From positions 1-64,000 of the forward strand of contig NZ_KB897911.1 of assembly GCF_000377205.1 (NCBI RefSeq): a stretch of DNA of 64,000 nt, written 5' to 3'. The stretch comes from Thioalkalivibrio sp. ALJ3 (GTDB lineage Bacteria > Pseudomonadota > Gammaproteobacteria > Ectothiorhodospirales > Ectothiorhodospiraceae). Made by a program: the position numbers and the translations under genes. Under the pieces are notes generated by a model. It did no database searches. It saw only the letters and a program-made list of their open reading frames with translations, and was not told the origin of the DNA. Shown in pieces: positions 1 to 64,000 of this stretch (positions are counted from its first letter, which is position 1; every line of letters starts with the position of its first letter).

Positions 1-209
1 GTGCGCGCGCCCGTTTTTGATCAACAACGGGCGGCCGAGCCCCTGCTTTCGATGGCTTGTGGGGTTGGTGCCCCCTGTTCCCCGATCCTGCGTTGCGCCC
101 CGAATCCATCAAGAACGGGCGGGTAGAACCACTACCCGCTGCACGACGCGCCTTGTCTCGGAAAACAGGGGGCACCAACGCGGACGTGCGATTAAATCAG
201 CGTCTCCCT
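1..209 (-). repeat. MITE-like element, copy 1 (cut by window edge)
   Basis: This non-coding stretch is the reverse complement of the elements at 34265-34578 and 35749-36031. It shares their end (AGCGTCTCCCT here, AGCGTTTCCCT in copy 3) and internal blocks such as GTTGGTGCCCC and the GATCCTGCGTTGCGCC segment. Only one terminal inverted repeat, about 179-209, lies in the window; the other end is beyond base 1. The tip touches the rsmE stop codon: TAG on the minus strand uses one flanking base and two element bases. No open frame looks real, so if mobile it would need a transposase supplied from elsewhere. Confidence 0.8.
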
Positions 210-966
210 AGGTGAGGGCGGTCCCGCTGTCGAGATCCCCGAGTTTCCATTGCACCAGGGTCAGAAGGCTGATGGCCGCCGTCTCCGTGCGCAGGGTGCG
301 GGGGCCGATGGCGACTGGTTGAAAACCCGCCTTGAGCGTGTCGTGGCGTTCATCGTTTGTCAGCCCTCCTTCCGGCCCGATCAGTATCCGAACGGCATGT
401 GGCGGGGTGGCCTCGTCCAGGATTCTGGACAGTGGTCGCCCCTGTTCGTCGGCGACCAGGTCTAGCGTGGGTGAAGTGGTACTCAGCGCCTCGTTCAACT
501 CGGCAGGTGGGGCCAGAAAGGGCAACTCGTTGCGGCCGCACTGTTCGGCTGCGGCTTGGATGATCCCGGCCCAGTGGGCGTGGCGCTTCTCCAGCCCCCT
601 GTGGGCGGCGGCCGAGCGGCTGCGTTCGCAGAGCACTGGCCGGATCACGCTGACACCCAGCTCTACCGCCTTTTGTACGGCCAGGTCCATATGGTCTCCG
701 CGGGCAATGCCTTGGAGCAGTTCAATGGGGCGTGCGGGTGTGGTGGGGGCGGCGGCGCGGTCACCCAGATGCAAGGTGCCGGACCGACGTCCGGTGATCT
801 CCAGGCGGGCGTGGAATTCGTTGCCCTGGCCGTCGAACACCCGGCAGGCGGTACCGTTTTTCAGACGCAGGACGTTGGTGGCGTAGTGCAGCCGGTCCTG
901 CGACGCGGAAATGGACTGCCCCGCGGCCAGATCCGTGTCGGTGATCAGCAGCCGGGGGCAGCGCAT
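208..966 (-). CDS. rsmE: 16S rRNA (uracil-1498-N3)-methyltransferase RsmE
   Basis: It methylates N3 of U1498 in 16S rRNA, using SAM on assembled 30S subunits. The 252 residues match the family length. Family motifs are visible: KAVELGV (99-105), EQCGR (141-145), the SAM-site knot IGPEGGL (196-202) and LRTETA (225-230), typical of SPOUT enzymes. It starts 6 bases after the metF stop and is the last gene of the metK-ahcY-metF run, whose product SAM it consumes. Its last residues (DSGTALT) extend past the usual end, and its stop codon is partly formed by the tip of the adjacent repeat, so the tail was probably altered by that insertion. Confidence 0.95.
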   Translation of the reverse strand: MRCPRLLITDTDLAAGQSISASQDRLHYATNVLRLKNGTACRVFDGQGNEFHARLEITGRRSGTLHLGDRAAAPTTPARPIELLQGIARGDHMDLAVQKAVELGVSVIRPVLCERSRSAAAHRGLEKRHAHWAGIIQAAAEQCGRNELPFLAPPAELNEALSTTSPTLDLVADEQGRPLSRILDEATPPHAVRILIGPEGGLTNDERHDTLKAGFQPVAIGPRTLRTETAAISLLTLVQWKLGDLDSGTALT

Positions 967-972
967 CGGGCG

Positions 973-1827
973 TTACCGACGGTTGTCCAGGTCCAGATTC
1001 TTCCAGATGGTCTCGGTCGGACCGGCCTGGTTCATCGAGTAGAAGTGGATGCCCGGGGCACCTTTCTCGAGCACGTCGTCGGTCAGGCGCGTGGCGATCT
1101 CGATCCCGAATTTGCGGATCGACTCCTTGTCGTCGCCATAGGCCTCCATGCGCTTGCGGATGTAGCGCGGGATTTCGGCGCCGCACATCTCGGAGAAGCG
1201 CACGATCTGGGTGTAGTTGGTGATCGGCATGATCCCGACAATGATCGGGATGGTGATGCCCATCTTCTCCACCCGTTCCATGAAGGCTTCGTAGGCGTCC
1301 ACGTTGTAGAAGTACTGGGTGATTGCGGCATCGGCGCCGGCATCCACCTTGGTCTTGAAGTTTTCCAGATCCTTCTCGGCATTCGGGGCCTGCGGATGGA
1401 ATTCCGGATAGGCTGCGACCTCGATCTTGAACTGGTCGCCGAACTCGGCGCGCACGAACTCGACGAGTTCGGAGGCGTAACGGAAATCACCGCCGGAGTT
1501 CTTGGTGCCGGACGGCAGGTCGCCGCGCAGCGCGACGATGCGCTTGACCCCGATGTCACGGTAGGTCGCCAGCAGGTCATACAGCTCGCCTCGGGTAGAG
1601 GAGATGCAGGAGACATGCGGGGCGGCCGGGATGCCGTCCTTGTCGATGATGTCCCTGACCGTTTCCAGGGTGCGGTCGCGGGTGGAGCCGCCGGCACCAA
1701 AGGTGACGGAATAGAACTCGGGTTTCAGGGTGCCCAGGCGCTTGCGGGCCTTGGCCAGACGCTCGGCCCCGGCCTCGTCCTTGGGCGGGAAGAATTCAAC
1801 GCTGAACACGCGTTTTTGGTCAGACAT
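973..1827 (-). CDS. metF: Methylenetetrahydrofolate reductase MetF
   Basis: It reduces 5,10-methylene-THF to 5-methyl-THF with FAD, feeding methionine synthesis. The 284 residues form the bacterial single-domain barrel. EFFPPK (11-16), FGAGGS (43-48), LRGDLP (100-105) and TQYFYN (170-175) are the family signatures, including the catalytic Glu and the Asp/Gln folate contacts. A strong ribosome site (GGAGG) precedes the ATG. The gene follows ahcY after 95 bases that contain a terminator-like hairpin, so it may be expressed below ahcY. Together with metK and ahcY it supplies and recycles the methyl group. Confidence 0.96.
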   Translation of the reverse strand: MSDQKRVFSVEFFPPKDEAGAERLAKARKRLGTLKPEFYSVTFGAGGSTRDRTLETVRDIIDKDGIPAAPHVSCISSTRGELYDLLATYRDIGVKRIVALRGDLPSGTKNSGGDFRYASELVEFVRAEFGDQFKIEVAAYPEFHPQAPNAEKDLENFKTKVDAGADAAITQYFYNVDAYEAFMERVEKMGITIPIIVGIMPITNYTQIVRFSEMCGAEIPRYIRKRMEAYGDDKESIRKFGIEIATRLTDDVLEKGAPGIHFYSMNQAGPTETIWKNLDLDNRR

Positions 1828-1842
1828 GTTTGTCCTCCAGAC

Positions 1843-1878
1843 AAAAAGAAGGCGGACCGCACGAACATGCGGCCCGCC
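1843..1878 (-). terminator. Terminator-like hairpin between ahcY and metF
   Basis: On the minus strand an 11-bp stem (GGCGGGCCGCA pairing with TGCGGTCCGCC, one G-T wobble) has a 6-base loop and is followed by TTCTTTTTG. This is a classic intrinsic terminator. It lies inside the run of same-strand genes, and the metF ribosome site begins just after the T-run. It could end most ahcY transcripts or lower metF output. Confidence 0.8.
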
Positions 1879-1922
1879 CCGGCGTTCACATTAACAACGA
1901 ATTGAAATGTGAGGCTGGCCGA

Positions 1923-3335
1923 TCAGTAGCGGTAGTGTTCCGGCTTGAACGGGCCATCCACCGGCAGACCCAGGTACTTGGCCTGATCGTCGGTCAGACG
2001 GGTCAGGTTGGCACCCAGCTTCTTCAGGTGCAGCTGAGCGACCTTCTCGTCCAGGTGCTTCGGCAGCACGTAGACGTTCTTGTCGTACTGGTCACCCTTG
2101 GTCCACAGCTCGATCTGAGCCAGGGTCTGGTTGGTGAAGGAGTTGGACATCACGAAGCTCGGATGACCGGTGCCGCAGCCCAGGTTCACCAGGCGGCCTT
2201 CGGCCAGCATGATGATCCGGTTGCCGTTCGGCAGGATGATGTGGTCAACCTGCGGCTTGATGTTTTCCCACTCGTACTTGCGCATCGCGGCCACGGCGAT
2301 CTCGGAGTCGAAGTGACCGATGTTGCAGACGATGGCCTGGTCCTTCATGCGGGTCATGTGATCTTCGGTGATCACGTCCTTGTTACCGGTGGCGGTAACG
2401 AAGATCTCGGCCTTGTCGGCGGCCTCGTCCATCGTGACCACGCGGAAGCCTTCCATCGAGGCCTGCAGGGCGCAGATCGGGTCGATCTCGGTGATCCACA
2501 CGGTGGCGCCGAGGCCGGCCAGCGACTGGGCGGCACCCTTGCCGACGTCGCCATAGCCGGCGACCACGGCGATCTTGCCCGCGATCATCACGTCGGTGGC
2601 GCGCTTGATGGAGTCCACGGTGGACTCGCGGCAGCCGTACAGGTTGTCGAACTTGGACTTGGTGACCGAGTCGTTGACGTTGATCGCCGGGAAGGCCAGT
2701 TCGCCGTCCTTCGCCATCTGGTACAGGCGATGGACACCGGTGGTGGTCTCTTCGGTCACACCCTGGATCTTGGCGAGCTGTTCGGAGTACCAGTTCGGCT
2801 GCTTGGCCAGACGATCCTTGATCGAGGCAAACAGGGCGACTTCTTCTTCGTTCTCCGGGTTGGAGATGACGGACTGGTCCTTCTCGGCCTTGGCGCCGAT
2901 GTGCAGCAGCAGCGTGGCGTCACCGCCGTCGTCCAGGATCATGTTGGCACCGCCGTCGAATTCGAAGATGCGGTGGCAGTAGTCCCAGTACTCTTCCAGG
3001 GTCTCGCCCTTCACGGCGAAGACCGGGGTGCCGTTGTCGGCGATCGCGGCCGCGGCGTGGTCCTGGGTGGAGTAGATGTTGCAGGAGGCCCAGCGCACGT
3101 CCGCGCCCAGGGCTTCCAGGGTCTGGATCAGAACCGCGGTCTGGATGGTCATGTGCAGGGAGCCGGCAATCTTCGCGCCCTTCAGCGGCTTGGAGGCCGC
3201 GAATTCTTCACGCGTCTGAATCAGGCCGGGCATCTCGGTCTCGGCGATCGCAATTTCCTTGCGACCGAACTCGGCGAGATTGATGTCTTTAACGACGTAG
3301 TCGTTGGTCTTCTTAGCATCCATCACAGCATTCAT
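1923..3335 (-). CDS. ahcY: S-adenosylhomocysteine hydrolase
   Basis: This NAD-dependent enzyme splits SAH into adenosine and homocysteine, relieving product inhibition of methyltransferases. The 470 residues include the NAD-binding segment [11 protein letters not shown], the catalytic-region block [10 protein letters not shown] and the conserved C-terminal ending KPEHYRY. The start has a good ribosome site (AGGAGA); a second ATG four codons in is possible. An SAH riboswitch lies directly upstream, so expression should rise when SAH builds up. Neighbours metK and metF complete the SAM cycle. Confidence 0.98.
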
Positions 3336-3356
3336 GGATAACTTCTCCTATGGTCT

Positions 3357-3437
3357 GGATGAGCGCCGTATTCAAGTTTCAAGGGACATCCGGCTGAGCC
3401 TGACGGTAAACCGCTGCAGCGCTCCTCAGCCGGATGG
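3357..3437 (-). promoter_or_regulatory. SAH riboswitch (ahcY leader)
   Basis: On the minus strand the RNA reads CATCCGGCTGAGGAGCGCTG, then a short hairpin, then CAGGCTCAGCCGGATG, and finally ACGGCGCTCATCC. These are the signature blocks of the SAH riboswitch: the P1 arms CATCCGGCTGAG and CTCAGCCGGATG, the GAGGAGCGCTGC core, CAGGCTC, and the 3' GCGCTCA that pairs back to GAGCGC as a pseudoknot. It sits 21 bases before the ahcY start and 19 bases after the metK stop. In known members SAH binding turns expression on. Confidence 0.95.
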
Positions 3438-3465
3438 GTGTTTCGCTTACCAAATATGGGTCTGT

Positions 3466-4638
<1,173 letters not shown>

Positions 4639-4653
4639 TAGGCGTTCCTTTGT

Positions 4654-4688
4654 GGGTCGTTTCGATTTAGTTTTGCGCAAAACGACCC
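4654..4688 (-). promoter_or_regulatory. Inverted repeat in the metK leader
   Basis: A perfect 9-bp inverted repeat (GGGTCGTTT ... AAACGACCC) encloses 17 bases that include the palindrome TTTTGCGCAAAA. It lies 16 bases before the metK ATG, immediately upstream of the ribosome site. It could be a 5'-UTR stem-loop or an operator for a dimeric regulator. No known SAM riboswitch core was recognised. Confidence 0.55.
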
Positions 4689-4690
4689 GT

Positions 4691-4720
4691 ACTGTAACGC
4701 AACTCGCCGAGATTTTCTAA
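4691..4720 (-). promoter_or_regulatory. Possible metK promoter
   Basis: On the minus strand TTAGAA and TACAGT are separated by 18 bases; each matches the sigma-70 hexamers at four of six positions. If used, transcription would begin at the leader hairpin at 4654-4688. This is a weak pattern match only. Confidence 0.3.
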
Positions 4721-4996
4721 GCCCCCTCCCGGTGTTTTTGGGGCCCTGGGACGTGCGAATGAGCTCGAGACCGCGTTCTGGCGCGCCCTGGCGCCGACTT
4801 GCCCCGATCGCGGAAAGTGGCCAAAATGCATCGCCTTTGCTGGGGCTGCTCGGACCGTTCCGTGTCTTTGAGCGCCGGCAGGATCTGAGTGCCCTCGATC
4901 GGTCGACCTGTCCGGGTCTGGCCGCCGCTGGCGCCCCGCGCCGCTGATCGCCGCCAGCCGAACCCAAACACTATTTCGAAAGAGCAGGAGTTCAGC

Positions 4997-8046
<3,050 letters not shown>

Positions 8047-8117
8047 GGTCTGACGGTCGGGTCCCGACGGGCCCGGCCGTTTTCCCTGTCCCGGATTTTC
8101 CGGGGTCCAGAGGCCTG

Positions 8118-8156
8118 GGGCGAGCCTCGCACGGGGCTCGCCCGAAGCCTTTTTTC
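8118..8156 (+). terminator. Hairpin with T-run between gap and pgk
   Basis: A perfect 9-bp stem, GGGCGAGCC/GGCTCGCCC, with an 8-base loop is followed by GAAGCC and a run of seven T. The six bases between stem and T-run make it less than ideal. Because same-strand pgk follows 27 bases later, it may be a partial terminator or a processing site that sets the gap:pgk ratio. Confidence 0.6.
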
Positions 8157-8182
8157 TCAACCGAATTTCGAGAGGTACTCCC

Positions 8183-9361
8183 ATGTCTGTCATCAAGATG
8201 ACCGATCTCGACCTGAACGGCCGCCGTGTGCTGGTGCGCCAGGACCTGAACGTGCCGGTGAAGGGCGGCAAGGTCACCTCCGACGCCCGCATTCGCGCGA
8301 GCCTCGAGACCGTGCAGAAGGCGCTGGACGGTGGTGCTGCGGTGATGCTGATGTCGCACCTGGGTCGCCCGACCGAGGGCGAGTTTTCCGAGGAGGATTC
8401 CCTGGCCCCGGTCGCCGAGCACATGGCCGGTCTGCTGGGCCGCGAAGTGCGCCTGGTGCGGGATTACCTCGACGGTGTGGACGCTAAGCCGGGTGAGGTC
8501 ATCCTGCTCGAAAATGTCCGCTTCAATGCGGGCGAGAAGAAGGACGACGAGGCGCTGGCGAAGAAGTATGCGGCCCTGTGCGACGTGTTCGTGATGGATG
8601 CCTTCGGTACGGCCCACCGCGCCCAGGCCTCGACCCATGGCGTGGCGAAGTTTGCCCCGCAGGCCTGCGCCGGCCCGCTGCTGGCCAAGGAACTCGAGGC
8701 TTTGGGCAAGGCGCTTGAGACCCCGAAGCGTCCGCTGGTGGCCATCGTGGGCGGCTCCAAGGTCTCGACCAAGCTGACGGTGCTGGAGTCGCTGTCCAGT
8801 GTGGTCGACCAGCTGATCGTCGGTGGCGGCATCGCCAACACCTTCATCGCGGCCCAGGGCCACGGTGTCGGCAAGTCGCTGTACGAGGCCGATCTGGTCG
8901 ACGAGTCCAAGCGCCTGATGGAGGCGGCCCGCGCCAAGGGCGGCGAGATCCCGGTGCCGACCGACGTGACCGTGGGCAAGGAATTCTCCGAGTCCACCCC
9001 GGCCGAGACCAAGTCTGTCGATGCCGTGGCCGATGACGACATGATTTTCGACGTTGGCCCCGAGACCGCGGCGACCTATGCCGAGGCCCTGCGCAACGCC
9101 GGTACGATCGTCTGGAACGGCCCGGTCGGCGTGTTCGAATTCGACCAGTTCGCCGCCGGTACCAAGGCCCTGGGCGAGGCCATCGCCGAGAGCAATGCGT
9201 TCTCCATCGCCGGCGGTGGTGACACCCTGGCCGCGATCGACAAGTACAACCTGGCCGATCGCATCAGCTATATCTCCACCGGTGGAGGCGCCTTCCTCGA
9301 GTTCCTGGAAGGCAAGACCCTGCCGGCCGTCGCCATCCTGGAAGAGCGCGCCCGCGGCTGA
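8183..9361 (+). CDS. pgk: Phosphoglycerate kinase
   Basis: It transfers phosphate between 1,3-bisphosphoglycerate and ADP. The 392 residues are the usual bacterial length. The N-terminal substrate domain has [10 protein letters not shown] and SHLGRPTEG; the nucleotide domain has [18 protein letters not shown] and the C-terminal GGGDTLAAI. The start follows GAGAGGT. It is the third gene of the carbon run, between gap and pyk. Confidence 0.97.
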
Positions 9362-9399
9362 TGCCTCGGCGCGCTCTCCGCTGACGGAGAACGACGCGG

Positions 9400-10830
9400 A
9401 TGAGACGCACCAAGATCGTGGCCACTCTCGGGCCGGCCACGGATACCGACGAGGCCATGGAGGCCATCATCCGGGCCGGCGTGGACGTCGTCCGGTTGAA
9501 CTTCTCGCATGGTGACCCGGACGACCATCGTGCCCGTCTCAAGCGCCTGCGCGCCGCGGCCGACCGCGCCGGTCGCTGTGTCGGTGTCCTTGGCGACCTC
9601 CAGGGTCCGAAGATCCGTATCGACCGATTCAGTGAAGGCAGGGTCCATTTGCAGGAGGGCGCGTCATTCGCGCTGGACGCGGATCTTGACCGCGACGCGG
9701 GCGATGCGACCCAGGTCGGCCTGACCTACAAGGAGCTGCCGCAGGACGTCCGTCCCGACGACATCCTGTTGCTGGATGACGGGCGCATCGTGCTCAAGGT
9801 CGGCGCCGTGAACGGCGGTCGCATCGAGACGACCGTCGTCGTAGGGGGGGAGCTGTCCAACAACAAGGGCATCAACCGCCAGGGTGGCGGCCTGTCCGCC
9901 CCCGCGATCACCGACAAGGACCGGGATGATATCCGTCTGGCGGCCGAGCTGCAGGTGGATTACCTGGCGGTTTCCTTCCCGCGCTCCGCCCAGGATCTGC
10001 ATCTGGCACGCAGCCTGCTGAAGGATGCCGGCTGGGAGGCCGGTGTCTGCGCGAAGATCGAGCGCTCCGAGGCCCTGGAGGTGATCGACGAGATCATCGC
10101 GGCCTCGGAGGTGATCATGATCGCGCGCGGGGACCTGGGCGTGGAGATTGGCGACGCCGAGCTGCCCGGGGTGCAGAAGACCCTGATCTCGCGGGCGCGT
10201 ACCCTCAATCGTCTGGTGATTACGGCCACCCAGATGATGGAGACCATGATCCAGAACCCGATCCCGACGCGTGCCGAGGTCTTCGATGTGGCCAACGCGG
10301 TGCTCGACGGGACGGACGCGGTGATGCTCTCCGGCGAGACCGCGACGGGTCGCTATCCGGCGCGGGTGGTCGAGAGCATGGACCGGATCTGCGAGGCCGC
10401 CGAGCGCCAGCGCGCCGCTCGCCAGTCGGATCACCGCATGGATTCGACCTTCGGTCGCGTGGACGAGGCCATCGCAATGGCCACGATGTACACGGCGAAC
10501 CACCTCGACGTGGCGGCCATTGCCGCGCTGACCGAATCCGGTTCCACGGCCCTGTGGATGTCGCGCATCAGCTCCGGCATCCCGATCTATGCGCTGACTC
10601 AACATGAGTCCACCAGCCGCCGCATGACACTCTATCGAGGGGTGTATCCCGTGATCCTGGAACCGATTCCCGAAAGCCACGAGAGCCTGAACCGTGAGGC
10701 GGTCAACTTGCTCCAGGCCGAGGGCGTCGTGCAGGATGGCGGGCTGGTTATCATTACCAAGGGCGATTTGCAGGGCGAACATGGTGGTACGAACGCCATG
10801 AAGATCGTGCGCGTTGGCGATGAGTTGTGA
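9400..10830 (+). CDS. pyk: Pyruvate kinase
   Basis: It makes pyruvate and ATP from phosphoenolpyruvate. The 476 residues open with MRRTKIVATLGPATD and contain the active-site block ICAKIERSEAL-like KIERSEALEVID, the metal-site MIARGDLGVEIG, and ITATQMMETM. The C-terminal domain (from about 350) carries the usual allosteric fold. It starts 38 bases after pgk and precedes fba by 69 bases. Its placement among Calvin-type genes is common in autotrophic gammaproteobacteria. Confidence 0.96.
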   Translation: MRRTKIVATLGPATDTDEAMEAIIRAGVDVVRLNFSHGDPDDHRARLKRLRAAADRAGRCVGVLGDLQGPKIRIDRFSEGRVHLQEGASFALDADLDRDAGDATQVGLTYKELPQDVRPDDILLLDDGRIVLKVGAVNGGRIETTVVVGGELSNNKGINRQGGGLSAPAITDKDRDDIRLAAELQVDYLAVSFPRSAQDLHLARSLLKDAGWEAGVCAKIERSEALEVIDEIIAASEVIMIARGDLGVEIGDAELPGVQKTLISRARTLNRLVITATQMMETMIQNPIPTRAEVFDVANAVLDGTDAVMLSGETATGRYPARVVESMDRICEAAERQRAARQSDHRMDSTFGRVDEAIAMATMYTANHLDVAAIAALTESGSTALWMSRISSGIPIYALTQHESTSRRMTLYRGVYPVILEPIPESHESLNREAVNLLQAEGVVQDGGLVIITKGDLQGEHGGTNAMKIVRVGDEL

Positions 10831-10899
10831 GCACGCGCCGCCCCCTGGCAATACCAAGATTTTTCACTACGTCAGTCCGATCCCGTTAAGGAGGAACCC

Positions 10900-11964
10900 A
10901 TGGCACTGATCTCCCTTCGCCAACTGCTGGACCATGCCGCCGAGCATGGCTACGGCATGCCGGCCTACAACGCGAACAACATGGAACAGATCCATTCGAT
11001 CATGGAGGCGGCCGCCGAGGTCGACTCTCCGGTGATCATTCAGGCCTCCGCCGGTGCGCGCAAGTACGCCGGCGAGCCCTTCCTGCGTCGCATGATCGAG
11101 GCCGCCGCCGAGCAGTACCCGGACATCCCGATTGTCCTGCACCAGGACCACGGCGCCGAGCCGGCGGTCTGCCTGCGCTCGATCCAGTCAGGCTTCACCT
11201 CGGTGATGATGGACGGCTCCCTGATGCCCGACATGAAGACCCCGGCCAGCTACGACTACAACCGCGACGTGACCGCCAAGGTTTCCGAAATGGCGCACTC
11301 CTGCGGGGTGTCCGTGGAAGGTGAGCTGGGCTGCCTGGGTTCGCTGGAAACCGGTATGGCCGGCGAGGAAGATGGCTCCGGTGCCGAGGGCAAACTCTCC
11401 CACGACCAGCTGCTGACGGATCCGGACGAGGCCGCCGACTTTGTGAAGAACACCAAGTGCGACGCCCTGGCGATCGCCATTGGTACCTCTCACGGGGCCT
11501 ATAAGTTCACCCGTCCGCCGACCGGTGACATCCTGGCGATCGAGCGCATCAAGGAGATCCACAACCGTATCCCGGATACCCATCTGGTCATGCACGGTTC
11601 CTCCTCGGTGCCGCAGGAGTGGCTGGAGATCATCAACAAGTACGGCGGCGACATGGGCGAGACCTATGGCGTGCCGGTCGAAGAGATCCAGGAAGGCATC
11701 AAGCACGGCGTGCGCAAGGTCAACATCGACACCGACCTGCGCATGGCCTCCACCGGCGCGGTGCGCAAGTTCCTGGCGGAAAACCAGAAGGAATTCGATC
11801 CGCGCAAATTCCTGAAGGCCTCCACCGCGGCCATGAAGGACATCTGCAAGGCGCGTTACGAGGCCTTCGGCTGTGCCGGGATGGCGTCCAAGATCAAGCC
11901 GATCTCGCTGGACGACATGGTCGCCCGCTACAAGAGCGGCGAGCTGGATCCGAAGGTCAACTGA
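10900..11964 (+). CDS. fba: Fructose-bisphosphate aldolase, class II (Calvin-cycle type)
   Basis: This zinc-dependent aldolase joins or splits fructose 1,6-bisphosphate. The 354 residues match the CbbA/Fba subtype. VLHQDHG carries the first zinc His; [17 protein letters not shown] and VMHGSSSVP hold metal and substrate ligands, and [11 protein letters not shown] is the C-terminal signature. AAGGAGG is an excellent ribosome site. It ends the carbon run and is followed by a strong terminator. Confidence 0.96.
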
Positions 11965-11985
11965 TCTGCGGATCGCAGCACGGAA

Positions 11986-12010
11986 AAGGGGGCTTCGGCC
12001 CCCTTTTTTT
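11986..12010 (+). terminator. Intrinsic terminator after fba
   Basis: AAAAGGGGGC-TTCG-GCCCCCTTTTTTT is a tight GC stem with a UUCG tetraloop and a run of T. It closes the tkt-gap-pgk-pyk-fba transcription unit 22 bases past the fba stop. Confidence 0.92.
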
Positions 12011-12055
12011 ATGCGATGATGTCGCCATTTCCGAACTATCCGGAGCGTTCACCCA

Positions 12056-12859
12056 ATGCAGCGACTGATCCATCTTTGCCTGACCGCGCTGGTGGTGGCT
12101 GCGCTGTCCGCCACCGCCCACGCAAACCCGTTCAGCCGCGAGGTTGACCCACAGGACATCGTCGACCGGGCGAAGGTCACCCTGGAGCGTCTGGCCACAC
12201 ACCCTGAATACGAGCATCTCAAGGAAGACCTGCGCACCGCCCGCGGTGTCGTTATCTTCCCGCGTATCGCTCGTGGTGCCTTCCTCGTGGGCGGCTCCGG
12301 AGGCCTGGGTGTGTTCCTGGCCTGGGACGAGGACAAGGGCGACTATTCCCCGGTCGCCTTCTATTCCATGGGTTCCGTGAGCTTTGGTATGCAGTTCGGC
12401 GGTGATGCCGCCGAGGTGGTCATGGTGGCGCGTACCCAGGATGCGGTCGACTCGATGTTCGGTTCGGCCATCCGTCTGGGGGCCGATGCCTCGGTTGCGG
12501 CCGGACCGGTCGGGGCCGGGCGCGGGTCCACGCCGACCGCGGACTTCCTGTCCTATTCGCGCGCGCGAGGGGCCTATCTGGGCATGAGCTTCTCCGGTTC
12601 ACGCCTGACCGTGCGCGACGACTTCAACGACGCGTACTACGGCGAGTCGCAGCGGCCGGTACACATCATTGAGAGCCGGCGTGTGGATCATGCCGGGACG
12701 CGCGAGCTGCGCGATCTGCTGGTCTCGTTCCGACAGGCCGAGGACACTGCCGAGCCTGCCGCCGGGAATGGCGATATGCGCCCGGATCAAACCCTCGACG
12801 AGGTCCCCCCCGGCGAGGGCGGTATCCGCCGTGACGACTTCCAGGTCGAGAGCTTCTGA
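12056..12859 (+). CDS. Exported SYLF-domain (Ysc84-like) lipid-binding protein
   Basis: The 267-residue protein has an N-terminal signal peptide ending near SATAHA (about residue 23). The rest matches the SYLF/DUF500 fold: RTARGVVIFPRIARGAFLVG, GSGGLGVFLAW and a glycine-rich segment. SYLF proteins bind phosphoinositides or other lipids in eukaryotes; their bacterial role is unclear. It starts 46 bases after the fba terminator, so probably has its own promoter. Its last 73 bases overlap the end of bioD on the other strand. Confidence 0.85.
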   Translation: MQRLIHLCLTALVVAALSATAHANPFSREVDPQDIVDRAKVTLERLATHPEYEHLKEDLRTARGVVIFPRIARGAFLVGGSGGLGVFLAWDEDKGDYSPVAFYSMGSVSFGMQFGGDAAEVVMVARTQDAVDSMFGSAIRLGADASVAAGPVGAGRGSTPTADFLSYSRARGAYLGMSFSGSRLTVRDDFNDAYYGESQRPVHIIESRRVDHAGTRELRDLLVSFRQAEDTAEPAAGNGDMRPDQTLDEVPPGEGGIRRDDFQVESF

Positions 12860-13500
12860 GTCGCGCCCTCCGGGCTGATCCCCTCCGGCAGCGACAGTAT
12901 TGGCGCGGGGGTGTAACGGGTCAGCGCGCTTGCGTTGTCCAGCAACGGATCGGTATCGGCCCGGCGCCGATTCAGCACGATCCCGGCCAGTCGCAGACCG
13001 CGCCGTTCCAACGCCTCCAGTGTCAGCAGACAGGTGTTCAGTATTCCCAGTCGATCCTCGGCGACCAGCAGCACCGGAAGGCCCAGCGCCTGCGCCAGAT
13101 CGGCGTTCAGGCCATCGCTACACAGCGGTGAATAGAAACCACCCGCGCCCTCCACTAGCAGGGGGGCACCATCCGCATCGCAGGCCCGGGCGAGTTCCGC
13201 GACGGTCAGCTGCACCCCTTGGCGTGCCGCGGCCTGATCGGGCGCCAGGGCATCGGGAAACCGCCAGGGCGTTACGTCCTTTACGGCCGTCTCCGGCAGG
13301 CCAGCCGCTGCGGTCAGGGCGGCGCCATCCTCGGGGAACAGAGTGCCGCCGCGTTCGGGGCAGCCGGATTCCACCGGCTTGCGCGGCTGCGGGGCCAGAC
13401 CCTCGGCGCGCCAGGCCGCCAGCAGGGCACAGGCAACAAAGGTCTTGCCGACCCCGGTGTCGCTCCCGGTAACGAACAGGCCTTGTGGTATTTCGATCAT
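12787..13500 (-). CDS. bioD: Dethiobiotin synthetase BioD
   Basis: It closes the ureido ring of dethiobiotin from DAPA, CO2 and ATP, the penultimate step of biotin synthesis. The P-loop GSDTGVGKT (12-20), KPVESGC (40-46) and [11 protein letters not shown] are the family motifs. The 237 residues are slightly long: the last 25 or so are encoded across the SYLF gene on the opposite strand and do not look conserved. It overlaps the purC stop by four bases (ATGA). No other bio gene is in the window. Confidence 0.93.
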
Positions 13501-14393
13501 GCGTCGCGGGTCAGGCGTTCCAGGGCCTCGTGGTAGCGCGCGGCTGTTTGTTCGGCGACATCGGGCGGTAGCTCGGGTCCGGGGGCGGTCTTGTCCCAGT
13601 CCAGGGTCTCGAGATAATCCCGCACGTACTGCTTGTCGAAGGACTCGGGGCTGCGGCCCGGCACGTATTGATCGGCCGGCCAGAAGCGCGAGGAGTCGGG
13701 GGTGAGGACCTCGTCGATCAGATGCAGGGTCCCGTTGGCGTCCACCCCGAACTCGAATTTCGTGTCTGCAATGATGATCCCGCGTTCGGCCGCGTAGTCG
13801 CGCGCCATCGCGTAGATCGCCAGCGCGGCGTCGCGTACCTGTCGGGCCCGTTCCTTGCCGATCGTGTCCACCACGGTGGCGAAGTCAATGTTCGCGTCGT
13901 GATCGCCAACCGCCGCCTTGGTGCTGGGGGTGAAGATGGCCTCCGGCAGCTTCGAGGCCAGTTCTAGGCCGGCCGGCAGCGGGATGCCGCACACCATGCC
14001 GCTGGTCTGGTAGTCCTTCCAGCCGGACCCGATCAGGTACCCGCGCACCACGGCCTCCACCGGCAGCGCCTCAAGCCGGCGAATCACCAGGCTGCGACCC
14101 TCCAGTGGTGCCCGGATCGCCGGGTCGGGGATCACTTGTTCCAGCGGGACGTCGGTCAACTGGTTGGGAATGTCCAGCTCACGTTCGACCTTGCGCATCC
14201 AGAACTCGGTGATCGCGGTCAGCATGCGCCCCTTGCCCGGGATCGGGGTGGGCAGGACCACGTCAAAGGCCGACAGGCGGTCCGTGGTAACCATCAGCCA
14301 GTGGTCGGCGTCGACCGCGTACAGGTCGCGCACCTTGCCGCGATGGACGAGTTCGAGATCGGGGAGATCACTTTCCAGCAGGGCATCGCTCAT
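13497..14393 (-). CDS. purC: SAICAR synthetase PurC
   Basis: It couples CAIR and aspartate with ATP to form SAICAR in purine synthesis. The 298 residues match the longer family form: [13 protein letters not shown] near the N-terminus, [32 protein letters not shown], and IADTKFEFG with [12 protein letters not shown], the ATP/metal and CAIR sites. It lies 27 bases after rimO and is translationally coupled to bioD. The next two pathway genes, purE and purK, are at 27 kb. Confidence 0.95.
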
Positions 14394-14420
14394 CAGTGCT
14401 TCCGTTCGGTCAGCTTGTTG

Positions 14421-15776
14421 TCAGTCGTCAGGGAGTTCGGCGATCAGGTCATGTTCGTCCGTGCGGGTGATCGAGACCTCGATGAAGTCGCCGATATCCA
14501 CCGACTCCGGGTCGACCCCGGCCACGCGGATTACGCCGTCGATCTCCGGGGCCTCCGCGGCGGAGCGGGCGATTACGGTCCCGTCCGTGTGCACCTCGTC
14601 GACCAGCGCCACCGGCTGGCTGCCGATCCGGCGGCGCAGCCGTTCGGCGCTGATCCGGGCCTGCACGTCCATAAAGCGGGCCAGGCGCTCCTCGCGCACG
14701 GCCTCCGGCACCGGGTCTGGCAGGTCGTTGGCCGCTGCGCCCTCCACGGGCGAGTAGGCAAAGGCCCCGACGCGGTCGAGCTGCGCCTCGTGCAGGAACT
14801 CCAGCAGGGTCTCGAACTCAGCCTCGGTCTCGCCGGGAAAGCCTACGATAAACGTCGAACGCAGGGTCAGGTCGGGGACCTGCTCGCGCCAGCTCGCAAT
14901 GCGTTCCAGCACGCGCTCGGCGGCGGCCGGGCGGCGCATCGCCTTGAGTACCCGGGGGTGGCCATGCTGCAGCGGCATGTCCAGGTACGGCAGGATCCCG
15001 CCTTCCTCGCCCGAACCCATCAGCGGGATCAGTCGATCCACGTGCGGGTAGGGGTAGACGTAATGCAGGCGCACCCAGATGCCGAGCTGGCCCAGCGCCT
15101 CGGCCAGGTGGGCGATGTCGGAACGGACCGGGCGACCGCCATGGAATCCGGTGCGGTACTTCACGTCCACGCCATAGGCCGAAGTATCCTGCGAGATCAC
15201 CAGGATTTCGCGCACGCCGGCCGCGGCCAGGCGCTCCGCCTCGGCCAGTACCTCGCCGATCGGGCGGCTGACCAGGTCGCCGCGCAGGCTGGGGATGATG
15301 CAGAAGCTGCAGCGGTGATTGCAGCCCTCGGAGATCTTCAGGTACGCGTAGTGGCGCGGCGTCAGGCGGATCCCCTGCGGCGGCACCAGTGACTCGAACG
15401 GGGTTGCCGGCGGCGGCAGGTGTTCGTGCACCGCGCCGACGACTTCCTCGTAGGCATGCGGTCCGGTGACGGCGAGCACGCCCGGGTGGGTCTCGTGGAT
15501 GCGCTCGGCATCCTTGCCCAGGCAGCCGGTGACGATCACCCGGCCATTGGCATCCATGGCCTCGCCGATTGCGTCCAGGGATTCGGCCACCGCATCGTCG
15601 ATAAAGCCGCAGGTATTGACCACCACCAGGTCCGCGCCGTCGTAGTCGGCGGCGATCTCGTAGCCTTCGGCGCGCAGGCGCGTCAGGATTTGTTCGGAGT
15701 CCACCAGGGCCTTCGGACAGCCGAGGCTGACAAAGCCGACGCGCTGCGCGCTGTCCAGGGTATTGCTTTTATTCAC
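14421..15776 (-). CDS. rimO: Ribosomal protein S12 methylthiotransferase RimO
   Basis: It adds a methylthio group to an Asp of ribosomal protein S12, using radical SAM chemistry. The 451 residues carry the N-terminal UPF0004 domain with three cluster Cys (20, 56, 85), the radical-SAM motif CNHRCSFC (Cys 152, 156, 159) and a C-terminal TRAM domain. [12 protein letters not shown] and RGDLVSRPI separate RimO from MiaB. It is the first gene of rimO-purC-bioD. Confidence 0.95.
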
Positions 15777-16113
15777 AGTACGTTATCGCCTTCTGGGGCC
15801 AGTTCCAGGCGCGCCGGAATCTTGATGCGCCAGCCGGTGCCTATCCAGATTGTTCTTTTGATTTAACGGGTTGCGTGGCCAAGTAGTCGATCGAGAGCCG
15901 GTCGCCTTATGTTGCATGGTCCCGGTTGCCGGAGTCGCTGACAATTCGTCCACAAGGTTATCCACAGGCCTCCTCGAATGCCGCGAAGGGGCGCTATCTT
16001 CAGGGGCTTGCGTACACAGGGCTCGCCTCCCGCCCTTTACGGAGGACCTTGCAACAGCCCCGGGAAGGCGGCTATGCTATCGCACTTTTCGCCAGAACAC
16101 GCGTGAGCCGACC
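15777..16113. other. Divergent rimO/rpmE intergenic region
   Basis: This 337-base region separates divergent rimO and rpmE. It contains one perfect DnaA box (15958-15966), preceded by a related GTCCACA. Overlapping short frames on both strands have no recognisable product. I could not assign the two promoters; no Zur-type operator was recognised ahead of rpmE. Confidence 0.5.
15958..15966 (+). promoter_or_regulatory. DnaA box
   Basis: TTATCCACA is an exact match to the DnaA consensus, with GTCCACA eight bases upstream. A lone site suggests DnaA-linked control or titration rather than an origin, since no oriC genes or box cluster are nearby. Confidence 0.5.
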
Positions 16114-16317
16114 ATGAAAGCCGACATTCATCCGAACTACCACAACGTCAAGGTTATCTGCAGCTGCGGCACGCAGTTCGAGACCCGCTCCACCCTCTCG
16201 AAGGACGAGATGCACGTGGACGTGTGCTCGCAGTGCCATCCGTTCTACACCGGCAAGCAGAAGATCGTTGACACCGCCGGTCAGGTCGACAAGTTCAACC
16301 GCCGCTTCGCATTCTGA
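16114..16317 (+). CDS. rpmE: 50S ribosomal protein L31 (zinc-binding form)
   Basis: This is a small 67-residue component of the large ribosomal subunit. [19 protein letters not shown] is the family N-terminus; Cys16, Cys18, Cys37 and Cys40 (CSCG, CSQC) form the zinc ribbon, so this is the C+ form. The upstream open frame is read-through; the ATG chosen gives the conserved start. A hairpin with a T-run, 69-100 bases past the stop, lies inside the next gene and probably ends its transcript. Confidence 0.96.
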
Positions 16318-17193
16318 ATGTATTCGCGCCCGATGGCGCGAGGCGGTTTCTGGCGGGGCGTCCAGCGGATGCTCGTGCCATTTGACGAGGGCGTCCCGCG
16401 GGGCGCCCTCGTTTGTTTGGTCGCGCTGTCGGCGTGGCTGCTTGCCCCGGGCGCCGTGGCGCAGTGCGCGCTGGAGGACCACGATCCGCGCGATCTGCAG
16501 CGCGTGACGGGCGAGCGTGTTTGGGCATCGGATGCCCTGGAGCTGGAAGACGGGCGACACATCCGTTTGCTGGGTCTGGCACCGGCAGCCCCGCTTCCGT
16601 CCGCCGCGCCACAGCTGCTGCCAGTGGGCTTCGGGCTGGACTTGCGAGAGTCCCTGAAGGCCCGCCTGCTCGATGTCGATCACCGCCTGGTGCTGTTGCC
16701 GGGACGTCCGGCCCGCGACGCCTATGGCCGCCTGCGCATGCACGCCTGGATCGACGACGGACCGCTGCTGGCCGCCAGCCTGATCGGGGAGGGCCTGGCC
16801 ATGCCGCGTCCAGGGCCGGAACCGGATCCCCTGGATGACTGCTACTACGGCGCCGAGACCGTGGCACGCGAAGAGTCACGAGGGCTCTGGCTGGAGCGGC
16901 TCGAGGCCTTCCCGGTCGACTGGCTGGAGCCGCCGCGCGAGCGCTCGCAGGGGCGGCTGCGGGTCCAGGGCGAGGTGATCGACGTGCGCGTGCGCGACCC
17001 GCACTGGGTCCTGGTCCTGAACGGTCCACTGGATCTGCTGATCTCCGGGGATGACCGCGATTTTTTCGAGGATCTGGAACCACGCTCACTGCTGGGTAAC
17101 ACCGTTGTTGCGCGCGGTGCGGTGTATCCTTGGAGGGAGCGAGGGCGGATGCGGATCCGCCACCCCTTTGATCTCGAGGTGCTTGATCCATGA
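16318..17193 (+). CDS. Thermonuclease-fold (SNase-like) exported or anchored protein
   Basis: The 291-residue protein starts directly after the rpmE stop; starts at 16333 or 16369 are also possible. A hydrophobic segment (about 31-48, VCLVALSAWLLAPGAVAQ) looks like a late signal peptide or anchor. The following region has the SNase-like pattern: DGRHIRLLGLAPA, a central DAYGRLRMHAWIDDG, and LLAASLIGEGLA. The charged catalytic set of true nucleases is only partly visible, so nuclease activity is uncertain. P. aeruginosa also has a nuclease-like gene beside rpmE and malic enzyme. Confidence 0.75.
   Translation: MYSRPMARGGFWRGVQRMLVPFDEGVPRGALVCLVALSAWLLAPGAVAQCALEDHDPRDLQRVTGERVWASDALELEDGRHIRLLGLAPAAPLPSAAPQLLPVGFGLDLRESLKARLLDVDHRLVLLPGRPARDAYGRLRMHAWIDDGPLLAASLIGEGLAMPRPGPEPDPLDDCYYGAETVAREESRGLWLERLEAFPVDWLEPPRERSQGRLRVQGEVIDVRVRDPHWVLVLNGPLDLLISGDDRDFFEDLEPRSLLGNTVVARGAVYPWRERGRMRIRHPFDLEVLDP
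16386..16418 (+). terminator. rpmE terminator inside the next coding region
   Basis: CGAGGGCGTCCC and GGGGCGCCCTCG form a 12-bp stem (one G-T pair) with a 2-base gap, followed by TTTGTTT. It lies 69 bases after the rpmE stop and within the 5' coding part of the SNase-like gene, just ahead of its signal segment. Confidence 0.7.
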
Positions 17194-18047
17194 ACGCCCT
17201 GTCCCGCCTGTTTCTCCGTCGCTGGGCGGCGCTGGCCCTGACGCTGCTGATCGGCGCGGGCCTGGCCGTCGCGCTGCCGGGCTGCACCACCAATCCGGTC
17301 ACCGGGCGCTCGCAGTTGATGCTGGTCTCCGAGAACCAGGCGATCGACGCCTCGCGTACCGCCTATGTGGAGATGCTCGCCCCGGCGCGAGAGGAGGGGA
17401 GGGTGGACGCCAACCCCGAGATGACCGCGCGCGTGCAGCAGATCACCGAGCGCGTGGTGGCACAGGCGGTCAAGTATCGCCCCGAGACCGCCGACTGGGA
17501 GTGGGAGATTCGCGTGATCGAGGCGCCGGACACGGTCAACGCCTTCGCCATGGCCGGTGGCAAGATGGCGATCTATTCCGGCATTATCGAACAGTTGGAG
17601 CTGACCGATGACGAGCTGGCGCAGATCATCGGCCACGAGATCGCCCATGCGCTGTCCGCGCACACGGCCGAGAAGATGTCGGTGGCCCTGGCCAGCAATC
17701 TCGCAGTGGCGGGTTACGCGATGACTGGCGACCGCTCGCCCGTGGCGCTGACCGGTGCCGCCCTGGGGGCCGCACTCGCGGTGCAGCTGCCGCACAGCCG
17801 CCGGATGGAAGCGGAGGCCGACCGCATCGGGATCGAACTGGCCGCGCGGGCCGGTTATGATCCGGACGCGGCCGCGAGCCTGTGGCGCAAGATGGCGGAG
17901 CAGGCCAACGGCCGCCATCCGGTGTTCCTGAGTACGCACCCGGCGCCCGAGTCGCGCCAGCGCGACCTGACCCGCATGGCCGACGAATTTCGTCCGCTGT
18001 ACGAACAGGCCCGGCGCTCCTCGGTGCCGACGCACCCGGTCAACTGA
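17190..18047 (+). CDS. M48-family zinc metalloprotease, probable lipoprotein
   Basis: This 285-residue protease of the LoiP/Oma1 type probably acts in outer-membrane quality control. After a hydrophobic leader, Cys32 in LPGC could be lipidated (the proline is unusual). HEIAH (149-153) is the zinc/catalytic motif, and EAEADRIGIELAARAGYDP supplies the third zinc ligand. It overlaps the SNase-like gene by four bases (ATGA), so the two are co-translated. It lacks the TPR domain of BepA. Confidence 0.9.
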   Translation: MNALSRLFLRRWAALALTLLIGAGLAVALPGCTTNPVTGRSQLMLVSENQAIDASRTAYVEMLAPAREEGRVDANPEMTARVQQITERVVAQAVKYRPETADWEWEIRVIEAPDTVNAFAMAGGKMAIYSGIIEQLELTDDELAQIIGHEIAHALSAHTAEKMSVALASNLAVAGYAMTGDRSPVALTGAALGAALAVQLPHSRRMEAEADRIGIELAARAGYDPDAAASLWRKMAEQANGRHPVFLSTHPAPESRQRDLTRMADEFRPLYEQARRSSVPTHPVN

Positions 18048-18126
18048 CCGGTCGCGGGGCCGGTCCGGCCCCGGAGCCCCGCTGCATTCTGACAGTCACT
18101 GCTTGACCAAAAGGCCCCGCAACACC

Positions 18127-19347
18127 ATGTCCAAGGATTTCACCCAGCGCGCGCTGGACTACCACGAACAGCAGCCGGCCGGGAAACTGGCCATCCATAT
18201 CACCAAGCCCACGGCGACCCAGGACGACCTCTCCCTGGCGTATTCGCCGGGCGTGGCCGCGCCGGTGCGCGCGATTGCCTCCGACCCGGAGCTGGCCTAC
18301 CGCTATACCGGCAAGGGCAACCTGGTCGCTGTGATCACCGATGGCACGGCGGTGCTGGGGCTGGGCAATGTCGGCGCGCTGGCAGCCAAGCCGGTGATGG
18401 AGGGCAAGGGGGTGTTGTTCAAGGCCTTCGCCAACATCGACGTCTACGACATTGAGGTGGATGCGCCGCAGCCGGAGGACTTCATCAACACCGTGGCCCG
18501 CATCGCCGGCGGTTTCGGCGGGATCAACCTCGAGGACATCGCCGCGCCGCACTGCTTCGAGATCGAGCGCCGCCTGTCCGAGCGCCTGGATATCCCCGTC
18601 TTTCACGACGACCAGCACGGCACGGCGGTTATCACCGCGGCCGGTCTGGTGAATGCCCTGGAGATCCAGGGCAAGAAGCTCAGTGACGCGAAGATCGTCT
18701 GTGTGGGCGCCGGGGCGGCCGGCATCGCCTCCATGCAGCTGCTGCTGCGCCTGGGGGCGAGCAAGAAGAACCTGTTCATGGTGGACCGCAAGGGCGTGAT
18801 CCACAGCCAGCGCAACGACCTGAACGAATACAAGCAGATCTTCGCCGTCGATACCGAGGCACGCACGCTGGAGGACGCCTGCGAGGGTGCGGATGTCTTC
18901 ATCGGGCTGTCGGGCCCCGATCTGCTGACACCCGGGATGCTGAAGTCCATGGCGCCGAAGCCGGTGATCTTCGCGCTGTCCAACCCGGATCCGGAGATCC
19001 GTCCGGAGCTGGCGCTCGAGACGCGCGACGACCTGATCATGGCGACAGGCCGTTCGGACTACCCCAACCAGGTCAACAACGTGCTGGGCTTCCCGTTCAT
19101 CTTCCGCGGTGCGCTGGATGTGCGCGCGCGCCGGATCAATGACGAGATGCTGGTCGCGGCCGTGCATGCGCTGGCCGAACTGGCCCGCGAGCCGATCCCG
19201 CAGGCCGTGCTGGACGCCTACGGCCTGGAGGCGCTCGAGTTTGGTCCGCACTACATTCTGCCGACCCCGTTCGATCCGCGCCTGATTGATACCGTGCCGC
19301 AGGCGGTCGCACAGGCCGCGCGCGACAGCGGGGTTGCGCGCCGCTAA
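18127..19347 (+). CDS. NAD(P)-dependent malic enzyme (short form)
   Basis: It decarboxylates malate to pyruvate. The 406 residues contain only the malic-enzyme domains; the C-terminal phosphotransacetylase-like domain of E. coli MaeB is absent. Recognisable blocks are LAYSPGVAAPVRAI, the NVGALAAKPVMEGKG region, FHDDQHGTAVI (metal and active site), VCVGAGAAGIASM (nucleotide) and FALSNPDPEI. ATG at 18127 was preferred over a TTG at 18103. The mdh gene follows 33 bases on, so two malate-using enzymes share this unit. Confidence 0.93.
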   Translation: MSKDFTQRALDYHEQQPAGKLAIHITKPTATQDDLSLAYSPGVAAPVRAIASDPELAYRYTGKGNLVAVITDGTAVLGLGNVGALAAKPVMEGKGVLFKAFANIDVYDIEVDAPQPEDFINTVARIAGGFGGINLEDIAAPHCFEIERRLSERLDIPVFHDDQHGTAVITAAGLVNALEIQGKKLSDAKIVCVGAGAAGIASMQLLLRLGASKKNLFMVDRKGVIHSQRNDLNEYKQIFAVDTEARTLEDACEGADVFIGLSGPDLLTPGMLKSMAPKPVIFALSNPDPEIRPELALETRDDLIMATGRSDYPNQVNNVLGFPFIFRGALDVRARRINDEMLVAAVHALAELAREPIPQAVLDAYGLEALEFGPHYILPTPFDPRLIDTVPQAVAQAARDSGVARR

Positions 19348-19380
19348 CCCCAAACTCCACCTCCGTCAGACGAGGCAAGC

Positions 19381-20304
19381 ATGCAGAAAATCGCCATCAT
19401 CGGAGCCGGACGCGTCGGCGAATCCACCGCCCAGTTCCTGGCCCGGCGCGATGTCGCCCGCGAGATCGCGTTGCTGGACGTGCGCGAGGGTGCGGCAGCC
19501 GGTGCGGCGCTGGACATCCAGGAGACCGCGCCCCTGCTGCGCTTCGATACGCGCCTGAGCGGCAGTCACGAACCCTCGGTGATCGCCGGGGCGGAACTGG
19601 TGATCGTCACGGCCGGACTGCCGCGCAAGCCGGGCATGTCGCGCTCCGATGTCCTGGACAAGAACGTCGAGATCCTCGACCAGATCCTTCAGGACATCCT
19701 CGTCCATGCGCCGCAGAGCCGCATCCTGGTGGTGTCCAACCCGGTGGACGTGCTGACCTATCGCGCCTGGCAGAAGACCGGCTGGAGCCGCGATCGCATC
19801 TTCGGGCAGGCCGGGGTGCTGGATACCTCGCGCATGGAGGCCTTTATCGCCCTGGAGACGGGGTTGTCCACCCACGACATCCAGGCCCTGGTGCTGGGTG
19901 GCCATGGCGATGCGATGGTGCCGCTGTTGCGCTATTCCAGTGTCAACGGCGTGCCGCTGCACCACTTCATGGACCAGGCGACGCTCGACAACATCGTCGA
20001 GCGTACCCGCCACGGGGGTGCCGAGATCCTCGCCCTGAAGCAGACCTCCAGCGCCTATGGTGCACCGGCCGCGGCCATCGCCGAGATGGTGGAGGCGATC
20101 GCTGTGGATCGCCGGCGCGTGCTGCCGACCGTGGCCCTGCTGGAGGGCGAATACGGGGAACGCGACGTGGCCATGGGCGTGCCCTGCATCCTCGGCCAGG
20201 GCGGCATGGAACGGGTGATCGAGCTGGAACTGGACGCGGATGAACGCGCGGCCTTCGACCGGTCCATCGCCGGGGTGCGCAAGGACCTTGAGCGCCTGCA
20301 CTGA
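19381..20304 (+). CDS. mdh: Malate dehydrogenase (LDH-like class)
   Basis: It interconverts malate and oxaloacetate in the TCA cycle. The 307 residues follow the LDH-like MDH pattern: IGAGRVGE (7-14), GLPRKPGMSR (79-88) with the substrate arginines, SNPVDVLTY, GVLDTSR with Asp149, and catalytic His175 in GGHGDAMVP. Asp33 in LLDV points to NAD preference. GAGG precedes the ATG. It is unlike the MDH of E. coli but common in chemolithotrophs. Confidence 0.95.
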   Translation: MQKIAIIGAGRVGESTAQFLARRDVAREIALLDVREGAAAGAALDIQETAPLLRFDTRLSGSHEPSVIAGAELVIVTAGLPRKPGMSRSDVLDKNVEILDQILQDILVHAPQSRILVVSNPVDVLTYRAWQKTGWSRDRIFGQAGVLDTSRMEAFIALETGLSTHDIQALVLGGHGDAMVPLLRYSSVNGVPLHHFMDQATLDNIVERTRHGGAEILALKQTSSAYGAPAAAIAEMVEAIAVDRRRVLPTVALLEGEYGERDVAMGVPCILGQGGMERVIELELDADERAAFDRSIAGVRKDLERLH

Positions 20305-21235
20305 GTCGCGCCCGGGGCCGCCGCGCCCGACCCTGACGCTGGTCGACTCCAGCATCTTTGTATTCCGTGCCTGGTTCGCGCGCGGGCTGGACCCGGATCC
20401 GCTCGGGCGGCCGGGCGGGGCTGTGCACGGGCTGGTGCATTCGCTCGGTCAGTGGCTGCCCGCCTGCGCCCCGGGTCCGATCGCCTTTTGTTTCGACGAG
20501 AGTCTGCGCCAGGGTTTTCGCCACCGGCTCGACCCCACCTACAAGGCCCACCGCCCGCCGGCGCCACCGGAACTGCGCGAGCAGTTCGCGCGTATCCGGG
20601 AGCTGCTCGGGCAACTCGGTTTCCGGACGCTGGCCCATCCCGAGTACGAGGCCGATGACCTGATCGCCAGCCTGGCGCGGGACGGACGGGCCGCGGGTTG
20701 TCGCATCGAGGTCAAGAGCGCGGACAAGGACCTGACCCAGGTCATCCTCGGTGACCAGGACCGGATGCATGATCCGGAGCGCGGGACCGCGCTGGATCGC
20801 CGCGCGATCGAGAAGCGCTTTCGCATCCGTCCGGAGCAGGTGGCCGACATGCTCGCCCTGGCGGGCGATGCCAGCGACAACATCCCGGGCATCGAGGGTG
20901 TGGGTCCCAGGACCGCGGCGCGGATCCTTCGCCGCCTGGGCGACCTGGAAACGGTGCTGGCCGATCCAACGGCCGTGGCGCGCTGCAATATCCGCCGGGC
21001 CGACGCCGTGGCCGCGCGCATTGCCGAGCAGCCGGACCGGCTGCGCCTGTCGCGCCGCCTGACCGGGCTGGCGGACCGCATCCCCGACCTGCCGGGGCTC
21101 GAGGCTCTGAGCCCTACCGGGCCGAAACCCGATGCCCCGCGCTGGCTCGCGGAACTCGGGGTGGCGCGCGATTATCATGGTCGCCTGCTGGCGGCCGCCG
21201 GTGCCTGGCGGTCCACGACCCCGGAGATTGCATGA
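20288..21235 (+). CDS. 5'-3' exonuclease / flap-endonuclease-like protein
   Basis: It resembles the 5' nuclease domain of DNA polymerase I and Xni. LVDSSIFVFRAWFA holds the first metal Asp, FDESLRQGFR and YKAHRP follow, YEADDLIASLA and SADKDLTQV give further acidic metal ligands, and GDASDNIPGIEGVGPRTA is the helix-3-turn-helix DNA-binding motif. The start is uncertain: an ATG at 20240 and a TTG at 20288 both overlap mdh, and neither has a strong ribosome site. I chose the shorter form because the first 16 extra residues do not look like the family. It overlaps the next gene by ATGA. Confidence 0.88.
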   Translation: MSACTESRPGPPRPTLTLVDSSIFVFRAWFARGLDPDPLGRPGGAVHGLVHSLGQWLPACAPGPIAFCFDESLRQGFRHRLDPTYKAHRPPAPPELREQFARIRELLGQLGFRTLAHPEYEADDLIASLARDGRAAGCRIEVKSADKDLTQVILGDQDRMHDPERGTALDRRAIEKRFRIRPEQVADMLALAGDASDNIPGIEGVGPRTAARILRRLGDLETVLADPTAVARCNIRRADAVAARIAEQPDRLRLSRRLTGLADRIPDLPGLEALSPTGPKPDAPRWLAELGVARDYHGRLLAAAGAWRSTTPEIA

Positions 21236-21894
21236 GCCCACGTTCCCTTCTCTACGCCATCCTTGCCGCGGGCCTGGTGTGGCTGCTGGTCAGTGCGCCG
21301 GTACAGGCGCATCCGCATGCCTGGATCGACCTGGAGATCACGCTGGAGCGTGATGACGAGGGGCGCATTACCCACATGCTGCATCGCTGGCGCTTCGATC
21401 CGACCTACGGGCAGTACCTCTACGAGGATGCCCTGGCGCATCAGGAGGGCGCGACCGAAGACGAGAAACTGCAGGCGCTCGCCCGCGAGATCCTCGGCAA
21501 CCTCGAGGAATACGAGTGGTACAGCCATGTCGAGGCCGGTGGGCGCGAGGTGGACGTCGCCGCCGAGTCCGATCCGTCCATGCGCATGGAAGACGGGCTG
21601 CTGTTCTTCCGTTTCCGCCTGGCGCTGGACGAGCCAGTCGATGTGGGTTCCGAGACCCTGGCGTACAAGGTCTACGACCCGACCTATTTCATCGAGCTCC
21701 TGCACGAGGAGCCGGCCGGTACGCGCATCGTCGAGGCCGACGGGCTCGCGGCCGCGGGCTGCAGCGCGGAGCTGGAGCGCCCCCGCCCGGATCCTCAACT
21801 CGTTGCCAAGGCCATGATGCTCGATTACGGGGCCACAGTGGACTATGACCTGGGGCGCCATTTCGCCCAGCGTGTAACCGTGCGCTGCGACTGA
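21232..21894 (+). CDS. DUF1007 family periplasmic protein
   Basis: The 220-residue protein has a signal peptide ending in SAPVQA and then [12 protein letters not shown], the family signature at the mature N-terminus; this His-rich start is suggestive of metal binding. DUF1007 proteins are often near nickel/cobalt exporters, but none is present here. It is coupled to the exonuclease (4-base overlap) and shares one base with rluE (TGATG). Function not established. Confidence 0.85.
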
Positions 21895-22436
21895 TGCATC
21901 GAATCGTTTTGTTCCACAAGCCCTGGGGTGTGCTGCCGCAGTTCACCGATCCGGAAGGGCGCCCCACACTGGCGGATTACATCGACATCCCCGGGGTCTA
22001 TCCGGCCGGGCGTCTGGATCGCGACAGCGAAGGACTGATGGTGCTGACCGACGACGGGCGCCTGAATGCCCGGCTGACCCAGCCGCGCCACCAGACCAGC
22101 AAGAGCTACTGGGTGCAGGTGGAGGGCGCGCCCGATGAGGCCGCGCTGGAGGCCCTGCGCACCGGGGTGGAGTTGAAGGACGGCCGCACGCAGCCGGCAA
22201 AGATCGAGCCCATGGAACCGCCCAACTTGCCGGAGCGCGACCCGCCCGTACGCTTTCGCAAGTCCATCCCGACCTCTTGGCTCGCGTTGACACTGCATGA
22301 GGGTCGCAACCGCCAGGTACGGCGCATGACGGCCGCGGTGGGACATCCGACCCTGCGCCTGGTGCGCTATCGTGTGGCCTCCTGGACCCTGGATGGCCTG
22401 GAACGCGGAGCATTTTCCGTGATCGAACGCGAGTGA
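21894..22436 (+). CDS. rluE: 23S rRNA pseudouridine synthase, RluE type
   Basis: It isomerises a uridine (U2457 in E. coli) in 23S rRNA. The 180 residues are the short form without an S4 domain. [12 protein letters not shown], the catalytic [17 protein letters not shown] (Asp in RLD) and [19 protein letters not shown] are the RsuA/RluE signatures. It is the last gene of the chain that begins with malic enzyme; slt follows after about 140 bases. Confidence 0.92.
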
Positions 22437-22578
22437 CGCCAGTCACCGGCAGCGCCACGCGACACCACGGTATTGTCGCGGAATGCGTCCAAAGGAGCGC
22501 GAAATCACCACAAGACCGTTGCGTCCTTCACCGGTGCTGCGGAATATGAACCGATCAGACAAGCGAGAAAGCCACCCG

Positions 22579-24639
22579 ATGCGCCTGCCCAGGATACTCA
22601 CCACGGGTCTGACCGGTCTGGTCATGGCCTTCGCCGCCGGGGCCCCGGCGGCCGACCCGGTTCCGGCCGGTATGCTCTTTGAGCGTAGCCTGTTCCTCCT
22701 TGCCGAACGTGCACTCAGCCGTGGCGACATGACGGCCTACCGCAATGCTCGCAGCACGCTGGAAGGTTATCCGCTGACGCCCTACCTGGATCATCGCGAA
22801 CTGGCGCGCGATCTCGGCCGGGCCGATCCCGACGCCGTGCGTGACTTTATCGAGGAGCACGACGATACGCCGCTGGCCAGCCAGCTACGCAGCAACTACC
22901 TCTCCTATCTGGCCCGCGAAGAGGCCTGGTCGCGGTATCTCGACTTTGCCGACGACGGCCGCGATCTCTCCGTCACGCAGGACTGCCAGCGGCGCAAGGC
23001 ACTGATCGAGACTGGCAATACCTCGGCGGCGATCGAAGATATGGAGTCCATCTGGCTGCACGGCCAGTCGCGCCCCAGTGCCTGTGACCCCGCACTCAAG
23101 GCCTGGCGGGATGCCGGTGGACTGACCGACGAGCTGGCCTGGGAGCGTTTCGCCCTGGCGATGCAGGCGCGCCAGACCGGGCTCGCGCGCTACCTCCGTC
23201 GCTATCTGGCGAGCGCCGATCGTGGCTGGGCGGAGCGCTGGCTGGAACTCGAGTCACGCCCCGCGCGCGTAGTCGAGGTCGACTTCCGTGCGGATGATCA
23301 CCGTTCGGCCGAGGCGATGCTGGAGCAGGCATTCAAGCGCTGGATTCCGCAGGACCTGGACGCGGCACTGAAGGGTTGGGCCGAGCGTGGCGAGCGTCTG
23401 GGCTTCCCGGCCGAGACGGCCCGCGAGATCGAACACGCGCTCGCGTTGCGCCTTGCTCTGCGCTTCCGCTCCGAGACGCTGGAGTTCATGGAAGGGCTGG
23501 ACGCGGAGGTCTTCGATGACCAGCTGCGCCAATGGCAGGTGCGTGCGGCGCTGCATGAACGCGACTGGGAGACGGTCAAGAGCGCGGTTCGGGCGATGAG
23601 CCGCGAGGCACGCGAAGAGACGGCCTGGCAGTACTGGTATGCCCGGGCGCTGGAGCAGCTCGGGGATGCCGACGAGGCACGCTTCTTCTACGAGCGTGCG
23701 GCGCGCGAGCGCAACTTCCATGGATTCCTGGCCGCCGACCGCCTAGGGCAGCCATATCGCATCGGACACCAGCCCCTGCAGCTAGCCGATGGTGCGCGTG
23801 AGTCGGTCAGCGGGCTACCCGCCATGCAGCGCATGCGCGAGCTGGTAGCACTGGGCCGCTACGCCGAGGCGCGGCGCGAGTGGACCCGCACGGTGGCCAA
23901 CATGGAGACGCCCGAACTGGAGGCCGCGGCCGCGGCGTTCGCCGACTGGAACTGGTACGACCGCGCGATCTTCACCATTGCGCGGGCCCGCAACTGGGAC
24001 GATATCGAGCTGCGCTTCCCGCTGGCCTTCGACTCGGTGATCGTCCCGGGCGCGGAGAAACAGGGCATCGACCCGGCCTGGGCGATGGCGATCGCCCGCC
24101 AGGAGAGCGCCTTTCTGCATGACGTGCGTTCCGGGGCCGGGGCGCTGGGCGTGATGCAGATCATGCCGGCGACCGGGCGCTCGATCGCCTCCAGCGCCGG
24201 GGTCCGGGTCAACTCCGACTGGGACATCCTCGACCCAGCGACCAATGCGACGCTGGGCACCTATTACCTGCGGCGCAACCTGGATCGCTTTGGCGGGCAC
24301 AGCCTGCTGTCCACGGCGGCCTACAACGCCGGGGCGCATCGCGTGCGCTCCTGGCTGCCGGACGACGGCGAGATGGACGCCGATATCTGGGCCGAGCTGA
24401 TCCCGTTCTCGGAGACCCGCGATTATGTGCGCCGGGTATATGCCTACCAGATCGTCTATGCGGTGCGTCTGGGGCAGGACCCGCCGTCGCTGTCGCAGCT
24501 GCTGTTCCCGGTAACGCCGCAGTCCAAGCTCGCGGCGAGCCGCGAGGATCACCTTCGAGCGTTGCGCAACATGCGCGAGGACCTCGCGCTCGGTCGCGCC
24601 TTCTGCGACGCGCCCGGCTACACCGATAACGCCTGCTGA
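22579..24639 (+). CDS. slt: Soluble lytic murein transglycosylase Slt
   Basis: It cleaves glycan strands of peptidoglycan, forming 1,6-anhydromuramic ends in the periplasm. The 686 residues from MRLPRILTTGLTGL begin with a signal peptide ending at GAPAA; in-frame starts at 22546 and 22483 would add a hydrophilic leader. A long alpha-helical superhelix precedes the C-terminal catalytic domain, where ARQESAF holds the catalytic Glu (about residue 509), followed by GALGVMQIMPATG and AYNAGAHRV. The length matches Slt70-type enzymes. Confidence 0.93.
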   Translation: MRLPRILTTGLTGLVMAFAAGAPAADPVPAGMLFERSLFLLAERALSRGDMTAYRNARSTLEGYPLTPYLDHRELARDLGRADPDAVRDFIEEHDDTPLASQLRSNYLSYLAREEAWSRYLDFADDGRDLSVTQDCQRRKALIETGNTSAAIEDMESIWLHGQSRPSACDPALKAWRDAGGLTDELAWERFALAMQARQTGLARYLRRYLASADRGWAERWLELESRPARVVEVDFRADDHRSAEAMLEQAFKRWIPQDLDAALKGWAERGERLGFPAETAREIEHALALRLALRFRSETLEFMEGLDAEVFDDQLRQWQVRAALHERDWETVKSAVRAMSREAREETAWQYWYARALEQLGDADEARFFYERAARERNFHGFLAADRLGQPYRIGHQPLQLADGARESVSGLPAMQRMRELVALGRYAEARREWTRTVANMETPELEAAAAAFADWNWYDRAIFTIARARNWDDIELRFPLAFDSVIVPGAEKQGIDPAWAMAIARQESAFLHDVRSGAGALGVMQIMPATGRSIASSAGVRVNSDWDILDPATNATLGTYYLRRNLDRFGGHSLLSTAAYNAGAHRVRSWLPDDGEMDADIWAELIPFSETRDYVRRVYAYQIVYAVRLGQDPPSLSQLLFPVTPQSKLAASREDHLRALRNMREDLALGRAFCDAPGYTDNAC

Positions 24640-24663
24640 CGGGCCGGGGCTGCTTCACGCGCT

Positions 24664-25493
24664 GAGGCTGGGCCTGTTTGGGCCTCTGGTGTTTACGGTG
24701 CCTTCGTCCGGCCGCCTGCCATGCGCTCACTCGCGAGCGCGCCGCGCCCGTTTTTGATCAACAACTGGCTTTCTTGCTTGCCCAAGAAAGTACCCGTCGA
24801 GGCGCACCCGGATTCCGCCCGGGGACCTTGCTCCAGGGCCCTCGGGCCGGCGGCGCTGAAACTCGCTACGCTGTCGCTTCGCTCAGACAGTCAGCGCCTC
24901 TCTTCCGCCCCGAGAACCCTTCCGCAAGGGGCTTCATACGGGGGATAAGGTCAAGACAAGAGCCATTCCCCAACGTTTCGCCCAACTCCGACGCCGTAGG
25001 GTGCGGTTGAGCGCAGCGAAACGCACCGTTCCGACGTCGGGGCAACTCTGATGCGATTCGCTGCACTCATCCGCATCCTGCCCGCCCCCCAGCGCCCGCT
25101 GGCGGGCGCGGCACGCCACGGCCGCAGGCCGCGCGTGCCGAAGATGTCCGAAGACCTAGCCTCCATCTACAAGCAAAATCGCCGGGACAGCTGCTGTCTT
25201 GACCTTCACCCCCCGTTGTCGTCGCGCCGAGTGGAGAGGGTTTTCGCAGGAAGAGAGGCGCTGACTGTTTGAGCGGAGCGTAGCGCAGCGAGTTTCAGCG
25301 CCGCCCGCGAAAAGCCTCGGAGCGAGGGAAACCCCGGCCCGCACAGCGGGCCGGGGTCGCGGCAGTCGGGCGTGTTTCTTGGGTACTTCTTTGCACGAGC
25401 AAAGAAGTACCTCGCGGCGCGCTCGCGAGTGAGCGCATGGCAGGCGGCGGACCGAAGGCAAGTAAACACCGACGACGAACCAGGGCCAGCCTC
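24664..25493. repeat. 830-bp imperfect inverted-repeat element
   Basis: Two arms of about 290 bases are imperfect reverse complements. The left begins GAGGCTGG at 24664 and the right ends CCAGCCTC at 25493. The best-kept part starts with GGTGTTTAC (24688) and includes CCGCCTGCCATGCGCTCAC, mirrored at 25412-25470. Around 24861-24905 and 25250-25300 both arms keep GCTGAAACTCGCT and AGTCAGCGCCTCTCTTCC in opposite orientation. The 230-base centre holds a separate motif, GGTGCGGTTGAGCGCAGCGA. No plausible gene is inside. It fills the slt-globin gap and is probably a degenerate mobile or recombination-derived repeat. Confidence 0.8.
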
Positions 25494-25518
25494 AACAGGG
25501 CAGGCGGGTGGGAAGATG

Positions 25519-25899
25519 CTAGCGAATGATGTCCTCGCGCATCCGGCTGGCGATGCCATCCGCCAGCTGTTGCCACTCGGCCGCCAGTGGCGCCTCCAGG
25601 TGCTCCTCGGTGGTCGCCTTGAAATGCCGCATCCAGACTGCCAGGTCGTCGTCGGTCAGGTTCAGCGGGGCGTGCTTGCCAACCATGTCGATCGTGGGCG
25701 GTTGCTCCAGGCGGCCACCCAGGTTCATGTACCAGAAGTCCGAGATGCGCCGGACATGATCCTCGAAGTCCTGGATGCGCTCGAAATGGTGCCCGACGTC
25801 GGGGTCGCTGGACAGGCGGCGATAGAAGTCGTCGATGACCGAGCGGATGCGCTCGGCGCCGATCTTGTCGCACAGTGGCTCGAGTTTGCGAAAGGCCAT
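25519..25899 (-). CDS. Truncated hemoglobin, probably group III
   Basis: This small globin has 126 residues from MAFRKLEPLCDKIGAERI; GGAG lies upstream of that ATG. FYRRLSSDPDVGHHFERI carries the B-helix Phe-Tyr pair (Tyr-B10), HVRRISDFW is the E/F region of group III globins, and H in GKHAPLNL is the likely proximal ligand. Such globins bind O2 or NO or hold redox roles, but the true ligand is unknown. It is convergent with slt across the inverted repeat, and divergent from the kinase gene. Confidence 0.8.
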   Translation of the reverse strand: MAFRKLEPLCDKIGAERIRSVIDDFYRRLSSDPDVGHHFERIQDFEDHVRRISDFWYMNLGGRLEQPPTIDMVGKHAPLNLTDDDLAVWMRHFKATTEEHLEAPLAAEWQQLADGIASRMREDIIR

Positions 25900-25970
25900 G
25901 GGGTAGGTCTCCTGACGAATCCTGCGGTAACCGTTAACCTGCACGTTGATCAGCAAGCCGGATACCGAGG

Positions 25971-26882
25971 ATGAACCGATTGGATTCTGCGGGCCCTGAC
26001 GCCATCACGGCGGCGGTGGCCCAGTGCATCACGGACCATACCGCAAGCGCGTTCGAGCCGACAGGAAGCCAGGCCTGTTCCGGGGGCTCGATCAACCAGG
26101 CTCAGCGCGTGACCGGGACCGATGGTCGGACCTTTTTCGCGAAGCTCAACCGGGGCGCGATGGCCGAGGCGATGTTTGCGGCCGAGGCGCGCGGGCTTGA
26201 GGAGCTGGCCCGCTGCGAGCGAATGAAAATCCCCGCGGTGATCGGTACGGGCAAGGCGGGGGATGTCTGCTTCATCGTGCTGGAGGAACTGGACCTGGAC
26301 GGCCGTCGCGACGGGGTCGCGCTGGGGCACGGGGTGGCCGACATGCACATGAAGATGGCGGCGCGCTTCGGGCTGGACCACGACAATTACATCGGCTCGA
26401 CACCGCAGTCGAACCGCCAGCATGATGACTGGGTGTCGTTCTATCGCGACGAGCGCCTGGGCTTCCAGCGGGGTCTGGCGCGCGAGCGCGGGGCCGCGCA
26501 TTCGCTGATCCAGGCGCTGGAATCGCTGGAAGCGAGTCTGGACGGGTTCTTCAGCGACTACCGCCCCGAGCCTTCACTGCTGCACGGGGACCTGTGGAGC
26601 GGCAACTGGGGCTTCCAGTCCGATGGTGCGGCCGTACTGTTCGATCCGGCCGTGTACTACGGGGATCCGGAGGCGGATCTGGCGATGATGGAGCTGTTCG
26701 GCCATCCCGGGCAGGACTTCTTCGATGCCTACGAGGAGATGCGCCCGGTCGACGCCGGCTACCCGGTGCGCAAGACGCTCTACAACCTCTACCACATCCT
26801 GAACCACGACCACCTGTTTGGCGGAGGGTATGGTTCCCAGGCCGAGCACATGATCCGCCAGTTGCTGGCGGAGCTTGGATGA
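25971..26882 (+). CDS. Fructosamine kinase family protein
   Basis: It phosphorylates sugars on glycated proteins or free fructosamines, allowing deglycation. The 303 residues have the kinase-like fold: [10 protein letters not shown] in the nucleotide loop, FAKLNRG with the Lys, and [13 protein letters not shown] as the catalytic loop (near 202-214) with [16 protein letters not shown] as the metal site. The family is widespread in bacteria. The start is an ATG right after GAGG, so the ribosome site is poor. Confidence 0.93.
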
Positions 26883-26985
26883 GCGCCGCACGGGATGCGG
26901 ATCGAGGGATGTCAGCCCGGGGCCGTGGGGATTGGGCCGCATCGCGGGCTTGTCGCCCCGGGGCGGGGCGGCTAAGGTTCCGTCC

Positions 26986-27501
26986 ATGACGGCCAACAAC
27001 GACAATACCGCTCCACGCGTGGGCGTGGTGATGGGCAGCACCTCCGACTGGGCGACGATGGAGCGTGCGGTGGAGGTGCTGGAGGAACTGGGCGTGCCCT
27101 ACGAGGCGCGTGTGGTCTCCGCCCACCGCACCCCGGATCTCCTGTTCGAATATGCCGAACAGGCCCGCGAACGGGGCCTGGCCGCGATTATTGCCGGGGC
27201 CGGGGGCGCTGCGCACCTGCCCGGCATGCTGGCGGCCAAAACCTCGGTGCCGGTGCTTGGCGTGCCGGTGGCCTCACGCCATCTGAAGGGACAGGACTCG
27301 CTGCTGTCGATCGTGCAGATGCCGAAGGGGGTCCCGGTCGCGACCTTCGCCATTGGCGAGGCCGGCGCGGCCAATGCCGCGCTGTTTGCCGCCGCGATGC
27401 TGGCCAACTCCGACCCCGCCCTGTGCGAACGTCTGGATGCCTTCCGTCGCGCGCAGCGCGACACGGTGCTCAACCAGATCCTGCCGCCGGCCGCATCATG
27501 A
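26986..27501 (+). CDS. purE: N5-carboxyaminoimidazole ribonucleotide mutase PurE
   Basis: It moves the carboxyl group of N5-CAIR to form CAIR. The 171 residues begin at [26 protein letters not shown] and [11 protein letters not shown] are the active-site motifs (His in AHRT). Upstream codons to 26875 overlap the kinase and look non-coding. AAGG lies at a short distance. It overlaps purK by four bases. Confidence 0.96.
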
Positions 27502-28661
27502 TCCTGCCTCCCGCCACATTGGGGCTGCTCGGCGGCGGGCAGCTCGGCCGCTACTTTGTGCGGGCCGCGCGCGAGATGGGTTATGCCGTGTGGGTGCTGG
27601 ATCCCGACCCGCACAGCCCCGCCGGACAGGTCGCCACGCGTCATCTTTGTCAGCCCTACGAGGATGCGGAGACGCTGTCGGCCCTGACCGGCCAGTGCGC
27701 GGTGATTACCTGCGAGTTCGAGAACATCCCGCGCCCGGCACTGGAGTGGCTGGAGGCCAATGCCTGTCTGCGGCCCGGACTTTGCGCGCTGGGCGTGGCC
27801 CAGGACCGGCTGGAGGAGAAGCGCTTTCTCGCCGAGATCGGGGTAGCGGTCGCGCCGTGGCGTCCGGTGACAGCCGGTGGCGATGGTGGCGAGGACGCCA
27901 CCGGCGCGCCATCCTTCCCGGCGATCCTGAAGACGGCCCGCCTGGGGTACGACGGCAAGGGGCAGCGCCCCATGGATCACATGGGCGATCTGGCGGCCGC
28001 GCATGCGGAGCTCGGTGGCGTGGACTGTGTGCTTGAGGAGCGGGTAGAGCTCGAGCGCGAACTGTCGGTCGTGGTGGCGCGCACGGCGGACGGTCGCAGC
28101 GAGGCCTTCCCTGTATCCGAAAATGTGCACCGCGATGGCATCCTGCACCTGAGCCGGGTACCGGCGCGCGTCGACGAGGAGCTGTCCGGGCGCGCGGTGG
28201 CGATCGCGCAGTTGATTGCCGATCGCCTGGACTATTGCGGGGTGCTGGCGGTCGAGTTCTTCCTGACCATGGGCGGGGATCTGGTGGTTAACGAGATCGC
28301 CCCGCGCCCGCACAACACCGGTCATTACACGCTGGACGCCTGCACCGTCTCCCAGTTCGAGCAGCAGGTGCGTGCGATCTGTGGTCTGGGGCTGGCCCCG
28401 GCGCGCCTGACCGCCCCGGTGGCGATGGTCAACCTGCTGGGGGATTTGTGGCCCGCGGACGGCAGCCCGGACTGGTCCGACGTGCTGGACGCCGGGCGTG
28501 CGCGCCTGCATCTGTATGGCAAGAGCGAGGCGCGGGCGGGGCGCAAGATGGGGCACCTGAGCGTGCTGGGCCTGCCTGGCGAGGACGATGCGATGGCCCC
28601 GGCGTCCACCGCCGAGGGGCTTTGGCAGGATCTGGCGCGGGCAGCCGGGGTGTCCGCGTGA
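27498..28661 (+). CDS. purK: N5-carboxyaminoimidazole ribonucleotide synthetase PurK
   Basis: It makes N5-CAIR from AIR, bicarbonate and ATP, the step before PurE. The 387 residues show the ATP-grasp layout: [11 protein letters not shown] at the N-terminus, [14 protein letters not shown] (ATP loop), [14 protein letters not shown] and [14 protein letters not shown], the metal-binding end. ATGA overlap with purE and GTGA overlap with the next gene show tight coupling. Confidence 0.96.
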
Positions 28662-29275
28662 GCGAGGCATTCCCGGACAGCCGTTCGCGCCGGGCGCGTC
28701 AGGCGGAGCTCAAGCGCGACCTGGAATTCGACGATGCCCTGGCGGGCGAGTCTCTGCGCTTTCGCACGACCTGGGGGCTTTTTTCGCCGCGCCGGATCGA
28801 CGATGGCACGCGCATGCTGCTGGATCGCGTCGAGGTGCGTCCGACCGATGACTGTCTCGATCTGGGCTGTGGCTATGGCCCGATCGGCCTGACCCTCGCG
28901 CGCAAGGCCCCGCAGGGCACGACGATACTGGTGGATACCAATTTCCTGGCGGTCGAGTACAGCCGGCGCAACGCCGAGCTCAACGGCATCACCAACGTCG
29001 AGTGCATAAACAGCAACGGCTTTGCGCAGATCCGCGAGCGGCGCTTCGATCTCGTGGCCTCCAATCTGCCCGCCAAGGTAGGGCGGGAGATGCTCTACAC
29101 CTACCTGCTGGATGCCCACGAGCAGATGAACCCCAGTGGCCGCATCTATGTCGTAACCATTACCGGATTGCGGCGTTTCATCGAGAAGGGGTTCAAGGAA
29201 GTGTTCGGCAACTACGACAAGGTCAAGCAGGGCCGCGAATACACCGTCGCGGCCGCCGAACGCGAGCCCGACTGA
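28658..29275 (+). CDS. Class I SAM methyltransferase (RsmC/small-subunit-like)
   Basis: The 205 residues begin with GTG overlapping the purK stop (GTGA). LDLGCGYGPIGLTLA is the SAM-binding motif I; the DPP/NPP-like motif reads ASNLPAKVG instead of SNPPF. The arrangement SLRFRTTWGLFSPRRID then motif I is typical of RsmC-like methyltransferases (MTS domain). The substrate is not known; the altered NPP motif leaves activity on guanine bases in doubt. Three bases separate it from the next start. Confidence 0.85.
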   Translation: MSEAFPDSRSRRARQAELKRDLEFDDALAGESLRFRTTWGLFSPRRIDDGTRMLLDRVEVRPTDDCLDLGCGYGPIGLTLARKAPQGTTILVDTNFLAVEYSRRNAELNGITNVECINSNGFAQIRERRFDLVASNLPAKVGREMLYTYLLDAHEQMNPSGRIYVVTITGLRRFIEKGFKEVFGNYDKVKQGREYTVAAAEREPD

Positions 29276-29277
29276 CC

Positions 29278-29943
29278 ATGGTCGAGGGAGTGGGCGAACT
29301 CCCGGTTGCGCTCCGCGTGTTGTCTGCGTTGCTCCTGGGGGCAGGGCTGCTGATCATGCTCCGGCGCATGCCCTGGGAGGCGTTTTTTGTTCCCGGGCGC
29401 ACGCAACTAATTGTGATCGCCACTTTGTGTTTGCTGCTGATCTGGGGGCTGCGCGCGCAGACCCTTGAGGGACTGGCGCTGCACTTTCTCGGCGTGGCCA
29501 CGATCACGCTGATGTTTGGCTGGCAGCTGGCGATCCTGATGGTGTTCCTGGTGGTCGCGGGACTGGCCCTGCTGGGGGCGCTGCCGCTTGCGGCCTTTCC
29601 GCTGACGGTGTTGCTGGCGGGCGTGCTGCCGGTGGCCGTGACCTGGGGTTTGCTGCGGGCAACCGAGACCTGGCTGCCACGCCACATGTTCATCTATCTA
29701 TACGGGGTCGCCTTCCTCGGCGGGGCCCTGACGGTGGCGGCCACGGTATTGACCTCGGCCGTGATCTACGCGCTGTTCACCGACCTGGCCTGGGGCGATA
29801 TCTATCGCGATTACGTGCGCTATCTGGCGCTGCTCGTACTGCCCGAGGCCGTCCTCAACGGCATGGTCGTGACCGGTCTGGTGATGGTGCGTCCCGAATG
29901 GTTGGCAACCTGGTCGGACGAGCGCTACGTGCACGGGCGCTGA
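29278..29943 (+). CDS. Membrane protein of the CbiM-like ECF permease family
   Basis: The 221 residues form about six membrane helices. The conserved C-terminal LPEAVLNGMVVTGLVMVRPE and central HMFIYLYGVAFLGGALTV match the CbiM-like family annotated as energy-coupling-factor permease. No ATPase or substrate-specific partner gene lies nearby, so its substrate and whether it transports at all are open. The ATG at 29278 follows the methyltransferase stop by two bases. Confidence 0.75.
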   Translation: MVEGVGELPVALRVLSALLLGAGLLIMLRRMPWEAFFVPGRTQLIVIATLCLLLIWGLRAQTLEGLALHFLGVATITLMFGWQLAILMVFLVVAGLALLGALPLAAFPLTVLLAGVLPVAVTWGLLRATETWLPRHMFIYLYGVAFLGGALTVAATVLTSAVIYALFTDLAWGDIYRDYVRYLALLVLPEAVLNGMVVTGLVMVRPEWLATWSDERYVHGR

Positions 29944-30070
29944 GCACGCGGGAATCGGCATATCCCTATCGGTTTTTATGTTAATGCACCGTTCAGGGAA
30001 GCCCTGCTAACGTTCGCTTCAGATGGGGCCGCAACCCCGTTGGTGAGTTGCAAACGAGGAGACCACAACA

Positions 30071-30394
30071 ATGAAAATCAAGCTGTTCGTTCTGGCCGGA
30101 ATCGCAGGGGGTGCGCTGATGCTGTCCTCCGCCGCGCAAGCGGCCGACATCCAGGCTGGCCAGTCCAAGTACCAGTCGACCTGCCTGAGCTGCCATGGGG
30201 CCCAGGGCAAGGGTCAGGCGATCTTCCCCCCGCTGGCTGGTCGTGACGCCGAGTACGTGGCCGACAAGCTCGAGCGCTACCGTGCCGGTGAAGAGATCGG
30301 TTCTCATTCCGGTCTGATGCGCCCGCATGCCCAGGCGCTGAGCGATGACGACATCGCCAACGTGGCCGCCTTCATCGAATCCGAATTCAACTGA
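30071..30394 (+). CDS. Small exported class I cytochrome c
   Basis: After a signal peptide ending SSAAQA (about residue 24), the mature protein has one heme site, CLSCH (near 38-42), and a likely axial Met in GLMRPHAQAL. It is 107 residues long, like c-553/c5 electron carriers of the periplasm. AGGAGA precedes the ATG. It stands alone: a palindromic terminator follows, and no oxidase or reductase is adjacent. Confidence 0.93.
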   Translation: MKIKLFVLAGIAGGALMLSSAAQAADIQAGQSKYQSTCLSCHGAQGKGQAIFPPLAGRDAEYVADKLERYRAGEEIGSHSGLMRPHAQALSDDDIANVAAFIESEFN

Positions 30395-30423
30395 TTCGGG
30401 CAACGAGGAAGTGGCAAGCCGAC

Positions 30424-30448
30424 GGGCCGGGGTTTCCCCGGCCCGTTT
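30424..30448 (+). terminator. Terminator-like hairpin after cytochrome c
   Basis: GGGCCGGGG-TTT-CCCCGGCCC is a 9-bp perfect stem with a 3-base loop, followed by GTTTGCGTT. The T-run is short but the stem is strong and lies 29 bases past the stop. Confidence 0.75.
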
Positions 30449-30574
30449 GCGTTGGAGGACCTGTCGCATGCGCCGCCTTTTGCCTGCCATGGCGGCATCC
30501 GGTAAAGTTCCGCGGTTCCGAGAGCGTGGCCGATGGTCGGTCCCGCTATCCCAGAGATTTCTGCGAGGCTTCCC

Positions 30575-31264
30575 ATGGCACAACCCGATTTCATTGCCCC
30601 GTCCATCCTCTCCGCCGACTTTGCCCGTCTGGGCGAGGAAGTCGACAACGTCCTGGCCTCCGGCGCGGACATCGTCCACTTCGACGTGATGGACAACCAC
30701 TACGTGCCGAACCTGACCATCGGTCCGCTGGTCTGCGATGCCCTGCGCAAGCACGGCGTGACCGCGCCGATCGACGTGCACCTGATGGTCAAGCCGGTGG
30801 ACCGCATCATCCCGGACTTCGCCCAGGCCGGCGCCAGCTACATCACCTTCCACCCGGAGGCCTCCGACCATATCGACCGCACCCTGCAGCTGATCCACTC
30901 CGAGGGCTGCAAGGCGGGTCTGGTGTTCAACCCGGCCACGCCGCTGTCGTATCTCGACTACGTGATGGACAAGGTCGACATGATCCTGCTGATGTCGGTG
31001 AACCCGGGCTTTGGCGGCCAGAAATTCATCCCGGCCACCCTCGACAAGCTGCGCGCCGCGCGCAAGATGATCGACGAATCCGGGCGTGACATCCGCCTCG
31101 AGATCGACGGCGGCGTGAAGGCCGACAACATCCGCGAGATCAAGGCCGCGGGTGCCGATACTTTCGTCGCCGGTTCCGCGATCTTCGGCGCGTCCAGCGA
31201 CTCCGACGCGAACCGCTACAACAGCATCATCCAGCAGATGCGCGACGAGATGGCCAAGGCCTGA
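30575..31264 (+). CDS. rpe: Ribulose-phosphate 3-epimerase
   Basis: It interconverts ribulose and xylulose 5-phosphates in the pentose-phosphate and Calvin cycles, sharing substrates with Tkt. The 229 residues start at [49 protein letters not shown] and EIDGGVK supply metal and phosphate ligands. GAGG precedes the chosen ATG. With gph and trpE it repeats the Pseudomonas gene order. Confidence 0.96.
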
Positions 31265-31287
31265 GCCTGACCGCCACGGAGACCGGG

Positions 31288-31971
31288 ATGTCCCTGAAAC
31301 GCCCCCGCATGATCCTGATCGACTTGGACGGCACGCTGATCGACAGCGTGCCGGACCTGGCGTTCAGCGTGGACGCGATGATGCGCGAGCTGGGTCTGCC
31401 CGAACGCGGCGAGCCGGCCGTACGCAACTGGGTCGGCAACGGGGTGGAGCGACTGGTCAAACGGGCGCTGGTGAACGACCTCGACGGCGAGCCAGACCCG
31501 GAAGCCTTCGAGCGCGCACTACCCGTCTTCATGCGCATCTACCAGGAGAACACCGCCGGGCGCTCGCCGCTGTACCCGGGGGTGCGCGAGGGGCTGGACC
31601 AGCTGAAGGCCGCCGGCTACCGCCTGGGCTGCGTGACCAACAAGGCCGAGCGCTTCACCGTGCCGCTGCTGCGTGAGAAGGGCATCCTCGACGACTTCGA
31701 GATCGTGGTCGCCGGCGACGCCCTGCCGCAGAAAAAGCCCGACCCGGCGCCGCTGCTGCACGCGGCGAAGGAACTGGGTGTCGACCCCTCCGAGTCGCTG
31801 ATGGTCGGAGACTCGAAGAGCGACGTGAAGGCGGCACGCGCGGCCGGCTTCCAGATCGTCTGCATGACCTACGGGTACAATCACGGCGACGATATCCGCG
31901 ACGAGCACCCGGATGCGGTGCTCGACCGGTTGGACGAACTCCCGGAACTGCTGCCCGCCCGGGCGGCCTGA
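31288..31971 (+). CDS. gph: Phosphoglycolate phosphatase
   Basis: This HAD hydrolase removes phosphate from 2-phosphoglycolate, formed by Rubisco oxygenation or DNA repair. LIDLDGTLIDS holds the nucleophile Asp, CVTNKA is motif II, KKPDP motif III and MVGDSKSDVKAA motif IV; an alpha-helical cap lies between residues 20 and 85. The 227 residues are typical. It is 23 bases after rpe. Confidence 0.93.
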   Translation: MSLKRPRMILIDLDGTLIDSVPDLAFSVDAMMRELGLPERGEPAVRNWVGNGVERLVKRALVNDLDGEPDPEAFERALPVFMRIYQENTAGRSPLYPGVREGLDQLKAAGYRLGCVTNKAERFTVPLLREKGILDDFEIVVAGDALPQKKPDPAPLLHAAKELGVDPSESLMVGDSKSDVKAARAAGFQIVCMTYGYNHGDDIRDEHPDAVLDRLDELPELLPARAA

Positions 31972-32064
31972 GGATGATCGCAATGGACCGGACAATGGGG
32001 CGATGGCGAAACGGCGACTGATTGTTCGCGCCGTCTTCCCGCTCTCTTGTCAGGAACCATTGTG

Positions 32065-33552
32065 ATGACCCCCGAACATTTCGACGCACTGGCCCGCGAG
32101 GGTTACAACCGCATCCCGCTGGTACGCGAGGTCCTGGCGGATCTCGAGACCCCGCTGTCCATCTTCCTGAAGCTGGCCAACCGGCCGTATTCCTACCTGT
32201 TCGAGTCGGTGCAGGGCGGGGAGCGCTGGGGCCGCTATTCCTTTATCGGCCTGCCGGCGCGGACCCGGGTGCGGGTGCACGGCCACGACATCACGGTGGA
32301 GACCGACGGTGACGTGGTCGAGCAGACCACCGAGACCGATCCGCTGGCCTGGGTCGAGGCCTACCAGGCGCGCTTCAAGGTCGCCGAACTGCCGGGCCTG
32401 CCGCGCTTCACCGGTGGCCTGGTCGGCTACTTCGGCTTCGAGACCGTACGCCTGATCGAGCCGCGCCTGGAGGGCCCGGAAAAGCCCGATGCGTTGGGGC
32501 TACCGGACATCCTGCTGATGGTCTCCGAGGAGGTCGTGGTCTACGACAATCTCTCCGGGCGGCTGTATCTGGTGGTGCATGCCGATACCTCGCGCCCCGA
32601 CGGGCAGGCCGTGGCCGCGGAACGCCTCGACGAGCTGGAGAGCCGGATCGGCGAGCCGCTGGTGCCGCCGGAAGACCCACCGCACCCGCACGCGGTGCCG
32701 GAGTATGTGCCGGGCTGGTCGGCCGAGGGCTTTCAGGCGGCCGTGGCGCGGGCGCAGGAATACATCATGGACGGCGACGTGATGCAGGTGGTGCTGGCGC
32801 AGCGCATGAGCGTGCCGTTCTCGGCGCCACCGCTGAACCTCTACCGCGCGCTGCGGGCGCTGAACCCGTCGCCCTACATGTACTACCTGGACCTGGACGA
32901 CCACCACGTGGTCGGGGCCTCCCCGGAGATCCTGGTGCGGCTGGAGGACGATCGCGTGACCGTGCGTCCGATCGCCGGCACCCGGCCGCGCGGGCGTACC
33001 GAGGAGGAGGACCGCGCGCTGGAGGTCGAGCTGTTGGCCGACCCGAAGGAGCGCGCCGAGCACCTGATGCTGATCGATCTCGGGCGCAACGATGTCGGCC
33101 GGGTCTGCGAGATCGGTTCGGTGGAGGTGACCGACACCATGAGCATCGAGCGCTACTCGCACGTGATGCACATCGTCTCCAATGTGGAGGGCCAGCTCGC
33201 CCCGGGGCACTCGCCGATGGACGTGCTGCGGGCGACCTTCCCGGCCGGCACGGTCTCCGGCGCGCCGAAGATCCGGGCGCTGGAGATCATCGACGAGCTG
33301 GAGCCGGTCAAGCGCGGGCCGTATTCCGGGGCGGTCGGTTACCTCTCCTGGTCCGGCAACATGGATACCGCGATCGCGATCCGCACGGCCGTGCTGCACG
33401 AGGGCGAGCTGCACATCCAGGCCGGGGCTGGCGTGGTGCACGACTCGGTGTCCGAGAACGAGTGGCAGGAAACCCTGAACAAGGGGCGTGCGGTCGTGCG
33501 TGCGGCCGAGCTGGCGTTGGGCGGGCTGGGGCCGCGCAGGCACCGTGGCTGA
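32065..33552 (+). CDS. trpE: Anthranilate synthase component I TrpE
   Basis: It makes anthranilate from chorismate, using ammonia from TrpG. The 495 residues have a start at ATG 32065 with AGGAA upstream; a TTG at 32047 is also in frame. [20 protein letters not shown] includes the tryptophan feedback LESS-like region (here FESV). [35 protein letters not shown] and AGAGVVHDS are chorismate and Mg sites. trpG follows after 114 bases with no other signal. Confidence 0.95.
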
Positions 33553-33666
33553 GGGCGTGATGACGGGCGCAGAACGGGCAGCGCGAGCGCGGTTGTCGGG
33601 CACGCCGGGTGCACTCGCGCTAGTCTGCGATTTGTACCGGTCCGGTGCGGCGGAGGGAATCCCGGC

Positions 33667-34260
33667 ATGATCCTGATGATCGACAACTACGACTCGTTCA
33701 CCTTCAATCTGGTCCAGTACCTGGGCGAGCTGGGGGCGGAGGTCGAGGTGCATCGCAACGACCAGATCACCCCCGACCAGGTCGACGAGCTGGCGCCCGC
33801 CGGGATCATGATCTCGCCCGGCCCGTGCACCCCGAACGAGGCGGGTGTGTCCATGGAGGTGATCCGCCGCTTTGCCGGGGAGATTCCGATCCTCGGGGTC
33901 TGTCTCGGGCATCAGGCGATCGGTCAGGTGTTCGGCGGGCGCGTGGTGCGGGCCCGCGAGATCATGCACGGCAAGACCTCCCCGGTGCATCACACCGGGG
34001 TGGGGGTCTTTGCGGGCCTCGAGAACCCGCTGGAGGCCACGCGCTATCACTCTCTGGTGGTGGAGTCGGCCTCGCTGCCCGATTGCCTGGAGGTCACCGC
34101 CTGGACCGAGCGCGAGGATGGCACCCGCGACGAGATCATGGGCCTGCGCCACCGTGAACTGGACGTCGAGGGCGTGCAGTTCCACCCCGAATCCATCCTG
34201 ACCCGGCAGGGGCACGAGCTCCTCGACAACTTTCTGCGCCGCCTGCCCCAGCCGGCGTGA
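33667..34260 (+). CDS. trpG: Anthranilate synthase glutaminase TrpG
   Basis: It hydrolyses glutamine to feed ammonia to TrpE. The 197 residues have the class I amidotransferase triad: Cys in [10 protein letters not shown], and His/Glu in [21 protein letters not shown] is the substrate-binding loop. The ribosome site GGAGGGA is good. The next gene in the P. aeruginosa order, trpD, is displaced by 1.8 kb here; a repeat element begins four bases after the stop. Confidence 0.96.
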
Positions 34261-34264
34261 GCGG

Positions 34265-34578
34265 AGGGAAGCACTGGTCAATGTACGCACCCGCGTTGGT
34301 GCCCCATGTTTTCCGAGACCAGGAGCATCGTGCAGCGGGTAGTGGTTTTATCGGCCCGTTTTTGATTGATTCGGGGCGCAACGCAGGATCGGGGAACATG
34401 GGGCTCCAACCCCACAAGCTATTCAATGCGGGGGCTCGGCCGCCCGTTGTTATCAAAAACGGGTGTGCGCACGGCGTTGCGGCTCCCTTGTGCAGAATGA
34501 CTGCACGGCGGTCACCGCGCCTTGTTCGCACGCAAAAGCGACTCGAGCGCGGGCGCGTACATTGACCGGTGCTTCCCT
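34265..34578 (+). mobile_element. MITE-like element, copy 2 (314 bp)
   Basis: The 31-bp terminal inverted repeats (34265-34295 and 34548-34578) differ at two positions; both end AGGGAAGC outward. The interior shares blocks with copies 1 and 3, such as GCGTTGGTGCCCC, GGGGGCTCGGCCGCC and CGCAAAAGCGACTCGAGCG. Flanking bases (GCGG left, AGAA right) do not form a target duplication, unlike copy 3, so its right junction may be the product of a deletion or recombination. It contains no transposase and supplies the only in-frame start codons of the efflux gene. Confidence 0.85.
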
Positions 34579-35761
34579 AGAACGCCGCACCCGGCTGCGT
34601 TTCGCGCTGCTGGTCGCGCCCTTGGCGCTGCTGGCGCCGTTTTCGCTCGATACCTACCTGCCGTCGTTTCCGGCGATGGCCGCGGATCTGGCCGTCGACG
34701 GTGCGGCGATGCAGGCGACGCTGTCCGCCTACCTGGTCGCGTTTGCCCTGGCCACCCTGGTGGCCGGGCCGCTGTCGGATGCCTTTGGCCGGCGTCCGGT
34801 CGTGCTGTGGGCCCTGGTGGCCTTTGTCGCGACATCCGCGCTGCTGGTGGTGGCGGTCGAGTACTGGCAGGTGATCGGGCTGCGTATCGGTCAGGGCTTC
34901 GCGGCGGCGGCGGGCGTTGTCGTAAGCCGTGCCCTGGTGCGCGATCGCTTCGACCCCATCGATGCCCGACGCGTATTCGCCATCGTGACGATCATGTTCG
35001 CGATGGGGCCCGCGATCGCGCCCATCCTGGGCGGCTATCTGCAATCCGCATTCGGGTGGCGCTCGGTGTTCGCGTTCCTGGTGCTCTACGGGGTCGTGCT
35101 GCTGCTGGCCGCGCGCCTGTGGCTGCCGGAGACGCTGCCCCCGGTCGGGCGTGTTTCCAGCCGGCCGCGACTGGTGCTTGGGCGCTACGCGGGCACGCTG
35201 CGCAATGTGCAGTTCCTGCAGCCGGTGCTGGTGCATACCACCCTGTTCGGGGCCAAGTTCCTGTTCGTCGCGGCCTCGCCTGCGCTGATCTATGTCCATC
35301 TCGGTGGGGGCGAGCGCGATTTCTGGTGGCTGTTCGCGCCCATGGTGGTCGGGCTGATGCTGGGGGGTGTGGCCTCCGGCTGGAGTGCCGGGCGCGTGGC
35401 GCCCGAGGTCACGGTCCGCATTGGTTTGCTGCTCACCGGTATTTCGCTGGCGCTGGTGGGCTGGGCCGCGCTGGCCTCGGAACCCCCGGTGGCAGCGGTC
35501 ACCCTGCCGTTTGCGCTGTACAGCTTTGCCCTGGCCTTGGGGATGCCCTCGTTGACCCTGCTGGCGCTGGACTGCTATCCGGGCGCGCGCGGTATGGCGT
35601 CGGCGATGCAGGCCTTTATCCAGCTCGGGTTTGCAGCCCTGCTCACGCTCTTCGTGGTCGACTGGCTGGATGACGTACTGCTGCACCTGGTCGCCGGAGC
35701 GGCGCTGATTTGGCTATTCGCCGCTTTCGTCTGGTTTGGTGGGGGGTTAGGGAAACGCTGA
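34562..35761 (+). CDS. Bcr/CflA-type MFS drug-efflux transporter, bounded by two MITE-like elements
   Basis: About 400 residues form 12 membrane helices. The family start RLRFALLVAPLALLAPFS and SLDTYLPSFPAMA, and the loop GPLSDAFGRRPVVLW (MFS motif A) mark the Bcr/CflA drug-proton antiporters. There is no ATG or GTG between the left element and the first helix; possible starts are TTG 34562 and GTG 34490 or 34463, all within the element. The stop TGA and last codons (GKR) lie in the right element. It sits between trpG and trpD. Either translation starts inside the element or the gene has lost its start. Confidence 0.8.
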   Translation: MTGASLERRTRLRFALLVAPLALLAPFSLDTYLPSFPAMAADLAVDGAAMQATLSAYLVAFALATLVAGPLSDAFGRRPVVLWALVAFVATSALLVVAVEYWQVIGLRIGQGFAAAAGVVVSRALVRDRFDPIDARRVFAIVTIMFAMGPAIAPILGGYLQSAFGWRSVFAFLVLYGVVLLLAARLWLPETLPPVGRVSSRPRLVLGRYAGTLRNVQFLQPVLVHTTLFGAKFLFVAASPALIYVHLGGGERDFWWLFAPMVVGLMLGGVASGWSAGRVAPEVTVRIGLLLTGISLALVGWAALASEPPVAAVTLPFALYSFALALGMPSLTLLALDCYPGARGMASAMQAFIQLGFAALLTLFVVDWLDDVLLHLVAGAALIWLFAAFVWFGGGLGKR

Positions 35762-36031
35762 CCCATATGCACACTCGCGTTGGCACCCCAGGTTTTCCGA
35801 GGCAAGGCGCGGTGCGCAGCCGGTAGTGGTTCTACCGGCAAGGGCCGCAACGCAGGATCGGGGAACCTGGGGTGCCAACCCCACGATCCATTTAAAGCAG
35901 GGGCTCGGCCGCTTTTGCGCGGGAACGGCGTTGCGGTTCCCTTGTGCAGAATGCTGCACGGCAGTCACCGCGCCTAGTTCGCACGCAAAAGCGACTCGAG
36001 CGCGAGTGTGCATATGGGTCAGCGTTTCCCT
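35749..36031 (+). mobile_element. MITE-like element, copy 3 (283 bp) with target duplication
   Basis: The 31-bp terminal inverted repeats (35749-35779 and 36001-36031) are perfect reverse complements. GGTT flanks both sides (35745-35748 and 36032-36035), a 4-bp target duplication. The interior is homologous to copies 1 and 2 and has no open frame of note. The left end supplies the stop codon of the efflux gene; the right end lies 63 bases before the trpD start. Size, perfect ends and lack of coding suggest a recent MITE insertion. Confidence 0.9.
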
Positions 36032-36094
36032 GGTTCGTGCCGCGCGGGAGCGGGCGTTACACTAGCGCTCCGATTCCCCGACAGGAGCAGCCCT

Positions 36095-37132
36095 GTGACC
36101 GTGCAGCAAGCCATAGCGGCCCTGATCGAACGCCGCAATCTGGACGAAACCGCGATGACCGCGGTGATGCAGGCCGTGATGACCGGCGAGGCCACCGACG
36201 CCCAGATTGGCGGGCTGCTGGTGGCCCTGCGCATGAAGGGCGAGACCATCGAGGAGATCCGCGCGGCGGCCGGTGTGATGCGCGAGCTGGCCACACGCGT
36301 GGAGGTCCCGCGCACCGGGCTGGTCGATACCTGCGGCACCGGCGGCGATGCCTCCGGCACCTTCAATATCTCCACCGCCTCGGCGCTGGTCGCGGCGGCC
36401 GGTGGCGTGCGGGTGGCCAAGCACGGCAACCGTTCGGTGTCGTCGAAGTCCGGTTCCGCGGACGTGCTGGAGCACCTGGGGATCCATCTCGGGCTGTCGC
36501 CGGAGGCGGTCGGGTCCTGTATCGAGGAGGTCGGCGTCGGCTTCCTGTTTGCCCCGGCCCATCATGGCGCGATGAAGCACGCGATTGGCCCGCGCAAGGA
36601 GTTGGGTGTGCGCACGCTGTTCAATGTGCTGGGTCCGCTGACCAACCCTGCCGGGGCGCCGAATCAGGTGCTGGGCGTGTTCTCCGATGTCTGGGTGCGG
36701 CCGCTGGCCGAGGCCCTGAAGGGACTGGGCAGCGAGCATGTGCTGGTGGTGCACGCCGAGGACGGGCTGGACGAGATCAGCATCGGTGCCCCGACGCGGG
36801 TGGCCGAGCTGAAGGATGGCGCGATCGAGGAGTACACCGTGGTGCCCGAGGACTTCGGGCTGGCGCGGAGCGGGCTGGACGCGCTCCGGGTCGACAGTGT
36901 GGAGGCCTCGGCCGCGATGCTGCGCGGGGTGCTGGAGGGGCAGGCCGGCGCGGCCCGCGATATCGTCCTGCTGAACGCCGGGGCCGCGATCTACGCCGGG
37001 GGCGGCGCCGAGTCGCTGGCCGCGGGTGTTGGCCGCGCGGCCGAGGCGATCGATTCGGGTGCCGCCCGCGAGCGCCTGGAGCGGCTGCAGGCGACCAGTG
37101 CGCGACTGACCAATCAAGGAGCAGGAACCTGA
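36095..37132 (+). CDS. trpD: Anthranilate phosphoribosyltransferase TrpD
   Basis: It joins anthranilate with PRPP. The 345 residues start at a GTG ([18 protein letters not shown]) with AGGAG upstream; earlier codons come from the repeat element. [17 protein letters not shown] is the PRPP loop; [18 protein letters not shown] and HHGAMKHA are substrate sites. A weak promoter pattern, TTCGTG-18-TACACT, lies between the repeat and the start. It shares one base with trpC (TGATG). Confidence 0.96.
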
Positions 37133-37938
37133 TGACTGACGTGCCGGACATCCTCAAGCGGATCCTCGAACGCAAGCGCGAGGAGCTGAAGGAACGCGAG
37201 GCCTACTGGCCCCTGCGCGAGCTGCGTGGCTGGATGGGGTCGGCCCCGGAGCCGCGCGGGTTCCGGGCTGCGCTACAGCGCGATATCGATGCCGGCCGCG
37301 CGGCCGTGATCGCGGAGATCAAGAAGGCCAGCCCCAGTCAGGGCCAGATTAGCCCGAACTTCAACCCCGAGGCCTTTGCCCGCAGCTACGAGGAACACGG
37401 CGCCACCTGCCTGTCGGTGTTGACCGACGTGGACTTCTTCAAGGGGCGCGACGGGGATCTGCGCGATGCGCGCGTGGCCTGCAAGCTGCCGATCCTGCGC
37501 AAGGACTTCGTGATCGACCTCTATCAGGTCTATGAGGCGCGGGTGCTGGGGGCGGACTGTGTGCTGCTGATCGCCGCCGCGCTGGATGACACCGCGCTGA
37601 ATGAGCTGTACTTCCTGACCCGCGAGCTGGGCATGGATGCCCTGGTCGAGGTGCATGATGCCGAGGAGCTCGAGCGTGCGAAGAAGATCGGCGCGGACCT
37701 GATCGGCATCAACAACCGCGATCTACGCAGCTTCGAGACGCGGCTGGAGACCACGCTGGAGTTGAAGGCCCAGGTGCCCGAGGATGCGCTGCTGGTCACC
37801 GAGAGCGGTATCCATACCCGCGAAGACGTGGCACGCATGCAAGAGGCGGGGGTGAATGCCTTCCTGGTGGGCGAGGCCTTCATGCGGACCGAGGATCCGG
37901 GGCTGGCGCTGGGGCAGCTGTTCCGTGGCGAGGAATAA
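37132..37938 (+). CDS. trpC: Indole-3-glycerol phosphate synthase TrpC
   Basis: It forms the indole ring from CdRP. The 268 residues are a stand-alone barrel, not fused to TrpF as in E. coli. IAEIKKASPSQG and the central LPILRKDFVID, and NNRDLRSFET hold the catalytic Lys, Glu and Asn residues. AAGGAGCAGGAAC lies just before the ATG. It ends the trp run; convergent crp begins 79 bases on. Confidence 0.96.
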   Translation: MTDVPDILKRILERKREELKEREAYWPLRELRGWMGSAPEPRGFRAALQRDIDAGRAAVIAEIKKASPSQGQISPNFNPEAFARSYEEHGATCLSVLTDVDFFKGRDGDLRDARVACKLPILRKDFVIDLYQVYEARVLGADCVLLIAAALDDTALNELYFLTRELGMDALVEVHDAEELERAKKIGADLIGINNRDLRSFETRLETTLELKAQVPEDALLVTESGIHTREDVARMQEAGVNAFLVGEAFMRTEDPGLALGQLFRGEE

Positions 37939-38016
37939 AACGCCACATCGTGCGGGGTTCCCCCCGGCGAAGCACCTGCCCGCGACTGGGCCGGGCAGGC
38001 CTCCGACAGGATGCCG

Positions 38017-38670
38017 TCAGCGGGTGCCGAATACCACGATGGTCTTGCCGTGGGCGGTAATCAGCCCACGTTCTTCCAGGTCCTTCAGTACGCGCCCGGC
38101 CATCTCGCGCGAGCAGCCGACGATGCGCGCGATCTCCTGGCGGGTGATGCGCAGCTGCATGCCGTCCGGGTGGGTCATGGCGTCGGGTTGGCGCGCCAGA
38201 TCCAGCAGGGTGTGGGCAATGCGGCCGGTAACGTCGACAAAGGCCAAGTCCATCACCTTGCGCGAGGTCTGACGCAGGCGGGTGGCGATCTGGCTGGTCA
38301 GCAGCATCAGGATCTCCGGGTCGCGCTGCACGATCTCGCGGAACTGGGTGTAGGGGATCTCGGCGGTCTCCGTATCCTCGCGGGTGACGACCGTGGCCGA
38401 ACGAGGGTCATCCTCGAACATGCCGAGCTCGCCAAAGAACTCGCCCTTGTTCAGGTAGGCCAGTACGAGTTCGTGACCGTTGTTTTCGCCCAACACAGAA
38501 ACAGAACCGTTGACGACGTAGTACAACGTGTCCGGTACCGTGCCGGAGTGAATGATCGTCGTACGCTTGCGATAGTGCCGACGGTGGCAGTAACCGAGGA
38601 AGCGCTCCAGTGCCGGCGACGGCTGTGCCGGGCGATAGACGAACGGGTTATTCATAGTCATGGCATCCAT
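38017..38670 (-). CDS. crp: cAMP receptor protein (Crp/Vfr type)
   Basis: This is a DNA-binding regulator activated by cAMP. The 217 residues match Vfr of P. aeruginosa closely in the C-terminal half (MTHPDGMQLRITRQEIARIV). GELGMF (80-85), Arg90/Ser91 and Thr135/Ser136 are the cAMP contacts; RQEIARIVGCSREM is the helix-turn-helix. ATGs at codons 4 and 6 are alternative starts. It is divergent from the OsmC gene, as vfr is in Pseudomonas. A class III adenylate cyclase lies at 50.7 kb. Confidence 0.94.
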   Translation of the reverse strand: MDAMTMNNPFVYRPAQPSPALERFLGYCHRRHYRKRTTIIHSGTVPDTLYYVVNGSVSVLGENNGHELVLAYLNKGEFFGELGMFEDDPRSATVVTREDTETAEIPYTQFREIVQRDPEILMLLTSQIATRLRQTSRKVMDLAFVDVTGRIAHTLLDLARQPDAMTHPDGMQLRITRQEIARIVGCSREMAGRVLKDLEERGLITAHGKTIVVFGTR

Positions 38671-38878
38671 GGCTTCTCACGTCTCGCTTGTTGAGGACGG
38701 TTTTCAGTGTAATTCAGCCCTCCGCGAGCGGGACCCGTGTGTCGGGATCGAGTCACAAAATCCGTCGAGCAGGATTTGATTTTGTGCTTTGAATCTCAAA
38801 GTTCATGCATTTTTTGTTGAGTATAGGCCACACAAGGCCTTCCAAAAGGGGCCGAATTGTGGGCAAAAGGAGACGCGC

Positions 38879-39307
38879 ATGCAGGTCAGGGTGAAGTGGC
38901 TGGAGCAGGTGGCGTTTGTCGGCGAAACCGGCAGCGGTCACGCGATCGTGATGGATGGTCCTCCGGACGCCGGCGGTCGCAACCTGGGAGCTCGTCCGAT
39001 GGAGATGCTGCTGCTGGGCTTGGGTGGATGCACCAGTTTCGATGTCGTGGCGATGCTCAAGAAAGGGCGTCAGGAGGTCCTCGACTGCGAGGTTACCGTG
39101 GACGGTACACGGGCTGAGACGGTGCCCAAGGTGTTTACTGATATCCATGTCCACTTTCGGGTGTATGGCCATGGCTTGTCGGAGAAGCAGGTGGGTCGCG
39201 CGGTGGAGTTGTCCGCAGAGAAGTACTGTTCGGCCTCGCTGATGCTTGGTGCGGCGGCCAGGGTCACCCACGATTTCGAGATTGTCGAGGGGCCGGCACC
39301 GCGCTGA
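38879..39307 (+). CDS. OsmC/Ohr-family protein
   Basis: The 142 residues start at MQVRVKWLEQ; AAAAGGAG lies upstream. LLLGLGGCTSFDVVAMLKKGR contains the first reactive Cys and YCSASLMLG the second, the pair used by OsmC/Ohr peroxidases against organic hydroperoxides. The exact substrate is unknown. It sits between crp and speD, the same place as PA0653 in Pseudomonas. Confidence 0.93.
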   Translation: MQVRVKWLEQVAFVGETGSGHAIVMDGPPDAGGRNLGARPMEMLLLGLGGCTSFDVVAMLKKGRQEVLDCEVTVDGTRAETVPKVFTDIHVHFRVYGHGLSEKQVGRAVELSAEKYCSASLMLGAAARVTHDFEIVEGPAPR

Positions 39308-39418
39308 GTCACCCGCGTCGGCAGCGGAAATTTCCGCCAGCAGGCGCGGCGTGTTTCCCTGACGAGCCGGTACGTCTACAATCCGCCGTTCCCTGCGCAC
39401 CGGGCAAGAGGAAACGCC

Positions 39419-40228
39419 ATGCCCCGTCACAAGAAGCAGATCAAGCTCCACGGGTTCAATAACCTGACCAAGAGCCTGAGCTTCAACATCTACGATATCT
39501 GCTACGCCTCCGGCGAACGCCATCGGGACGAGTACATTGCGTATATCGACGATGCCTACAACGCCCAGCGCTTGACGCAGATCCTGACGGACGTCGCTCA
39601 CCTGATCGGGGCCAACATCCTGGATATCTCGCGCCAGGACTACGACCCGCAGGGCGCCTCGGTGACGATGCTGATCTCCGAGGAGCCGGTGGCGACCGAG
39701 ATGATTGGGTACACCGAAGGTCCGGGCCCTCTACCGGAGACCGTTGTCGGGCACCTCGACAAGAGCCATATCACGGTTCATACCTATCCGGAAGCGCATC
39801 CTGAGGGCGGGATTGCCACCTTCCGCGCGGATATCGATGTCTCCACCTGCGGGCGCATCTCGCCGCTGCGGGCCCTGAACTACCTGATCCACAGCTTCGA
39901 GTCGGACATCGTGATCATGGACTATCGCGTGCGCGGCTTTACGCGCGATGTGCGCGGCAAGAAGCACTTCATCGACCACAAGATCAACTCCATCCAGGAC
40001 TTCCTCTCGCGTGATACCAAGGAGAAGTATCAGATGGTGGACGTGAACGTGTACCAGGAATACCTGTTCCACACGAAGATGGTGCTCAAGGATTTCGATC
40101 TGGATACCTACCTGTTCGGTCTGGGCAAGGATGACTACTCGGCCAAGGAGGCCAAGCGCATCGCCAAGCTGCTCAAGCACGAGATGATGGAGATCTTCTA
40201 CGGCAAGAACATGAGCCGCCCGGCCTGA
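39419..40228 (+). CDS. speD: S-adenosylmethionine decarboxylase SpeD
   Basis: It decarboxylates SAM for spermidine synthesis. The 269-residue proenzyme is of the E. coli class: [14 protein letters not shown] marks self-cleavage between Lys115 and Ser116, which becomes the pyruvoyl group; Cys144 in [10 protein letters not shown] is a catalytic residue. The start has AAGAGGAA upstream. Its substrate comes from MetK, encoded elsewhere in the window. A 14-bp palindrome (GCGGAAATTTCCGC, 39324-39337) lies in its upstream region. Confidence 0.95.
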
Positions 40229-40335
40229 TCCCAACGCCGCGTTTATCGGTTGACGCGGCCGCATTTTCTGGCGATATCCGCGTCGGGCACTCCATCTGGC
40301 ACACTGTCGGTACCTGTCCGCGAACCGGAGGTCCC

Positions 40336-40728
40336 ATGACCAGTCGTGCCCCCGCGATCGACGCCCATCCGGCGATGTTTCGCAATCACCCGTTTGGTTT
40401 CCTCTTCAGTGTTTTGCTGATCGCGGCCTTTGGTCTTGGGCTCTTGATTCTGCTGTGGTGGTATCTGCAGACGCGGTCGGTGCGTCTGCGCATCGACGCC
40501 GACCAGGTGCATCTGGAAGAAGGGCTGCTCAGCAAATCCCATGTGGACCTGGATATCGGCCAGATCCGGACCGTGAAGGTCGACCAGAGCTTCTGGAATC
40601 GGATCTTCCGGGTCGGCGAGATTGCGGTGTACACCACCGGCGACAACCCGGAGTTCCGCGTTAGCGGTATCCCGGACCCGCACCGCGTGCGCGACTATGT
40701 GCGCGATCGTCGCGAGGCGGCCGCGTGA
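40336..40728 (+). CDS. PH-domain (DUF304-like) membrane protein
   Basis: The 130-residue protein has a hydrophobic pair of turns (about 22-46) followed by a PH-like beta domain: RLRIDADQVHLEEGLLSKSH and TVKVDQSFWNRIF. Bacterial PH-domain proteins of this class are uncharacterised. It is followed by a coupled small membrane protein (GTGA overlap) and may form a complex with it. Confidence 0.75.
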   Translation: MTSRAPAIDAHPAMFRNHPFGFLFSVLLIAAFGLGLLILLWWYLQTRSVRLRIDADQVHLEEGLLSKSHVDLDIGQIRTVKVDQSFWNRIFRVGEIAVYTTGDNPEFRVSGIPDPHRVRDYVRDRREAAA

Positions 40729-41048
40729 GTTCCGGCGATCGCCGCGACAGCCTTCTGGCGCTGCGAATCCTGTTCGGGACTTCGGCGCTGGCTGCATTGC
40801 TGGTGGCGTTGATTGTTCTGGGCGCGGCCGTCACCCTGCCTGGGTTGTCCGAGTGGGTTGCGAACACCTTCGATGATGGCATGGGCCTGCAGATGGCGGC
40901 CCTGGTGGCTGCGATCGTCTCGGTGTTGATCATGCTGGTGTTCGCACTGGCGGCCGGCGAGGGCGTCATTGGCGAGCTGCAGTTCATGATCCCCGGCTTT
41001 TTTCTGTTTTTTGTCTTTTTCTGGCTGCTGCTGGCCTGGATCTTCTGA
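40725..41048 (+). CDS. Small hydrophobic membrane protein, unknown
   Basis: The 107 residues start with GTG overlapping the previous stop. Three hydrophobic stretches (about 14-38, 54-75 and 85-105) indicate a polytopic inner-membrane protein; the C-terminus is very rich in Phe, Leu and Trp. No family was recognised. Its coupling to the PH-domain gene is the only clue to function. Confidence 0.65.
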   Translation: MSSGDRRDSLLALRILFGTSALAALLVALIVLGAAVTLPGLSEWVANTFDDGMGLQMAALVAAIVSVLIMLVFALAAGEGVIGELQFMIPGFFLFFVFFWLLLAWIF

Positions 41049-41091
41049 ATCGGTCGGCGGGTAGCCCCCACCACGACGGAGCACCGAACGC

Positions 41092-42645
41092 GTGAGCAAT
41101 CAGCAAGACGCCGACCCCAACGCCCCGCATCGCCTGACACTGCGTCCGACGCGGATGGAGGACTACGACGACATCCGCGAGATCATGGAGCGGGTCTACC
41201 ACGACCTCGACGGTGCCTGGAGCGAGGCCCAGTTTCGTTCGCAGATCTCCCGTTTCCCCGAAGGGCAGATCTGCATCGAGGACAAGGGCAAGGTGGTCGC
41301 GGCGGCGATCAGCCTGATCGTCGAGTACAAGCGTTTTGGCGATCAGCACAGCTACTGGCAGATCACCGGAAACGGGTTTCTGACAACCCACGACCCGGAC
41401 GGCGACACCCTGTACGGCGTCGATATCTTCGTTCACCCCGACTATCGCGGTCTGCGTCTTGGCCGTCGTTTGTATGACGCGCGTAAAGAGCTGTGTCAGA
41501 AGCTCAATCTGCGCGCGATCGTGGCCGGTGGGCGCATCCCGGGCTACGAGCAGCACCGGGACGAGCTGACCCCGCAGCAGTACGTGGAGAAGGTCAAGAA
41601 TCACGAGATCACCGATCCGATCCTGACCTTCCAGCTGGCCAACGATTTCCACGTTCGCAAGATCATCACCAACTACCTCCCGGACGACGAGAAATCGGGC
41701 GCCTACGCGACGCTGATCGAGTGGCTGAACATCTACTACGAGGAAAAGGAAAAGCTGATCGGGGGCAGCCGTTCGGACGTGCGCATCGGCGTGGTCCAGT
41801 GGCAGATGCGCCCGACACCGGACCTCGACTCGCTGTTTCAGCAAGTCGAGTACTTCGTGGATGCCGTCTCCGGCTACCGCTCTGACTGCGTGCTGTTCCC
41901 GGAGTTCTTCAATGGTCCGCTGATGGGCGCGTTCAACCAGGAGTATCCGGCCGAGGCCGTGCGGCACCTGGCCGAGTACACCGAGCAGATCCGCGAGGAG
42001 ATGGTGCGCCTGGCGCTCGCCTACAACATCAACATCGTCGCCGGCTCGATGCCCGAGTACAGCGACGAGGTCCTGCGCAATGTCTCCTACCTGTGTCGTC
42101 GGGACGGGACCTGGGACCGGCAGTACAAGGTCCATGTCACCCCCGACGAGGTGGCCTACTGGGGGCTGCAGGGGGGCGACGAGGTGCACGTATTCGACAC
42201 CGACTTCGGCAAGATCGGCATCCTGATCTGCTACGACGTGGAGTTCCCGGAGCTGCCCAGGGTAATGGCCGAGAAGGGGCTGCAGATCCTGTTCGTGCCG
42301 TTCTGGACCGATACCAAGAATGCCTACCTGCGGGTGCGCCGCTGTGCACAGGCGCGCGCGATCGAGAACGAGTGCTATGTCGTCATGTCGGGTTCCGTCG
42401 GCAACCTTCCCAAAGTCGAGAACATGGACATGCAGTACTCACAGGCGGCGGTGTTCACACCGTCCGACTTTGCGTTCCCGCACGATGCAGTAGCCGCCGA
42501 GGCGACGCCGAATACCGAGATGACCCTGATCGTCGATCTCGACCTCGATAACCTCAAGGAGCTGCGCAACCACGGGTCGGTGCGCAACCTGCGCGATCGT
42601 CGGCGGGATCTGTATGCGGTTCAGTGGAAGTCGAAGCCCGTCTGA
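41092..42645 (+). CDS. GNAT acetyltransferase-nitrilase (carbon-nitrogen hydrolase) fusion
   Basis: This 517-residue two-domain enzyme starts at a GTG. Residues 14-215 form a GNAT fold with the acetyl-CoA loop DYRGLRLGRRLYDAR; residues 229-515 form a nitrilase domain with the triad Glu271 (FPEFFNG), Lys346 (YKVHVT) and Cys380 (LICYDVEFPE). Such fusions are known but their substrates are not. The reaction is likely amide hydrolysis combined with N-acetylation. There are no partner metabolic genes nearby. Confidence 0.92.
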   Translation: MSNQQDADPNAPHRLTLRPTRMEDYDDIREIMERVYHDLDGAWSEAQFRSQISRFPEGQICIEDKGKVVAAAISLIVEYKRFGDQHSYWQITGNGFLTTHDPDGDTLYGVDIFVHPDYRGLRLGRRLYDARKELCQKLNLRAIVAGGRIPGYEQHRDELTPQQYVEKVKNHEITDPILTFQLANDFHVRKIITNYLPDDEKSGAYATLIEWLNIYYEEKEKLIGGSRSDVRIGVVQWQMRPTPDLDSLFQQVEYFVDAVSGYRSDCVLFPEFFNGPLMGAFNQEYPAEAVRHLAEYTEQIREEMVRLALAYNINIVAGSMPEYSDEVLRNVSYLCRRDGTWDRQYKVHVTPDEVAYWGLQGGDEVHVFDTDFGKIGILICYDVEFPELPRVMAEKGLQILFVPFWTDTKNAYLRVRRCAQARAIENECYVVMSGSVGNLPKVENMDMQYSQAAVFTPSDFAFPHDAVAAEATPNTEMTLIVDLDLDNLKELRNHGSVRNLRDRRRDLYAVQWKSKPV

Positions 42646-42788
42646 GTCGGTGCGCAAAAACGTGACCTGGTTCGCGCTGGGGCTCGTGGTGTGCTGGCGC
42701 CGGGGCGGACGCATGCGTAACCTTCCCAAGGGGGCTCGAGTCTGCCCGTGCAGGGATGTATAGCCGCGACGGGCCCCGGGGGACTTTG

Positions 42789-44087
42789 ATGACTGAACAG
42801 CAATCGCCAGCGATCCGCACCGCGATCCTGGTGGTGGATGACTCCAAGGTGATCCGGATTGCCCTGCAGCGCATCCTGCAGGGCGAGCGTGTGGTTTATG
42901 AAGCGGCGGATGGCGAAGAGGCCTGGTCGCTCCTGCAGCGCAACCCCGATGTCGGTCTGGTGCTGACGGACCTCTCCATGCCGGGCCTGGACGGACAGGA
43001 TCTGTTGCTGCGCATCCGTGATGGCGTCGAAGGGCTCCCGGCCGATCTGCCGGTTGTCATTATCACCGGCCAGGAAAGCGACGAGTCCGCCAGCCGTGAA
43101 TGGCTGGAGCTGGGTGCCAACGCCGTATTGATCAAGCCGTTCGTGCCCGGCCGTGTGCGCGACGTGGTCAATGACCTGCTGCCGCGTGCCCCCGAGGGCG
43201 GTGGCGACCAGGCACTGCGCCAGGAACTCGATCGGCTGCGTCGCGAACTGATGCTTCGCCAGCAATCGGCCGACGAGCGCGAAGCCCAGTACGAGATTGA
43301 ACGCCTGCGTGCGGCGCTGGGTGAAGCCCGCGACGAGGCGACCGCTGCCCTGCAGCGGGCCGAAGACAGCGAACGTCAGCTGGCGGAGTTGCAGGCGACC
43401 GAGATGATCGTGGGCGAAGACCCGGACGAGTCGGCGCAGGTCTCGGATGCCGCAGAGCTGACCGATGAGGTGGAGGGATTGCGCGCTCGGTTGCGCGAAT
43501 TCGAGAACGAGAACATCCGTCTTGACCACGAACTGGTGGAAGCCGACCGTCTGCGCGAGACCGTGCAAAAGGAGCGAGACCAGGCGTTGGAGGAGGCCGC
43601 CCGCCTGCGCCAGGAACGCAACCAGCAGTGCGAACGTGCGGCCGCGGCCGAGCGTGCGCGCGCCGATCTGGAGGCCCGTTGCACGGAACAGGATGGCTCG
43701 ACCTCGGCCCTGGGTGAACGGCTGGCACAGCGTGAGCAGGAGTTGGCCGAGGCGCGCGAGCGCAACCAGGCCCTCCGGAGCCGGATCCGCGAACTGGAGC
43801 AGGGGGCGGCCCCGCTGGATGCCAGCGCGTCCCTTTCGGGGGAGGGAGGTGAAGTGCCCTCGACGCGCATGGAACAGCGCGAGCCCCTGGTGGCTCGGGC
43901 CGATGACGCGGTGCTGGCGGCGGGCCCGACCCTGGCGGCGGATGCACCCGCTCCCAGGACTTCATCGCGCAAGCGCCGCAGTCGTTCGGGGCGTTCGCGC
44001 GGCTGGCGCTGGCTGAAGCTGGCTATCCTGGTCATGGTTGCCGTCGTGGTAGGTCTGGGGACCCTGATCTTCTTCCGCAACTTCTGA
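42789..44087 (+). CDS. Receiver domain-coiled coil protein with C-terminal membrane anchor
   Basis: The 432-residue protein has an N-terminal REC domain (residues 11-132): acidic pair Asp17-Asp18, phospho-acceptor Asp61 in LTDLSMPG and Lys116 in IKPF. Then come long Glu/Arg-rich coiled coils (about 140-360), an Ala/Pro-rich linker, a basic stretch (SSRKRRSRSGRSRG), and one membrane helix near the C-terminus, KLAILVMVAVVVGLGTLIFF. There is no DNA-binding or enzymatic output domain and no kinase gene adjacent. It may be a scaffold whose assembly is phosphorylation-controlled at the inner membrane. The start at MTEQQSP is preferred over an upstream ATG. Confidence 0.85.
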   Translation: MTEQQSPAIRTAILVVDDSKVIRIALQRILQGERVVYEAADGEEAWSLLQRNPDVGLVLTDLSMPGLDGQDLLLRIRDGVEGLPADLPVVIITGQESDESASREWLELGANAVLIKPFVPGRVRDVVNDLLPRAPEGGGDQALRQELDRLRRELMLRQQSADEREAQYEIERLRAALGEARDEATAALQRAEDSERQLAELQATEMIVGEDPDESAQVSDAAELTDEVEGLRARLREFENENIRLDHELVEADRLRETVQKERDQALEEAARLRQERNQQCERAAAAERARADLEARCTEQDGSTSALGERLAQREQELAEARERNQALRSRIRELEQGAAPLDASASLSGEGGEVPSTRMEQREPLVARADDAVLAAGPTLAADAPAPRTSSRKRRSRSGRSRGWRWLKLAILVMVAVVVGLGTLIFFRNF

Positions 44088-44118
44088 TTGAGCCGCCGGC
44101 CGTGCGTGGGCATGAATC

Positions 44119-44147
44119 GAGTGTGGCGGGCCGCGCCTGCCACACTC
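44119..44147. terminator. Bidirectional hairpin between convergent genes
   Basis: GAGTGTGGC and GCCACACTC form a 9-bp perfect stem around an 11-base GC-rich loop, between the receiver gene and the convergent hydrolase. It lacks a T-run, so it may end transcripts weakly or not at all. Confidence 0.4.
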
Positions 44148-44166
44148 ACGCAGCCTGGCACTCGAA

Positions 44167-44946
44167 TTACATGCGCTCCAGGGCGCTTAGCAGGTGCTTC
44201 CAGGAGTCGCGGTCGGCCCGCTCGTCGTAGCCCACCGGCATGTCGAACTTCTCGGCGATCTCGTCGGCCCCGGGGTTGGTAAAACTGTGCACCACACCGG
44301 AGAAGTCGACGAAGGTGTAGGTGGCTTCGGCGTTGTCCATCTCCTCGCGGAAGTTGGCCACCTGTTCCGGCGGTACCATCGGGTCGGCCGCGCCGTTGAA
44401 GACCAGGACCTCTGCCTTGACGTCGCCCGTCCCCGCCGGGTGGTCAGTTGCCAGCGCGCCATGGAAGCTGGCCACCAGCGCCAGATCCATCCCCGCGCGT
44501 GCCGCTTCGAGAACCACGGTTCCGCCAAAGCAATAGCCGACTCCCGCCAGGGGCTGGTCGGCCGTGGCATCGTGCTCCTTGAGCCAGTCGTGCGCGGCGG
44601 TGAAACGGCCCAGCAAGAGTTCCCGGTTACCCCGAATCTGGCCGGCGAACTCTCCCGCCTCAGACGGATGGTCGGCCTTCTTGCCGCTGCCGTACATGTC
44701 CAGCGCGAACGCGGCATAGCCCTCGCGTGCCAGTTGCTCCGCCCGATCGCGAGCATATTCGTTGTGACCCCACCACTCATGGACGACCAGGACACCCGGG
44801 TGGGGTCCGTCGCTGTCGGGGTAGGCGAGATAGCCGGTCATTTCCTCGCCATCATGTTCGTATGTGACCTCTTCGGTCTGAATGCCGGCCAGCGCCAGGC
44901 CGGGGAGGGTAAAGGCCAGTAGTGCAGCGGTCAGTCGAAACGCCAT
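44167..44946 (-). CDS. Exported dienelactone hydrolase family protein
   Basis: An alpha/beta hydrolase with a signal peptide (residues 1-20, ending GLALA). The 259-residue form starts at MAFRLTAA with GGAGG upstream; an upstream ATG would bury the signal. The dienelactone-hydrolase triad is Cys139 in GYCFGG, Asp188 in AADPMV and His220 in VVHSF, with Glu57 next to WWG. Being exported, it probably acts on esters or lactones in the periplasm. The gene is divergent from the HDOD gene. Confidence 0.9.
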   Translation of the reverse strand: MAFRLTAALLAFTLPGLALAGIQTEEVTYEHDGEEMTGYLAYPDSDGPHPGVLVVHEWWGHNEYARDRAEQLAREGYAAFALDMYGSGKKADHPSEAGEFAGQIRGNRELLLGRFTAAHDWLKEHDATADQPLAGVGYCFGGTVVLEAARAGMDLALVASFHGALATDHPAGTGDVKAEVLVFNGAADPMVPPEQVANFREEMDNAEATYTFVDFSGVVHSFTNPGADEIAEKFDMPVGYDERADRDSWKHLLSALERM

Positions 44947-45105
44947 GGGACAACCTCCATTGTGGGGGACAAGCAACAATTAACGACCCGAGTACCCGAT
45001 TATGGTTCGTTCCGTCGTGATTTGCCCGCACTTCGTTTCCCTGGCGAGGGGCATGGGGCTACAGTAGATACCACGGGGCATAGGGCCCCGTTATGGAGAA
45101 CCGGG

Positions 45106-45987
45106 ATGTCCGAGATGAACGCAACGGAAAGCCTCAAGACACGCGTCCAGTCGGCCGACAAGCTCCTGGCAATGCCGCAGGTCGTGTTCGACGTGGCGCG
45201 CCTGCTGGAAGATGACGCCAGCACACCGGGGCAGATCGCCAGCAGCCTCGGGCGTGACCCTGGCCTGGTGGCGCTGGTCCTGCGCCTGGCCAACAGCCCC
45301 GTTTACGCGCAGTCGCGCAGCGTGGATACGGTGGAACGGGCGGTAAATCTGCTCGGCCGGGATACCCTGCAGCGTCTGGTCGTCGCGGGTGCCATCACGC
45401 GTGCGACCGGCAATATTCCCGACCAGGAGCGTCTGCCACTGGAGGTGTTCTGGCGGCATTCTGCCTATTGCGCGGTAATCGCCCGTCACCTGGCCGACCG
45501 GGTCCTGCCCCGCCAGTCCGGCAGCGTGTTTCTCGCCGGGCTGCTGCACGATTTGGGCAAGCTCTTGCTGTTCACCCAGTCGCCGGAGGCGGCGCATCGT
45601 GCGTTCCTCTCCAGCCTCGATATCGGGGACGGCCTGAGCCCGCAGGGGGCCGAGCGTGAGCAGCTCGGGTTCGACCATGCGGAACTGGGTGGGGCCCTGG
45701 CTGCCCATTGGGGACTGCCGGATGGCCTGGTTGCCTGTGTGGCCGGGCACCATCATCCCCGTTCAGCGCCGGAGGCATACCGCACGGAAGTGACGCTGGT
45801 GCATCTCGCCAATACGGGAGCCCACCTGGCCGAGATCGACTCTCGCGACTGGGCCGACGCCCCGCCGGTTGATGCGAAGGTCTGGGAGATGGTCGGTCTC
45901 GGACCCGACGACTTGTTGCAGGCCGTGGAGGCGGCACAGCACGAGGTCGTGGATGTCGAGGCGCTTTGTGCGCCAGGCCCGGAGTGA
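45106..45987 (+). CDS. HDOD-domain signalling protein
   Basis: The 293 residues form an HDOD domain (about 15-215): MPQVVFDVARLLEDD, VALVLRLANSPVYAQ, and an HD pair at HDLGK (148-152), with HHHP near 226. HDOD proteins act as scaffolds or regulators in stress, motility and c-di-GMP pathways and usually lack phosphohydrolase activity. The ATG has GGAGAACCGGG upstream; longer in-frame codons are not used. Confidence 0.88.
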   Translation: MSEMNATESLKTRVQSADKLLAMPQVVFDVARLLEDDASTPGQIASSLGRDPGLVALVLRLANSPVYAQSRSVDTVERAVNLLGRDTLQRLVVAGAITRATGNIPDQERLPLEVFWRHSAYCAVIARHLADRVLPRQSGSVFLAGLLHDLGKLLLFTQSPEAAHRAFLSSLDIGDGLSPQGAEREQLGFDHAELGGALAAHWGLPDGLVACVAGHHHPRSAPEAYRTEVTLVHLANTGAHLAEIDSRDWADAPPVDAKVWEMVGLGPDDLLQAVEAAQHEVVDVEALCAPGPE

Positions 45988-46018
45988 CACGAACCTTGCA
46001 GCGGTGAGGACGGTCTTA

Positions 46019-46597
46019 ATGGACATGAATCCATGCCGCCATTTTTCTCTGCTGACCGGGTTGCTGCTCGGTGGGCTGCTCGTGGGCTGCGCGAGCATCC
46101 CCGAAGGGATTGAGCCGCTGCCGGAGGAGCCCCTGAGTCGTGCCGAGGTCCTCGCCGATCCCGAGGCGGCCAAGGGTCAGGCGGTGGTCTGGGGCGGCGT
46201 CATCGCACAGGTCGAGAACACCCGGGACGGCACCCGGCTCGAGATTGTAGCGCGCCCGCTCGGTCGCGAGGCCCGTCCGCGCGAAGTCGACCAGTCGGAA
46301 GGGCGTTTCCGCGCCTACATCGATGACTTCCTTGATCCCCAGGTCTACGAGGAGGGACGCGAGGTCACCGTTCGCGGACGGATCGACGGAGTCGAGGAAG
46401 GCTCGATCGGCGAGTTTGACTACCGCTTTGTTCGCATCGAGGCACAAACGGTACACCTGTGGGCCAAGCGTCCGCCGCCGCGCGACCGGTACTACTACGA
46501 CCCGTGGGGCCCGCCGGGCTACATGGGCCCGTACTGGCGACCCCATCCCTACCACTGGCGTCACGACCCCTGGCGATATGATCCCTGGTACTGGTAA
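46019..46597 (+). CDS. Slp-family outer-membrane lipoprotein with aromatic tail
   Basis: Signal peptide and lipobox LLVGC (Cys about residue 19) precede an Slp-type domain: VVWGGVIAQVENTRDGTRLE, then a repeated beta pattern. The 192-residue form ends in an unusual tail of about 40 residues (from RPPPRDRYYYDP) rich in Tyr, Trp, Pro, His and Arg. Slp proteins in E. coli are starvation- or acid-induced. A second slp-like gene overlaps its end by 20 bases, so the pair is probably expressed together. Confidence 0.88.
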   Translation: MDMNPCRHFSLLTGLLLGGLLVGCASIPEGIEPLPEEPLSRAEVLADPEAAKGQAVVWGGVIAQVENTRDGTRLEIVARPLGREARPREVDQSEGRFRAYIDDFLDPQVYEEGREVTVRGRIDGVEEGSIGEFDYRFVRIEAQTVHLWAKRPPPRDRYYYDPWGPPGYMGPYWRPHPYHWRHDPWRYDPWYW

Positions 46598-47093
46598 CGC
46601 ATGGCGCGCGCGAGTGGCTGCGCTGGTGCTGGTTGTTGCGCCGGTGCTGCTGGCTGGCTGTGCCTCGGGCCCGCTGGAGATCCCCGACGCGGTGGGTGAC
46701 CCGGTACCCCCGCGCAGTGTGGCCGCCGACAGCCTGCCTGCCGAGGACCAGGTCTGGGGCGGGGTGATCGCGCGGGTCGACAATCGGGCGGACAGCACGG
46801 TGCTCGAGGTGGTCAGCTACCCGTTGCAGCGCCAGGAGCCCCAGACACGGCAAGCCAACACGGGGCGTTTTCGCCTCAAGCTCGATGGCTTTGCCGATCC
46901 GGTCGATTACCGTCCGGGGCGGCGTGTCACGGCGGTGGGTACGGTATCGGGGACCGAGGAGGGCTCGATTGGCGAGCTCGCGTATGTCTTTCCGCTGCTG
47001 GATGCCTACTCGGTGCATCTGTGGCCGGACCCGGAGCCGCCGCGCCCGTCGTCGGGCGTGCGTTTCGGGATCGGCATCGGGATTGGCCTCTAG
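46578..47093 (+). CDS. Second Slp-family outer-membrane lipoprotein
   Basis: The 171-residue paralogue has the lipobox LLAGC (Cys about residue 24) and the same VWGGVIARVDNRADSTVLEV core, but a short glycine-isoleucine-rich end in place of the aromatic tail. Its start ATG (46578) lies inside the first slp gene, 20 bases before that stop. Tandem duplication with divergent tails suggests different partners or ligands. Confidence 0.85.
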   Translation: MIPGTGNAWRARVAALVLVVAPVLLAGCASGPLEIPDAVGDPVPPRSVAADSLPAEDQVWGGVIARVDNRADSTVLEVVSYPLQRQEPQTRQANTGRFRLKLDGFADPVDYRPGRRVTAVGTVSGTEEGSIGELAYVFPLLDAYSVHLWPDPEPPRPSSGVRFGIGIGIGL

Positions 47094-47165
47094 CGCGTCT
47101 CTGGAAAGACTTCCCGAAGCGGTATCAAAATCCACAAGGCATGTTCAAACACGAGGAGTCGCTCG

Positions 47166-48164
47166 ATGCGAGCAATCGTTTTCGACGAGCCCGGTGGGGC
47201 GGATGTCCTGGAAATGAGAGAGGTCCCCGAGCCCGAGCTTGAAGGGCCGGACGACGTCAAGATTCGGCTCCTGGCGGCCGGCGTGAACCCCGTCGATACC
47301 AAGGTCCGGGCGCGCGGCATGCTCGTCCCGGGAGCCGTGCGGAACACGCCCGGCTGTGACGGCGTCGGTGTGGTCGAGTCCTGTTCCAGTGGTGTGCGTC
47401 ATGTGCGCCCGGGACAGCGTGTGGCGTTCTGCTTTGGTGGCGTGGGAGCGGATCCGGGTACCTATGCCGAGCAGGTAGTGGTCCCGGAGGCGGCCATCGT
47501 ACCGGTGCCGGCCGCGGTAACCGACTTGCAGGCCGCCGCCTTGCCGCTGGCCTGGCTGACCGCCTGGGAAGCATTGTTCGAGCGTGCCGACCTGCAGCGT
47601 GGCCAGGCCGTGCTGGTGCATGCCGCCGCGGGTGGGGTGGGGCAGATGGCCGTACAGATCGCGCGCACTGCCGGAGCACGGGTCCTGGGGCTGGTACGGC
47701 GCGAGGAGGCCAAGCGCCTGGTTACCGGCCTCGGCGGTGACGTGGTCGACCTGACCCAGTCCGACTCGGAGGAATCGATCCGGGCCTACACGGACGGTCG
47801 CGGCTTCGACATTGTGCTGGATACCGTGGGTGGGCCGGCCTTTCGCGAAGGACTCGCGCAGGTGGCCTACGGTGGCGATCTGATCACGCTTCTGGCACCG
47901 CCGGACGAGGTGGACTGGAACGCGGCGCGCCTGCGCAACCCGAGCATCAGCCTGGAACTGATGCTGACGCCGATGCTGGAAGGCGACCGGCGACGCCTGA
48001 AGCACCAGGCCACGCTGGTGGCCGAGGGGCTCGCGCGACTCGCCAGCGGGCGCCTGCAGGTGAATGTGGAGGACAGCCTGCCGCTGGCCGAGGCGGCGGA
48101 GGCGCATCGGCGCATCGAGGCCGCCGGGCGCAGCGGCAAGCTCGTCCTGCGGATTCCGGAGTAG
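47166..48164 (+). CDS. NADPH:quinone reductase-like oxidoreductase (zeta-crystallin type)
   Basis: A zinc-independent medium-chain dehydrogenase of 332 residues. MRAIVFDEPGGADVLEMREV, GVNPVDTKVR, and the nucleotide loop HAAAGGVGQMAVQIA (near 157-171) mark the quinone-reductase group; Cys ligands for structural zinc are absent. The ribosome site CGAGGAG is good. The substrate is not certain. It is convergent with the TraB gene eight bases later. Confidence 0.9.
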   Translation: MRAIVFDEPGGADVLEMREVPEPELEGPDDVKIRLLAAGVNPVDTKVRARGMLVPGAVRNTPGCDGVGVVESCSSGVRHVRPGQRVAFCFGGVGADPGTYAEQVVVPEAAIVPVPAAVTDLQAAALPLAWLTAWEALFERADLQRGQAVLVHAAAGGVGQMAVQIARTAGARVLGLVRREEAKRLVTGLGGDVVDLTQSDSEESIRAYTDGRGFDIVLDTVGGPAFREGLAQVAYGGDLITLLAPPDEVDWNAARLRNPSISLELMLTPMLEGDRRRLKHQATLVAEGLARLASGRLQVNVEDSLPLAEAAEAHRRIEAAGRSGKLVLRIPE

Positions 48165-48172
48165 GGTGCGGG

Positions 48173-49387
48173 TCAGCTGCCGAACAGGTGGCTGAACACG
48201 CGCGCACCGCCGATATAGGTGCCGGCGGCAGAGCCCAGTGTGGTCAGCAGGAAGACCAGCAGTACGCGCGAGACCCGATTGCGCCACCAGCCCCGCGGGG
48301 TGGTGGTGTCCTGGCGCAGGCGCGCAAAGTCGTCGACACGCGGTTTGCGCAGGAAAAGCTCGGCCGCGGCGGCGACGAAGCCGACCCCGATGGTCGGGTT
48401 CAGCGAGGTCAGCGGTGCGGCCAGCGCCGCGGTGACCACGGTCAGCGGGTGGGCCAGCGCGATGATTGCGCCGATGGCGGCGAGGCCGCCGTTGATCATT
48501 ACCCAGTCCATCACCATCTGCAGGCCGATGTCCGGATTGCGCAGGAAGCCGATCACGAAGCCGGTCAGGATGACGGCGACGATGACCCACGGCAGGATCT
48601 TCGGCCAGCGCGCCTTGGGCGGTGGCTGGTCGAGGGAATCGAGGATGGCATCGGGGGGCGTCAGGTCATCGCCCGCCTGGGTCGCGATCCCGGACAGGTG
48701 CCCGGCACCGACCACGGCGAGGATGCGGCGGTGGTTGCCGGACTCGGCCAGGCGCCGCAGGTGGGCCGCCATGTACTGGTCGCGCTCGTGGATCAGCGTC
48801 CGGTAGAGGTCCTCCGACTGTTCGGCGAACTCGCTGAAGGTCGACTCCAGCATGTCGCCTTCCTTCAGCCGTTCGATCTCCGATTCGTCGATCTTCTCGC
48901 GCGAAAGTACCGAGCCGAACAGGCCGCCGATCAGACCCATGCGTTGCCACCAGGGCACCGCGCGATAGGTGCGCCGCAGTGTCAGGCCGAGGTCGCGGTC
49001 GATCAGCGCCAGCGGCAGGCCACGATCCAGTGCCACGTCCATGGCCGCACGCATCTCGGCACCCGGTTCGATCCCGTACTGCTCGGCCAGGCGCTGTTGA
49101 TAGGCGCCCAGCGCGAGGCTTGCGGCGATCATCGGCGCCTGACCCTGACGCATCACGCTGAACAGGTCCATGCGCCGGACCGCGTCCGGGTCGAGCATCG
49201 CGCGCTGGCGGCTTTCGCACAGTTCGATCGCCACCGCGTCGAATTCGCCGGTGTCCACCAGTGCGCGCACCTTGTCGGCACTGGCGCGGGACACGTGGGC
49301 CGTGCCGAGCACGACCACCTCGGTATCGCCGAGCTGCAGAATGCGGTGGGGTTCGTCGGCGATCAGGTCGTGAACGGAGGCGGTCAT
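48173..49387 (-). CDS. TraB-family integral membrane protein
   Basis: The 404-residue form starts at MTASVHDLI. An N-terminal TraB/PrgY-like domain (about 10-245) has LGTAHVS, AIELCESRQ, and HERDQYMA with GAGHLSGI; the C-terminal third has several membrane helices. TraB relatives include pheromone-shutdown and GumN proteins and have a fold related to metalloproteases. Function here is unknown. A 40-bp palindrome lies just upstream. Confidence 0.88.
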   Translation of the reverse strand: MTASVHDLIADEPHRILQLGDTEVVVLGTAHVSRASADKVRALVDTGEFDAVAIELCESRQRAMLDPDAVRRMDLFSVMRQGQAPMIAASLALGAYQQRLAEQYGIEPGAEMRAAMDVALDRGLPLALIDRDLGLTLRRTYRAVPWWQRMGLIGGLFGSVLSREKIDESEIERLKEGDMLESTFSEFAEQSEDLYRTLIHERDQYMAAHLRRLAESGNHRRILAVVGAGHLSGIATQAGDDLTPPDAILDSLDQPPPKARWPKILPWVIVAVILTGFVIGFLRNPDIGLQMVMDWVMINGGLAAIGAIIALAHPLTVVTAALAAPLTSLNPTIGVGFVAAAAELFLRKPRVDDFARLRQDTTTPRGWWRNRVSRVLLVFLLTTLGSAAGTYIGGARVFSHLFGS

Positions 49388-49441
49388 CGCAAGCGGGTGG
49401 TCCGGTTGGGCGCGCGGGCTGCAGCGCGGCAATCCTAGGGA

Positions 49442-49481
49442 GACACCACTTGAATCGCAAGCTTGCGACTCAAGTGGTGTC
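49442..49481. repeat. 40-bp near-perfect palindrome upstream of traB-like gene
   Basis: GACACCACTTGAATCGCAAG is followed at once by its reverse complement with a single mismatch. There is no loop and no T-run on either strand. It lies between the lipoprotein gene end (49519) and the TraB start (49387), both minus strand. Together with the preceding AGG, the left half resembles the end of repeat copy 1 (18 of 23 positions), so it may be a collapsed repeat; it could also be an operator. Confidence 0.7.
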
Positions 49482-49518
49482 CGGTTGGGGTCGCTTCAGG
49501 GCTGCGACCTCCTCAGGA

Positions 49519-50673
49519 TCATTCTTCAGTGTCTTCCGCGTCCGTCTCGGGTGCATCCTCGGCATCGGACTCGGGCAACGGCGCCCCGTCGGGGCCTACC
49601 GGCATCGGGGCCTCGGGGATGCGCAGCGTGTCCAGGCGTTCGAGTACGCGCAGGGCCCGTTCCCGGGCTGTAGCCAGACCGGAGTGGTTGGGGGCCATCG
49701 CGAGCCCCTCCTCCCAGGTGTTGACTGCCTCCTGGATCTGGCCGGCGGTGTACTGGCGGCGCCCCTCCTCCAGCAGTTGCTCCGCGCGTGCATCGCGCTG
49801 TGCGCGCCATTCTTCGCACAAGGATATGCGCGCCCGCTGGGCGGCCTGGTCGGGATCCGAGGCGTCTTCGTCCAGCTGCAGATCCCCGCTCCGGCACCAC
49901 TGGGAGGCCCGCTGCAGCTCGCCCGCCTCTAGGGCCTGACGCAGTTGCGCATTGATCGCGGACAGCCGTTCGGCCTCTTTTTCGCGATCCTCGTCTTCTT
50001 CGCGTGTGCGCAACTCTTCGTTGAGTTCGCGGATGCGGGTGGCACGTTCACTCGCGGGGGACAAGTCCTGCGCCAGACGCAACAGCTCCAGACGCTCCTG
50101 CCCTTCGCTGTCCTCGGCATAGCGTTCCAGATTCTCGGCCAGGGTAGGCGCACGTTCGTTCAGGGCGTCCGGGTCTGCAGGCAATTGGTTGGTCTCCTGC
50201 ACCAGGGGACGCATGATTTCCAGCAGGCGCAATTGTTCGACCAGATTGCGGGCCTCGAGTATGTCGTGGCGTTGCTGCAGAGTACGCAGTCCGACCTGGC
50301 GCTGGCGCTCCAGCTGGTCCATAAAGCGCGTGCGCTCCTCGCTCTCGGGCAAGCGGGAGTCGGCATCCTCCAGGATCCCGAGGGCCTCGGCGACCGCGCC
50401 CTCGGCCGAAACCGCGCGCGCATCCTTCATTGCCTGATCGGCCGCCTCTTGCGCCAGGACTTCGATCTCTTCGCGTCGGGTGGCCCATTCGTTGGCCGGT
50501 TCAGGTTCGTACTCGTCGAGCAGTTCCAGAGCTCGCTGGTAGTGGCCCTCTTCGACAGCGGTTTCGATCTGGTCTTCCGCCGTCATGAAGGGCTGCATGC
50601 CGGCACAGCCCTGGAAAAACAACAGGGCGAGCGCCACCAGCAGCAGATCAAGCCGCGAGACCCGGAAACCCAT
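49519..50673 (-). CDS. Repeat-rich, coiled-coil lipoprotein coupled to adenylate cyclase
   Basis: The 384-residue protein has a signal segment and Cys at FQGC (about residue 23). The rest is almost all helical and very acidic, with TPR-like periods at AVEEGHYQRALELLDEYEPE, GAVAEALGILEDADSR and TAGQIQEAVNTWEEGLAMAP, and coiled coil between. The C-terminus is Asp/Glu-rich. It overlaps the cyclase stop by one base (TGATG), suggesting a shared role at the cell envelope, but no partner has been identified. Confidence 0.8.
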   Translation of the reverse strand: MGFRVSRLDLLLVALALLFFQGCAGMQPFMTAEDQIETAVEEGHYQRALELLDEYEPEPANEWATRREEIEVLAQEAADQAMKDARAVSAEGAVAEALGILEDADSRLPESEERTRFMDQLERQRQVGLRTLQQRHDILEARNLVEQLRLLEIMRPLVQETNQLPADPDALNERAPTLAENLERYAEDSEGQERLELLRLAQDLSPASERATRIRELNEELRTREEDEDREKEAERLSAINAQLRQALEAGELQRASQWCRSGDLQLDEDASDPDQAAQRARISLCEEWRAQRDARAEQLLEEGRRQYTAGQIQEAVNTWEEGLAMAPNHSGLATARERALRVLERLDTLRIPEAPMPVGPDGAPLPESDAEDAPETDAEDTEE

Positions 50674-52118
50674 CAATCGGCGTCCGCCACCGCGAGGACG
50701 CGAACGACCTCGACAGGTTCGCTGACACCGTGCAGTTCGTGGATTCCCCAATGCTCGGTCTCGAAATGCCCTTTCACCTGCTCATGCTCCATAAAGCAAT
50801 TTGTGGTCACCATGCCGGCGGAAGGCGCGACCGTGACCAGGCGAGCCGCCACGTTGACGGTGTCGCCGACCACGGTGAACTGCATGCGGTCTTGCGCGCC
50901 CATATTGCCGGCCAGCATCTCGCCCGCATTCAGGCCAATGCGAAACTCGACGCGTTCCTCGCCCCGACCTTGCCGTTCGGCGTTGATCGCCGCGACCGTT
51001 TCCAGCAGGGCGAGGCCGGTTCGGGCGGCGGTCTGGCGGTGATTGTCATCCCCACCGAGGCCAAATACCGCCATGGTACAGTCGCCCATGTACTTGTCTA
51101 CCGTCCCACCGTGACGGGCAATACATTCCGCCATTGGACCGAAGAATTCGTTCAGCATGCGGCCGAGTTCTTCGGGTGTGCAGCGTTCCGACAGCGAGGT
51201 GTAGCCCTTGATGTCCGCGAACAGCACTGAGCCCTCGACCGCACGCCCGCCGAGTTCGATCCGGTCCAGGTTTTCCAGGATGTCCTGCGCGATCGCATCG
51301 GAGACGTAGCGGCGCAGAGCCGATTCGACCTGGTCCTTGCGCAGCAGATCCTGGGCCATGTTATTGAAGGCGGCAGTCAGTTGGGCGATCTCGTCCTCGT
51401 GCACCATCGGCAGGGGGCGTCCGTGTTCATCCACGGGGCGGCGGATGCGTTCGCGCATGGCATGTGCCAGGCGTTCGAGTGGACGCACCAGGCGCTTGCT
51501 GATGTCGATTGCCAGGATCAGGCTGAGCAGAAACACACCGACGGCAGTCGCAATCCCTGCGTTGATGGTGTTGCGGATCAGCTCCTGCATCGGGGTGGTG
51601 TCGATATGCGCCTCGATGTACCCGACCTGGACATCCTGAAAGCGCACCTCGCGCTGGTAGGGCTCTGCCGAGGCGGCCAGTGGCCAGACTCCTTCCCCGA
51701 TGCCCCCGGGAGATGGTGGGGTGCCGGCCGAGGCGATGACGCCGCGGTCGATGGCGTAGGCGGTCACGGACTCGACGCGGCCGTCCTCGACCAGGGAGTT
51801 CAGCAGGGTTTCCAGCGTCAGGTAGTCCTCGGCCAGCATCAGCTCGGCCGAGGTGCGGGCAACCGGCGCCAGGGTCAGTTCGGCCTGCGCGCGGACCTGG
51901 TTATTGAGGACGTTGGTGACCTGGTTCAGCACCACGACCGAGAGGGTGCCGATGCCAAGCAAGGTGAGGACGGCTACGACTGCGACGATCTTCCAGGCAA
52001 TGGGCAGATAACGCGGGGTGAAGTCCCCCGCAGACAGGCGCCCGTTGCTGGGTTTTCTGGATTTCACGAAACAGAAGCCACGGAGGGTTGGCGGCGTGGG
52101 TTCAGCCATTCCCGCCAT
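50673..52118 (-). CDS. Class III adenylate cyclase, membrane-bound
   Basis: It makes cAMP from ATP. The 481-residue form has a membrane helix (about 41-67), a periplasmic sensor segment, a second helix (190-207), a HAMP domain and a C-terminal cyclase domain from about 295. Metal Asp302 and Asp346, adenine-specifying Lys342 and Asp419, and transition-state Asn422 and Arg426 are all present, so it should be active. The start is uncertain: a GTG at 52067 overlapping the upstream stop (GTGA) is an alternative to the ATG at 52118. The lipoprotein gene is coupled. Confidence 0.9.
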   Translation of the reverse strand: MAGMAEPTPPTLRGFCFVKSRKPSNGRLSAGDFTPRYLPIAWKIVAVVAVLTLLGIGTLSVVVLNQVTNVLNNQVRAQAELTLAPVARTSAELMLAEDYLTLETLLNSLVEDGRVESVTAYAIDRGVIASAGTPPSPGGIGEGVWPLAASAEPYQREVRFQDVQVGYIEAHIDTTPMQELIRNTINAGIATAVGVFLLSLILAIDISKRLVRPLERLAHAMRERIRRPVDEHGRPLPMVHEDEIAQLTAAFNNMAQDLLRKDQVESALRRYVSDAIAQDILENLDRIELGGRAVEGSVLFADIKGYTSLSERCTPEELGRMLNEFFGPMAECIARHGGTVDKYMGDCTMAVFGLGGDDNHRQTAARTGLALLETVAAINAERQGRGEERVEFRIGLNAGEMLAGNMGAQDRMQFTVVGDTVNVAARLVTVAPSAGMVTTNCFMEHEQVKGHFETEHWGIHELHGVSEPVEVVRVLAVADAD

Positions 52119-52897
52119 TGATCGAACAGCGCGGCTGAACGGGCCGCAATGGCGGAGCGCTTTTCCAAGGAGCGGTCAAACGCCGACGCACCGTCGAGGT
52201 TGCTCATCGTACCGCCCGCGCGGGCCAGCATCAGGCTCCCGGCGGCACTGTCCCACAGTGCCTGTCCTCCATGCAGATACACATCTGCCCGTCCGGTCGC
52301 CAGCCACGCCCATTCCAGGGCGCAGGCACCCAGGTTGCGTTGCGATCGGTACGGGGCGTCCGTGGCCATCGCACTGGCCAGGGCGGGGTCCAGGCGCTTG
52401 TAGTCGACCAGCGCGATCGCCTTGTCCAGGCGGCTGACCGGAGCGCGGTCGGCGGCCGGGGGTGGCGCCTCGTTCAGCAGTAATGGCCCGTCTTCGCGCG
52501 CGGTAAAGAGCTCGTCGCGTACTGGGTCATAGGTCGCGCCGTGGGTGACCCGGTCTCCCTCGATGCGGGCAACGGAGATCGCGAAGAAGGGCATGCCGCC
52601 CGCAAAGTTGCTGGTGCCGTCCAGTGGATCGACCAGCCAGAAGGCGGGTGCCTGCTCGAGCACGCGGGTCTGCTCCTGTCGGGATTGTTCCTCGCTCAGC
52701 ACGGGCTCGTCCGTGACCGCGCACTCCAGCAGATTGCGCAGCCGTGCATCGACCGCGTGGTCGGCTTGGGTGATCACCGAGCCGTCCGCCTTGTAGTCCA
52801 CAGCGATCCCGGCTTCGAAGCGCGGTAGCAGTTCGCTCTGGCCGATGGTGCGAAGCTCGGCGGCAAGTTGATTGAATGCAATGGCGCTAATGGACAT
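52064..52897 (-). CDS. Inositol monophosphatase-like (IMPase/CysQ) phosphatase
   Basis: The 277-residue form starts at MSISAIAF. WLVDPLDGTSNFAGG holds the Li-sensitive metal Asp residues, and ALWDSAAGSLMLARAGG the distal metal Asp. The family acts on inositol phosphates, fructose bisphosphate or 3'-phosphoadenosine phosphates; which one is unknown here. Its stop overlaps the cyclase coding region, so the two are in one unit. Confidence 0.9.
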   Translation of the reverse strand: MSISAIAFNQLAAELRTIGQSELLPRFEAGIAVDYKADGSVITQADHAVDARLRNLLECAVTDEPVLSEEQSRQEQTRVLEQAPAFWLVDPLDGTSNFAGGMPFFAISVARIEGDRVTHGATYDPVRDELFTAREDGPLLLNEAPPPAADRAPVSRLDKAIALVDYKRLDPALASAMATDAPYRSQRNLGACALEWAWLATGRADVYLHGGQALWDSAAGSLMLARAGGTMSNLDGASAFDRSLEKRSAIAARSAALFDQWREWLNPRRQPSVASVS

Positions 52898-52957
52898 GGG
52901 GCGTCGGGTCTGGGCCAATCGTCGGCGAAAAGTGGAATGTGGGTATCATACCGATCC

Positions 52958-53311
52958 ATGACGCCTTTGCTGATAATCCTCGCGCTGGTTCTGGTGGCCT
53001 TTTACGTGAACGATTCCTGGCGCACGCACGAACGGGTCCGCCGGATCGCGCGGCGTAGTTGCGAACAGGCTGGTGTGCAGTTCCTGGATGGCAGCGTGGT
53101 GCGCACGCGCCAGGCCATCCGGCGCCAGCCCGGAGGGCTGGCCTGGCGGCGGCAGTACCGCTTTGAATTTGCCATTGACGGTTCCAGCCGGCATGTCGGC
53201 GAGATCTCGCTGGATGGGCGGCGCCTGCGCCAGGTCACCCTGGACCTGCCCGATGATGGGCGTCTCGTCGAGGGCAATGACAATGTCGGGCATCGGACTC
53301 CCGAACGATGA
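52958..53311 (+). CDS. DUF3301 family small membrane-anchored protein
   Basis: The 117 residues have one N-terminal membrane helix (about 3-16, LLIILALVLVAFYV) and a soluble part with CEQAGVQFLDGSV and RYRFEFAIDG repeat-like pattern, the DUF3301 signature. Function unknown. It overlaps oxyR by four bases (ATGA), so they are co-translated. Confidence 0.83.
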   Translation: MTPLLIILALVLVAFYVNDSWRTHERVRRIARRSCEQAGVQFLDGSVVRTRQAIRRQPGGLAWRRQYRFEFAIDGSSRHVGEISLDGRRLRQVTLDLPDDGRLVEGNDNVGHRTPER

Positions 53312-54249
53312 CACTGAGCGAGCTGCGCTATGTCGTTGCGGTAGCCGACCGGCGTCATTTTGGCCGTGCGGCCGAGGCCTGTCATGTCAGTCAGCCATCT
53401 TTGTCCGTCGCCATTCGCAAACTCGAGGACGAACTGGGCGTCCCCCTGTTCGAGCGCGGTCGTGGCGAGGTCAGCGTGACCCCGGCTGGCGAGCAGGTGG
53501 TCGCCCAGGCCCGACGGGTGCTGACCGAGGTGGAACAGCTGCGCGCGGTGGCAGTGCAGAGTCAGGACCAGTTGACGGGGCCTCTGCGCCTGGGGGCGAT
53601 CTACACCATTGGCCCCTATCTGCTGCCCGAGCTGATTCCGGCGCTGCGCGAACGGGCCCCCAGGATGCCGCTGGTCATCGAAGAGAACTATACCGCGCAG
53701 TTGCGTGAGCGTCTGAAGCATGGCGAACTGGACGCGATCATCATCTCGCTGCCATTCGAAGAGCCGGGTGTGGTTTCGCTGCCGTTGTACGACGAACCCT
53801 TCGTTGCGGTGCTTCCGGGTGGCCACCCGCTACAGGACAAGGAGACGCTGACCCTGGAAGACATGGCGGATGCCACCTTGCTGATGCTTGGCGCCGGGCA
53901 CTGTTTCCGTGACCAGGTGCTGGAGCGGTGTGCCGCCTGTCAGCGGACCGTCACCGCGGATGGCAGTACGCCGCGTAACCTGGAGGGGTCTTCACTGGAG
54001 ACCATTCGCCATATGGTGGCTTCGGGTATGGGGGTGACCATTCTGCCGTGCACTGCGGTGGGGGCTGATCGCTACGCCCAGCGCCTGCTGGCTGTGCGTC
54101 GGTTCGAGGAGCCGGTACCCAGTCGCCGGGTGGCACTGGCCTGGCGAACCAGCTTCCCGCGTCCGGAGGCAATCGAGGCCCTGCGCCAGGCGGTGCTGGC
54201 GACGGCGCTGACCTGTGTGGACTTCATTCAACCCGGTGAGAGCCCCTGA
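53308..54249 (+). CDS. oxyR: Hydrogen-peroxide regulator OxyR
   Basis: A LysR-type regulator of peroxide defence. The 313 residues contain the helix-turn-helix (about 16-35, GRAAEACHVSQPSLSVAIRK) and the redox pair Cys199 (GHCFRD) and Cys208, at the same positions as E. coli OxyR. This alignment of both cysteines makes the assignment secure. The preceding DUF3301 gene is coupled. No catalase or peroxidase gene is adjacent in the window. Confidence 0.96.
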   Translation: MTLSELRYVVAVADRRHFGRAAEACHVSQPSLSVAIRKLEDELGVPLFERGRGEVSVTPAGEQVVAQARRVLTEVEQLRAVAVQSQDQLTGPLRLGAIYTIGPYLLPELIPALRERAPRMPLVIEENYTAQLRERLKHGELDAIIISLPFEEPGVVSLPLYDEPFVAVLPGGHPLQDKETLTLEDMADATLLMLGAGHCFRDQVLERCAACQRTVTADGSTPRNLEGSSLETIRHMVASGMGVTILPCTAVGADRYAQRLLAVRRFEEPVPSRRVALAWRTSFPRPEAIEALRQAVLATALTCVDFIQPGESP

Positions 54250-54298
54250 AGTTCCGGGCGGCGAGCTTCAGGCCCAAACCGTTCATGAAACGTTCGGC

Positions 54299-55222
54299 CT
54301 AGTGACTGGCCAGGACCCGGTTGCGGCCGGATTGCTTGGCGCCGTAAAGCGCCTCGTCGGCCTTCTGGTAGAGGGCCTGCAGTGACGTCGTGCGGCCAAT
54401 GCTCGCGACCCCGATGCTGGCTGTGACCTTGACCGCGCCCTCGCTTTGCAGAGCCGACGCATCGTCGGCCGTCGCGGTGGTGCGGATGTTGCCAATTGCC
54501 AGGCGGATGCGCTCCGCGCATTCCATCGCGCATGCCAGATCGGCGCCCGGCAGAACGGCCAGAAACTCCTCTCCGCCCATGCGCACGAGCAGATCGGACT
54601 GCCGAGTGGCGGTGCGCAGCGTATCGGCGACGCGGCGCAACAACTCGTCGCCCACGGAATGGCCGTATTCGTCGTTGATTCGCTTGAAGTGATCCAGGTC
54701 GATCGCCAGCACGGACAAGGGGCGCTCCTGGCGCCGGCAGTCGGCCAACCACTTGGCACCCTGGATCTCGAAGGCGCGGCGATTCCCCAGCCCCGTGAGT
54801 TCATCGGCCTCCAGGCTGGATATGAGCCGGCGGAAGCGGTGGGCGTTGTGCAGGGACGGTGCGGCAAGACCCAGCAATGCCTCGATCTGTTCTTGCTCTG
54901 CGTCGCTGAAGCGGCGCCCGCGCATCAGGATCAGCGAGCCCATGTTGACGCCGTTGTAGCTCAGGCCGTACTCGATACGGTGGCGGTCATCCTCGCCGCC
55001 CGACCAGCTCTGGTCGTCGCCCTCGGTGTAGAAGATCCACCCCGAGTGCTTCACGAGTGCGTGAAGCTGTTCGTGCAACCGCTGAAGGACGGTGTCGAAC
55101 TCCAGCGTAGTGGTCAGGGACTGGACGAAGGCCAGTGCATCGAAGGGTGCCTCGGTGCGCTTGGTGGATTTTCCCTTGCCCGATACCAGGCGCAGATTCC
55201 CTGCGTTTCCGTCGCGATTCAT
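54299..55222 (-). CDS. GAF-like/GGDEF diguanylate cyclase
   Basis: It makes c-di-GMP from two GTP. The 307 residues have an N-terminal GAF-like sensor (about 30-130) and a GGDEF domain with the active motif GGEEF (216-220). RQSD (207-210), five residues before it, is an RxxD inhibitory site, so product feedback is likely. DELTGLGNRRAF starts the domain. The gene is convergent with oxyR. Confidence 0.93.
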   Translation of the reverse strand: MNRDGNAGNLRLVSGKGKSTKRTEAPFDALAFVQSLTTTLEFDTVLQRLHEQLHALVKHSGWIFYTEGDDQSWSGGEDDRHRIEYGLSYNGVNMGSLILMRGRRFSDAEQEQIEALLGLAAPSLHNAHRFRRLISSLEADELTGLGNRRAFEIQGAKWLADCRRQERPLSVLAIDLDHFKRINDEYGHSVGDELLRRVADTLRTATRQSDLLVRMGGEEFLAVLPGADLACAMECAERIRLAIGNIRTTATADDASALQSEGAVKVTASIGVASIGRTTSLQALYQKADEALYGAKQSGRNRVLASH

Positions 55223-55393
55223 GGCGGCCTCGCCGTGTCCTGAGTCTTGGAGCCTGAGTCAAGCGATTTTTGTGCCACTTAAAAAATGTAATTAATTATC
55301 AGCATCTTGTGGTTTATGGTTGTGGCCTGGTGACGTAAAAACGGCGCCGGTCTGCCGGGGTGGCAAAGGGGGGGCCGCCCCGGCCGGCAAGAG

Positions 55394-55411
55394 GTGTCAA
55401 TAAATTGACAC
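55394..55411. promoter_or_regulatory. 18-bp perfect palindrome, possible operator
   Basis: GTGTCAAT-AA-ATTGACAC has 8-bp arms and a 2-base centre, in an otherwise GC-rich region between the divergent GGDEF and ABC-F genes (90 bases before the ABC-F start). The size and symmetry suit a dimeric repressor. I could not match it to a named regulator. Confidence 0.5.
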
Positions 55412-55483
55412 ATGGGTTCGGGGCAGGCCTTTGATCACGTACGCCCGCGTGTGTACTGGCAAGCGTTTCCCTAAACTGCTCCG

Positions 55484-57391
<1,908 letters not shown>

Positions 57392-57467
57392 TGTCCGAGT
57401 CTTGAACTCAGGTATTCAGGCGTCTATACAAGTAGAGTGAATGCACCGGCAAGAGGAGTCATTCGCA

Positions 57468-57764
57468 ATGAATGCACAGGAACTCAATCGTCGCTGTGTC
57501 GAACTCTTTCACCACCCGGACGCACAATTGCACTGCTGGCACCCCCGCATGTTCTGGGAGACCCATATGGTGGAAAACCCGAAGCCGGAGGACCTGCAGA
57601 AGCCGAAAGTGGACCTGCGCGAACTGGAGGTGCTGCTGGCCGAGGCCACGCACCAGGACTCGCAATGTGCCGCCGAGCTGGAGCAGGAGGCCCCCGGTCG
57701 GGCGACCCTGATCCGGCACATGGTCGAGCGCGGCGAGATGCCGTTGCTGCATCGGCCTCACTGA
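57468..57764 (+). CDS. Small hypothetical protein
   Basis: The 98 residues start at MNAQELNRRCVELFHH. It is hydrophilic and rich in His, Glu and Leu, with HPRMFWETHMVE and three Cys. No membrane segment or family recognised. GAGGAG occurs 24 bases upstream but farther than usual. The neighbours do not suggest a function; a terminator follows. Confidence 0.6.
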   Translation: MNAQELNRRCVELFHHPDAQLHCWHPRMFWETHMVENPKPEDLQKPKVDLRELEVLLAEATHQDSQCAAELEQEAPGRATLIRHMVERGEMPLLHRPH

Positions 57765-57816
57765 TTTAACTGGGTCCCTGGCGGGACTCCGGCCCGGTCC
57801 TCCGTCGGGCAGCTTG

Positions 57817-57850
57817 GGCCCCGGCAGAACTGACTGCCGGGGCCTTCTTT
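57817..57850 (+). terminator. Intrinsic terminator
   Basis: GGCCCCGGCAG and CTGCCGGGGCC form a perfect 11-bp stem with a 6-base loop, followed by TTCTTT. It ends the small-gene transcript and also lies just past the fliL-like stop on the other strand. Confidence 0.88.
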
Positions 57851-57869
57851 ATCCGGACGGAGGCGTGCG

Positions 57870-58268
57870 TTACTGGCGGATAAAGTCGGAGAAGTACAGG
57901 GCCTCGATGCGGGGGGCGCCAGTCAGTTCCTCGAGCAGTTCGTTGAGTTCCTCCAGTACCTCATGGCGCAGATCTTCGCGGGCCTCGCTGCCACGCAGGC
58001 TGTCCGGGGAGCGGCCTCCCATGATGCGAATGATGCGATCGCGGACGGCCGGGATATGTCCGCGGATCTCGCGGGCATCCTCCATCTCGGCCGCCTCGAG
58101 CTGAATCTTGGCCTGAAGGTAGCGGGCGCGGTCCGTCGCCTCCATGTTGACCACGATGGGTTCCAGCGTCACGTAGCGGCTGTCGAGATCATCGACCGCA
58201 AGGGCACTGCCGGGGACGATCCACCACAGCAGGGCGAGCAGGGAAAGGCTGAGTGACACAGTCTTCAT
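57870..58268 (-). CDS. FliL-like exported protein
   Basis: The 132 residues have a signal sequence (MKTVSLSLSLLALLWWIVPG) followed by the FliL-like core: YVTLEPIVVNMEATDRARYL and VRDRIIRIMGG. Canonical FliL is a flagellar stator-associated inner-membrane protein, but no flagellar gene is near; similar stand-alone FliL-like proteins occur. It overlaps mtfA by ATGA, so it is expressed with a peptidase. Confidence 0.75.
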   Translation of the reverse strand: MKTVSLSLSLLALLWWIVPGSALAVDDLDSRYVTLEPIVVNMEATDRARYLQAKIQLEAAEMEDAREIRGHIPAVRDRIIRIMGGRSPDSLRGSEAREDLRHEVLEELNELLEELTGAPRIEALYFSDFIRQ

Positions 58269-59101
58269 GCGGAGATCTCGTGTGGCAAATGGGTCCCTTG
58301 CGTGGCGATGGTCGCCGCGCGACGGTGCGGTTCCTGGCGAAAATATCGGCTCAGATGATCATAGACCGCCGGAAGGGTCTCGCGCAGCCTCCGAGGTTCG
58401 AAGAAGAACACTTCCGCGGCCACGGCCAGGAACTCCTCCGGCGCGGTCGCGGCGTAGGGGTCCAGCGGTAGCTGGTCTTCGGGGGTATCGTTCTCCACGG
58501 CCTCGACAAATGCCTCGTAGGCGGAGGTGAAGTCGCGGGTCCAGTCTTCGGCGGAGTGATCGCGTTCCAGTGGCGGAAAGCCATTCACGTCGCCGTTGCC
58601 GGCATCCAGTACATGGGTCATTTCATGTACCACCACGGCGCCATCGAGAATGACATCGGCCCAGGACAGGATCACCGGCCCGCGCTCCCAGGCCTCGCCG
58701 GATTGCGGCATGGCCCCCTGATGCACGATGCCGTCCTCGTCTACCCATTCGTGTTCTGGCACGAATGTGTCCGGATACAGCACCAGCGTGCGCCAGTCGC
58801 GGTAGGGCGCGAGTCCGAGCTCCAGTACCGGCAGCGCGGCGTAGGCGGCAATCATGCGGCATTGCCCGTGGGTGGGTTCCGACTCGATGCCCACGAACTC
58901 CCGGGTGCCCAGGATCTCTTCCACCAGCCCCTTCAGGCGTTCGGACTCCTCGGGCGACAGGGTTGCGATGAAGGGCACCTGACGGCGCAGGGTCTCCCAT
59001 TCATCGGGACTTAGCGAGACTCGGCCGGCATGGCTTGCCGCAAAGGGATCGATCAGCCGCTTGAGCAGGCCGCGCAACGGATAGTGAGGCGTGTCGTGCA
59101 T
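58265..59101 (-). CDS. mtfA: Zinc-dependent peptidase of the MtfA/M90 family
   Basis: The 278 residues carry the zinc motif HEMTH (159-163), and GAVVVHEMTHVLD matches the MtfA family. In E. coli MtfA binds Mlc and has aminopeptidase activity. The N-terminal LSPDEWETLRRQVPFIATL is also family-specific. It is coupled to the FliL-like gene. No glucose-transport gene is near, so its partner here is unknown. Confidence 0.9.
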   Translation of the reverse strand: MHDTPHYPLRGLLKRLIDPFAASHAGRVSLSPDEWETLRRQVPFIATLSPEESERLKGLVEEILGTREFVGIESEPTHGQCRMIAAYAALPVLELGLAPYRDWRTLVLYPDTFVPEHEWVDEDGIVHQGAMPQSGEAWERGPVILSWADVILDGAVVVHEMTHVLDAGNGDVNGFPPLERDHSAEDWTRDFTSAYEAFVEAVENDTPEDQLPLDPYAATAPEEFLAVAAEVFFFEPRRLRETLPAVYDHLSRYFRQEPHRRAATIATQGTHLPHEISA

Positions 59102-59259
59102 GGCGACATCGTCGCATGTTTGTGGCCGGGATGCCTGCCTTCAGGGGAGCGACAAACGTTGAGGTGCGGGGGCTCGCCGTGTTTGACGGGGCAGGAGGGA
59201 GCGTTGACCAGTCCGTCCAGGAACCCGCCACCGGAGACGGTGGCGGGGCGGCGAGTTGC

Positions 59260-59907
59260 CTAGAAGCGGTAGCCGAGGCCGACCATGAAGCGCTGGGCAT
59301 CGGAGTCGAAGCGCAACGTCATTTCGTCCTCGATCCGATAGCGCTCGCGCTCGTAGAAGGTGTAGGAATACTCGGCGCGCATAAACAGCCGGCTGTCCAG
59401 TTGGTACTCGATGCCCACGCCGATCCGGGCGCCATTGGTGCTGTCCTTGAAACGGAGGGACATGTCCTCTTCCGTTTCGGTCAGGCGGTAATCGAATCGC
59501 GCGCGCTGGTACCCAGCCAGCCCGTAGAGCAGGACGCTGTCGTTTACCGTGGTCCCGAGGCGGCCGGTGATGCCGTAGCTGTATTTGCTGTCTACACCCA
59601 GCTCTGCATCATCAATCCGCACCGTCAGGTCGGCATCTTCGGTTTGCGCATCGAACTCGACGCCCAGATAGAGCCCATTGTCCAGCACTGTCCCCCAACC
59701 GGTCATCACGCCTCCGGTCGCTCCGGAGGCACTCATGCCCGAAATGCGGCCATCGTCATCTTCGCGGTAGTCGATGTCGTAACCGACCCAGCCGAGCTGC
59801 CCGCCGACGTACCAGCCGTGAAAGGGACTGGCATGGGCGGATCCGGTCGCGGCCAGCAGTGTGAAGGTGCCGGCAAGGGCGACCCCGAGACGAGTCTTGT
59901 TGTGCAT
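59260..59907 (-). CDS. Small outer-membrane beta-barrel protein
   Basis: The 215 residues start at MHNKTRLGVA, after a GGGAGC site; codons upstream are read-through. Signal peptide ends GSAHA. Alternating hydrophobic strands (GWYVGGQLGWVGYDIDY, LYGLAGYQRARFDYR, RAEYSYTFYER) and a C-terminal Phe (GYRF) indicate an 8-stranded OmpA/OmpX-like barrel inserted by BAM. No ligand can be inferred. Confidence 0.88.
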   Translation of the reverse strand: MHNKTRLGVALAGTFTLLAATGSAHASPFHGWYVGGQLGWVGYDIDYREDDDGRISGMSASGATGGVMTGWGTVLDNGLYLGVEFDAQTEDADLTVRIDDAELGVDSKYSYGITGRLGTTVNDSVLLYGLAGYQRARFDYRLTETEEDMSLRFKDSTNGARIGVGIEYQLDSRLFMRAEYSYTFYERERYRIEDEMTLRFDSDAQRFMVGLGYRF

Positions 59908-60076
59908 GGTTATGCTCCCAATTTTATTGTGAGTGCGGCGAGATTCGGATGTCCCGCGCGTGGCGAATGGTGGCACAGTTTCCGGTGGGGCGGGCACTGC
60001 ATCGATGGTTCTATGCCAGAATCGCTCGCTCGGGTAGCCCCTGCGGCTGCAATACGCAAGCGATGGAGTTGAACGA

Positions 60077-60439
60077 ATGCACAAGCAAACAGGAATCCTG
60101 GCAGCGCTGCTGATGGCGGTACTTTGGGGGGGCGTCGCGGCCGCGGGTGAGGTCCATACGGTCGAGCAACTGAATCAGGCGCCGGCGGAACTCGAGGGTG
60201 AAGAAGTGCGCCTGGAGGGGATCGTCGGCCGGGTCAACGAGGACATCATGGGTGTTAATTTCATTCACTTCGTTGACGGCACGGGCAACGAAGGTGATTA
60301 CATCACCATTACCTCCAGCGAGTTGCCGGAGGTGGGCGATCGGGTCTCGGTGACCGGCATACTGGTCCTGGATCGCGACTTCGGCGCGGGCTACGCCTAT
60401 CCCGTACTGATCGAGGAAGCAGAGTTTTCGAGCCAGTAA
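60077..60439 (+). CDS. Exported OB-fold protein (small)
   Basis: The 120 residues have a signal peptide ending at GGVAAAG. The remaining 95 residues follow an OB-fold nucleic-acid/ligand binding pattern: LEGEEVRLEGIVGRV, NFIHFVDGTGNEGDYITIT, and VGDRVSVTGILV. Exported OB-fold proteins of this type are uncharacterised. It ends 36 bases before a convergent gene with a hairpin between. Confidence 0.75.
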   Translation: MHKQTGILAALLMAVLWGGVAAAGEVHTVEQLNQAPAELEGEEVRLEGIVGRVNEDIMGVNFIHFVDGTGNEGDYITITSSELPEVGDRVSVTGILVLDRDFGAGYAYPVLIEEAEFSSQ

Positions 60440-60449
60440 CCGCGGTAGC

Positions 60450-60479
60450 TTAAGGAAGCACTGACCAGTGTTTCCTTAA
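60450..60479. terminator. Hairpin between convergent genes, resembles MITE ends
   Basis: TTAAGGAAGCACTG and CAGTGTTTCCTTAA form a 14-bp stem (one G-T pair) around two bases. AGGAAGCACTG closely resembles the end of repeat copy 2 (AGGGAAGCACTG). The TAA stop of the hydrolase gene lies within it (60476-60478). It could serve as a two-way terminator, or be a collapsed pair of element ends. Confidence 0.6.
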
Positions 60480-62161
60480 TCGGCAAGGTGGCGCTTCAGC
60501 CACTCGAGCTCTTCTTCCGGCCACTCCGTGGCCGTCACCGCCTGCCAGGCATCGATGTAGTGCTCGGTGGCATAGACGTGTCCGTAGCCGCGCGGCGCGG
60601 CATCGCCGATAGCCACGTCCACGGCTAGCTGCAGCATGGTGACCACCGGGTACCAAGTCAGGTCCGGCGAGACATCCGGGCCGCGTGGGTGCTGCATCCA
60701 CTCGGGTTTGCGGTACAGCGCCTGTGGTTCGAAGAAGGTGATCGGATCGCTTGCATATTGCAGGTAGACGATGCGCATCGGGCCCCAGGAGGCGCCGGGG
60801 ATGTCCAGATGATTCTCCTGATTGGTGAAGCGCACCACCGAGCTGTCGCGAAAACGCGGTAGCCAGGCCGGGGAATCCGGCTGGCGCTGGCGTGTGATGT
60901 CGCGCCAGGTCTCGCTGCGGAAAGGTGGCCCCGCCCATAACGCACCGTTGAACGGGTCACCGATTACGTCGTAGAGGTCCGCCGCGCGTTCGGAGTTCAG
61001 CGCGCCCAGGCTCAGGCCGTAGAGGTACAGTTCCGGACGGGCGTCCGCGGGGAGCTGTTTCCAGTAGCTGTATATCTCCGCGAATACGGCCTGGGCCGTC
61101 TCGTGACCGTACTGGGATTCGGACATCAGCGACAGCCAGCTGGGCAGGTAGGAGTACTGCACGGCGACGGTTGCGATGTCGCCGCCGTGCAGGTACTCCA
61201 CCGGCGCGATCGCGCGGTTATCCACCCAGCCGCGCCCGGTGGGTGTGGCCAGGATCAGCACGGATCGCTCGAAGGCATTCGCCCGGACCAGTTCCTGTAG
61301 GGCCAGCCGTGCCCGGTCTTCGATGGTTTCGGCTGCGTTCAGCCCGACGTAGACCCGAATCGGATCCAGGGCTTCCTCGCCGGTGAATTCCGTGATGTCG
61401 GTGGCAGCAGGTGCATCGCCGACAAAGCGCTGCCCCTGGCGGCCAAGACCCTCTTCCCAGGAGACCAGCGACTCGGCACTGCCCGTGCGGGCGGAATTGG
61501 TCGGCTGTTCGGCGCCGGGGTACTCGCGTACGTCGAACTGTTGAAAGCTGCGATCGGCAGTGCGCAGGCCGTATTCCAGGACCACGCCGTCGATCACGGC
61601 CCAGAATACCGCGGCGGCGGCCACCACACCGATCACATTCGAAAGCCGACGCGGGATAAAGCGCCGCAGGTGCTGCGCTAGAAAGCGCACCAGTAGCTGG
61701 AACAGCCGGGCGACGGTCAGGGTCGCGGCGAACACGGCCGCGGCGATCAGCCCCAGGCGCACCGGGAAGCCCCCATCCACCGGCTCCTGATCCATCAACT
61801 CGCGAATGGTGTTCTGCCACTCGGTGGCCTGCCACAGAAAAGCCAGCACAATCAGTGCGGCGCCACCCCCGGCGATCAGCACCAGGGTGTTGTGCACGCG
61901 CTCGCTGGGTTCGGGCAGCTCCAGGTAGGACCACAGCCAGTGGAAAAACACGCCCAGCCCGTAGCCCGCGGCGAGCGACAGACCGGACAGGATGCCCTGC
62001 ACGTCGTCGGTGCGCGGGATCAAACTCGGGGTCAGCGAAGCGGCAAAGAACAAAGTGGCCAGTATCAGTCCCGGGATCGACAGTGACCCCAGGACACGGG
62101 TGGCCCAGCCCGGCCAGATGAAGCGCCGCAGGCGGGTTTGCAGACGGCCGACAACAGACAT
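60476..62161 (-). CDS. Membrane-anchored alpha/beta hydrolase (abhydrolase_9 type)
   Basis: A 561-residue protein from MSVVGRLQTRLR; an ATG at 62197 is also in frame. The N-terminal half has several membrane helices (for example IPGLILATLFFAASLTPSLI, IAGGGAALIVLAFLW and NVIGVVAAAAVFWAV). The C-terminal half has the nucleophile motif GLSLG (near residue 380), with later Asp/His residues, the pattern of a PF10081-type hydrolase domain. Its substrate is unknown. The stop codon falls in the hairpin at 60450-60479. Confidence 0.85.
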   Translation of the reverse strand: MSVVGRLQTRLRRFIWPGWATRVLGSLSIPGLILATLFFAASLTPSLIPRTDDVQGILSGLSLAAGYGLGVFFHWLWSYLELPEPSERVHNTLVLIAGGGAALIVLAFLWQATEWQNTIRELMDQEPVDGGFPVRLGLIAAAVFAATLTVARLFQLLVRFLAQHLRRFIPRRLSNVIGVVAAAAVFWAVIDGVVLEYGLRTADRSFQQFDVREYPGAEQPTNSARTGSAESLVSWEEGLGRQGQRFVGDAPAATDITEFTGEEALDPIRVYVGLNAAETIEDRARLALQELVRANAFERSVLILATPTGRGWVDNRAIAPVEYLHGGDIATVAVQYSYLPSWLSLMSESQYGHETAQAVFAEIYSYWKQLPADARPELYLYGLSLGALNSERAADLYDVIGDPFNGALWAGPPFRSETWRDITRQRQPDSPAWLPRFRDSSVVRFTNQENHLDIPGASWGPMRIVYLQYASDPITFFEPQALYRKPEWMQHPRGPDVSPDLTWYPVVTMLQLAVDVAIGDAAPRGYGHVYATEHYIDAWQAVTATEWPEEELEWLKRHLAD

Positions 62162-62267
62162 CGCGTGCGCGGTTCCTTCGCGGATGGAAAGCCTCATCCT
62201 GTCTGGCACACGGGCAGGGTTCAAGTCTCCCCGGCGAAGGCGGATGTGCTCTGCGATCCATTGACCG

Positions 62268-62660
62268 TTATGCCACCGTGCGAAAGCGAAAGGTGGCTTC
62301 GACCATGCGCAGGGCCACACCGAACAGGGCCACCTGCAGCAGCAGGCCTCCTGTCGCCGCCCCGGCCGTGAGGCCGGTGGCGAGCCCGAGCGCCATGAGC
62401 AGCATCAGGAGCGTGGCGGCGATGCGGCTGCGCAGCCAGCCGCCGACCACGGCGAGCAGTGCGACCAGAGTCCCCTCCATCATTGTCGGGGTGTGCTGGA
62501 TCAGCAGGCCGAGTGCGACGACGACGGCGCCGGCCAGTGCCAGGACCCAACCGGCGACGCGGGCCAGACGCTGTGCCTTTCCCGTCTCGTCGATCGTCTG
62601 CAGCAGAAGCCACAGGCCGGTTCCCGCTCCGGCCCAGTGGCGTGAACGTGAGTCCTTCAT
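62268..62660 (-). CDS. Small polytopic membrane protein, unknown
   Basis: The 130-residue form starts at MKDSRSRHW; an ATG five codons earlier (62675) is also possible. Three or four hydrophobic segments are present (about 36-54, 60-75, 85-115), rich in Ala, Leu, Gly. No family recognised. It lies about 100 bases upstream of the hydrolase gene and may share its transcript. Confidence 0.6.
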   Translation of the reverse strand: MKDSRSRHWAGAGTGLWLLLQTIDETGKAQRLARVAGWVLALAGAVVVALGLLIQHTPTMMEGTLVALLAVVGGWLRSRIAATLLMLLMALGLATGLTAGAATGGLLLQVALFGVALRMVEATFRFRTVA

Positions 62661-62773
62661 CGCGCCAGCGTACAACGCGAAGGTGACCGTTCTGTGACAA
62701 GCGGTTTTCGCGATTCAATCACCGCGGCCCTGAGGATGATTCCGGCGGACGGCTCTCCGGACAGAGAGTGTCC

Positions 62774-62809
62774 GGGCGGGCCATGTCTGTTGCCAGGCAT
62801 GGCCCGCCC
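62774..62809. terminator. Strong hairpin past the DUF302 gene
   Basis: GGGCGGGCCATG and CATGGCCCGCCC form a perfect 12-bp stem with a 12-base loop; a second 7-bp hairpin (CCGGACA/TGTCCGG) lies next to it. Neither has a T-run. It is 40 bases past the DUF302 stop on the minus strand and most likely ends that transcript. Confidence 0.5.
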
Positions 62810-62848
62810 CATCGCGGATTACTGGCGTGCGGCTCTGGCGGCATTGCC

Positions 62849-63316
62849 TCACGGGCGTTGGTTCAGGGCATGGTCCAGCAACGCCTCGAAGGCCGGTTCG
62901 GCCCGTTCCACCGCACGCTCCAGACTCGGATGCGGCTGCAGCGTAGTCATGAATTTCGGATGCAGCATAGAGAGTTTCGTGTTGCCGTTCTCCTCGTACA
63001 GAGCGACGTGGCCGCAGGGCATCATCGCGCCGACGTGCAGTCCGGCATCCACGATGTCCGGGCCCAGTGGCAGATAGCAGACCTTCAGTGCCGTGATATC
63101 GCCACCGGCCAGGTCGAACTTCGCCAGAAAGATCCAGTCTTCTTCGTTTTCGGCAAACTCGCGAATCGTTCCTGCCAGTTGTTCGCGCGGTTGCTCGGCG
63201 TCGTGGATGATGAAGTGGTCGTCGGGTTCGGCAGCGACCGCCGGGCCGGTCAGGGCCAGGGTCGTGGCGGCGGCTAAGGACAGGGCAAGGGCCGTGAAAG
63301 GTGAATGCGTCGTCAT
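62849..63316 (-). CDS. Exported DUF302 family protein
   Basis: The 155 residues have a signal peptide ending GPAVAA. The DUF302 core includes DLAGGDITALKVCYLPLGPD and MMPCGHVALYEENGNTKLSM, with conserved Cys in the PCG position. DUF302 proteins are found in sulfur-oxidising and other bacteria; function not known. It lies 19 bases after the truncated hemoglobin gene, the same direction, so likely one unit. Confidence 0.85.
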   Translation of the reverse strand: MTTHSPFTALALSLAAATTLALTGPAVAAEPDDHFIIHDAEQPREQLAGTIREFAENEEDWIFLAKFDLAGGDITALKVCYLPLGPDIVDAGLHVGAMMPCGHVALYEENGNTKLSMLHPKFMTTLQPHPSLERAVERAEPAFEALLDHALNQRP

Positions 63317-63335
63317 GGTTCGTTTCTCCGTGATG

Positions 63336-63692
63336 TCAGACCCGCACGATCTCCGGCTTCAGCGACCAGGAGATCATCAGCAGTTCCTCCTTCTCGCGCT
63401 GGCCGACTTCGTGTTCGTCGAGGGCCTCGACGATGTCGTCGACCACCGCGACGAATTCCTCTTCGCTGATGTTCATGCCGCGATGGGTGGTCAGCATGTC
63501 GCGTCCGCTGTAGGCCTGGGGGCCGCCGGTACCGTTGCAGATGAATTCGGTCACCAGGCGAATCACTTCATCGCGATCCGTGTCGACGTAGCGCTTGCGG
63601 ACGGTGGCGTTCTGCGTGTGCTTGTCGAAGATGGTGCTGGCGAGTTCGTGGATGCCTGTCTCGCCGCCCAGGCGTTCGTACAGGGAAGTCAT
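63336..63692 (-). CDS. Truncated hemoglobin, group I
   Basis: The 118 residues begin with MTSLYERLGGETGIHELAS, the group I N-terminus. RRLG-like LYERLGG, FICNGTGGPQAYSGRDML and proximal His in LTTHRGMNI match TrHb1. It may bind O2 or NO. The distal pocket lacks the Tyr-B10 and Gln-E7 pairs I would expect at the canonical places, so the chemistry is uncertain. It differs in class from the globin at 25.5 kb. Confidence 0.88.
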   Translation of the reverse strand: MTSLYERLGGETGIHELASTIFDKHTQNATVRKRYVDTDRDEVIRLVTEFICNGTGGPQAYSGRDMLTTHRGMNISEEEFVAVVDDIVEALDEHEVGQREKEELLMISWSLKPEIVRV

Positions 63693-63766
63693 TAACCGGC
63701 TCCAACGATTGGGATTGCCGTGAGACTAGCCAGCTCCCGGACAAGGCGCTGCTGCGATCTTGCGCT

Positions 63767-64000
63767 TCAGGACCGGATCTTGCGGTTTTCGCGGGGGCGG
63801 GATTCGCAGACACCTGCACGTTTTCGGTAGGCACCGGGGCTAAGGCCGGTCACCGCGCGGAAGTGACGCGCGAATTGCTGCGAGGAATAGCCGACTTCCG
63901 AGGCGACTGCGCCGATCGAAAGGGGAGTCCGTTCCAGGAGGTCGAGGGCGCACTGTATGCGCAACCCGATCAGAAAGCGGTGCGGAGGGATCCCATGCGT
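63767..64000 (-). CDS. AraC-family regulator, C-terminal fragment (cut by window edge)
   Basis: The reading frame runs off the right edge of the window without a start. The 77 visible residues include IQCALDLLERTPLSIGAVAS, EVGYSSQQFARHFRAVTGLSPG and the end RENRKIRS, which is the second helix-turn-helix of an AraC DNA-binding domain. The sensor domain lies beyond the window. It is upstream of and co-directional with the hemoglobin and DUF302 genes and might control them. Confidence 0.85.
   Translation of the reverse strand, partial: THGIPPHRFLIGLRIQCALDLLERTPLSIGAVASEVGYSSQQFARHFRAVTGLSPGAYRKRAGVCESRPRENRKIRS

Follow-up and report, generated by a model that had tools for sequence, protein, structure and literature searches.

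At positions 42789..44087 (+ strand) of the 64,000-nucleotide stretch of Thioalkalivibrio sp. ALJ3 DNA analysed here (the window), a gene whose ATG lies at 42789 and whose stop codon ends at 44087 encodes a 432-amino-acid protein composed of a receiver domain, a helical rod, a linker and a predicted C-terminal transmembrane (TM) helix. This plan, abbreviated REC-rod-TM, marks a family that occurs in at least three bacterial families, and the HDOD protein encoded downstream is likely its partner. As the best reading of our data, at a probability of roughly 0.45, we propose that the REC-rod-TM protein would act as a scaffold, tethered to the membrane and switched by phosphorylation, through which the HDOD protein is controlled. 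An earlier note on this DNA had suggested a phosphorylation-controlled scaffold, which the sequence leaves plausible and the most sensible reading; a look through the neighbouring genes added the HDOD gene, a likely partner that the note had overlooked.

Although an alternative in-frame ATG is found upstream at 42756, 42789 is the likely start, because a script located an ATG at the equivalent place in nine of ten orthologous loci. Residues 13–127 (42825..43169, + strand) form the receiver domain, matching positions 1–110 of the 111-position PF00072 profile with an E-value of 1.5e-20. D17 and D18, D61, T93 and K116, which we take to be the acid pair, the phospho-acceptor, the Thr/Ser position and the conserved Lys, respectively, are invariant both in an 11-row genus alignment (A1, with G012 left out) and in a 12-row cross-genus alignment (A2), and the phosphorylation residues are intact in all 29 REC-rod-TM rows compared. 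AlphaFold2, run on a 10-row alignment, returned a REC fold, helices at residues 139–208, 220–340 and 404–431, and disorder from 341 to 402 (mean pLDDT 76.5). Averaged over 10-residue blocks, pLDDT was 72–97 inside both long helices and 33–40 in the linker; the pTM was 0.34, and we therefore trust the local structure alone and regard the relative placement of the parts as meaningless.

The rod, like the TM segment, was assessed by Kyte-Doolittle (KD) windows, shuffles and AlphaFold2. Its first long helix (residues 139–208; 43203..43412, + strand), assigned from AlphaFold2 and the alignments, contains the stretch LRRELMLRQQ (150–159). The corresponding motif, (L/V)R(R/T/S)EL(M/I/F)LRQ, was present in 29 of 29 rows, a conservation that is partly by construction because the script demanded some form of the motif, and it is also visible column by column in A2. 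The second helix (residues 220–340; 43446..43808, + strand) rests on AlphaFold2 and on heptad contrast. Across the rod, E, A, R, L and Q are abundant, and the best heptad contrast within residues 138–345 was matched by 2 of 300 shuffles. Support for one global period is weaker, with 3.5 reached by 205 of 1000 shuffles and 3.4 by 49 of 1000, and strict heptad periodicity across the entire rod was thus rejected. Given the weak global period beside the strong best contrast, we describe what the earlier note called a long coiled coil more cautiously, as a long, helical rod with probable coiled-coil segments. A disordered linker (residues 341–402; 43809..43994, + strand) follows and ends in a basic cluster, with nine K/R among residues 391–410.

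The chain closes with a hydrophobic helix at residues 411–429 (44019..44075, + strand), followed by the three residues RNF. Its mean KD value of 2.88 was reached by 0 of 2000 whole-protein shuffles, and the 16 residues up to its start carry seven K/R and no D/E. It is the one hydrophobic window in the KD scan of the protein; the same scan found no hydrophobic stretch at the N-terminus, where the chain begins about 12 residues ahead of the receiver. All 28 full-length proteins of family f1 have a hydrophobic 19-mer (KD ≥1.96) that ends 0–5 residues from the C-terminus, with 3–8 K/R in the 16 residues before it and 0–1 K/R after it, and across these relatives the linker sequence diverges while the helix position and charge pattern are kept. 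A C-terminal anchor, as the earlier note had it, is thereby borne out as a conserved hydrophobic helix; the term tail-anchored is exact for f1 only, because members from families f48 and f119 extend about 100 residues or more past the helix (232 residues in G319; about 100 or more, judged by eye, in G415). In these members outside f1 (L201:3954-6557, + strand; L219:1546-3897, − strand) a long Pro/Ala-rich stretch follows the helix, and this stretch would be a predicted periplasmic part.

No output domain was detected in the 432-residue chain, in agreement with the earlier note. PF00072 was the only Pfam family above cut-off, the best 25 of 79 NCBIfam rows all fell below cut-off, and the PDB matches listed (the best 50 of 1327 Foldseek matches, aligned to the receiver fold, and the best 60 of 189 in a further search) cover the receiver. 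A hidden output domain was ruled out on these grounds. GGDEF (PF00990) was not found at E 0.1 in this protein, nor in the proteins of loci L201, L148, L145, L154 and L219, and Pfam placed no HDOD domain in the chain, the HDOD protein being a separate gene. The overall order of receiver, long helices, linker with a basic end and single C-terminal helix, proposed in the earlier note, is accordingly recovered by Pfam, AlphaFold2 and the KD scan. Across 42600–45200, a sigma-70 scan gave no promoter-like site, and two terminator-like sites were found versus 1.4 expected.

A search for the same plan in relatives found it in 29 of the 47 genomes sampled from the order and in two further families of the class. 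Within the order, 28 genomes gave matches at E 1e-20, and one more (G056) showed only the C-terminal part of the protein at a contig edge. By genus, the plan is present in 15 of 30 Thioalkalivibrio genomes, 8 of 10 in g17, 0 of 1 in g18, 5 of 5 in g19 and 1 of 1 in g20; the nine best named matches all come from Thioalkalivibrio, with 47–83% identity in the best segment. The 28 full-length f1 proteins range from 412 to 700 residues (script-chosen starts) and differ mainly in rod length. Outside the order, the plan appears in f48 (G319, 868 amino acids) and, in a follow-up, in f119 (G415, 784 amino acids); the latter lies outside the 29-row pattern match and its sequence was read by eye. The class-wide sample covered 370 genomes, with three candidates scored in nearly every genome and the loci of 30 matches read, so that the plan may have been missed elsewhere in the class. 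In two further genomes, G164 and G223, the REC part is present but a contig end truncates the gene; both were excluded from the counts. We regard REC-rod-TM as a lineage-limited variant of the response-regulator design.

The gene that travels with it encodes a 293-amino-acid HDOD protein (45106..45987, + strand; PF08668, E 6.3e-50; start codon chosen by us), 1.0 kb downstream in the window. An HDOD gene lies downstream on the same strand in all 15 Thioalkalivibrio loci that have the REC gene (G052 by coordinates) and in all eight such g17 loci. In six g17/g20 loci where the script located both ends (L158, L159, L161, L163, L164 and L207), 64–142 bp separate the REC stop from the HDOD gene; in two g19 loci the HDOD gene comes about 1.7 kb after, and in G319 of f48 it also follows the REC gene. 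No HDOD match was found within 1.5 kb downstream of the REC gene in G415 of f119. Orthologues of the HDOD protein (E <1e-60) occur in 30 of the 47 genomes: both genes are present in 27, REC alone in two, HDOD alone in three and neither in 15 (Fisher p 1.2e-7, with relatedness ignored).

Five genomes are discordant. Among those with REC only, G060 (99% complete) has no HDOD match within 20 kb around the locus, and its best match (37%, E 6.9e-42) lies elsewhere in the genome; G057 (82% complete, short contig) has none at E 1e-40. Among those with HDOD only, G013 and G018 are 66–67% complete: the G018 match sits near a contig start, where the REC gene would fall off the end, and the G013 match is on a contig without the usual neighbours. 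In the third, G042, HDOD is present without the REC gene.

The locus order in 14 Thioalkalivibrio loci (the window, L038–L048, L168 and L169) is a GNAT-nitrilase fusion, REC-rod-TM, a dienelactone hydrolase on the opposite strand, HDOD and two slp-type genes; G053, with no dienelactone hydrolase match, is the exception. We examined the GNAT-nitrilase regions of 11 of the 18 REC-negative genomes (G003, G009, G011, G013, G014, G015, G016, G017, G023, G046 and G054). Eight of these loci are intact, that is, the stretch to the slp genes lies on one contig, whereas in G013, G016 and G023 the contig ends first. In all eight, REC and HDOD are both missing while the GNAT-nitrilase and slp genes stay. 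Seven of the eight are from Thioalkalivibrio and cluster by GNAT-nitrilase identity (87–89% versus 92–100%), so the joint absences may represent about two events.

Two adjacent genes were considered as partners and set aside. The GNAT acetyltransferase–carbon-nitrogen hydrolase fusion (41092-42645) is very strongly conserved: 41 of the order's 47 genomes carry it (E 1e-100), whether or not they have the REC gene, and the HDOD profile therefore does not simply mirror that of its neighbourhood. The dienelactone-hydrolase-like protein (44167..44979, − strand; PF01738, E 1e-42), whose gene separates REC from HDOD in Thioalkalivibrio (G053 apart) and in g19, is kept in seven of the eight intact loci that lack both (no match in G046) and is probably a bystander.

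HDOD domains are, to our knowledge, commonly described as inactive. We aligned 14 HDOD sequences, all from f1 and drawn from 22 loci, the rest having failed the alignment pattern. H118, H148-D149, H191, H215-H216 and D245 (293-residue numbering) are each conserved with at most one exception among these rows, and by this comparison the neighbour at 45106-45987 seems to have every HD-type metal ligand. Because these positions resemble what we take to be the metal ligands of HD phosphohydrolases, the protein may bind metal. Solved relatives include 3m1t (E 1.7e-30) and Cj0248 (1vqr, E 4.1e-9).

From these computed features we infer how the proposed scaffold might work. The REC-rod-TM protein would be an orphan response regulator with a membrane tether in place of an output domain. 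Its C-terminal helix would insert into the inner membrane and leave the N-terminal part of the protein in the cytoplasm, and the flexible linker and the two long helices, about 10 and 18 nm if straight, would keep the receiver off the membrane. The protein would probably form a dimer or oligomer. Phosphorylation of D61 by a kinase encoded elsewhere might then alter the receiver surface or the pairing of the rods, and in either direction this could capture, release or switch the soluble HDOD protein encoded nearby. The signal of the HDOD protein, and with it a physiological output, would thereby be delivered at the membrane.

A tree of receiver domains (60 rows, 121 columns; unrooted, with a midpoint root for drawing only and long branches among the outside rows) bears on where this protein came from. 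It was built without L143, L185, L173, L199 and six of the 16 loci classed as other. Fourteen REC-rod-TM domains form one clade (support 93/90) among rows of REC-GGDEF regulators, within a larger set of both types that counts 48 rows (92/95). The sister pair is L183/L196, and the joint group of 16 has support of 97/88. The tree's GGDEF label was set by length; by Pfam, L183 and L196 have no GGDEF, the family domain being present in 34 of 36 related response regulators and its canonical motif in 0 of 36. L183 has a helical-looking Ala/Glu-rich rod and no KD transmembrane window. By eye, the C-terminal ends of L183:1372-2415 (− strand) and L196:1477-2613 (+ strand) are short, basic and partly hydrophobic; they are possibly amphipathic membrane-targeting variants that could touch the membrane. 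On the simplest reading of the tree, the lineage gave up a degenerate GGDEF output and acquired a rod that attaches to the membrane, a direction that we propose from sequence comparison. An HDOD gene stands beside 6 of 36 REC-GGDEF-type loci, divergently at L062, L175, L176, L180 and L181 and downstream at L196 (which lacks GGDEF). Most flanks covered 1.5 kb, which makes this count a lower bound; in L058–L070, with flanks of up to 6 kb, L062 alone had an HDOD gene. These six neighbours suggest a wider REC-HDOD partnership.

A more specific form of our proposal, which we hold only tentatively, builds on this origin. The two genes would make up a split membrane-tethered REC/HDOD system, in which the regulator swapped its degenerate GGDEF for rod and anchor, and phosphorylation would act at the inner membrane to control an HDOD protein that is a separate chain and binds metal, and through it possibly feed into the nucleotide cyclase encoded in the same neighbourhood.

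A different kind of scaffold, resembling FrzS and AglZ, appears unlikely here. In this case the receiver and rod would go to the cell pole and organise pili or flagella, and the HDOD protein would be one of several clients or incidental. FrzS of Myxococcus xanthus consists of a REC domain, a 258-residue coiled coil and a C-terminal tail needed for localisation, shows dynamic polar localisation, and has in AglZ a counterpart of similar domain structure (in the available part of PMC1974792). HDOD proteins, moreover, have repeatedly been linked to swimming motility (PMC11813219, PMC11004494 and PMC6543031, each seen in part). However, no pilus or flagellar gene was recognised in the scanned part of the window, and the FrzS receiver lacks the phospho-Asp (available part of PMC1974792) that is invariant in REC-rod-TM.

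Further along the window, a gene for a HAMP-class III nucleotide cyclase (50673..52118, − strand; PF00211, E 1.3e-25, and PF00672) encodes a possible downstream target. It belongs to a block (48173-52118; TraB-family protein, TPR protein and the cyclase) that recurs near REC/HDOD in g1, g17 and g19. The cyclase occurs in 33 of 47 genomes, with REC in 28, without it in five; REC stands alone in one and neither is found in 13 (p 7e-7). Since this association is similarly strong to that of HDOD, the latter is not the sole possible partner. The REC-rod-TM protein might regulate the cyclase, its phosphorylation setting the membrane cyclic nucleotide and the HDOD protein being accessory. The cyclase is found in 28 of 29 REC-positive versus 5 of 18 REC-negative genomes. 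Wherever one contig covers both the cyclase and REC genes in g1, g17 and g19, they are no more than about 20 kb apart, and a CRP-type regulator (38017-38670) is encoded in the window as well. We hold this reading to be somewhat less probable than the polar scaffold. Three observations speak against it: G061 has REC and HDOD and no cyclase at E 1e-30; G009 and G011 retain the cyclase at a locus from which REC and HDOD are both missing, so it can do without them; and 6.6 kb and several genes separate it from the REC-rod-TM gene in the window.

The earlier note had seen no partner kinase nearby, and the contig agrees: of 16 HATPase_c matches in the genome, none falls on the 105,479-base contig C7 that carries the window, which excludes a kinase there. 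At one of the g17/g20 loci (L163:1410-6053, − strand; G061), a hybrid histidine kinase with PAS, HisKA, HATPase_c, two REC domains and Hpt is encoded some 3 kb away from the REC-rod-TM gene. This kinase, and a chain without output domain, would suit a phosphate sink or relay station, in which rod and anchor park the receiver near a membrane kinase and no effector is involved. We give this little credence, as an unsystematic look at other neighbourhoods noticed a kinase neighbour at the G061 locus only, and the conserved LRxEL stretch of the rod, like the HDOD linkage, speaks for a specific output. The least probable alternative takes the C-terminal helix for a sorting signal or a chance hydrophobic tail and leaves the protein unanchored: anchoring rests on hydropathy, charge pattern and a predicted helix, but the retention of the helix in 28/28 proteins despite linker divergence and the 0/2000 shuffles rule out chance, and the N-terminus, which starts close to the receiver, has no hydrophobic stretch.

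If the membrane-tethered scaffold controlling the HDOD protein is the right reading, a conserved, phosphorylatable partner encoded next door would give HDOD proteins a concrete, testable input; a real anchor would add single-pass C-terminal membrane attachment to the known response-regulator designs; and, should the split REC/HDOD arrangement hold, the two genes would form an output unit of two-component signalling in which a tail-anchored receiver brings the effector to the membrane. We did not find the REC-rod-TM plan in the open-access PMC literature (partly judged among the matches listed), nor a paper there with the exact phrase membrane-anchored, -bound, -associated or transmembrane response regulator. 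The available parts of PMC4395418 and PMC3018481 make no mention of a membrane helix after REC. Many similar proteins with a known function, a finding that the earlier note named as telling against its proposal, likewise did not turn up in that literature.

Several known systems share parts of the design. The closest receivers belong to the REC-degenerate GGDEF regulators, which surround the REC-rod-TM clade in the tree and for which we found no published name; they differ in carrying GGDEF in 34/36 and in having no KD transmembrane window (two were read without that scan). The HDOD motility proteins PSPTO_4229, SadB and Cj0248 share the domain of the HDOD neighbour (PF08668), but the available parts of PMC11813219, PMC11004494 and PMC6543031 mention no membrane-anchored REC partner for them; the first reports that its HDOD protein has so far no interaction partner, and according to the last the domain has no established mechanistic role. 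REC-HDOD regulators such as DVU0330, and GsmR, also called an HDOD response regulator, likewise combine a receiver with an HDOD output (PMC4114195, seen in part). In DVU0330 the HD residues are present and the HDOD domain shows weak activity on bis-pNPP and none on c-di-GMP (same source). There the two domains share one chain, whereas here they are separate and the REC protein has a membrane helix. FrzS/AglZ is the nearest described design, set beside REC-rod-TM by domain plan and not by rod sequence. Both begin with an N-terminal REC; this is followed in FrzS/AglZ by a long coiled coil and in REC-rod-TM by predicted long helices whose coiled-coil periodicity is only partly supported. By contrast, the FrzS/AglZ receivers are described as without phosphorylation residues, and no C-terminal membrane helix is mentioned for them in the available part of PMC1974792, whereas REC-rod-TM combines an invariant D61 with a predicted helix of this kind.
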